This document shows, one piece after another, positions 1-32,252 of a DNA stretch of 32,252 nucleotides. Both the position numbers and the translations under genes were made by a program. The notes beneath the pieces are model-generated. The model had not been told where the DNA came from. It did not search any database and was given only the letters and a program-made list of their open reading frames with translations. The stretch lies in assembly GCA_944391425.1 (NCBI GenBank), contig CALXTO010000016.1, forward strand, positions 1 through 32,252. Reading direction: 5' to 3'. This stretch comes from an uncultured Alphaproteobacteria bacterium. Lineage in GTDB: Bacteria; Pseudomonadota; Alphaproteobacteria; RF32; CAG-239. Position 1 is the stretch's first letter, and every line of letters starts with the position of its first letter.

Positions 1-957
1 GATGGTTTTCTGCCGTATGTGGAGGATGGGACGATTATTTTGGTGGGCGCGACGACCGAAAATCCTTCGTTTGAACTGAATGCGGCTTTGCTTTCTCGTT
101 GTCAGGTTTTTGTGCTGAACCGGCTCAGCGAAGAAAATTTTGAGGAACTTTTGCAACGGGCAGAAAGAGAGACCGGTCGGAAGCTTCCGGTTGATGACGA
201 AGCGCGCAGCTTTATGAAAGAAGTTGCCGACGGCGACGGCCGCTATATCCTGAATTTGGCAGAAAGCGTTTGGAACTATGCTCAGAACGGTGAGATTTTT
301 GACAAAGAAAATATTATGAAGATCATCCGCTCGCGGGCTCCGATTTATGATAAGGGACGCGACGGTCATTATAATCTAATTTCTGCAGTGCATAAATCAT
401 TGCGGGGATCTGATGTCGATGCGGCGCTTTACTGGGTGGCAAGGATGCTGGAATCGGGAGAAGATCCCAAATATCTGCTGCGGCGAATGACGCGGTTTGC
501 GGTTGAGGATGTGTCGCTGGCTGATCCGAATGCGGTTGCCCAGGCGATTGCCTGTTGGGAAACTTATGATCGTTTGGGATCTCCGGAAGGAGATTTAGCA
601 ATTATGCAGCTGACGGCATATCTGGCGACCGCTCCGAAGTCTGTCGGGGTATACAAAGCAATGTATGCGGCGCGGGATTTAGCGCGTAAAACAGGGTCGC
701 TGATGCCGCCGAAAAATATTTTGAATGCGCCGACCAAACTGATGAAGCAGCTGGGATACAGTGAGGGATACGAGTATGATCCGGATTGCGAGGATGGTTT
801 TTCGGGCGCCAATTATTTTCCTGACGGTATGAAAAGGGTCAAGCTTTATCATCCGGTTGACCGTGGTTTTGAGCGGGAAATAAAGAAGCGGGTGGAATAT
901 TTTGACCGTCTTCGGGCTGAAAAACAAGCGCAAAAAAAGAAAAAGGACGAGCAATAG
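1..957 (+). CDS. rarA: Replication-associated recombination protein A (RarA/MgsA), 3' part
   Basis: RarA is a clamp-loader-like AAA+ ATPase that acts at stalled replication forks. The reading frame is open from the first base of the window, so the gene enters from the left; the start and the Walker A/B region lie outside. What is visible is about 318 residues, against roughly 430 for the full family. It begins in the AAA+ core: a DG(T)II strand, then GATTENPSFELN and LLSRCQVF, which are the family's sensor 1 and arginine-finger segment. The C-terminal helical oligomerisation half follows, with GSDVDAALYW, YLLRRM and the typical PKNILNAPTKLMK and GYEYDPD...NYFPDG stretches near the end. The gene runs to a normal TAG stop. 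A 64-base gap separates it from the pseudouridine synthase in the same direction. Identification is confident; only the 5' end is missing. Confidence 0.95.
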   Translation, partial: DGFLPYVEDGTIILVGATTENPSFELNAALLSRCQVFVLNRLSEENFEELLQRAERETGRKLPVDDEARSFMKEVADGDGRYILNLAESVWNYAQNGEIFDKENIMKIIRSRAPIYDKGRDGHYNLISAVHKSLRGSDVDAALYWVARMLESGEDPKYLLRRMTRFAVEDVSLADPNAVAQAIACWETYDRLGSPEGDLAIMQLTAYLATAPKSVGVYKAMYAARDLARKTGSLMPPKNILNAPTKLMKQLGYSEGYEYDPDCEDGFSGANYFPDGMKRVKLYHPVDRGFEREIKKRVEYFDRLRAEKQAQKKKKDEQ

Positions 958-1021
958 ATGTCAGGGTTTACGTCGGGGGCGTTTACGGGCAGCTGTGCAG
1001 ATGTTAACAGGAGAGCATAGA

Positions 1022-1954
1022 ATGCCGGGTGTGGAGATTGTCAAAGTAAAAGAAACCGATGACGGTATGCGTTTGAACCGCTGGTTTCTCAAATATTATC
1101 CGGGGTTGAGTCTGGGACGCCTGCAAAAGCTGCTGCGCACAAAACAAATTAAAGTCGACGGCAAAAAAGCCGAAGCGTCTTTCAAGCTTGTCGCCGGACA
1201 GGAAGTACGTGTTCCGCCGCTGCAGGAAGAAAAATCCGCTTTGCCGGAAAAAGCGGCGTTGTCGGCGCGGGATGCGGATTTTATCCGGTCACTGGTTATT
1301 TATGAAGACAAAAACATTATTATTTTAAATAAACCGGCGGGAATTGCCGTGCAGGGCGGAACAAACACAGACCGCCATATCGACGGAATGCTGAGTGCCC
1401 TGAAGTCCGCAGGGGAGGAAACGCCCAAGCTGGTGCATCGCATTGATAAGGAAACCAGCGGGATTTTGGTTTTGGCCCGCGATCGCAAAAATGCCGAGCT
1501 GCTGACAAAAGCTTTTCGGGAAAGGGATTTGCATAAGACTTATTTGGCTTTGGTACGGGGATGCCCGCCCCGGGCGGAGGGCGAAATCAACGCACCGCTT
1601 TTGAAAACGGGTGAAAAATCCGTCGTGAGCAGGGACGGTAAAAAGGCTCTTACCCGTTACCGGGTTTTGGATAGTGCGGGTAAAAAATTTGCTTTGCTTG
1701 AAGCCTGTCCGCTGACGGGAAGAACGCATCAAATCCGCGCCCATTTGGAACACATAGGCTGCCCAATCATCGGAGACGGCAAATATTTCGGCGGAACACG
1801 CGAGCGTTTCAGCCAATTGAGCAATAAACTTTATCTGCATGCATACAAAATTGACTTATCGGAAATATATAATAAAATACCGGAAGCCCGGGCGGCTTTG
1901 CCGGAGCATTTTAAGCAGGCTTTTGATTATTTGGGGATTAAATTTAAGGAGTGA
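1022..1954 (+). CDS. RluC/RluD-family 23S rRNA pseudouridine synthase
   Basis: This enzyme isomerises uridine to pseudouridine in RNA; family members modify the large ribosomal RNA. The product has about 310 residues. An N-terminal S4 RNA-binding domain (about residues 1-75) contains RLNRWF and the LGRLQKLLRTKQIKVDGKK segment. The catalytic domain carries HRIDKETSG, the motif holding the catalytic Asp, followed by KTYLALV and TGRTHQIRAHL, typical of RluC/RluD. I chose ATG 1022 because an AGGAG sits about 10 bases upstream and the S4 domain starts directly after it. The open frame extends to 902, but that would overlap rarA and add 40 low-complexity basic residues. It is followed after three bases by the asmA-like gene, so the two are probably co-transcribed. 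RluC and RluD cannot be separated by eye; the S4 domain and length favour RluC. Confidence 0.9.
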   Translation: MPGVEIVKVKETDDGMRLNRWFLKYYPGLSLGRLQKLLRTKQIKVDGKKAEASFKLVAGQEVRVPPLQEEKSALPEKAALSARDADFIRSLVIYEDKNIIILNKPAGIAVQGGTNTDRHIDGMLSALKSAGEETPKLVHRIDKETSGILVLARDRKNAELLTKAFRERDLHKTYLALVRGCPPRAEGEINAPLLKTGEKSVVSRDGKKALTRYRVLDSAGKKFALLEACPLTGRTHQIRAHLEHIGCPIIGDGKYFGGTRERFSQLSNKLYLHAYKIDLSEIYNKIPEARAALPEHFKQAFDYLGIKFKE

Positions 1955-1957
1955 ACA

Positions 1958-4075
1958 ATGAAGTTGGTGAAAATTTTGGCATCGGTCGTTTTCAGCGTCA
2001 TTATCATTATTGCCATTGCCGGTTATTTTGCCGTCCGCCATTTTGATCTTAACAAATATAAATCCTATGCTTCGGAAATTGTCGAAAAGCAGTTGGGGCG
2101 GAAATTGGTTATCAACGGCGATGCCAGCATCGGCATTTCTCTGGTGCCGACAATCGTGGTCAATGATATTGAGTTGTCGAATCCGTCATGGGCTTCCAGT
2201 CCGCAAATGCTTAAACTGAAGCAGGCGGAAGTCAAATTCGCTCTCTTACCGCTTTTGAAAAAACAGATTGTTATTGACAAGATTGCTTTGGTTGAACCGC
2301 AGGTTTATCTGGAAAAAAATGCAGCCGGCAATGCCAGCTGGAATTTTAAGGGTGCAACGGAAACGCCTCAGGCGGCCGTAAAAGGAATCCAAAAAGCCGA
2401 AGCTTCGGTTCCGGCGGTAGAGAATAATCCGGCGGCCGTGCTGTTGGCCGGTTTTGCGGCACGAAACGTGTCGGTAGAGAACGGCTTGATTGAATATTAC
2501 GATGCTAAGGCCAACAGCCGGATAAATGCGCAAATTAACAGTATTGTTCTTGAAGTCCCCAGTTTTAACGATAAAATCAATGTCGCTTTCGACGTAGTTT
2601 ATGACGGGCAAAAAGCAACCGGGAAGGCAGAGCTCGGCTCACTTAACACTTTAACCGGTAACAAAGAGCCTTTTCCGTTTGTGTTGACGGCCAAAGTTTT
2701 GGGGATTCAGCTGGAAGCAAACGGTTCGTTTGCCGATGCGCTGTCGGCTCCGCGTTATGCCGCCGCCGTTAATATTTATAATCCCGCAGGCAATCTGAAT
2801 GCGCCGGAAACGACATTTAAAGCGCGGATTGACGGCGATGTGAACGAAGCGGCCGCCCTGATTGAAACCCTGAATGTGGTCAATAATCTGGTAACGGGAA
2901 ATGTTAAGGTTAACTGGAGCGGAACACGCCCGGATATTGTCGCCGATTTGCAAAGTGCCAAAATTGACCTGCAGAATTTCAGCCAAAACAGCAATTTTGC
3001 TTTGAAGCTGCCGTCTTTAATCAGCGAAGCTCAAGCACTGGAGGTCGTTCCCGATACGGTCATCCCTTATGCGGCGCTGCAAACGGTTAATGCCAAGGCA
3101 AATGTTAAAATTGGCCAGTTGATTGCGGCCCCGGGCATGCAGGCGGATAACGTTTCGGCCGCCGCGGTTTTGAATAACGGTGTTTTGACGGTTAATCCCC
3201 TGACGCTGGATTTCGGCGGCGGAAGTCTTAATGCCTCCCTTTCTGCCAATGCTGTCGCGCAGAGCATGACTTTGAAAGCTGTCAGCCAGAATATGACGCT
3301 GCAGAATGTTCATCAGGAATTTAAAGTTTCGGGGAACAATGATTTCGGAATTGTCAGCGGCGGCAAATTCGATCTTGACGTCAATATGGGCGGAAACGGC
3401 GCAACCTGGCGCCAGCTGGTGCAAAATATGAAAGGAACGGCCATCGTTATTGTCGATCAGTCGGTTTTGCAGACAGGAGGCCTGAAGTATCTGACGGGTA
3501 ATTTTGTTACCCAGTTATTAACCGCTCTTAATATTGATACCAAGAAATCCAAGGAAATTGATTTAAACTGTGCGGTGGTAAGGGCTGATGTCAGCGGCGG
3601 AAAAGCCGTATTTCCTCAGGGGATTGCCCTCAGTTCCAAGCAGCTGGCTTTGGTCAGCGACGGGAGCATTAATCTGTTGAATGACCAGATTAATTTTACC
3701 ATTCAGCCATCAATGAATAAACTGGCAGACGCCAATATTACCCAGGCTCTGGCCTCTTTTATCAAGGTCGCGGGAACACTTAACGAACCCAAAATCAGGC
3801 TGGATGACAAAGAAGCCATTAAAACAATTATCGGTGTGGCGGCGACAGGCGGGACCGCTTATCTGGGATCTCAGGTTTTGCTGGATGGCAGCAGCAGCCC
3901 CTGTTATACGGCTTTGCAGGGAACGGCCTATGCTTCTCGTTTTCCAAAGCCGACCGGCGTCAAGGCGGAAACACAAAATGTTTATCAGGATGCCACCAAA
4001 CAGATTAACAAGGATATTAAGGATTTGAAAAATGCTGCCAAAGGACTTTTGAAATCTTTGAAAACCTCTAAATAA
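1958..4075 (+). CDS. AsmA family protein
   Basis: AsmA-type proteins are inner-membrane-anchored periplasmic proteins linked to outer-membrane and phospholipid homeostasis; large relatives are thought to bridge the periplasm for lipid transport. The 705-residue product has one N-terminal transmembrane anchor (about residues 5-26, very rich in Ile and Val). The classical AsmA N-terminal pattern follows: FDLNKYKSYASEIVEKQLGR, then NGDASIGISLVPTIVVND and LSNPSWAS. The remainder is a long beta-rich repeat-like body with the AsmA C-terminal domain around residues 400-630 (GGSLNASLS, a GTAIVIVDQ segment and LNLDTKKS-like strands). It starts three bases after the upstream stop with GGAG in front, so it sits in the same operon. 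It ends in a Lys-rich tail. The family call is strong; the lipid substrate is unknown. Confidence 0.88.
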   Translation: MKLVKILASVVFSVIIIIAIAGYFAVRHFDLNKYKSYASEIVEKQLGRKLVINGDASIGISLVPTIVVNDIELSNPSWASSPQMLKLKQAEVKFALLPLLKKQIVIDKIALVEPQVYLEKNAAGNASWNFKGATETPQAAVKGIQKAEASVPAVENNPAAVLLAGFAARNVSVENGLIEYYDAKANSRINAQINSIVLEVPSFNDKINVAFDVVYDGQKATGKAELGSLNTLTGNKEPFPFVLTAKVLGIQLEANGSFADALSAPRYAAAVNIYNPAGNLNAPETTFKARIDGDVNEAAALIETLNVVNNLVTGNVKVNWSGTRPDIVADLQSAKIDLQNFSQNSNFALKLPSLISEAQALEVVPDTVIPYAALQTVNAKANVKIGQLIAAPGMQADNVSAAAVLNNGVLTVNPLTLDFGGGSLNASLSANAVAQSMTLKAVSQNMTLQNVHQEFKVSGNNDFGIVSGGKFDLDVNMGGNGATWRQLVQNMKGTAIVIVDQSVLQTGGLKYLTGNFVTQLLTALNIDTKKSKEIDLNCAVVRADVSGGKAVFPQGIALSSKQLALVSDGSINLLNDQINFTIQPSMNKLADANITQALASFIKVAGTLNEPKIRLDDKEAIKTIIGVAATGGTAYLGSQVLLDGSSSPCYTALQGTAYASRFPKPTGVKAETQNVYQDATKQINKDIKDLKNAAKGLLKSLKTSK

Positions 4076-4091
4076 ACAACGGAGAAACCCG

Positions 4092-4589
4092 ATGAGCAAA
4101 AAATTGGAAGAAGCCGCTGTGGAAATTGCACAGTACCGAGAAAGTATTATTGACCGGTTGGTGCAGTATGCAGCAACGGATATGCTTTTGTTTTGGGGGG
4201 CAGATAAAGATTTAATCATCCGCCAGGAAAAAGAATGGGGACCTTTGCTGGAATGGGCAAAGGAGGAGTTTGACACCAAGTTCGTCGTTTGCCACGATTT
4301 GAATGTACCCGAAGAAAATCGGAAGAGCGGTTACCGACTGAGGTTTTTTTTGGAAAAACTGTCCGACCGGGAACTGGCGGCGTTTTATCTGGCGGCGTTG
4401 AATATGCGTTCGGTTTTGCTGGCCGCAGCTTTGGTCAAAGGACGGATTAATGCGCAAGAGGCTTATCGTGCCGCATATCTGGAAGAATTGTGGCAGGCTG
4501 AAAACTGGGGCGTGGATGACGAGGCGGAAAGCCGGCGCCGGGAACGCTTTGAAGAACTGCGGGAAATTGAAGATTTTCTGAAATCATGA
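4092..4589 (+). CDS. ATP12-family F1-ATPase assembly chaperone, short form
   Basis: ATP12 proteins, found in alphaproteobacteria and mitochondria, bind the alpha subunit of F1-ATPase during assembly. Visible signatures are TDMLLFWG near the N-terminus, WGPLLEWAKEEF, an LAALNMRSVLLAAALVKGRI helix pair and the diagnostic ELWQAENWGVDDEAE segment with an Arg-rich tail. At 165 residues it is clearly shorter than the usual alphaproteobacterial protein of about 230-260 residues. The missing part is the N-terminal beta-rich domain; what remains is the helical C-terminal domain. Truncation by misassembly is unlikely: the upstream gene ends at 4075, a GGAGA sits at the right distance before ATG 4092, and no coding frame for the lost domain precedes it. 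The stop overlaps the next start (ATGA), so it is translationally coupled to the acylphosphatase. Confidence 0.82.
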   Translation: MSKKLEEAAVEIAQYRESIIDRLVQYAATDMLLFWGADKDLIIRQEKEWGPLLEWAKEEFDTKFVVCHDLNVPEENRKSGYRLRFFLEKLSDRELAAFYLAALNMRSVLLAAALVKGRINAQEAYRAAYLEELWQAENWGVDDEAESRRRERFEELREIEDFLKS

Positions 4590-4876
4590 ATAAAGAAGTT
4601 TTGCTTAAAATAAAAGGCCGCGTCCAAGGAATAGGCTTTCGTTACTGGGCGGTAAAAAAAGCCCGGGAAATCGGTGGCATTTCGGGCTGGGTTCATAATG
4701 AGGCGGACGGCAGCGTCGAAATCCTGATGAGAGGAGAAGAAGTTTTGGTTGACAGAATGATTGCGGCATGTCATGAGGGGCCTCTGTTGGCCAGGGTTGA
4801 CCGGGTAGAATTTGTGGTCGGGCGCATCAGCAGTTTTTTGCCGGAAATTGAGGACGGCATTTTTAGGCGCGTGTAG
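4586..4876 (+). CDS. acyP: Acylphosphatase
   Basis: A small cytosolic enzyme that hydrolyses carboxyl-phosphate bonds such as acetyl-phosphate or 1,3-bisphosphoglycerate. The 96-residue length is normal. The N-terminal phosphate-binding loop reads GRVQGIGFR, whose Arg holds the substrate phosphate. GWVHNEADGSVEI contains the conserved Asn that positions the catalytic water. The start overlaps the ATP12 stop in an ATGA, which fixes the start and indicates coupled translation. The gene closes the rarA-to-acyP run; after it come 123 bases without a gene. The family call is near certain; the physiological substrate is not determined. Confidence 0.93.
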   Translation: MNKEVLLKIKGRVQGIGFRYWAVKKAREIGGISGWVHNEADGSVEILMRGEEVLVDRMIAACHEGPLLARVDRVEFVVGRISSFLPEIEDGIFRRV

Positions 4877-4893
4877 CGCATTTCCTTTTTCAG

Positions 4894-4923
4894 AATACAC
4901 CTTTGGGCTGGGAACAATATAAT
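4894..4923 (+). promoter_or_regulatory. Candidate promoter for the DUF2769-like/TPR pair
   Basis: A perfect -10 hexamer TATAAT lies at 4918-4923. The -35 is poor (AATACA at 4894-4899, 18-base spacing). It is the best promoter-like site in the 123-base gap between acyP and the Cys-rich gene and would give a leader of about 70 bases. Support is only pattern matching. Confidence 0.35.
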
Positions 4924-4999
4924 TCCTATGGGCTATTGTATTTTGCAAACGAGAGCATACTTGTTGGAAGGTAGAATTTCAAGAAAAGGAGTGCAAATT

Positions 5000-5326
5000 A
5001 TGTTAGTCGCAAAAACCAAAGAGAATCTTGACAAGTGTCTGTGCACCAGCTGCCCGTCTTATACGACCGGATGCAAAATCAAGAATTATCCGCTTAATTT
5101 TTTTAAGAAAATGGAAGATTTGGATACGGTTGAACATTTTGAAAAAATGTTTTGCGCTTTTGAAAAAAGTCATTGCATTGAGGAAGATAAAGGGTGCTTG
5201 TGCGAAACCTGTCCGATACATTCGGAGTATAACCTTGTCCGCGAGGACTACTGTCTGAAAACCGGCGGACAAACTTCGCACAAATGTATGATGGGTTTTG
5301 AAGACGAAGAAAAAAACAGTCATTAA
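5000..5326 (+). CDS. Cys-rich DUF2769-like protein
   Basis: A 108-residue protein of unknown function. It has two similar Cys clusters: KCLCTSCPSYTTGC near the N-terminus and GCLCETCPIHSEYNL about 50 residues later, each a CxCxxCP pattern. Single Cys residues sit in FCAFEKSHCIEE, DYCLKTGG and HKCMMG. This pattern resembles DUF2769, which I recall mainly from anaerobic archaea and some bacteria, and suggests metal (Zn or FeS) binding. ATG 5000 was chosen because AAGGAG lies seven bases upstream; the frame is open back to 4928 but that extension has no motif. The TPR-like gene begins nine bases after the stop, so the two form an operon. The family assignment is from memory of the motif. Confidence 0.65.
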   Translation: MLVAKTKENLDKCLCTSCPSYTTGCKIKNYPLNFFKKMEDLDTVEHFEKMFCAFEKSHCIEEDKGCLCETCPIHSEYNLVREDYCLKTGGQTSHKCMMGFEDEEKNSH

Positions 5327-5335
5327 GAGGTCAAA

Positions 5336-5815
5336 ATGCAAACAGAAGAAGTAAGAACTTCTTCTCCGCAGACGCTTATGCAGGCATATCGCCAAGCCAA
5401 TAGGGAAGCCGAAAAAACTTCCGATGCCGATAAAAAAATCGAGGCTTATGACAAAGTAATTAATTTTTGTTCCAATACCCGGAGCTGCCGTTTTGAAAAA
5501 AGCATGAAACGCGATATGCTGTTGTATTGGGCTTATAATAATGTTGCCCGAGCCTATTGCCAGAAAAAAATACCTTCGGCAGCAATGCTTTATTGGCAGA
5601 AAGCTCTGCAGGTGGCGCCGAATGACAAGCTGCGTCGCAATATTTTGGAGCAAATGGTGGATACGGCCGGCGAGGAAACTATCCCGGCAGCCCAAAAAGC
5701 TCGGAATATTTTAAAAATTGCCGCCCAATTGGCTGAGATATACAAGAAGCAAAAGGATGCGGAGAATTTACGGCGAATTGAAAAACTGAGTGAAAAAATT
5801 AAGGCAATCCTTTAA
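5336..5815 (+). CDS. Small TPR-like helical protein, function unknown
   Basis: A 159-residue, soluble, all-helical protein without signal peptide or membrane segment. Around residues 60-100 it shows a TPR-like unit: LLYWAYNNVARAYCQKK, then AAMLYWQKALQVAPND, which matches the Y/A...G/A...A...P spacing of tetratricopeptide repeats. The helices before and after could form incomplete repeats. TPRs bind other proteins, so an adaptor role with the Cys-rich neighbour is possible (inference). AGGTC precedes the start. The last codons and the TAA stop form the left arm and loop of the terminator hairpin, so coding and terminator sequence overlap. I do not recognise a named family. Confidence 0.75.
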   Translation: MQTEEVRTSSPQTLMQAYRQANREAEKTSDADKKIEAYDKVINFCSNTRSCRFEKSMKRDMLLYWAYNNVARAYCQKKIPSAAMLYWQKALQVAPNDKLRRNILEQMVDTAGEETIPAAQKARNILKIAAQLAEIYKKQKDAENLRRIEKLSEKIKAIL

Positions 5816-5825
5816 GGATTGCCTT
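5801..5825. terminator. Bidirectional rho-independent terminator with a stop codon in its loop
   Basis: A perfect 10-bp stem (AAGGCAATCC / GGATTGCCTT) has a five-base loop, TTTAA, which contains the TAA stop of the TPR-like gene. A T-run follows on the plus strand (CCTTTTTCTT) and an A/T-rich run on the minus strand, so it can end both this transcript and the convergent U32 transcript whose stop is at 5831. Confidence 0.88.
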
Positions 5826-5830
5826 TTTCT

Positions 5831-7237
5831 TCAGAGTTTTCGGGAAAGGCAAAGCTGTGCAAATTCTGCTTTTTTGTGTGCCAGCTGATCTTGGTTTTGC
5901 GTCGGGAGGGTTGCCGGTTTGCGGGCAACTGTGTATTGCGGCAGCAGCCTTTTTATTTCATCAAGGGGACGATCCCAAACCTGCGGGCGCAGGCGAATCT
6001 TTTTTCCCTGTCCGGCGGAAACGCGGGGTGTAATTTCGCCGCTTTCGGCATCTTCAAACTCGTTTAAAGTCAGACGGAGGTTTTCCAGTGTTCCGGGAAG
6101 CAGAAATTCAATAAATTCGCCGCCGTTGATGTAATTGCGGATTTCAAATACGGCGTCATCTCCGTCCCACTCGACAATGGAACCGGCAAACAGCCAGTCG
6201 CCTAAGGTGCGGGTATATTCGTAGTTTTGGCTGATATTGGTCAGCTTGCCGTCATGAAAGCCCAGGCAATACCCCCTGTTTTGCAGCGTGTCAAACTCGC
6301 CCATGTAGCGGCGCCAATCCCAACCGTCTGGGTTTTGATACCAGTCGTCGATTGCGCTGCGGTAAGCCCGGGCAACGACGGCAGCGTAATATTCGGTTTT
6401 ATTGCGTCCTTCCACTTTGAGGGAATCTATGCCGGTTTTGAGCAGGTCGTTCAGACGCGGCAGCAGGCACATATCTTTGGAATTGAGGATGTAGCCGCCG
6501 TGTTCGTCTTCGACGATTTCAAAATATTCGCCGGGACGAAACTCTTCTTCCAGCAGGAATTCGAAAGCATCTTTATTCTGATCGTTGATTTCTAACTCTT
6601 TGATGCTGCCGTCTTTGAGACGCAGGTGCAATTTATAGTGCCAGCGGCAGCAATGGGCGCATTTTCCCTGATTGGCACTACGGTCAGCTAGGTAATTGGA
6701 AATCAGGCAACGTCCGGAATAGGACATGCACATGGCACCGTGCATAAAGGTTTCCAGCAGGATGTCTGGGCATTTTTGGCGGATTTCCTTCACTTCCTCA
6801 AAAGTGACTTCCCTGCCCAGAACACATAGTTTGGCACCCTGGGTTTGCCAAAACTTGACAGCCTGCCAGGAGCAGACGTTTGCCTGGGTTGAAACGAAGA
6901 GATTAAGTTCGGGGGCATGTTCTTTAACAAACTGAAAAACGCCGGGGTCGGCAACCAAGACACCGTCCGGTTGCAGCTGACGCAGTGTTTCGACAAAGGC
7001 GGGGAGCTTTTCGACATCGCGGTTATGCATGAACAGGTTCAGGGTCAGGTAGATTTTTTTGTCGTGCCGGCGAGCAAAAGAGATACCTTCTTCCAGCTCC
7101 GGCAAAGAGAATTTGGATTGGGCGCGCAGGCACATGTCCGGGGTTCCGGCATAGACGGCGTCGGCGCCGTATAAAACAGCGGTTTTCAGTTTGACGAGAG
7201 AGCCTGCGGGCAAAAGCAGTTCGGCACGGGGCAGCAT
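5831..7237 (-). CDS. Peptidase U32 family protein, TrhP/YegQ-like (tRNA hydroxylation)
   Basis: U32 proteins of this type (YegQ/TrhP in E. coli, YrrO in Bacillus) act in prephenate-dependent hydroxylation of wobble uridine in tRNA rather than as proteases. The 468-residue product begins ELLLPAGSLVKLKTAVLYGA and contains the TIM-barrel signature GADAVYAG. The U32 core is present with MHGAMCMSYSGRC, then NQGKCAHCCRW; these Cys residues are the likely FeS ligands. LNSKDMCLL and SLKVEGR follow, as in YegQ. A C-terminal beta-rich domain of about 110 residues covers GDWLFAGSIV and IEFLLPG. The length fits the YegQ/YrrO class. It starts four bases after the DUF3108 stop, so both are on one transcript, and it ends at the bidirectional terminator at 5801-5825. 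The family is certain; the TrhP subgroup is likely. Confidence 0.85.
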   Translation of the reverse strand: MLPRAELLLPAGSLVKLKTAVLYGADAVYAGTPDMCLRAQSKFSLPELEEGISFARRHDKKIYLTLNLFMHNRDVEKLPAFVETLRQLQPDGVLVADPGVFQFVKEHAPELNLFVSTQANVCSWQAVKFWQTQGAKLCVLGREVTFEEVKEIRQKCPDILLETFMHGAMCMSYSGRCLISNYLADRSANQGKCAHCCRWHYKLHLRLKDGSIKELEINDQNKDAFEFLLEEEFRPGEYFEIVEDEHGGYILNSKDMCLLPRLNDLLKTGIDSLKVEGRNKTEYYAAVVARAYRSAIDDWYQNPDGWDWRRYMGEFDTLQNRGYCLGFHDGKLTNISQNYEYTRTLGDWLFAGSIVEWDGDDAVFEIRNYINGGEFIEFLLPGTLENLRLTLNEFEDAESGEITPRVSAGQGKKIRLRPQVWDRPLDEIKRLLPQYTVARKPATLPTQNQDQLAHKKAEFAQLCLSRKL

Positions 7238-7241
7238 GGCG

Positions 7242-8021
7242 TTATTCCTTTACGGTAACCCGGGTGGCATAGACATCCAGCCGCCCGAGGGGCGTTTTTT
7301 CGAGAGAGATTTTGGCAATAAAGGGTTTTTTTTGTTTTTCGTCTTCCATTATCCAAAAGTAGACGGGGCGTTCCGAGGTAACTTTCCACAGCAGGTCGTC
7401 GCCGTCGGAATCCAGTTTGTCAATATGAAAAGAGCATTTTGCCGCTTTGCCGGCGATAGCAGAATAGGGGCCGGGGAGCAGATTTTCCTGTCCTTCGTCG
7501 CGGAAGATGACGTCAAAACGGCGTTTGCCGTCAAAAATGCGCATCCGGGAATCGCAGAAACGGTAACGGCTGTATTGGCGCGCCAATTCGGCAAAGGCGG
7601 TTTGCAGATCAGTGGTGTCTTTGTTTTCGGGTTTTTGTTCAATCTCGACCTTTTTTTTCTCATCGTTTTTGCTGCTGATGCGGCAGACAGGGAGTCCGTT
7701 GTTGTTATAAACCAGCTGCTTGGTTCGTTTGTTGAAACGGGAATAGGAAACATAGTGGTAATCATCGGTGATGAGGTTTTGTCCCCTGATTTTTCCCGAA
7801 GTAAAATAATTGGCGCGGAAAGGGTAGAGAGCATCAAAGACGCCAAAAGTTTCGGCCATGGACCGGACTTCGTAAGAATCGGGAGAAAGGCTGTAGGTAA
7901 AAGCGGTTTTGCTCGCTTCAAAGGGGCCGATGGTGACCATAAATTCGTGTTCGACGCTGTAGGCGGCGGCAGAAGTTGAAAAAAGGACGGAAAACAGTCC
8001 GACAAGGCATAGTTTTTTCAT
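7242..8021 (-). CDS. DUF3108 domain exported protein
   Basis: A 259-residue exported protein of unknown function. The N-terminus is a clear Sec signal peptide (MKKLCLVGLFSVLFSTSAAA, cleavage probably after AAA). The mature part is beta-rich and matches DUF3108, common in alpha- and betaproteobacteria: early YSVEHEFMVTIGPFEAS, a middle SRFNKRTKQLVYNNNG, and a late PYSAIAGKAAKCSFHIDKLD segment, ending in TPLGRLDVYATRVTV. DUF3108 proteins are predicted periplasmic proteins with a lipocalin-like barrel. A Lys/Glu-rich insert sits at about residues 118-132. The gene is divergent from ddl across 69 AT-rich bases and is followed after four bases by the U32 gene. Confidence 0.8.
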   Translation of the reverse strand: MKKLCLVGLFSVLFSTSAAAYSVEHEFMVTIGPFEASKTAFTYSLSPDSYEVRSMAETFGVFDALYPFRANYFTSGKIRGQNLITDDYHYVSYSRFNKRTKQLVYNNNGLPVCRISSKNDEKKKVEIEQKPENKDTTDLQTAFAELARQYSRYRFCDSRMRIFDGKRRFDVIFRDEGQENLLPGPYSAIAGKAAKCSFHIDKLDSDGDDLLWKVTSERPVYFWIMEDEKQKKPFIAKISLEKTPLGRLDVYATRVTVKE

Positions 8022-8090
8022 GTTTTTTATTCTTTCTTTAAACTTTTGCCATACAATACCATAAAAATTTTTAATTTAAAGAGGTTAATC

Positions 8091-9002
8091 ATGTCTAAAA
8101 AAGTTTTGGTTTTAATGGGAGGTCTTTCGTCTGAAAGAGAAGTAAGCCTGAATTCGGGGCAGGGTATTGCCAATGCGCTCAAGGCAAAGGGCTATCAGGT
8201 CATATCTCACGATTTTACGGATGTCTGGAAGCTGATTGAAGCCATTAAAAAAGAAAAGCCGGACGTCATTTTCAACGGTTTGTACGGCAATTGGGGCGAA
8301 GACGGCGAAATTCAGGGAATGCTGGATTTGATGCAAATTCCCTATACGCATTCGGGATTAAAGGCTTCAGCCATCGGTATGGATAAGTATATTACCAAGA
8401 TGGTGGCTAAAAGCTGCGGTATCCGCGTGGCGCCGAGCCAGAAAATGACGGCGCGCGATTTTCTGCAGAACGGAACCGTTATTCCGATGCCGTTTGTGGT
8501 GAAGCCCGTTTGCGACGGTTCAAGCGTCGGGGTATTTATCGTCAACAGTCAGGAAGATTTGCTGAAAGTCAAATATAAGGATTTGGATACGGAAATTCTT
8601 GTTGAAAAATATATTCCCGGGCAGGAACTGACGGTAATGTGTCTGGAAGACAAAGCTTATGTGGTTACCGAACTTAAAGCCAGTGAAGAATTTTATGATT
8701 ATAAGGCAAAATATACGGACGGAGTTACCAGGCATATACTGCCGGCGGAAATCCCCTACGAAGTTTCGGAAATCTGCAAGGCCTATGCCGAAAAGCTGCA
8801 TCAGCGTCTGGGGTGCAATACGGTGTCGCGGGTGGACTTGCGGTATAATCCCGATGACGGCGTCATTCTTTTGGAAATTAATACCAATCCGGGCATGACG
8901 GCATTGTCTTTGGTGCCGGAGCAAGCCAGGTATGCCGGCATAGATTATGAAGAACTGTGCGCACGGCTGGTTGAAAACGCAAAATGCCGGAAAATTGTCT
9001 GA
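8091..9002 (+). CDS. ddl: D-alanine--D-alanine ligase
   Basis: This cytosolic ATP-grasp ligase makes the D-Ala-D-Ala dipeptide of peptidoglycan precursors. The 303-residue length is typical of DdlB-type enzymes. N-terminal VLMGGLSSEREVSLNSG is the family signature with the catalytic Glu-Ser region. GLYGNWGEDGEIQGMLD and YTHSG follow, then the ATP-binding VVKPVCDGSSVGV and the C-terminal VSRVDLRY...LLEINTNPGMT with the metal-binding Glu and Asn. I chose ATG 8091 because GAGG precedes it and the usual MSKKVLVLMGG start follows; the frame is open back to 8046 without ribosome-binding support. In many alphaproteobacteria ddl lies in the dcw cluster; here it is next to miaA, with a 28-base gap. 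Confidence 0.95.
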   Translation: MSKKVLVLMGGLSSEREVSLNSGQGIANALKAKGYQVISHDFTDVWKLIEAIKKEKPDVIFNGLYGNWGEDGEIQGMLDLMQIPYTHSGLKASAIGMDKYITKMVAKSCGIRVAPSQKMTARDFLQNGTVIPMPFVVKPVCDGSSVGVFIVNSQEDLLKVKYKDLDTEILVEKYIPGQELTVMCLEDKAYVVTELKASEEFYDYKAKYTDGVTRHILPAEIPYEVSEICKAYAEKLHQRLGCNTVSRVDLRYNPDDGVILLEINTNPGMTALSLVPEQARYAGIDYEELCARLVENAKCRKIV

Positions 9003-9030
9003 ATTGCGTGACGAGAGTAAAGTTGAAAAA

Positions 9031-9930
9031 ATGATGCAGCTGCCGGAACTGAAGAAAAACAGTGTTGTTGTCATTGCCGGGCCGACGGCTTCCGGAAAAT
9101 CAGCTCTGGCTTTGGAATGGGCAAAAGAATTTAACGGTGTCGTTATTAATGCGGATTCAATGCAGGTTTACCAGGGGCTGAGGATCTTATCGGCGGCTCC
9201 GGGAACGGAGGAGCGGCAACAAGCCGAACACCGGCTGTATGAAATTTATCCGCCTTCTCAACGGGGAACGGTGGTTGACTGGCTGGAGCTGGCCGAGGCT
9301 GAAATCCGCAACTGTTGGGCAGAAGGAAAAGTTCCGATTGTGGTTGGCGGGACAGGATTGTATTTGGATAATCTGATTAACGGCACGACGCCGATACCGG
9401 CGGTTGATGCTGCCGTGCGCGCTGCCGTGGCGCAGGAGGCGCAGGCCGGAGCGGAAGCGCTTTATGCCCGTTTGCAGGCAGAAGATGCCGCTGCGGCGGA
9501 AATGCTCCATCCCGGAGATATGACGCGGATTAAAAGGGCATTGGAGATCCGGCGTCAGACAGGAAAATCAATTGCCGAATGGTACCGCCTGCCAATGGTA
9601 AAGAAATTGCCGGAAGCCGCGTTTTATGTGGTCAAAATCATTCCGGCCGCAGAAGAGTTGGATGAGCGCTGCTTTAGACGTTTTGACAAGATGATTGGAG
9701 CCGGGGCGGAACAGGAAGTCCGCCGTTTGCTGGAATTGAATTTGGACAAAAATTTGCCGGCAATGAAAATGCTCGGCGTGCCGGAGCTGTCTGCGTTTAT
9801 TGAGGGGGAATGCTCTTTTGAAGATGCCGTTTCTGCTGCAAAATTGCATACCAGACAATATGCCAAACGCCAACGGACATGGTTTCGGAACAAGTTAAAA
9901 GCCGATAAAATTATTGACAAAATTTTTTAA
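9031..9930 (+). CDS. miaA: tRNA dimethylallyltransferase
   Basis: MiaA transfers a dimethylallyl group to A37 of tRNAs that read UNN codons, the first step toward ms2i6A. The roughly 299-residue product carries the P-loop GPTASGKSALALEWA near the start, INADSMQVYQGL (the conserved Asp and Gln region), APGTEERQQAEHRLY, VGGTGLYLDNLI, TRIKRALEIRRQTG and, at the C-terminus, KLHTRQYAKRQRTWFR. All are diagnostic. ATG 9031 gives a normal-length protein; a second ATG follows directly. The frame is open back to 8947, inside ddl, and that extension has no homology-like features. The ribosome-binding site is weak (GAGAG about 14 bases upstream), consistent with translation following on from ddl. Confidence 0.94.
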   Translation: MMQLPELKKNSVVVIAGPTASGKSALALEWAKEFNGVVINADSMQVYQGLRILSAAPGTEERQQAEHRLYEIYPPSQRGTVVDWLELAEAEIRNCWAEGKVPIVVGGTGLYLDNLINGTTPIPAVDAAVRAAVAQEAQAGAEALYARLQAEDAAAAEMLHPGDMTRIKRALEIRRQTGKSIAEWYRLPMVKKLPEAAFYVVKIIPAAEELDERCFRRFDKMIGAGAEQEVRRLLELNLDKNLPAMKMLGVPELSAFIEGECSFEDAVSAAKLHTRQYAKRQRTWFRNKLKADKIIDKIF

Positions 9931-9971
9931 AAGCTTATCCTTGAAATATCTTATCTAAAAGGAGAAAAACG

Positions 9972-10820
9972 ATGACCAACTGGAAAGACAAAATGGAAAA
10001 GCTTTACGGCGGGAATGGCGAGCAGGAGCTTAAGTATTGGGACGGAACGATGTCCCAGGAACGGAAAGACGAATTAGCTGCACGCGGATACAATTTTGTA
10101 AATGTGTTGTTGGAGCGTTTGGCCGTCAAAGGATACCGTATTGTTAAAAGCAGCGCTTTTACTCCGAAAGGAATTTATGACAAGGAACATCTGACGGCAA
10201 AACCCGGTGCCGCCGCTGCCGATAATCTGTTTTTTGAGCAAAAATTCGATGCGGCGGAATTTATGGCCGTTTATAATAAATACGGGCGCTATGAAAATAA
10301 TTTTCCGATTTATTTTGACGGAACGGAAAAGTCCTATGAAGCCTATGCGCGTCGGAGCGATATTTTTGTGATGGAAGAAATTGCCACCAACCGTCCGGTT
10401 GGTTTTGCTACTTTTCAGTTGATCAAAGCCGGCACACCGGAAGCCAAAGATATGGAAAAAGAAGGAATCAAAATAAGAAACAAGCTCGTTTACAACGATA
10501 CGATTGCTTTGTCTTCCTCTTTGCAGGGCGAGGGCTTGGGTAAACTGTTTACGGATATTCTTGACGGCTATTATGTGCAGAATTTTGGTCCGGAAAGCGA
10601 TTATGCTTTGTGTACCGGGGAAATCAATACCAATGACCGGAATGTTTTGGCTAAAGGTTTTCATGAAAAACGCGGTTACGGCAACTGGGTCGAAGGCAGC
10701 GGAAAGATGAAAAAATGGCTGGAACGCTGGAAAAAAGACGGTATTGAACAAGAGGGTCCGAGGATCAATCCGGCTTTTATGCTGAATTCCTACAGCCGCA
10801 AAGGAAAAAGTTCTGTGTAA
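9972..10820 (+). CDS. GNAT-like N-acetyltransferase, substrate unknown
   Basis: A 282-residue soluble protein whose second half looks like a GNAT acetyltransferase: a central strand RPVGFATFQLI, then NDTIALSSSLQGEGLGKLF, where QGEGLG is the acetyl-CoA pyrophosphate-binding loop of motif A. CTGEINTNDRNVLAKGFHEK and RGYGNW fit motif B and the usual terminal GY. The N-terminal 120 residues are not recognised. A strong AAAGGAGAA ribosome-binding site precedes ATG 9972. It lies 41 bases after miaA and may share its transcript. The acetyl-CoA loop is visible, but family identity and substrate are not. Confidence 0.65.
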   Translation: MTNWKDKMEKLYGGNGEQELKYWDGTMSQERKDELAARGYNFVNVLLERLAVKGYRIVKSSAFTPKGIYDKEHLTAKPGAAAADNLFFEQKFDAAEFMAVYNKYGRYENNFPIYFDGTEKSYEAYARRSDIFVMEEIATNRPVGFATFQLIKAGTPEAKDMEKEGIKIRNKLVYNDTIALSSSLQGEGLGKLFTDILDGYYVQNFGPESDYALCTGEINTNDRNVLAKGFHEKRGYGNWVEGSGKMKKWLERWKKDGIEQEGPRINPAFMLNSYSRKGKSSV

Positions 10821-10963
10821 TTTCCGCCGGGGTTTTAGCTGTGACGTTGCTGCATATACCTTGAAAACATACGGTATCGTATCATGCGAGAGAGTGTGAT
10901 TTACGGTTTGCCGCAGCACTGGTTCGGGGGTTCGTAAATTTTAATGTGAAGAACGATAATTAA

Positions 10964-10993
10964 TTGTTGCACATAGCAGCAGAAGGTTATAAA
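10964..10993 (+). promoter_or_regulatory. Candidate promoter of the mre operon
   Basis: TTGTTG (10964-10969) and TATAAA (10988-10993) with 18-base spacing lie 43 bases before the mreB start, inside the 215-base gap 10821-11035. A small dyad, ATACG-gtat-CGTAT, is at 10869-10882. I see no terminator for the upstream gene in this gap, so read-through from miaA is also possible. Confidence 0.4.
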
Positions 10994-11032
10994 AATCAAG
11001 TAATAACCAGTTTATTTTTTATCGGAGATTAA

Positions 11033-12076
<1,044 letters not shown>

Positions 12077-12094
12077 AATACTCGGTTGGCAATT

Positions 12095-12171
12095 AACAAA
12101 GAAACCGCAGGCGGCCGCCGGACCTTATATCCCTTTTGTGTTTCTGTCGCGGTTGCCCCGGTTTCTTTGTT
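12095..12171 (+). repeat. 13-bp inverted repeat in the mreB-mreC gap
   Basis: AACAAAGAAACCG (12095-12107) is exactly repeated in inverted form as CGGTTTCTTTGTT (12159-12171), with 51 bases between. The interior holds a 10-bp perfect palindrome, GGCGGCCGCC (12110-12119). In RNA this could form a large stem with an internal hairpin. A typical terminator U-run does not follow directly (TGTTTATCC). It may attenuate, stabilise or process the mre transcript; that is inference. Confidence 0.7.
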
Positions 12172-12213
12172 GTTTATCCGGCTGTCTGTTGTTGTTAATT
12201 TGTCGGGGTATTT

Positions 12214-13080
12214 ATGAAGCGGCGGAGAAGTTTATACGTTCATTTGAGTCATATCAGGTTACTGGCCAAAAAGTTTGCGCTGGTAATTTTGTTTTTATCC
12301 GCATTTGCTCTGATGCTGGTTAATAAAACCGATACCGTAATTATTGAAAAAACTTCAACCGTTGCCACGGATGTGATTTCTCCGGCGATTGACGTGTTGG
12401 TTATTCCGGCCAAAATGATTGCCAAAGTGTATGATTATTTTCGTGATTTGAAGCAAATACACAAGGATAATGTGCGGTTGAGAGAAGAAAATCGCAAGCT
12501 AAACATCCTTTATGACCGATTTAAATCGCTGGAAATTGAGAATAAGCTTTTAAGCGATTTGCTGAATTATGTGACGCCTGAGGAATCGGAATTTATTACG
12601 GCAAGAGTAATTGCCGAGGAGGGAGACGCTTTTTCCCATTCGATGATTGCTTATACGGGAGATGCTCCGGTTAAAAAAGGGCAAGTGGCGTTGTCCGATA
12701 AAGGGGTGGTCGGACGCGTGGAAAGAGTGGGCAACGCTTATGCGCGGATTATCTTGATTACGGACATTAACTCCAAGATTCCGGTGATGGCGGAAAAAAC
12801 CAGAATAAGGGGGATCCTTTCCGGCGATAATACGACTATGCCGAGGTTGATATTTATTCCGTTGGATGCCGACATCAATGTCGGCGACAGGATTGTAACT
12901 TCCGGTGTGGCCGGGGTTTTTCCGGCCGGGTTGCCGATCGGAAAAGTTGCCAGCGTCAACAAAAACGAAATCAGGATCAAGCCGTTTAGCTCTCTGGAAC
13001 AATTGGAATATATCAAATTGGTAAATTACGGGTTATCCGGAATTTTGGGAGAAGATGACGAAACGGGGCAAAGGCCGTAA
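12214..13080 (+). CDS. mreC: Rod shape-determining protein MreC
   Basis: MreC is a bitopic periplasmic scaffold that links MreB to PBP2 and RodA. The 288-residue product has an Arg-rich cytoplasmic start (MKRRRS), one transmembrane helix (about residues 23-41), then the MreC coiled coil (about 75-115: KQIHKDNVRLREENRKLN...IENKLLSDLL). Two beta-barrel domains follow, with ITARVIAEE, KGQVALSDKGVVGRVERVG, ARIILITDINSKIPV and GDRIVTSGVAGVFPAGLPIG, all typical. No strong ribosome-binding site precedes ATG 12214 (CGGGG at about -10). The C-terminus overlaps the alternative mreD start. Identity is clear. Confidence 0.95.
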   Translation: MKRRRSLYVHLSHIRLLAKKFALVILFLSAFALMLVNKTDTVIIEKTSTVATDVISPAIDVLVIPAKMIAKVYDYFRDLKQIHKDNVRLREENRKLNILYDRFKSLEIENKLLSDLLNYVTPEESEFITARVIAEEGDAFSHSMIAYTGDAPVKKGQVALSDKGVVGRVERVGNAYARIILITDINSKIPVMAEKTRIRGILSGDNTTMPRLIFIPLDADINVGDRIVTSGVAGVFPAGLPIGKVASVNKNEIRIKPFSSLEQLEYIKLVNYGLSGILGEDDETGQRP

Positions 13081-13081
13081 C

Positions 13082-13600
13082 ATGAGCGAAGATTTAGATG
13101 AAAATATCACTTCTTTGTTTCAGCGGATGCTGCCGTTGCTGTCGTCGCTTTTTTTGTTGCTGCTTTCTTATGTGCCCCTGGATTTTTCGTTGCTTAACAA
13201 CATTCGTCCGGTTGTAGGCATCAGTTGCGTTTATTTTTGGCTGCTGCATCGTCCGGATCTGTTTAATTTATGGTCGATTTATTTCTATGGCATGGTTGAC
13301 GACATTATCAGTGCTTCGCCTTTCGGTTCAAACATTTTGGCAATGTTGGTTTTGTATGTTTTGATTACGAATCTGTCGAGATTTTTTAATGCCAAGCCGT
13401 TTGTGGTAATGTGGTACGGTTTTGCGGCGCTTGCTTTGGTGACGATGTTGTGCCGTTGGTTGGCCGTTTCTGTTTATTACAGTCAGTTTTTGCCGTTATC
13501 GATGCTGTTTTTCAGTTATATGGTAACGGTGGCGGCATATCCTCTGATTTCGCTGCTGCTGGCTTTTGTGCAAAATAATCTGATTGCGGATGACGACTGA
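13082..13600 (+). CDS. mreD: Rod shape-determining protein MreD
   Basis: MreD is a small inner-membrane component of the elongasome. The product, about 172 residues, is almost entirely hydrophobic with about five transmembrane helices; LLSSLFLLLLSYVPLDFS, then VVGISCVYFWLLHRPDLF and GMVDDIISASPFGSN are typical of MreD. The start is ambiguous. ATG 13082, one base after the mreC stop, has AAGG seven bases upstream; ATG 13055 lies inside mreC with a strong GGGAG but only three bases of spacing. I prefer 13082. The stop overlaps the mrdA start (TGATG), giving translational coupling. Confidence 0.88.
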   Translation: MSEDLDENITSLFQRMLPLLSSLFLLLLSYVPLDFSLLNNIRPVVGISCVYFWLLHRPDLFNLWSIYFYGMVDDIISASPFGSNILAMLVLYVLITNLSRFFNAKPFVVMWYGFAALALVTMLCRWLAVSVYYSQFLPLSMLFFSYMVTVAAYPLISLLLAFVQNNLIADDD

Positions 13601-15423
13601 TGAATCGCGATAATGATAAAGGAAAAGTGCTGATTAACCGCTCTTTGATTTTGGGAGCGGCGCAATTTTTGTTTTTGATCGTGATTATTTTCCGTTTATA
13701 TTACCTGCAGGTTTATCAGGCGGATAAATATAAAACTTTGGCTGATGAAAACCGAATTTCTACCCGGTTGTTAGTGCCGCCGCGCGGCGTGATTTATGAC
13801 CGGCATCAGGAAATGCTGGCTACCAACCGGCAAAATTTTCAGGTTATGATTGTGGCGGAACAGACGCCCAATGTTCAGGAGACGCTGGATGCATTTAAAA
13901 AAATTATGCCTCTGAGCGCGGAAGAAGAGCAAAAGATTAAAAAAGATTTGAAAAAGAATCGCAGCTTTGTTCCGATTAAAATTAAAGATAATCTGACTTG
14001 GGAAGAAGTTTCCAAAATCCAGCTGAATGCGCCGGATTTGCCGGGGATTATTATTGACGAAGGATTGTCCCGCTATTATCCTCTGGGTGAAAAAACGGCT
14101 CATGTGGTGGGGTATGTTTCCTCCGTGTCGGAAAATGACGTGAAGGATGATCCGTTATTGGAAGTTCCGGGGTTTAAAATCGGCAAAGCAGGTATAGAAA
14201 AACTTTATGAAAAGAAATTGCGTGGCAAAGGCGGAAACCTGAAGCTGGAAGTTAATGCTTATGGCCGGGTAATGAAGGAAATTGAGCGTATAGACGGCAT
14301 TCCAGGGGAAAAAGTGGATTTAAGCCTTGATGCCCGGCTGCAAACCAAAGCTTATGATTTGTTTGGTGAAGAAAGCGGCGCGGCTATTCTTTTGAATGTG
14401 CATACCGGAGAGATTTTGGCTTTTGTTTCAATCCCGGCCTATGATCCCAACCTGTTGACCCAGGGGTTGAGTTCTACGGAGTGGAAAGAGCTGAACAGCA
14501 ATGAAAAAAATCCGATGGTTAACAAAGCTTTGGCCGGGCAATATTCACCGGGTTCCACTTTTAAGATGGTGGTGGCGCTGGCTGCTTTGGAAAGTGGCGC
14601 AATAACACCGCAGACAAGGTCTTTCTGCGCCGGAAAAATGTTTTTGGGTTCCCATGCTTTTCACTGTTGGAAAAAAGAAGGACACGGATATTTGGACGTT
14701 GTTCAGGCATTACAGCATTCTTGCGATATTTTCTTTTATGAAACGGCGCAAAAACTGGGTATCAACAAAATAAGCGAAATGGCGAGACGTTTCGGCATGG
14801 GAGAAAAAATCAACATCGGTTTGGAAAACGAAAAGCCGGGCTTGCTTCCGACAACGGAATGGAAACGGCGACGTTTCGGAGAACCCTGGCAGCAGGGCGA
14901 AAGCCTGATTTCCGGAATCGGGCAGGGGTATATCCTGACAACGCCGATTCAACTGGCGACGATGACGGCACGGATTGCCAACGGCGGATATGAAGTTGTA
15001 CCGACTTTTGAAAAATTTGGTTTGGAGAATAAACCTGAAGTTAAAAAGATGAGCCTGAGTCCGTTGCATATTGAGCTGGTGAAGCAAGGCATGTTTGACG
15101 TGATTAATGTTCCCGGCGGAACCGCATTTGGTTCGAGATTTGATTTTCACGGACAAAAGATGGCCGGAAAAACGGGGACAACCCAAGTTCGTCGCATTAC
15201 AATGAAAGAACGTCAAAGCGGAATTATCCGGCAGGAAGATCTGCCATGGAAGTTTCGCAATCATGCGTTGTTTGTCGGTTATGCGCCGCATGACAACCCC
15301 CGTTATGCCGTTGCCGTTTTGGTGGAACACGGGCGGGGCGGCTCGTCGGTTGCCGCGCCGATCGGCAGCAAGCTTTTGCTTGAGGCTCTGAAATTGGATG
15401 CAACTTCTCAACCGGTGGAATGA
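13600..15423 (+). CDS. mrdA: Penicillin-binding protein 2 (transpeptidase)
   Basis: PBP2 is the class B transpeptidase that crosslinks lateral-wall peptidoglycan with RodA. The 607-residue length is normal. There is one N-terminal transmembrane helix (about residues 15-37), then the PBP dimerisation domain with RLLVPPRGVIYDRHQ and the YYPLGEKTAHVVGYV segment. The transpeptidase domain follows. Catalytic motifs are visible: SxxK as STFK with the nucleophile at about Ser319, SCD at about 374-376 in place of SxN as usual in PBP2, and KTGT at about 524. YDPN and GIGQGYILTTPIQLA are also conserved. Its ATG overlaps the mreD stop by one base. rodA starts four bases after its stop. Confidence 0.97.
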   Translation: MNRDNDKGKVLINRSLILGAAQFLFLIVIIFRLYYLQVYQADKYKTLADENRISTRLLVPPRGVIYDRHQEMLATNRQNFQVMIVAEQTPNVQETLDAFKKIMPLSAEEEQKIKKDLKKNRSFVPIKIKDNLTWEEVSKIQLNAPDLPGIIIDEGLSRYYPLGEKTAHVVGYVSSVSENDVKDDPLLEVPGFKIGKAGIEKLYEKKLRGKGGNLKLEVNAYGRVMKEIERIDGIPGEKVDLSLDARLQTKAYDLFGEESGAAILLNVHTGEILAFVSIPAYDPNLLTQGLSSTEWKELNSNEKNPMVNKALAGQYSPGSTFKMVVALAALESGAITPQTRSFCAGKMFLGSHAFHCWKKEGHGYLDVVQALQHSCDIFFYETAQKLGINKISEMARRFGMGEKINIGLENEKPGLLPTTEWKRRRFGEPWQQGESLISGIGQGYILTTPIQLATMTARIANGGYEVVPTFEKFGLENKPEVKKMSLSPLHIELVKQGMFDVINVPGGTAFGSRFDFHGQKMAGKTGTTQVRRITMKERQSGIIRQEDLPWKFRNHALFVGYAPHDNPRYAVAVLVEHGRGGSSVAAPIGSKLLLEALKLDATSQPVE

Positions 15424-15427
15424 CGAT

Positions 15428-16567
15428 ATGTATAAATTTTACGAAACAGGTTTTAAAAGCCAGACATTGTCTTTGAAAGAAAAATTTCAGGGTTTGAGTT
15501 TTGCATATATTTTATTTATCGTGATGCTGGCGGCTATCGGTGTCACAATGCTGTATTCGGCGGCAAACGGCAGCTGGCGTCCCTGGGCGCTTAACCAGCT
15601 GATTCGTTTTGGTTTGGGTTTTGCGGTAATGATCGGGCTGGCGATGATAAATGTCCGTATTTTCATGCGTTATGCCTATGTGTTTTATTTTATTGTACTG
15701 ATTTTGCTGATTGTCGTTGAAGTAACCGGGCATATCGGTATGGGGGCGCAACGCTGGATTAATCTGGGGTTTATCAAATTGAAGCCGTCAGCGTTGATGA
15801 AGATTGCGCTGGTGCTGGCTTTGGCCCGCTATTTTCATTCATCTTCGCTGCAGAGCATCGAAAGCACGAGAGGGATTATTATTCCGGTGCTGATGGTTTT
15901 GTTTCCGGCGTTTTTGGTAATGACGCAACCGGATCTGGGAACGGCGCTGATGCTTTTGTTCTCGGCGGGCGCAATCTTTTTTGCCGTCGGCGTGCAGCTG
16001 TGGAAGTTCGGAGTTGTGTTGCTGGGGGCAATTATTACCATGCCGATAGCCTGGCATTTTCTGCATGATTATCAGCAAAACCGCGTGCTGACGTTTCTAA
16101 ATCCGGAGCGCGATCCGCTGGGCGCCGGGTATCATATTATCCAATCTAAAATTGCGCTGGGGTCAGGCGGCGTTTTCGGCAAAGGCTTTTTGAAAGGTAC
16201 CCAAAGTCATTTGAACTTTTTGCCGGAGAAGCATACGGACTTTATTTTTACGATGCTGTCGGAAGAGTTCGGATTAATCGGCGCGGTGGCGGTTGTCATT
16301 ATCAATTTTCTGATTATTGCTTATAGTTTTTCTTTTGCGTTGAAAAGTAGCAGCTATTTCGGAAAATTGCTGGCTATCGGCCTGGCCACCAACTATTTTC
16401 TGTATGTGTCAATCAATATGGCAATGGTTTTGGGACTGATTCCGGTCGTCGGTATTCCGTTGCCGCTGATTTCCTACGGCGGAACGGTTATTCTTTCGGT
16501 TATGGCCGGCTTCGGCATAATTCTGTCCGTAAATATTAACCGGAATATAAATATCGGTAAAGATTAA
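15428..16567 (+). CDS. rodA: SEDS-family peptidoglycan glycosyltransferase RodA
   Basis: RodA polymerises lipid II into glycan strands during elongation, in complex with PBP2. The roughly 379-residue product is a polytopic membrane protein with about ten helices. Typical SEDS segments are LYSAANGSWRPWALNQ near the start, GAQRWINLGFIKLKPSALMKIA, VMTQPDLGTALMLLFS, HYQ-like YQQNRVLTFLNPERDPLGAGYH, FLPEKHTDFIFTMLSEEFG (with the conserved Glu and Asp region) and GIPLPLISYGGT. ATG 15428 follows the mrdA stop; the frame is open back to 15398 inside mrdA, but the shorter start gives the usual length. It is the last gene of the mre operon, ended by the terminator at 16599. Confidence 0.97.
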   Translation: MYKFYETGFKSQTLSLKEKFQGLSFAYILFIVMLAAIGVTMLYSAANGSWRPWALNQLIRFGLGFAVMIGLAMINVRIFMRYAYVFYFIVLILLIVVEVTGHIGMGAQRWINLGFIKLKPSALMKIALVLALARYFHSSSLQSIESTRGIIIPVLMVLFPAFLVMTQPDLGTALMLLFSAGAIFFAVGVQLWKFGVVLLGAIITMPIAWHFLHDYQQNRVLTFLNPERDPLGAGYHIIQSKIALGSGGVFGKGFLKGTQSHLNFLPEKHTDFIFTMLSEEFGLIGAVAVVIINFLIIAYSFSFALKSSSYFGKLLAIGLATNYFLYVSINMAMVLGLIPVVGIPLPLISYGGTVILSVMAGFGIILSVNINRNINIGKD

Positions 16568-16598
16568 AAAGTTGCCAAACTTTATTTTATAACGCAAT

Positions 16599-16628
16599 AA
16601 AAAAGCCCCTCAAATGAGGGGCTTTTTA
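16599..16628 (+). terminator. Rho-independent terminator after rodA (copy 1 of an identical pair)
   Basis: Stem AAAAAGCCCCTC / GAGGGGCTTTTT with a four-base AAAT loop and flanking A- and T-runs, 32 bases after the rodA stop. The 30 bases 16599-16628 are identical to 17495-17524. It can work in both directions. Confidence 0.9.
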
Positions 16629-16676
16629 AGAAACTGTGTGAATAAGCGTTATATTGCAAGTATTTTGCTAAAAAAA

Positions 16677-16705
16677 TTGACATTATTTTGAATGTGTTGT
16701 ACAAA
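16677..16705 (+). promoter_or_regulatory. Sigma-70-type promoter of the cytidylyltransferase gene
   Basis: TTGACA (16677-16682, perfect) and TACAAA (16700-16705, four of six) with exactly 17 bases between. It follows the rodA terminator and precedes the cytidylyltransferase by about 115 bases, so the patch seems to be transcribed on its own. Confidence 0.65.
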
Positions 16706-16824
16706 AATTTCAACAAGATGTTGAGGATACTTATAGATTTTTCTTTTGCAACGAACTGGAAGGCATTGTGGTCAGAGAGCTGAATACTTATAAGCTGACT
16801 CAAGAGGAGAAAACGGAGGTTTAA
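16681..16824 (+). pseudogene. Start-less coding remnant before the cytidylyltransferase
   Basis: A frame open from a TGA at 16678 to a TAA at 16822 encodes 47 residues without any ATG, GTG or TTG in a sensible position. The translated end (EGIVVRELNTYKLTQEEKTEV) looks like ordinary protein, and its stop lies one base before the next ATG, the spacing expected of two genes in one operon. I read it as the 3' end of a gene whose 5' part is gone, perhaps lost when the patch was inserted. It could also be a chance open frame in the leader of the next gene. No family recognised. Confidence 0.35.
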
Positions 16825-16825
16825 A

Positions 16826-17494
16826 ATGGGGTTAAAAGTTGCGATTCCTTTAAAAACAAATTCGGAAAGGGTTAAAAACAAAAATCTTAAACCTTTTTAT
16901 GGAGATTTGAGCTTGTTTGATGTGAAAGCCAGACAACTGTTGAAGGTTTTTAATCCCGGGGATGTTTATGTATCCTGTGAAGATATTAAAGTTAGGCCGC
17001 AGATTGAGGCTTACGGGTTTAATTTTTTATACCGGGATGTGAAACTGACGCCGAATTCGGCGCCATGGAGCGAAGTTATCAAAGATATTGTCAACAATAT
17101 TTCTGATACGGATGATATTATGTGGGTGCAGGTAACACAGCCTTTATTTGATGATTTTGCGAGTGTTTTGGAAAAGTGGAAGGCCGTTTATGCCGATCAT
17201 GATTCATTGGCTGTTGTTAAAAAATTTCGGCACCATATTTTGGATGAGCACGGGCGACCGGTGAACTTTAATTTTGGATATTGGCATAAAGTCAGTCAGG
17301 AGTTGCCGGCTTTTTATGAACTTACATGGGCTTGTTTTTGTATGAAAAGAGAAATGTTGCGGGAATGTTATTATAATATCGGACGGAAGCCGTATTTGTA
17401 TGAGACGGAAATTAATCTGGTAGATATTGATACCGACCAGGATTTTGAACTGGCTTCTCTTTTATATCGGCACATTATGGAAAGGTGCAGTTAA
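16826..17494 (+). CDS. Acylneuraminate cytidylyltransferase-like protein
   Basis: Proteins of this family activate sialic-type or other nonulosonic acids with CTP for surface glycans. The 222-residue length is normal for the short NeuA/PseF class. The N-terminal nucleotide-binding motif reads AIPLKTNSERVKNKNLKPF, equivalent to the family's IPARxGSxRxxxKN loop, though with Thr-Asn-Ser in place of the Gly-rich part. MWVQVTQPLF matches the family's LQPTSPL segment, and YETEINLVDIDTDQDFELA matches the metal-binding IDTxxDFxxAE end. A good GGAGG lies upstream of ATG 16826. It is not in a polysaccharide cluster: it stands alone between two identical terminators, with AT-richer sequence than its neighbours, which suggests acquisition. 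The sugar substrate cannot be told. Confidence 0.72.
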   Translation: MGLKVAIPLKTNSERVKNKNLKPFYGDLSLFDVKARQLLKVFNPGDVYVSCEDIKVRPQIEAYGFNFLYRDVKLTPNSAPWSEVIKDIVNNISDTDDIMWVQVTQPLFDDFASVLEKWKAVYADHDSLAVVKKFRHHILDEHGRPVNFNFGYWHKVSQELPAFYELTWACFCMKREMLRECYYNIGRKPYLYETEINLVDIDTDQDFELASLLYRHIMERCS

Positions 17495-17524
17495 AAAAAA
17501 GCCCCTCAAATGAGGGGCTTTTTA
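17495..17524. terminator. Bidirectional terminator (copy 2 of an identical pair)
   Basis: Same 30 bases as 16599-16628, starting directly at the stop codon of the cytidylyltransferase gene and ending one base before the stop of the convergent hydrogenase gene at 17525. A-runs and T-runs on both sides allow use from both strands. Confidence 0.9.
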
Positions 17525-18988
17525 TTATTCACCGATTTTGGAATCGGGTGTAAGCTGTTTGCCGGTTTGAACGTAAGCATCAACGGCTTTGGCAGCCTTT
17601 TTGGACAAAGCGATGCAACCGGGGCCGGAAACGCAGCCACCCTCGCAGCACATAACTTCCAGCATGTTGTTTTCGCCTCCTTTGGTGGCGTAGCGCTTGA
17701 GCAGGCGGATGTTTTCTTTGGTCAGACCGTCAATTTTTTCGGGACGAATATCAAATTTGTCACCGACCAGGCTGGCAACCGCTCCGGCGACGCCGCCGGT
17801 AACCGGGAACTGACGTCCCTGAGCATGCGAGATTTTGCTGAAAGGCTCTTCTGGGCATTCGTCAACGTTAATGCCCGAAGCTACCAGAATTGCACCAAGT
17901 TCTTCAAAAGTAAGAACGTAATCGACATGCGGATCATATTCGGCCTCGGCGCGTTTGGCCAAGCAGGGACCTACGAATACGGAAACGCATTCAGGGCATT
18001 CCTGCTTAACCAGTTCGGCAGTGTAGTACATCGGCGTTTTAGTGTCGGAAACAAACGGGCGGATTTCGGGAATATGAACCTGAGCGGCGCGGAAGTAAGC
18101 CGGGCAGCATGATGTTGTCATAAATGGTTTGCCTTCTTCCATACGCTCGATAAATTCCGCGGCTTCTTTTTGGGTGGTAATATCGGCGCCGACGGCAACT
18201 TCGATGACTTCGTCAAAACCAACTTTTTTAAGCGCGCCGACCAAGCTGTTGATAGAACCCGGGAATTGTCCCAGAACGGCGGGAGCCAGCATGGCAACCA
18301 CTTTTTTGTCGGTTTCTTTAATCTGGCGCAGAACGTCAATCATCTGCGAGCGTTCGACAATGGCGCCGAAGGGGCAGGATGCCAGACATTTGCCGCAGGA
18401 AATGCATTTTTCGACGTCAATATGTTCACGTCCGCTTTCATCTTTGGTAATGGCACCGACGGGGCAGGCTTCTTCGCAGGGGACGGGGATTTTGACAATT
18501 GAATGATAGGGACATACCTCAAAACATTTGCCGCAGTTGACGCATTTGTCCGGATCAATATGGGCGCGCCCTTTGACGATGGAAATAGCTTCCTTGGGGC
18601 AGTTCAGCCGGCAGGGCTGCGCAAAACAGCCGCGACAGACTTCGGTAACCACATATTGCGATTTGACGCAGGCCGAACAGGCGATGTCAATGACCGAAAG
18701 CTTATTTTTGGGTGCTTCGGTACGTTTGAGAGCTTCTTCGCCGTATTCCCGAAGTGTTGTCAGTTCATCGGTTTCTTCCTCAGGGCAGTGGCCCAGACCG
18801 GCCATGCAACGGTATTTGAGAACGGCACGGTCTTTGTAAACGCAGCAGCGGCTGGGAACGGTTTCTTTGGGACGCAGGTCCAGCGGAATTCGGTCGGCGT
18901 TGGCAAATTTGTCATTAAGATAGCTTTCGGCAATTTTAATGAGTATTTTGGTACGCATGAGGTTGGCGTTGTTCTTAGGTATCAGCAT
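17525..18988 (-). CDS. [FeFe] hydrogenase, group-B-like
   Basis: [FeFe] hydrogenases interconvert protons and H2 at the H-cluster. The 487-residue product has an N-terminal part with scattered Cys (CC at 48-49, CxxxxxxC at 61-68, CSAC at 104-107), then CRGCFAQPCRLNCP (118-131) and two 4Fe-4S motifs at 149-159 and 195-205. The H-domain follows. Its three signatures are complete: L1 TSCCP at 292-296, L2 GPCLAKRAE at 340-348, and L3 CCEGGCVSGPG at 447-457. The four H-cluster ligands (C295, C342, C448, C452), the proton-transfer Cys (C294) and the L2 Glu (E348) are all present, so it is probably catalytic. GPC instead of MPC, the GPG ending and the extra Cys-rich N-terminus fit group B rather than group A. 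It is the last gene of the operon; no NuoF-type partner or HydEFG maturase is in the window. Physiological direction is unknown. Confidence 0.9.
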   Translation of the reverse strand: MLIPKNNANLMRTKILIKIAESYLNDKFANADRIPLDLRPKETVPSRCCVYKDRAVLKYRCMAGLGHCPEEETDELTTLREYGEEALKRTEAPKNKLSVIDIACSACVKSQYVVTEVCRGCFAQPCRLNCPKEAISIVKGRAHIDPDKCVNCGKCFEVCPYHSIVKIPVPCEEACPVGAITKDESGREHIDVEKCISCGKCLASCPFGAIVERSQMIDVLRQIKETDKKVVAMLAPAVLGQFPGSINSLVGALKKVGFDEVIEVAVGADITTQKEAAEFIERMEEGKPFMTTSCCPAYFRAAQVHIPEIRPFVSDTKTPMYYTAELVKQECPECVSVFVGPCLAKRAEAEYDPHVDYVLTFEELGAILVASGINVDECPEEPFSKISHAQGRQFPVTGGVAGAVASLVGDKFDIRPEKIDGLTKENIRLLKRYATKGGENNMLEVMCCEGGCVSGPGCIALSKKAAKAVDAYVQTGKQLTPDSKIGE

Positions 18989-19003
18989 TTACATAAAACT
19001 CCC

Positions 19004-19033
19004 GTTTGTTTTTATAAGCAAATAAAAACAAAC
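19004..19033 (-). repeat. 12-bp AU-rich inverted repeat between operon genes
   Basis: GTTTGTTTTTAT (19004-19015) and its exact inverse ATAAAAACAAAC (19022-19033) are separated by six bases, in the 58-base gap before the hydrogenase gene. In the mRNA this is a perfect 12-bp hairpin just ahead of the hydrogenase ribosome-binding region (GGGAG). It may set relative expression or mRNA stability; it lacks the GC-rich stem of a terminator. Confidence 0.65.
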
Positions 19034-19046
19034 TACTTTATCTATA

Positions 19047-19325
19047 TTATTCGTTATTGCATTCTTTTTTTATTTCTTCTCTGATTTTGGCGACAACCTT
19101 TTCGTAAGATGCCTGTTCAATCAGTTCGTCGTTAACAAAAACAAAAGGGCCGCGGTTGTATTTGTGCTCAATGTCTTTGCAGAGGTTCATGCAGCGTTCT
19201 TCGACAATTTCGATTTTGTCGGCAATGTCGTCGGGGGCGTTGAACTCCAAAGACTGGATCTGAGCGGAACCCATTACGAAACAAGATGTTCCGACACAAA
19301 TTCTTACTTTTATTTTATTTGCCAT
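19047..19325 (-). CDS. Thioredoxin-like [2Fe-2S] ferredoxin (NuoE C-terminal type)
   Basis: A 92-residue small electron carrier. Cys residues follow the thioredoxin-like ferredoxin pattern: VCVG-type RICVGTSCF (CxxxxC) near the N-terminus, then EERCMNLCKD (CxxxC) about 35 residues on, the four ligands of a [2Fe-2S] cluster as in NuoE/HydC subunits. The C-terminal half (GPFVFVNDELIEQASYEKV) gives the strand-helix end of the fold. It lacks the N-terminal helical bundle of full NuoE. An AAAGGA precedes the ATG. Position between the phosphatase and the hydrogenase suggests it serves as electron donor or acceptor, or as a redox input, for one of the hydrogenases (inference). Confidence 0.85.
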   Translation of the reverse strand: MANKIKVRICVGTSCFVMGSAQIQSLEFNAPDDIADKIEIVEERCMNLCKDIEHKYNRGPFVFVNDELIEQASYEKVVAKIREEIKKECNNE

Positions 19326-19339
19326 GGCATGGTCCTTTT

Positions 19340-20515
19340 CTAAATATATCTGACACTGGTTTCTTTTAGGTATTTTTCCTGCAGAATCCTGAAAATCTTT
19401 TTGACGATATTGCGGCGGATTTCCAGTTCCATCGGCAGGTTGGGGTCCTGATGGGCGATGTTGATCTTGGTACCGACGACAAAATCTATTTTGTCACTGT
19501 CCAAAAGCAGGCGCGTCAGGCGGGTTGCCCCGTTGTTTTTGTTTTCGTCGATGCCTTCTTTTAGCATACGATACACATCAGTCAAGGTTAAAATGCCTTC
19601 CGTGACCAAATCAATGCCTTCCATGATGGAACACATGGGGATTTTTTCGTCAAAGGAAGTCTTGTCAATTTCGCATTTCAGACAAAGTTCTCGTTCAATG
19701 ATATTAGCGGTGGTACCGCCGCAGATGGCAACTTTGCCGTCATAGTCGGCCGCCAGTTCGGCAAATTCCCGGTCGCGGCTTTCTTCAAAAGGAGGACCTG
19801 TTAAAACCAGAAGCTGTCGGGGTTTGCGAAAGTAGAGGACGACACAGCTGATGTCGTCGCCGGCATGTTTGCCAATCTCTTTTTCCAGCGCTTCGGCGAC
19901 AATGGCATGGGCCAGGTCGTAAGCCGAGATATGCGGGTTTTTGCGGATTTTTTCAAGAGCAAAATTAATACAGCCCTGCCGTTGCCAGCCCAAGGGATAT
20001 TTGGGGTTACCCAGTCCGGCCTGACTGACGCCGTCAGAAATGAGGATAATGCGGTCTTCCTCCTGATTGGTCAGCTGGGAAATATTGATGGTGCGATCTT
20101 TCCATTTTTCGGAATAAATTTCGCGATAGCGGACATTGACGGCTTTGTGGTCGCGAATCAGGATGAACGGCGGGTTGTCCATCTCAAAAATGCGGGTTTT
20201 GCCGTCCAACTCGGTATCTACAACCGAAAAAGTGGCGTAGCTGATTTTGCGAATCTGGCAAATAGGCAGAGCATCCATCATGATTTCCGAAGAATGCATT
20301 AATTCCATGTTGCTTTCTACAAATTTCATGGCCATGCGCGTGGTCATGGAGGACAGGATATTGGCTTTGACGCCGCTGCCGAGGCCGTCGGAAAGGATTG
20401 AGATGATGCGGCGTTCTTCGGGAATTTTTTTGGAATAAATCGTGTCGCCGAAACAGTCTTCGCCGAATTTCTGTTGTTGGGCTGTGCCGATTTCGATAAA
20501 AAGAGAATCGCTCAT
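19340..20515 (-). CDS. PP2C/SpoIIE-type serine phosphatase of the HydS locus
   Basis: A 391-residue metal-dependent protein phosphatase. The PP2C core covers about residues 1-230: ILSDGLGSGVKA (Asp43), ILISDGVSQAG (Asp161) and HAGDDISCVV (Asp220, Asp221) supply the metal-binding aspartates. MDNPPFILIR matches the central SpoIIE strand region. Residues 235-391 form an extra domain with LTGPPFEESRDREF, ICGGTTANIIERE and GIDLVTEGILTLTDVYRML, which I recall only from phosphatases beside sensory hydrogenases. It follows hydS after three bases, so both are coupled. Group C3 [FeFe]-hydrogenase loci are known for this pairing, in which the hydrogenase is thought to sense H2 and the phosphatase to carry the signal. 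Its target, and any partner kinase, is not in the window. Confidence 0.87.
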   Translation of the reverse strand: MSDSLFIEIGTAQQQKFGEDCFGDTIYSKKIPEERRIISILSDGLGSGVKANILSSMTTRMAMKFVESNMELMHSSEIMMDALPICQIRKISYATFSVVDTELDGKTRIFEMDNPPFILIRDHKAVNVRYREIYSEKWKDRTINISQLTNQEEDRIILISDGVSQAGLGNPKYPLGWQRQGCINFALEKIRKNPHISAYDLAHAIVAEALEKEIGKHAGDDISCVVLYFRKPRQLLVLTGPPFEESRDREFAELAADYDGKVAICGGTTANIIERELCLKCEIDKTSFDEKIPMCSIMEGIDLVTEGILTLTDVYRMLKEGIDENKNNGATRLTRLLLDSDKIDFVVGTKINIAHQDPNLPMELEIRRNIVKKIFRILQEKYLKETSVRYI

Positions 20516-20518
20516 CGG

Positions 20519-22303
20519 TCAATACTTTCGTTCGGTTGAATTGGTACGCACCTTGATGCCGCTGGCTTCGTTTTCGGCGCTGGAATAGTCTTTGGCGATG
20601 GAGCGCAGCAGGACTTCCGTTTCAGCCATGTGTTCGCCCAGCGTGCAGGCTATCTGCTGGACGGTGGCCAGATTTTTATGAATAACCTCACGGGCTTTTT
20701 CGGCAATCTGCTCTTTATGCATTTCAGCATTGGTCACATCTTCAATGATGCCGCCGACGCTTTGTTTTTTATCGATATTGAAAACGACAACATCAAACAT
20801 CCTGTCTTCATGGCGAACGTGTTCACGATGAATATCCTGCTCAAGTTCCAGAGAAGCGGAAAAAAGGTTGGTAAAGCTGATGAAGTCACGCAGGTTGGCT
20901 CCGTAAAGGTTGTTATAGTCGTAAATGTCGGCATGTTCCTCTTCGTTCCAAAATGCATCGCGGAACTCATCATTATATTCCATGATGTTGAGTTTGGCGT
21001 CGGCAATGACAATTGGTGAAGGGATGCAGCGGATGAGGGCGTTGGCTTTGCGTTGAGCCTGGTGTTTCATGTGGGAAACGCACATTTCCGGTTCAGCTTT
21101 ACCCAGAAGGAGAGCTTTGGCAAAATTGCGGCAGGTGTCATAACCGCAGCCGCCGCAGTTGAGTTCATCTTCCTGACTGTATTTGCCGATTTTGGCAAGC
21201 ATCTTTTTGATATCGCTTTCTTCAAATGTTTGAGCGGCGTCAACCGGATTAAGAGATTTGTAAGCCAGACCGATGTTATAACGCGGTTTACGGCTGCCGA
21301 TTTCGTCCGTGAAAACGGCGTTTTTCAGAATCTCAATGCGTTTTTTCAGGCCGGGGTCTTTATTGGAAGTGCAAGGGCCAGAAACACAGCCGCCGTAGCA
21401 GGAGAGACATTCAAGGAAGACCGGCCGGTCAAGCGAATCGGCATCAATGTTGTTCAGTTCGTCGGCAATGCTGTAAATGCCGGTTACCTGCGTCATGTAA
21501 ATGTCTTTAGATACATTATAAGGTTTGAGCGTTTCAATCATGCCGCCTTCGATAGGGTAGGCAACGCCGTCTTTGGCCGGTTCAATGGCAAAAACATCAA
21601 ATACGCCGGGTGAAAGTTCGGCCGGATTGATATTTTCGTCTTTAAGCCATTGCCGTAGGTCCGAAAAACTGAGCGCGATGCTCAACAGGTCCGGGTGGCG
21701 GTCGGCCTCAAGTTTTTTAGCAATGCAGGGGCCGATGAAAATCGTTTCGATTTGGGGACCGAAAGCATCTTTGAGCATGCGGCAGTGCGCCAGCAGCGGC
21801 GAGGCCACGCCGGTCAGACAAGATGCAAGTTCGGGAAGGTATTTTTCGACATATTCGACAACTGAAGGACAGGCTGTAGAGATAAACAGACGGTTTTCTT
21901 TGTTTTTGACGGCTTTTTCCAACAACTTTGCGGTTTGACAAGTTACTTCCTGAGCACCGAGAGCGGTTTCGCTGACTCCTTTGATGCCGAGGCGGCGGAT
22001 GGCCGCAATCATCTGCTCTTTGCTGTATTCCGGGAATTCGGTAATCCATGACGGCGCGAGGGAAACATAAATTTCCTTGTGCGACTGGACAAGAAATTTA
22101 GCGCGGGCAAGATCGTTGCGCGGCTGTTTGGCTTTGGCCGGGCAAACCCGGTAACAGGTGCCGCAGGCAATGCATAAATCAGGAATGATCATGGCCGAAC
22201 TGTCTTCAATTTTGATGGCTTTGACCGGGCAGCGCCGAACGCATTTATAGCAGTCCTGGCAGTCGGTTTTGACGGTATGCAGGGGATAGTCGCGGTTAGA
22301 CAT
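20519..22303 (-). CDS. hydS: Sensory [FeFe]-hydrogenase-like protein with PAS domain (HydS, group C)
   Basis: A 594-residue putative H2/redox sensor. Domains in order: two 4Fe-4S motifs (CQDCYKCVRRCP at 15-26, CIACGTCYRVCP at 44-55); H-domain at about 75-335; an FeS domain with CGGCGYDTC and a fourth Cys (383-408); a PAS domain at about 420-525; a helical C-terminus. H-cluster motifs are L1 STACP (142-146), L2 GPCIAKK (191-197) and L3 ECLSCYGGCVSGPC (298-311). The four ligands (C145, C193, C302, C306) are kept, but the proton-transfer Cys is Ala144. That Cys-to-Ala change, the PAS domain and the adjacent PP2C phosphatase are the hallmarks of HydS/group C3, which show low activity and are held to be sensors. 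It starts one base after the upstream ferredoxin gene, with GGAGA before the ATG. Unusual for an alphaproteobacterium. Confidence 0.9.
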   Translation of the reverse strand: MSNRDYPLHTVKTDCQDCYKCVRRCPVKAIKIEDSSAMIIPDLCIACGTCYRVCPAKAKQPRNDLARAKFLVQSHKEIYVSLAPSWITEFPEYSKEQMIAAIRRLGIKGVSETALGAQEVTCQTAKLLEKAVKNKENRLFISTACPSVVEYVEKYLPELASCLTGVASPLLAHCRMLKDAFGPQIETIFIGPCIAKKLEADRHPDLLSIALSFSDLRQWLKDENINPAELSPGVFDVFAIEPAKDGVAYPIEGGMIETLKPYNVSKDIYMTQVTGIYSIADELNNIDADSLDRPVFLECLSCYGGCVSGPCTSNKDPGLKKRIEILKNAVFTDEIGSRKPRYNIGLAYKSLNPVDAAQTFEESDIKKMLAKIGKYSQEDELNCGGCGYDTCRNFAKALLLGKAEPEMCVSHMKHQAQRKANALIRCIPSPIVIADAKLNIMEYNDEFRDAFWNEEEHADIYDYNNLYGANLRDFISFTNLFSASLELEQDIHREHVRHEDRMFDVVVFNIDKKQSVGGIIEDVTNAEMHKEQIAEKAREVIHKNLATVQQIACTLGEHMAETEVLLRSIAKDYSSAENEASGIKVRTNSTERKY

Positions 22304-22304
22304 T

Positions 22305-22556
22305 TTATTCTCCGGATTTTGCGAAATGTTTTTCTAGGATATCGTATAAGGTACCGCTGTCCATATTATTGTATTCAACATCGTCGATTGTTATGTTGGG
22401 ACCTTTGGAGCATTTGTCGCAACAGCGCAGGCCGGTTAATTCAATTTCGGCGTCGAGGTTGCGTTCGCTGATGAACTTTTGGATCAGTTGCAGGTTTTTT
22501 GAGTTGCCGCGGGCAAAGCAGGAACTGCCCATGCAAACTTTGATTGTCGATACCAT
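22305..22556 (-). CDS. Thioredoxin-like [2Fe-2S] ferredoxin, first gene of the hydrogenase operon
   Basis: An 83-residue paralogue-type small ferredoxin. The ligands are KVCMGSSCF (CxxxxC) at the N-terminus and GLRCCDKCSKGP (CxxxC, with one extra Cys) in the middle. PNITIDDVEYNNMDSGTLYDIL is the typical C-terminal strand and helix. It is only distantly similar to the ferredoxin at 19047-19325, so this looks like two separate carriers rather than a recent duplication. AAAGGAGAT lies ahead of ATG 22556, and the promoter at 22593-22621 gives a leader of about 30 bases. The same gene commonly precedes hydS in clostridial loci (from memory). A dedicated redox link to HydS is a reasonable inference. 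Confidence 0.85.
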   Translation of the reverse strand: MVSTIKVCMGSSCFARGNSKNLQLIQKFISERNLDAEIELTGLRCCDKCSKGPNITIDDVEYNNMDSGTLYDILEKHFAKSGE

Positions 22557-22592
22557 ATGCCGTTATCTCCTTTGTAAGCGAGAATTTTTAAA

Positions 22593-22621
22593 ATTATACA
22601 GGCGGGATGCAAAAAAAGCAA
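22593..22621 (-). promoter_or_regulatory. Promoter of the hydrogenase operon
   Basis: On the minus strand, TTGCTT (22616-22621) and a perfect TATAAT (22593-22598) with 17-base spacing, 37 bases before the first gene of the operon. A 10-bp palindrome CAATATATTG (22619-22628) overlaps the -35 and is a possible operator. Confidence 0.65.
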
Positions 22622-22631
22622 TATATTGTTT

Positions 22632-22651
22632 GGCATATGTCCTGATGTGCC
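22632..22651. promoter_or_regulatory. Dyad between the divergent promoters, possible operator
   Basis: GGCATATG-tcct-GATGTGCC: two 8-base arms, six of eight pairs matching, with a 4-base centre. It lies just upstream of the hydrogenase-operon -35 and about 60 bases from the divergent promoter. It does not match the FNR consensus. The regulator is unknown. Confidence 0.35.
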
Positions 22652-22712
22652 GGGCAAAATTTTTACCTTTGCGGAATGTTACATTTTAGTTAGGAAAAAT
22701 GCGGTAATTTTC

Positions 22713-22741
22713 TTGCTATCACCCTAAAGCGAGATTATGAT
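22713..22741 (+). promoter_or_regulatory. Promoter of the degenerate GGDEF/EAL pair
   Basis: TTGCTA (22713-22718) and TATGAT (22736-22741) with 17-base spacing, 33 bases before ATG 22775. It is divergent from the hydrogenase promoter within the same 218-base gap. Confidence 0.55.
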
Positions 22742-22774
22742 GTAAAGAAAAAACATCGTGAGGCTCAAAGACGG

Positions 22775-24052
22775 ATGGTTAAAGCAGGAAGATTTGCCGC
22801 AGAAAGGTATTTGCTGGATTCGTTAAACCGCATTGCAAAAAATCAGGCGGCTTATTCCGTGTTATATGTTAACGTTTCCCGTCTGAAACCCAAAAACAGA
22901 CATCCCGAATTCGTCAAAGTTATGGCGAGGCTGTTTGACGATCTGGTCGGTGCCGCGGACGGGACGCTTTTTGTGTTGAGCAACAGCGATTTTGCAATTT
23001 TGGGCAAGAACATTACGTCAACAACAGTTGAACGGGCCGTAAAAAAACTTCGCGCAGGGCTGGCCTCGGATCCGCTTCTGTTTGCCCAGGACGGTGAGGC
23101 GTTTACGCGTGTTTATACATTCCCTGAAGATTTTGTCGAACTTTACCGACATATTGAAGAACTGATGAACGATGAAACGCCCGTTGATTTGTCCGCGTAC
23201 AAATATCCGGTTGAAGCGGCGCAGATGGACGGGGTTCTTGAACATCTTAACAATATTAACATTGTTGAACTGGTCAAGCGCCAGAGCGTTATCCGTTTTG
23301 AGGGGGCAAATCGTTTTAAGACCCTGTTTCAGGAATTTTTTATTGCGGTTAAAGATCTGAGCAAAGCGTTTGACCGGAATATTGATCTGGTGGCAAACCG
23401 CTGGCTGTTTTTGTATCTGACCCAGACTTTGGACAAGAAAACGATTTCAGCTTTTGAGAATGCCGATATTGAAAACTGGCCTTCGCAAATCGGTTTGAAT
23501 TTAAATCTTTCGACCGTGCACACGCCTGAATTTTCGGATTTTGCAGCCGCTTTTTTGAAAGACGGGCGCAAAGTTGTCGCCGAAGTCCAGATTATGGACG
23601 TATTTAACAGTCTGAATTCTTATTTTGAAGTTCGGGATTTTCTGCGGCAGGACGGACATAAGATTCTGATTGACGGTACAAGTCCCGAAATGTTGCGGAT
23701 GCTTAATATTTCCCGTTTGGAACCGGATTTGATTAAGATCTTTTGGGATCCAATGATGGCGCTTGAAGAAAACAACCAAGGGCTTAAGGAGATTATCAGC
23801 GGTTTTGGTGCCGAGAGGGTTATTTTGGCCAAATGTACGGAAGAGAGCGCCGTCCGCTGGGGCGTAAATTACGGCATCCGCTCTTTTCAGGGGCCGTATA
23901 TCGATTATCTGGAAACAGCTCTCATCCGCACGCAGTGTCCGGACGGCAAAATCTGCAGTGCGGCTGACTGCCTGAAACGTAGGCGCCTGTTGTCTGGCGC
24001 TTTTAAAAGCGGGTGTCGGCATAGGGAATTTTTGGAAAAGATACTGGGATAA
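22775..24052 (+). CDS. Degenerate GGDEF-EAL-like protein, paralogue 1
   Basis: A 425-residue soluble protein. The N-terminal part (about 25-135) resembles a decayed GGDEF domain: the strand-turn LFVLSNSDFAILGK matches RxGGDEFaIL, with SNSDF in place of GGDEF. From about residue 165 an EAL-like domain follows. NLNLS (N244), AEVQ (E270), a lone Asp in LIDG (D300), LIKIFW (K321) and FQGPYI (Q372) line up with EAL ligands. But EAL itself is EFF (187-189), the DDFG pair is reduced, and the late Glu of EGVE is replaced (LAKCTE). So c-di-GMP synthesis or hydrolysis is unlikely, while ligand binding or protein interaction is possible. The C-terminal tail has four Cys (388, 394, 399, 414). The ribosome-binding site is weak. 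It is followed after six bases by its paralogue. Confidence 0.72.
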   Translation: MVKAGRFAAERYLLDSLNRIAKNQAAYSVLYVNVSRLKPKNRHPEFVKVMARLFDDLVGAADGTLFVLSNSDFAILGKNITSTTVERAVKKLRAGLASDPLLFAQDGEAFTRVYTFPEDFVELYRHIEELMNDETPVDLSAYKYPVEAAQMDGVLEHLNNINIVELVKRQSVIRFEGANRFKTLFQEFFIAVKDLSKAFDRNIDLVANRWLFLYLTQTLDKKTISAFENADIENWPSQIGLNLNLSTVHTPEFSDFAAAFLKDGRKVVAEVQIMDVFNSLNSYFEVRDFLRQDGHKILIDGTSPEMLRMLNISRLEPDLIKIFWDPMMALEENNQGLKEIISGFGAERVILAKCTEESAVRWGVNYGIRSFQGPYIDYLETALIRTQCPDGKICSAADCLKRRRLLSGAFKSGCRHREFLEKILG

Positions 24053-24058
24053 TAAAGG

Positions 24059-25327
24059 ATGGGAATTTTGTTTGCACAAAAAACAGAAGGAAAAATCGTC
24101 CGCCGGGATGCAATCATTTTTGATTATCTGCGCAAGCTTGACGTATCGATCGGGAATTACGGCGCCTTGTATTTATGTGTTCATAAGTTGCAGGGGCAGA
24201 ATCTGCGCAGTGCGGACAGACAGGCTCTGAATGATACGTTCACCAATCTTTCCGAGGCTGCCAGGGCCGAGTTATTTGTTCTGCCGAATGAAGATATGAT
24301 TGTTATTTTTAACAAGGCCTGTCGTGATGAAATTTTAGCTTGTTTGGTAAAAATCCGTTTTTTGCTGCATGACGATCCTTTGATAAAAAATGCCGAAGAT
24401 TTGGAAGCTATCGGTTTTGCCAGAGTTTATGATCTGGGATCTGAAAGTCCGGCGTTCCATGATGCGGTTAAAACGGCAATGAAGTCTTCCGTTACATTTT
24501 CAAGGGAAAAAGCGGAAGATAAAAGCCATGTTTTGCCGCTTAATTATGGCAACGGACGCAAGGCTAAAAAAGAACTGACAACAGATATGCTGGCCAAAGT
24601 GCAAAAGATTTTGTCCGTAGCGGATTTCTCCAGTTTTATCCGTCGGCAGTCGGTTTGCGCCATCATCGGCAAAGCTGCGCCGCAAAGGGTTTTTGAGGAA
24701 GTGTATGTCGCTATTCCGGATTTGCGCGATATGCTGCTGCCGGATGTCGATCTGACGGCGAATCCCTGGCTGTTTTTGTCTTTGAGCGAAACGCTCGATA
24801 AACGGGTTTTGGAAACAATAAGCCGTCATGACGATGGTTCTTTGCTTGGCAATTTCAGTATTAATATTAATGTTTCAACAATATTGTCTGATGAGTTCTT
24901 GGCTTTTGACGACAATATCAATGTTTCAATGCGCTCAAGCATTATTTTGGAACTGCAGCTGGTGGATATTTTCAGCGACATCAAGTCGTTTATTCTGGCT
25001 AAGACTTTTGCTCAGGCACGTGGTTACAAGGTTTGTATCGACGGGATTACGGTAGATAAGCTGAAATATTTGAACCGGGCCAATCTGGATTGCGATCTCA
25101 TAAAAATTATCTGGCATCCGAGCTTTTTGGACGTCATTCATGAAGACAAACATTTTATGGATTATGTGAATAAAGCCGAACGCGCCAAAATGATTATCTG
25201 CCGGATTGATGATCCACAGGCGGTCGAAGTCGGAAATTCGCTGGGAATAAACCTTTATCAGGGGCGTTATGTGCAGAGGCTACTTAACGGCCAGCCCAGA
25301 AAGACGGTTTTTGCGGCCAGACGCTGA
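24059..25327 (+). CDS. Degenerate GGDEF-EAL-like protein, paralogue 2
   Basis: A 422-residue relative of the preceding protein. The two share RRQSV / KRQSV, (L)TANPWLFLSLSETLDKR versus VANRWLFLYLTQTLDKK, NINVST / NLNLST, LIKIIW / LIKIFW and YQGRYV / FQGPYI. The GGDEF position reads PNEDM, the EAL position EVY (in VFEEVYVAI), the EGVE Glu is missing (IICRIDD), and the DDFG pair is reduced to CIDG. It lacks the Cys-rich tail of paralogue 1. The tandem arrangement points to an old duplication with strong divergence. It ends at a good terminator (25332-25360). The pair is probably a regulatory, non-enzymatic unit; a link to the hydrogenase operon rests only on the shared promoter region. Confidence 0.7.
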   Translation: MGILFAQKTEGKIVRRDAIIFDYLRKLDVSIGNYGALYLCVHKLQGQNLRSADRQALNDTFTNLSEAARAELFVLPNEDMIVIFNKACRDEILACLVKIRFLLHDDPLIKNAEDLEAIGFARVYDLGSESPAFHDAVKTAMKSSVTFSREKAEDKSHVLPLNYGNGRKAKKELTTDMLAKVQKILSVADFSSFIRRQSVCAIIGKAAPQRVFEEVYVAIPDLRDMLLPDVDLTANPWLFLSLSETLDKRVLETISRHDDGSLLGNFSININVSTILSDEFLAFDDNINVSMRSSIILELQLVDIFSDIKSFILAKTFAQARGYKVCIDGITVDKLKYLNRANLDCDLIKIIWHPSFLDVIHEDKHFMDYVNKAERAKMIICRIDDPQAVEVGNSLGINLYQGRYVQRLLNGQPRKTVFAARR

Positions 25328-25331
25328 AAAA

Positions 25332-25360
25332 CGGCCTTCATTGCTGAAGACCGCTTTTTT
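25332..25360. terminator. Bidirectional terminator between the EAL-like gene and the DUF465 gene
   Basis: Stem CGG-C-CTTCA / TGAAG-A-CCG (nine positions, one mismatch) with loop TTGC and T-runs on both sides (CTTTTTT on plus, GTTTTTC on minus). It sits five bases after the plus-strand stop and 15 bases past the minus-strand stop of the DUF465 gene. Confidence 0.85.
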
Positions 25361-25374
25361 AGGAAGAGTTCTTA

Positions 25375-25551
25375 TTATTGAGATTGCAGAATTCTTCTGA
25401 GCATTTCGTCTTTTTTGCGTAGCTTTTCTTTCTTCAGCTGTTCAATCCTAATCATGTTTTTCCAGATATGCCCTTCCTCTTCTTTGATGGCGGAATCTAA
25501 CTGGGCATGCTGAATTTTAAGACTTTCCAAGGTTGTGTTGACGTATTCCAT
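25375..25551 (-). CDS. DUF465 (YdcH-family) small protein
   Basis: A 58-residue gene that most length-filtered ORF lists would miss. The protein begins MEYVNTTLESLKIQHAQLDS, then EEEGHIW, and ends in RIEQLKKEKLRKKDEMLRRI. These are the DUF465 hallmarks: LxxLKxxHaxLDxxI, and LKKxKLxxKDEI near the C-terminus. It forms a short two-helix coiled coil; function is unknown. An excellent AGGAGG lies nine bases before ATG 25551. The stop is a double TAA. It ends at the shared bidirectional terminator. On the minus strand a TATAAT-like -10 lies near 25590-25600, with a weak -35. DUF465 genes are common in alphaproteobacteria. Confidence 0.85.
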   Translation of the reverse strand: MEYVNTTLESLKIQHAQLDSAIKEEEGHIWKNMIRIEQLKKEKLRKKDEMLRRILQSQ

Positions 25552-25718
25552 CAGCGGAATCCTCCTTTTGTTAGGATGACACTCATTATTATAATCATGT
25601 TTTTGGTAAAATTCCAGAAAAAAGAATCAATTCAGCATTATGAGCAGAATTTTTCTTGATTTACAGATTAACGGCTTGTAATGTTTATGTAAGGCAGAAA
25701 TGAAAAAGGGAAAGGGAT

Positions 25719-25976
25719 ATGAGAGCTGTTTTGTTGGTTATGGTTCTATTGCCGTGGACGATTGCAGATGCCGCCGCAAATTGTTATTTGATCCGGAATC
25801 AGGATGCTCAAAACGAGTGTCTGGCAGAAAGAGAGGGGAACAGCCTATATTGTCACCAAATTCGAGATGATGACCAAAGAAATTATTGTTTGGCCAGAGT
25901 TGACGGCAATTCTTTGTATTGCTATCAGATTTCAGATGAAGATTTGAAGAATCGTTGCTTAGCTTTAACTGATTAA
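25719..25976 (+). CDS. Secreted small protein with three 23-residue Cys repeats
   Basis: An 85-residue protein with a Sec signal peptide (MRAVLLVMVLLPWTIADAAA, cleavage about residue 20). The mature part consists of three units of the form C-x11-C-x10: Cys at 22/34, 45/57 and 68/80, exactly 23 residues apart. Each unit reads like CYxIxDxDxxNxCLA, with linkers GNSLY before units 2 and 3. The even Cys count and export suggest one disulfide per unit, making stacked helical hairpins. AAGGGA lies ahead of ATG 25719, and a poor promoter (TTGATT-17-TAATGT) begins at about 25655. I do not recognise a named family. The gene stands alone; nothing nearby indicates its job. Confidence 0.72.
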   Translation: MRAVLLVMVLLPWTIADAAANCYLIRNQDAQNECLAEREGNSLYCHQIRDDDQRNYCLARVDGNSLYCYQISDEDLKNRCLALTD

Positions 25977-26095
25977 TGCTAAAAGGCGGTTGTTCTCGCG
26001 GCCTTAATTCGCAATAAGAACTGCTTACTAAACTGAAAAAAGTCTCCGATGGGTCTTTTTCAGGATTTGGTTTCGTAGATTTCAAAATACCATAC

Positions 26096-26118
26096 AAAAA
26101 AAGCTCCATTAGGAGCTT
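26096..26118 (-). terminator. Minus-strand terminator overlapping a stop codon
   Basis: AAGCTCC / GGAGCTT, a perfect 7-bp stem with a 4-base loop. On the minus strand it is followed by a run of seven T; the plus strand has no T-run. The loop contains the TAA of the 31-codon ORF at 26109-26204, the same layout as at 5801-5825. Confidence 0.75.
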
Positions 26119-26204
26119 GTAAAGATTGATCTGGCTGCGTAGGCTTCGCTATAAAGCTCAGCAATTTCGCTTCGGTCAAAGAACTTATAACGTTTGTTTA
26201 GCAT
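26109..26204 (-). CDS. Possible 31-residue ORF or gene remnant downstream of tRNA-Leu
   Basis: A frame encoding 31 residues (MLNKRYKFFDRSEIAELYSE and a short tail ending IFTSS) stops inside the loop of a strong terminator. The frame is open a further 11 codons upstream of the ATG, to a TGA. There is no convincing ribosome-binding site. The placement of the stop in the terminator loop resembles a real gene end in this genome, so this may be the 3' end of a decayed gene or a true small protein. The 303-base stretch 25977-26279 holds only this, two terminators and otherwise nothing I can assign. Confidence 0.35.
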   Translation of the reverse strand: MLNKRYKFFDRSEIAELYSEAYAARSIFTSS

Positions 26205-26245
26205 GTTGTTACGGCATCGCAAACTAACAAGTCCTTTTCACCATA

Positions 26246-26276
26246 ATAAAAAAAGACCCGTCGGGGTCTGTTTTTA
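26246..26276 (-). terminator. Terminator of tRNA-Leu
   Basis: On the minus strand AGACCC-cgac-GGGTCT followed by TTTTTTTATT, beginning about four bases after the tRNA CCA end. The other strand also has a T-run, but no gene there needs it. Confidence 0.88.
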
Positions 26277-26279
26277 TTA

Positions 26280-26365
26280 TGGTGCCCTGGAGAAGACTCG
26301 AACTTCCACTGCCTGAGGCAACATGCACCTGAAGCATGCGCGTCTACCAATTCCGCCACCAGGGC
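26280..26365 (-). tRNA. tRNA-Leu (anticodon CAG)
   Basis: An 86-base class II tRNA with encoded CCA. The acceptor stem is GCCCTGG / CCAGGGC (7 bp, perfect), followed by discriminator A and CCA. The D-arm has GGAATTGGTAGACGC. The anticodon stem CATGC / GCATG encloses loop TTCAGGT, so the anticodon is CAG (reads CUG). The long variable arm TGCC-tca-GGCA is as expected for Leu, and the T-arm is GGAAG-TTCGAGT-CTTCT. It has its own promoter (26405-26433) and terminator. A hairpin GAAACC-gtttt-GGTTTC at 26375-26391 lies in its short leader. Confidence 0.96.
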
Positions 26366-26404
26366 TCATATAAAGAAACCGTTTTGGTTTCATTCTGACT
26401 GAAC

Positions 26405-26433
26405 TATATAAACGTAAAATTTTTATTAGTCAA
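26405..26433 (-). promoter_or_regulatory. Promoter of tRNA-Leu, overlapping the uppP 3' end
   Basis: On the minus strand TTGACT (26428-26433) and TATATA (26405-26410), 17-base spacing. The -35 overlaps the last codons and stop of uppP. The expected start, near 26398, gives a leader of about 33 bases before the mature tRNA. Confidence 0.7.
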
Positions 26434-27250
26434 GAAACTTATTTAAATATCCGTAAGAATCTAACAATAAAAATCCGCCGAGGATGATTCTGTAAATTAC
26501 AAATGGCAAAAACGTCGATTTTTTCAGCCACCACATGACGACATAAATGGCGACGATGGATGCTGCAAAAGAGTAGGTTATGCCGTCGATGGCATCAATT
26601 ATTTCGGCCATGTTGTGGTTTTGGTACATTTCAAATGCGACTAATGCCGCCGCGGCGATAATGGCAGGGATGGAAAGCAGCATTGAAAATTTGGCAGCTT
26701 CGCGGCGTTCCATGCTTAAAAAACGCGCCATGGTAACCGTAACACCAGAACGGCTGGTGCCCGGTATAAGTGCCAGGCACTGGGCGCAGCCGATTAGAAA
26801 TGCATCCCACGCATTGAGATGTTCAATTTTGCGGATTGTCATACCGAATTTATCAGCCACAAACAACAAGAGCCCGTATCCGAGAATCGTCCAACCGATG
26901 AGTTTGGTGCTGCGCAGCCATTCGGTACCGGTTTCTTTGAGGATTAGTCCGATAAAGATAACGGGAAGCGTTCCGATGACAATCAGCCAGAACAGTTTGG
27001 CGCCTGGATTTTTGAAAGAAGGAATAAAATATGTTTTAAGCAAGCCTTTAAAGATTTTCCATAAGTCTTCGGAAAAATAAATCATAACGGCCAGAATCGA
27101 TCCGACATGAACAGCAACGTCAAGAGCCAACCCCTGATCTGGAAAAGGCGTAAATTTGGAAAAAATAATCAAATGTCCAGAAGAACTGACCGGCAGGAAT
27201 TCCGTGAGCCCCTGGAGGATCGAAAGCCAGAAAATATGTATGGTATCCAC
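26426..27250 (-). CDS. uppP: Undecaprenyl-diphosphatase (UppP/BacA)
   Basis: This integral-membrane phosphatase recycles undecaprenyl pyrophosphate, the carrier for peptidoglycan and other envelope polymers; extra copies give bacitracin resistance. The 274-residue length is normal, with about eight hydrophobic helices. Both conserved regions are present: LQGLTEFLPVSSSGHLI near the N-terminus with the catalytic Glu and SSSGH, and ALIPGTSRSGVTVTMARFL in the middle, the PGxSRSG phosphatase loop. It begins three bases after the response-regulator stop, so both lie on one transcript. Its function fits the other wall genes in the window. Confidence 0.96.
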   Translation of the reverse strand: MDTIHIFWLSILQGLTEFLPVSSSGHLIIFSKFTPFPDQGLALDVAVHVGSILAVMIYFSEDLWKIFKGLLKTYFIPSFKNPGAKLFWLIVIGTLPVIFIGLILKETGTEWLRSTKLIGWTILGYGLLLFVADKFGMTIRKIEHLNAWDAFLIGCAQCLALIPGTSRSGVTVTMARFLSMERREAAKFSMLLSIPAIIAAAALVAFEMYQNHNMAEIIDAIDGITYSFAASIVAIYVVMWWLKKSTFLPFVIYRIILGGFLLLDSYGYLNKFLD

Positions 27251-27253
27251 GTT

Positions 27254-27682
27254 TTATACTCTTTCTTGTTTTAGTCCGAAAGCGGTGCAAATTCTTTTTT
27301 TGAGGGCAAGCGGTGAAATCGGTTTTACCAGATATTCCTGGATGCCGAGTCCTTTAGCGTCCAAAACGGTTTTTTCTTTGGTATCAACCGTTACCATGAT
27401 AATGGGCGTGTCCTTCGCTCCTTCGATTGCCCCTGATTTCAGGTCCTTGGCAAAATCCAGTCCGCTTTTGCCGCCGGACATTTGCTGATCAAGGAAAATG
27501 ACATCTATTTTAAAACTGCGCAGGAGTTCAACCGCTTCATCAGCACTGCTGGCTTCCTTGGTGTTTTTGATGCCGATTTGGTAAAGGGCCGTTTTCATAA
27601 AAGTACGGGAAAATTTATCGTCGTCGACAATAAGGCAGACGATGGAATCCCAAATGATTTGTTTATGCACGTTTTCGTTCAT
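27254..27682 (-). CDS. Single-domain response regulator (CheY-like)
   Basis: A 142-residue receiver domain without output domain. The acidic pocket is VDDD at about 19-22, the phosphoacceptor Asp lies in IDVIFLDQQMSGGKSGLDF, the switch Thr in IIMVTVDT and the Lys in EYLVKPISP. All key residues are kept, so phosphorylation is plausible. No histidine kinase is in the window. A CTAACA-17-TATAAG promoter-like site at 27694-27722 would give an almost leaderless mRNA, so read-through from the M23 gene upstream (50 bases away, no terminator seen) is as likely. It is closely linked to uppP (3-base gap). Partner and target are unknown. Confidence 0.9.
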   Translation of the reverse strand: MNENVHKQIIWDSIVCLIVDDDKFSRTFMKTALYQIGIKNTKEASSADEAVELLRSFKIDVIFLDQQMSGGKSGLDFAKDLKSGAIEGAKDTPIIMVTVDTKEKTVLDAKGLGIQEYLVKPISPLALKKRICTAFGLKQERV

Positions 27683-27731
27683 CCCAGACCTCGCTTATAG
27701 ATCAAAGTTATCTAAATGTTAGCGTATTTGT

Positions 27732-28562
27732 TTATAAATTAAAACAAAAATCATCAGAGGTGTTTATATTTAGCAGCGAGAGCGGGTTAATTCTGGTCCC
27801 GCCGACGGAAGCTCCCCAGTGCAGGTGCGGGCCGGTCGCCCTTCCGGTTTGTCCGACCCTGCCGATGATATCCCCTTGCTTAACCTTATCCCCGCGTTTG
27901 ACATCCATGTTTTGTAGGTGGGCATAAATGGTGTACAGGCCAAAACCGTGGTCAATGATGATAACATTTCCGGAATAAAACAAATCCGGGTAGGCCAGGG
28001 TTACGACGCCGTCACCCGCCGCGGCAACAGGGGTTCCTTCTTTGGCGGCAATGTCCATTCCGGCATGCGGGTTTTTTTTGATGCCGTTCATTATTCTCTG
28101 TCCTCCGAAATTGCCGCTGATACGTCCTTTTACCGGCTGGATGAAGCCTTTTCTCCAAAAAGGGGCTTCCGTTGTTTCCCGTTGAGCGGCGCGAACAAGC
28201 TTCTGTTCTTTTTCAATAGCCTGAAGATCACTGTCCGAAGGCGTAACTTTGCGCGGCGGGATACCTTTGATGTTTTGGATATCCCAAGCCGTGGGTGTAA
28301 CTTCAAACTCAAGAGAAGACGAACCGTCTCCACGAATCAGGGTAAGACTTTTTTGTTTTTCTTCATTCCGGCCGAGAGGCAGCAAAAAAGTTCCGTTCGG
28401 CGAAAGGTAAAGTTCTTTTCCGTTAAAAAGTACTTTTTCGGTTCCGGGTGCGTGCCCGATCAAAACTTCTCCCTGGGCGGATTTGCCGCAAAGGACAGCG
28501 GCATGAGCCGCAGAGGTAAAGACTAGAAAACTAAAAATCAAACAAATCCGTTTGGCGTTCAT
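27732..28562 (-). CDS. M23-family metalloendopeptidase, exported
   Basis: A zinc peptidase of the lysostaphin/LytM type that likely cleaves peptidoglycan crosslinks in the periplasm. The product has about 276 residues. ATG 28562 is chosen since AAAGGAAC precedes it and a signal peptide follows directly (MNAKRICLIFSFLVFTSAAH); the longer frame to 28646 would bury that signal. N-terminal beta-rich region is about 20-110 (GEVLIGHAPGTEKVLFNGKE). The catalytic domain begins at FIQPVKGRISGNFG; zinc ligands are His and Asp in NPHAGMDIA and the last His of PHLHWG. NVIIIDHGFGLYTIYAHL is typical of active members, so it looks catalytic. It overlaps the xseA 3' end by 32 bases. Confidence 0.92.
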   Translation of the reverse strand: MNAKRICLIFSFLVFTSAAHAAVLCGKSAQGEVLIGHAPGTEKVLFNGKELYLSPNGTFLLPLGRNEEKQKSLTLIRGDGSSSLEFEVTPTAWDIQNIKGIPPRKVTPSDSDLQAIEKEQKLVRAAQRETTEAPFWRKGFIQPVKGRISGNFGGQRIMNGIKKNPHAGMDIAAKEGTPVAAAGDGVVTLAYPDLFYSGNVIIIDHGFGLYTIYAHLQNMDVKRGDKVKQGDIIGRVGQTGRATGPHLHWGASVGGTRINPLSLLNINTSDDFCFNL

Positions 28563-29910
28563 CTTTGTTCCTTTGTTGTTTGAGGCCTTTGGCCGGTTTG
28601 GCTTTTGTCGGTTCGGCAGATATACCGGTTTTGACGCTGCCATCATAAAAGCGGATTTCTATTTCCCGGGCGGATCTGGCCTGTTCGGAACTGTAGACGG
28701 TTTTTTTGTCTTGGTTTCTGACCCAGGCAAATCCTCTTTTGAGGACAGCTTCTACCGATACCGACTGCAAGCGTAACAGCAAATTATTTAAATTTTCTTG
28801 CTTTTTTTCAAAAATGTTTTGAATGTAAAACGGGCGCAGTCCGGCAGCGTCGAGCCGGCTTTTTTTGTTTTCAAGCAGGTTTTTGAAAGCCGCGTTGAGG
28901 CGGCTGATGCGGTCGTCAAATTTTTGGGCAGCTTCAAAAAGAATTTGCTCAAGATTGGGGATGCCCCGGGCGAGCCCCTGAACGATGTTTTGTTTTTCGG
29001 CAATATAGCGGATTCCGCTGTTAAGCAGCCGGGCAGTAAGTGTGTTGAGCTGTGTTGTAAGTTCACTTCTGACGGGAACCGCAAACTCAGCGGCGCCGGT
29101 CGGTGTCGGTGCTCTTTTGTCGGAAACGTAATCGATCAGCATGGTGTCTGTTTCGTGGCCGACGGCGGAAATGATGGGAATTTGCGAAGCATAGACGGCA
29201 CGGATAACGCATTCTTCATTAAAAGGCCAGAGGTCTTCCAGGCTTCCGCCGCCACGGGCAACGATGATGACATCGGGGCGGGGAGGTGTTTTGTTGCCGT
29301 CGAATTTGTTGAAGCCTTCAACGGCAGCGGCGATTTTAGCTGCGGCACCTTCGCCCTGGACCGGCGTCGGCCAAAGAAGGATATGAGAAGGAAAGCGATC
29401 GCGGACACGGTGGATGATGTCTCTGATGACGGCGCCGCTGGCCGAGGTGACTACGCCGATGGTTTGAGGCAGAAAAGGCAGGTTTTTTTTGCGGGCTGCA
29501 TCAAACAGGCCTTCGGCGGCAAACTGTTTTTTGCGTTCTTCCAACAACTTAAGCAAAGCTCCGGTTCCAGCGACATCCATTTGCTCAATAACCAGCTGAT
29601 AAGACGATTTTCCGGAAAAAGTAGTTATTTTGCCGGTGGCAACCACTTCCAGACCGTCTTCAGGCTTAACGGGAAGATTGAGTGCGACGCCCCGCCAGAC
29701 GACGGCGGAGATGACGGCGTTTTCATCTTTGAGGGAAAGGTACCAATGCCCGGAATCGGCGCGTTTGGCACCGAAAATCTCGCCGCGGATTTTGACCCGG
29801 CCAAAAGCCGTTTCAACAAAGCGTTTGATTTCAAAGGAAATCTCGCTGACGGTGAATTCCGGGATTTCGTGGTCCGGACGGCGGGAGATACTTTCAAACA
29901 AATCTTCCAT
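28531..29910 (-). CDS. xseA: Exodeoxyribonuclease VII large subunit
   Basis: XseA, with XseB, degrades single-stranded DNA into oligonucleotides. The 459-residue product has an N-terminal OB-fold ([22 protein letters not shown]...[19 protein letters not shown]). The catalytic region follows, with [60 protein letters not shown] and [28 protein letters not shown], all signature segments. A coiled-coil C-terminal half ends with [13 protein letters not shown]. The tail after about residue 430 is Lys-rich and ends DLFDF, overlapping the M23 gene. It is separated by two bases from the ftsY stop. No xseB was found here. Confidence 0.96.
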   Translation of the reverse strand: [459 protein letters not shown]

Positions 29911-29912
29911 TT

Positions 29913-30818
29913 TTATATTCCCAGTAAATTACGGCTGAAGTCTTTGGCATTGAATTCGTTCAGGTCATCCAGCCCTTCGCCGACACCGATGAAATAGACC
30001 GGTAACGGGCATTCAGCAGCCAGGGCTGTCAAAATCCCGCCTTTGGCTGTGCCGTCAAGTTTGTTGACAATAAGGCCGTTGATATTAACAGCTTCTTTAA
30101 ACGTTTTAACCTGACTGATGGCGTTTTGTCCGGTTGCGGCATCCAGACAGAGCAGGGTGTGCTGCGGTGCATCGGGAAGGATTTTTTTGATGACCCGGAT
30201 GATTTTTTTGAGTTCGTCCATGAGGCCGTTTTTATTTTGCAGCCTGCCGGCCGTATCAATGAAAACGATTTCATCCTTCTGTTTCAGAGCTTCCTGCAAG
30301 CCATCATAACAAAGCCCGGCGGCATCGCAGCCGGGAGCGCCTTTGAAAACGCGGATGCCGTTGCGTTCTCCCCAGGCGGAAAGCTGCTCGACGGCTGCGG
30401 CACGAAAGGTGTCGGCGGCAATAAAGCTGATTTTTTTTCCTTTGAATTTATGAGCAAGTTTGCCGATGGCGGTGGTTTTTCCCGCACCGTTGACTCCGGC
30501 CATGAGAATGACTGCAGGCCGGGCGTCGGAAAGGCTGAATTTTTGCTGGCAGGGCAAAAGGACGGCTTCGATTTCGGCCGCGAGCGCGGCATGTAATTCT
30601 TCTTCAGCGGCGTCTTTAGGAAATTTGCGTGCGGCAAAGCCGTCAATAATTTGGGCGGAAGCCTTGACACCCATGTCAGAAACCAAAAGCAGCTCTTCCA
30701 GTTCTTCCAGAGTTTGGGAATCGATTTTGCGGTTTTTGAAAATGCCGTTTAATCCCGAGCCGAGCTGAGAAGAACTTTTTTTCAGTCCCAGCCCTAATTT
30801 TTGCAGCCAGCTACTCAT
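29913..30818 (-). CDS. ftsY: Signal recognition particle receptor FtsY
   Basis: FtsY is the membrane-docking GTPase for SRP-ribosome complexes. At 301 residues it is a short form with no long acidic A domain; only a short N-terminal helix precedes the NG domain. The N domain shows LEELLLVSDMGVKAS. The G domain has all GTPase motifs: G1 GVNGAGKTTAIGKLA, then IAADTFRAAAVEQL, G3 DTAGR, G4 NKLDGTAKGG (TKxD type) and GVGEGLDDLNEFNA at the end, the family's closing motif. Its start overlaps the mtaB stop by eight bases, as is common for mtaB-ftsY in alphaproteobacteria. Confidence 0.97.
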   Translation of the reverse strand: MSSWLQKLGLGLKKSSSQLGSGLNGIFKNRKIDSQTLEELEELLLVSDMGVKASAQIIDGFAARKFPKDAAEEELHAALAAEIEAVLLPCQQKFSLSDARPAVILMAGVNGAGKTTAIGKLAHKFKGKKISFIAADTFRAAAVEQLSAWGERNGIRVFKGAPGCDAAGLCYDGLQEALKQKDEIVFIDTAGRLQNKNGLMDELKKIIRVIKKILPDAPQHTLLCLDAATGQNAISQVKTFKEAVNINGLIVNKLDGTAKGGILTALAAECPLPVYFIGVGEGLDDLNEFNAKDFSRNLLGI

Positions 30819-31854
30819 TGAAAACTTCTCCTTGCTGTCTTAATATTTTAGCGCGTTTTTTGCGAATTTCGACCGGAACGGGAGGCATGAGCGCCGCCGG
30901 TGTTCCCGGGCGTTCGGAATAAGGAAAAACATGAAGCTTTGAAAAACCCGCCTCAGAGACCAGACGGACGGTGTTTTGAAACTGTTCGTCGGTTTCGGTC
31001 GGAAAACCGCAGATGAAGTCGGCGCCAAACACTGCTTCGGGACGGATATTGCGAATCTGCCGGCACAGGTTTATGACATCTTCGCGGGTGTGGCGTCGTT
31101 TCATGCGTTTGAGGATCAGATTGTCGCCCGATTGAACCGAGAAGTGAAAGTACGGTGCAATGTTGGGAAATTTTTGTATTAAAGCGATGAAATCATTGTC
31201 AATGGCCGCTGGGTCAAGCGAACCGAATTGCAGCGACGGAATTTGCGGAACCTGCTCCAAGATATGTTGTACCAACGCACTGAGAGAAGGGCGGTATGAA
31301 CAGATGTCAACCCCGGTAAGGCAAATTTCTTTGAAGCCCTGTTGCAAAAGCTTGCGGATTTGGATAACGACGTTTTCTTCCGGAACCGAACGAGCGGACC
31401 CTCTGGCGTAGGGAACAATGCAATAGGTGCAGCGGTGGTCGCAGCCTTGCTGTACCTGTACAAAAGCACGGTGGCGCCCTTCAAAGCCGGTGATCAAGTA
31501 AGGGTCGCAAGAATCGTAGTCAAAGATATCGCCAACAATGGTTTTTTCGGACAGCGGTGCGGAAAGATATTTTTCGATTTCGGTTTTTTCTTTGTTGCCC
31601 AAGACCAAATCAACTTCCGGCATGGCGGCAAATTTGCGGGGTGCAATCTGGGCGGCGCAACCGGTAACGACGATCCGCGCTGAAGGTTTGTCCCGGCGCA
31701 ATTTGCGAATCGTTTGACGGCACTGCCTTTCGGCTTCGCCGGTAACAGCACAAGTATTGATAATGACCAAATTATCAACAGCTTTTAATTTTTCTTTGAG
31801 AACTTCCGATTCGTAAGAATTTATCCGGCAGCCCAGAGTTATGACTTCAACCAT
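30811..31854 (-). CDS. mtaB: Radical SAM methylthiotransferase, MtaB-like, without TRAM domain
   Basis: MtaB converts t6A37 to ms2t6A in tRNA. The 347-residue product has the UPF0004 domain first (TLGCRINSYES, INTCAVTGEAERQ, VVTGCAAQ, which give the three auxiliary-cluster Cys). The radical-SAM motif CDHRCTYC with IVPYARGSARS follows, then LTGVDICSY, HFSVQSGDN, LKRMKRRHT and GADFICGFPTETDEQF. It stops shortly after HVFPYSERPGTPAA, so the C-terminal TRAM RNA-binding domain found in most family members (about 420 residues) is absent. The end is natural, since it overlaps ftsY. AAGGA lies before ATG 31854, and the promoter at 31884-31912 serves the run mtaB-ftsY-xseA-M23. MtaB is preferred over MiaB by the N-terminal motif. 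Confidence 0.87.
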   Translation of the reverse strand: MVEVITLGCRINSYESEVLKEKLKAVDNLVIINTCAVTGEAERQCRQTIRKLRRDKPSARIVVTGCAAQIAPRKFAAMPEVDLVLGNKEKTEIEKYLSAPLSEKTIVGDIFDYDSCDPYLITGFEGRHRAFVQVQQGCDHRCTYCIVPYARGSARSVPEENVVIQIRKLLQQGFKEICLTGVDICSYRPSLSALVQHILEQVPQIPSLQFGSLDPAAIDNDFIALIQKFPNIAPYFHFSVQSGDNLILKRMKRRHTREDVINLCRQIRNIRPEAVFGADFICGFPTETDEQFQNTVRLVSEAGFSKLHVFPYSERPGTPAALMPPVPVEIRKKRAKILRQQGEVFNE

Positions 31855-31883
31855 TGTTTTTCCTTATGATTTTTTCGGAAGAA

Positions 31884-31912
31884 ACTATAGCCGCAAATGC
31901 CGAAAAGTGCAA
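31884..31912 (-). promoter_or_regulatory. Promoter of the mtaB-ftsY-xseA-M23 operon
   Basis: On the minus strand TTGCAC (31907-31912) and TATAGT (31884-31889), 17-base spacing, about 30 bases before the mtaB start. It is a good sigma-70 match. Confidence 0.65.
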
Positions 31913-31960
31913 GCCTCATCAACAAAATGCTTAATTTTTTGCAAAATCTTATTTAAGTTG

Positions 31961-31989
31961 TTGATTTATTAACTTTTATTAAATAAACT
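31961..31989 (+). promoter_or_regulatory. Candidate promoter of the outer-membrane-type gene
   Basis: TTGATT (31961-31966) and TAAACT (31984-31989), 17-base spacing, about 58 bases before ATG 32048 in a very AT-rich region. The match is moderate. Confidence 0.4.
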
Positions 31990-32047
31990 GACACCGTTAG
32001 CATTTGAGAAAATGTTTTACGAGTTTAACTACATAAGGAGATCCTTT

Positions 32048-32252
32048 ATGAAATTTAGAACTATTCTTTTGGCATCTGCCGCAGTTATGTTTGCTGGCTC
32101 TGCTGCCGCTGCTGACTTGACAAACCCTTTCTATTTGCCGGGTCAAGGTGAATTTACTTCTGATACATCTGTTAGCTACAGCCGTAATAAATTTAAACAC
32201 GGATGGGGTGTTGATGAACAATGGTCTGCAACTGAAGAAGTTCAATATGGTG
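32048..32252 (+). CDS. Exported, probably outer-membrane protein, 5' part
   Basis: The gene runs off the right edge; 68 codons are visible. The N-terminus is a Sec signal peptide (MKFRTILLASAAVMFAGSAA, cleavage after AAAA), and the mature start DLTNPFYLPGQGEFTSDTSV continues with alternating polar and aromatic residues (SYSRNKF) typical of beta-barrel strands. A strong AAGGAG stands before the ATG. Codon choice is heavily GCT/TCT/GGT, unlike the neighbours' GCC/GGC-rich style, which suggests a highly expressed protein. No specific family can be named from this fragment. Confidence 0.75.
   Translation, partial: MKFRTILLASAAVMFAGSAAAADLTNPFYLPGQGEFTSDTSVSYSRNKFKHGWGVDEQWSATEEVQYG

Follow-up and report, generated by a model that had tools for sequence, protein, structure and literature searches.

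What keeps two neighbouring genes in a genome when both encode GGDEF-EAL-like proteins that appear to have lost the residues for catalysis? The genes lie in a 32,252-nucleotide stretch of DNA (the window) from an uncultured alphaproteobacterium, next to a divergently transcribed hydrogenase operon. A sequence-only reading had described them as tandem paralogues with dead, decayed domains and a new binding role, possibly co-regulated with the hydrogenase; the observation mostly holds, but the hydrogenase link does not. We conclude that the pair is most likely a regulatory sensor pair rather than a pair of enzymes. Our preferred, still tentative account, to which we give somewhat less than an even chance, is of an autonomous pair of pseudo-enzymes in which EALb would be a dinucleotide sensor and EALa its partner, together regulating an envelope process.

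Fold and pocket of the two proteins

The two paralogous open reading frames are present as claimed, on the forward strand and separated by 6 nt. The pair and its features are as follows.

22712..22741, +: predicted sigma70-type promoter of the pair, a consensus-like element, CTTGCT-N18-TATGAT
22775..24052, +: EALa, apparently catalytically dead GGDEF-EAL protein, 425 aa (open reading frame, profile search, AlphaFold model)
22775..23179, +: EALa degenerate GGDEF-like domain, about residues 1-135, motif SNSDF (VIA alignment to PA0861; boundaries approximate)
23210..23995, +: EALa EAL-like domain, about residues 146-407 (VIA match to RbdA EAL; boundaries approximate)
23936..24016, +: EALa C-terminal Cys4 motif, C388-x5-C394-x4-C399-x14-C414, candidate metal or Fe-S site
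24059..25327, +: EALb, apparently catalytically dead GGDEF-EAL protein, 422 aa (open reading frame, profile search, AlphaFold model)
24104..24508, +: EALb degenerate GGDEF-like domain, about residues 16-150, motif PNEDM (VIA and Foldseek alignments to LapD; boundaries approximate)
24575..25279, +: EALb EAL-like domain, about residues 173-407 (VIA match to LapD EAL and residue conservation)
EALb pocket residues: Q197, E214, N269, N271, E298, D303, D328, K349, R382 and Q401

The Pfam EAL (PF00563) scores of EALa (21.5 bits) and EALb (30.4 bits) both fall under the gathering cut-off of 31.3, a value that EALb reached exactly in a search of its own genome, and the same Pfam search of the two proteins gave no GGDEF match. 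Searching the PDB with family profiles returned nothing for EALb and only marginal EAL matches for EALa. AlphaFold (AF2) models built from 78-sequence alignments have mean pLDDT values of 85.8 (EALa) and 83.3 (EALb), and in Foldseek both match the whole GGDEF-EAL structures PaMorA, LapD and PA0861 with E ~1e-11. The best structural match of EALb is LapD, with a VIA-align Z of 17.7 over the whole chain and 17.6 over the EAL domain alone (rmsd 3.0, 211 residues); the EAL domain of FimX gives Z 17.0. EALa aligns with the GGDEF-EAL module of PA0861 over residues 1-408 (Z 16.9) and with the EAL domain of RbdA over 227 residues (Z 16.7, rmsd 3.1), both by VIA-align. The rmsd of the whole-chain alignments is high, presumably because domain orientations differ. 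Structure prediction, proposed earlier as a check, thus returns GGDEF-EAL tandems rather than unlike folds, with Foldseek and VIA matches extending over both domains of each model, and an arrangement of a GGDEF-like and then an EAL-like domain in one chain is well supported by the predicted structures.

Residue counts over 78 EALa and 78 EALb sequences (156 in all) define a pocket that has been remodelled. Seven canonical EAL residues are invariant or nearly so in both proteins (72-78 of 78, the lowest count being that of the EALa Asn, 72/78): the Gln of YQPIV, the Glu of EAL, the Asn of NxS, the Glu of ExTE, the first Asp of DDFG, the Lys of KxD and the last Gln. The EAL motif and the DDFG pair had been reported as lost, which is half correct. 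The A-L and the Arg of EALLR are indeed gone, but the catalytic Glu (E187 in EALa, E214 in EALb) is invariant in 78 of 78 sequences of each family; likewise, the second Asp of DDFG is replaced, by Gly in 77 of 78 EALb sequences and by Gly, Ala, Ser, Glu or Asn in EALa, but the first (D300 and D328) is present in every sequence. The EALLR Arg has become Ala or Ser (Gly once), so that ExLxR reads ExFxA in EALa and ExYxA in EALb and has its Arg in none of the 156 sequences, and Ile or Phe usually stands in for the KxD Asp. The reported loss of the EGVE Glu stands, with Lys or Arg in its place in 77/78 EALa sequences and Arg in 75/78 EALb sequences. SNSDF and PNEDM replace GGDEF exactly as described, leaving neither protein with the diguanylate cyclase signature GG(D/E)EF, and inspection of the I-site position found no RxxD in either.

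In EAL enzymes the second DDFG Asp, the KxD Asp and the EGVE Glu are required for two-metal catalysis. With the set of an active EAL phosphodiesterase (EAL, DDFG, KxD and EGVE) incomplete in both families, EALa and EALb look catalytically dead, and the replaced motifs together with the models support the earlier description of them as dead GGDEF-EAL paralogues. To call the domains decayed, however, was wrong. Kept and replaced positions alike are strictly conserved, and dN/dS is 0.09-0.21, indicating purifying selection, in the comparisons with unsaturated dS. A remodelled pocket under strict conservation, in which the lost residues are replaced in a fixed way, is well supported. A binding or regulatory role appears most likely for both paralogues. 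The Cys4 motif of EALa is nearly all-or-none (four Cys in 71 of 78 sequences, three in one and none in six), and EALb has no such tail.

Known relatives and the c-di-GMP circuit

LapD sits in the membrane and has its output domain in the periplasm, and TipF is an alphaproteobacterial EAL-like protein that binds c-di-GMP and is flagellar. An aligned protein that we take to be TipF-like (L042:3799-5058) has the same Gln, Glu, Asn, Glu, first Asp, Lys and Gln as the pair, but it keeps the EALLR Arg, carries an N-terminal hydrophobic segment and has no GGDEF-like domain. The ExLxR motif is described as decisive for c-di-GMP binding by inactive EAL domains (PMC10333796), and by this motif neither EALa nor EALb is a receptor of the LapD/FimX type. 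LapD shares the tandem fold and has two catalytically dead domains, but retains the ExLxR Arg (PMC10333796) that EALa and EALb have lost; the latter also have no obvious membrane segment and occur as paired paralogues. FimX resembles them as a cytoplasmic dead GGDEF-EAL module and a strong structural match, but has REC-PAS domains and ExLxR and works with PilZ (PMC10333796), which is not detectable in the window's own genome. RgsP of Sinorhizobium, another alphaproteobacterial GGDEF-EAL protein, is tied to peptidoglycan growth through a function that does not require c-di-GMP; it is a precedent for role only, as it has an active EAL domain and a 7TM receptor part (PMC6107284).

The window's own genome encodes one canonical diguanylate cyclase (with GGEEF and RxxD) and one HD-GYP protein (with HHE and GYP), and searches of it gave no PilZ match and no EAL protein besides the pair. 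This amounts to a near-minimal signalling circuit, for which a lineage that has lost the cyclase provides a natural control. Three more degenerate GGDEF proteins are encoded in the same genome (L004, L005 and L006, on contigs C35, C10 and C14); matches of similar score recur in congeners.

The canonical cyclase is found in 31 of the 34 genomes of the genus, and all 45 further pair- or EALb-bearing genomes checked have a cyclase. The canonical enzyme is missing from G004 and G017, each rated 100% complete. The HD-GYP protein of G004 (L168, G004:C10:72300-74400) has lost HHE and GYP with its frame still open, and G017 has no HD-GYP protein; a GGDEF-EAL match in G017 was rejected as a cyclase, its motifs being degenerate, and its contig looks foreign. 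G004 and G017 are mutually closest by EALb identity, and in both EALb residue R382 has become Asn, with further changes in G004 (N271S) and G017 (C381Y and D384E). The EALa pocket is intact in both genomes (in the assembly, the G017 gene is frameshifted near codon 38). Thus 4 of the 13 changes in the EALb pocket, and none of the eight in the EALa pocket, fall in this clade, which accounts for 3.3% of the total branch length (binomial P ~6e-4 for EALb, post hoc). Because the correlation reflects one evolutionary event and was noticed before being tested, we treat it as a lead, not proof. That the EALb pocket changes with cyclase loss and the EALa pocket does not hints that EALb may sense c-di-GMP or a product.

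A nucleotide-free role of the CsrD or YdiV kind stays close behind this reading, because the missing ExLxR Arg is the main argument against c-di-GMP binding. Such pseudo-enzymes would use the EAL surface to bind partner proteins (or RNA), with the pocket structural or holding one metal; we consider this possible, at roughly the level of a serious minority view. CsrD is a dead GGDEF-EAL regulator that need not bind c-di-GMP, the E. coli protein being listed as a non-binder (PMC10333796), and EALb has a weak NCBIfam match to it. That match is marginal, at 14.6 bits (cut-off 663) and E 0.007, which leaves EALb outside the CsrD family, and CsrD differs in having membrane and HAMP parts. The pair is also still present in G004, which has no cyclase, so part of its function may be independent of c-di-GMP. 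Against a nucleotide-free role, seven conserved polar pocket residues and a Glu-to-Arg/Lys exchange seem more than a scaffold needs, and it is where the cyclase is lost that the EALb pocket relaxes.

A residual or altered enzyme, in which the Glu-Asn-Glu-Asp set would hold one metal and another (di)nucleotide or phosphodiester would be hydrolysed, is improbable. Both paralogues retain the Glu, Asn, Glu and first Asp of the canonical site, but all three of the other catalytic residues named above are replaced, the EGVE Glu by a positive charge.

Age, distribution and neighbours of the pair

EALa and EALb share 27% identity. On a quick tree, whose deepest split is weakly supported, two label changes (the fewest possible; shuffled mean 21.7) separate EALa, EALb and a group of b-like single genes. 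A single old duplication, before Rhodospirillales diversified, would account for the pair, and its age is well supported by these sequences; the pair is neither recent nor decaying. The pair or pieces of it occur in 32 of the 34 genomes of the window's genus (its own genome counted), the exceptions being G022 and G014, both of which are also without rodA. For G022, read contig by contig over ~1.47 Mb, we rejected the idea that the pair and the rod-shape operon were lost together; metK, ddl, miaA, mnmA and trmB are missing from the same block, so an assembly gap is the most likely cause.

Outside the genus, the pair is found in Rhodospirillales such as Caenispirillum, Telmatospirillum and Rhodospirillaceae LM-1, and relatives of the family occur in 51 of 142 alphaproteobacterial genomes sampled evenly across the class; matches on Azospirillum plasmids span the EAL half only. 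In G048 and G049 the b-like single genes have a response regulator carrying a Fis-type helix-turn-helix nearby, and the one in G049 adjoins a histidine kinase. Our literature searches found no paper describing the EALa/EALb family, which, with relatives this widespread, suggests a conserved regulator that seems uncharacterised.

In the window, a 218-nt gap does separate EALa from the divergent [2Fe-2S]/hydrogenase genes, as noted earlier, and this is what had suggested co-regulation. A survey of co-occurrence argues otherwise. Four congeners (G006, G008, G026 and G028, the last with the pair in pieces in a fragmented assembly) have the pair and lack both HydS and the HydB1-type hydrogenase of the cassette, the very finding that the earlier reading had named as refuting its proposal. 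In ~10 other genomes HydS is on a separate contig from the pair. Across 80 loci (L055-L134), EALa is directly preceded by a gene for a hybrid histidine kinase in 26, by rodA in 10 (with a gap of about 60-100 nt) and by divergent hydrogenase genes in 22, so that linkage to the hydrogenase is not conserved. Of 60 gut-clade sequences (the window's own among them), 41 carry the promoter-like element upstream of EALa, against a mean of 0.6 in mononucleotide shuffles; it is also there where rodA, not the hydrogenase, is upstream. Because hydrogenase-less genomes keep the pair, its neighbours vary and it has its own promoter-like element, it behaves as its own unit, and its independence of the hydrogenase is well supported. 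A regulator or accessory of the adjacent [FeFe]-hydrogenase/HydS cassette, for which divergent adjacency speaks in the window and in those 22 loci, is thus largely refuted and highly improbable, with rodA or a kinase gene replacing the gap elsewhere.

The cassette itself (17525-22556) varies in content, being HydB1 alone or HydB1-SpoIIE-HydS-[2Fe-2S]. Some species carry it between rodA and the pair, as if it had been inserted there; others have it at a different genomic position or lack it. Some of the kinases directly upstream of EALa are hybrid histidine kinases with a periplasmic SBP_bac_3 sensor (L061:2587-4638, L066:2544-4631 and L117:2376-4559); at the same place, L076 and L083 have shorter kinases without that sensor.

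A proposed role for the pair

Our preferred account begins with two genes that would form an autonomous unit transcribed from their own promoter, each encoding a protein in which degenerate GGDEF and EAL domains are joined, and both derived from one old duplication; their joint retention probably reflects a function as a pair. EALb would read c-di-GMP (or pGpG) from the cell's single diguanylate cyclase, using the Arg that replaces the EGVE Glu in its pocket. EALa would form a complex with it and bring a pocket of its own as well as a metal-binding or redox Cys4 site. The altered ExLxR motif of both proteins and the persistence of the pair in cyclase-less G004 count against the c-di-GMP part of this account.

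As output, the pair may regulate a cell-envelope process, namely rod elongation in the gut clade and surface export in Rhodospirillaceae. In some gut-clade relatives mreCD-pbp2-rodA lies immediately upstream, and in the Rhodospirillaceae examined an ABC-2 ATPase and permease lie downstream of the pair, with a metallophosphatase and an epimerase divergent from it. As these neighbours differ between lineages, the envelope link is only circumstantial, and we do not claim co-transcription with rodA because the 58-93 nt gap between rodA and EALa holds a promoter-like element. Control might come from a two-component sensor, for which the hybrid histidine kinases upstream in 26 loci are a point in favour.

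A bolder version of this account, which we judge unlikely, is that Rhodospirillales and gut alphaproteobacteria have a second-messenger receptor of a new class, formed by a heteromeric pair of dead GGDEF-EAL proteins. EALb would then read c-di-GMP or pGpG through its Arg-for-EGVE-Glu pocket, not ExLxR, and, with the Cys4 site of EALa, dinucleotide and redox signals would jointly control envelope growth. How an EAL fold turns from enzyme into sensor can be tested clearly on pocket residues whose retention and replacement follow so strict a pattern.

Beyond the pair, the window also holds a small open reading frame (25719-25976, +) for an 85-aa protein with a signal-peptide-like start and repeated Cys-containing units of the form YC-x-x-I-x-D-x-D-x-x-N-x-C. 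A copy with 55% identity occupies the same place in L055.
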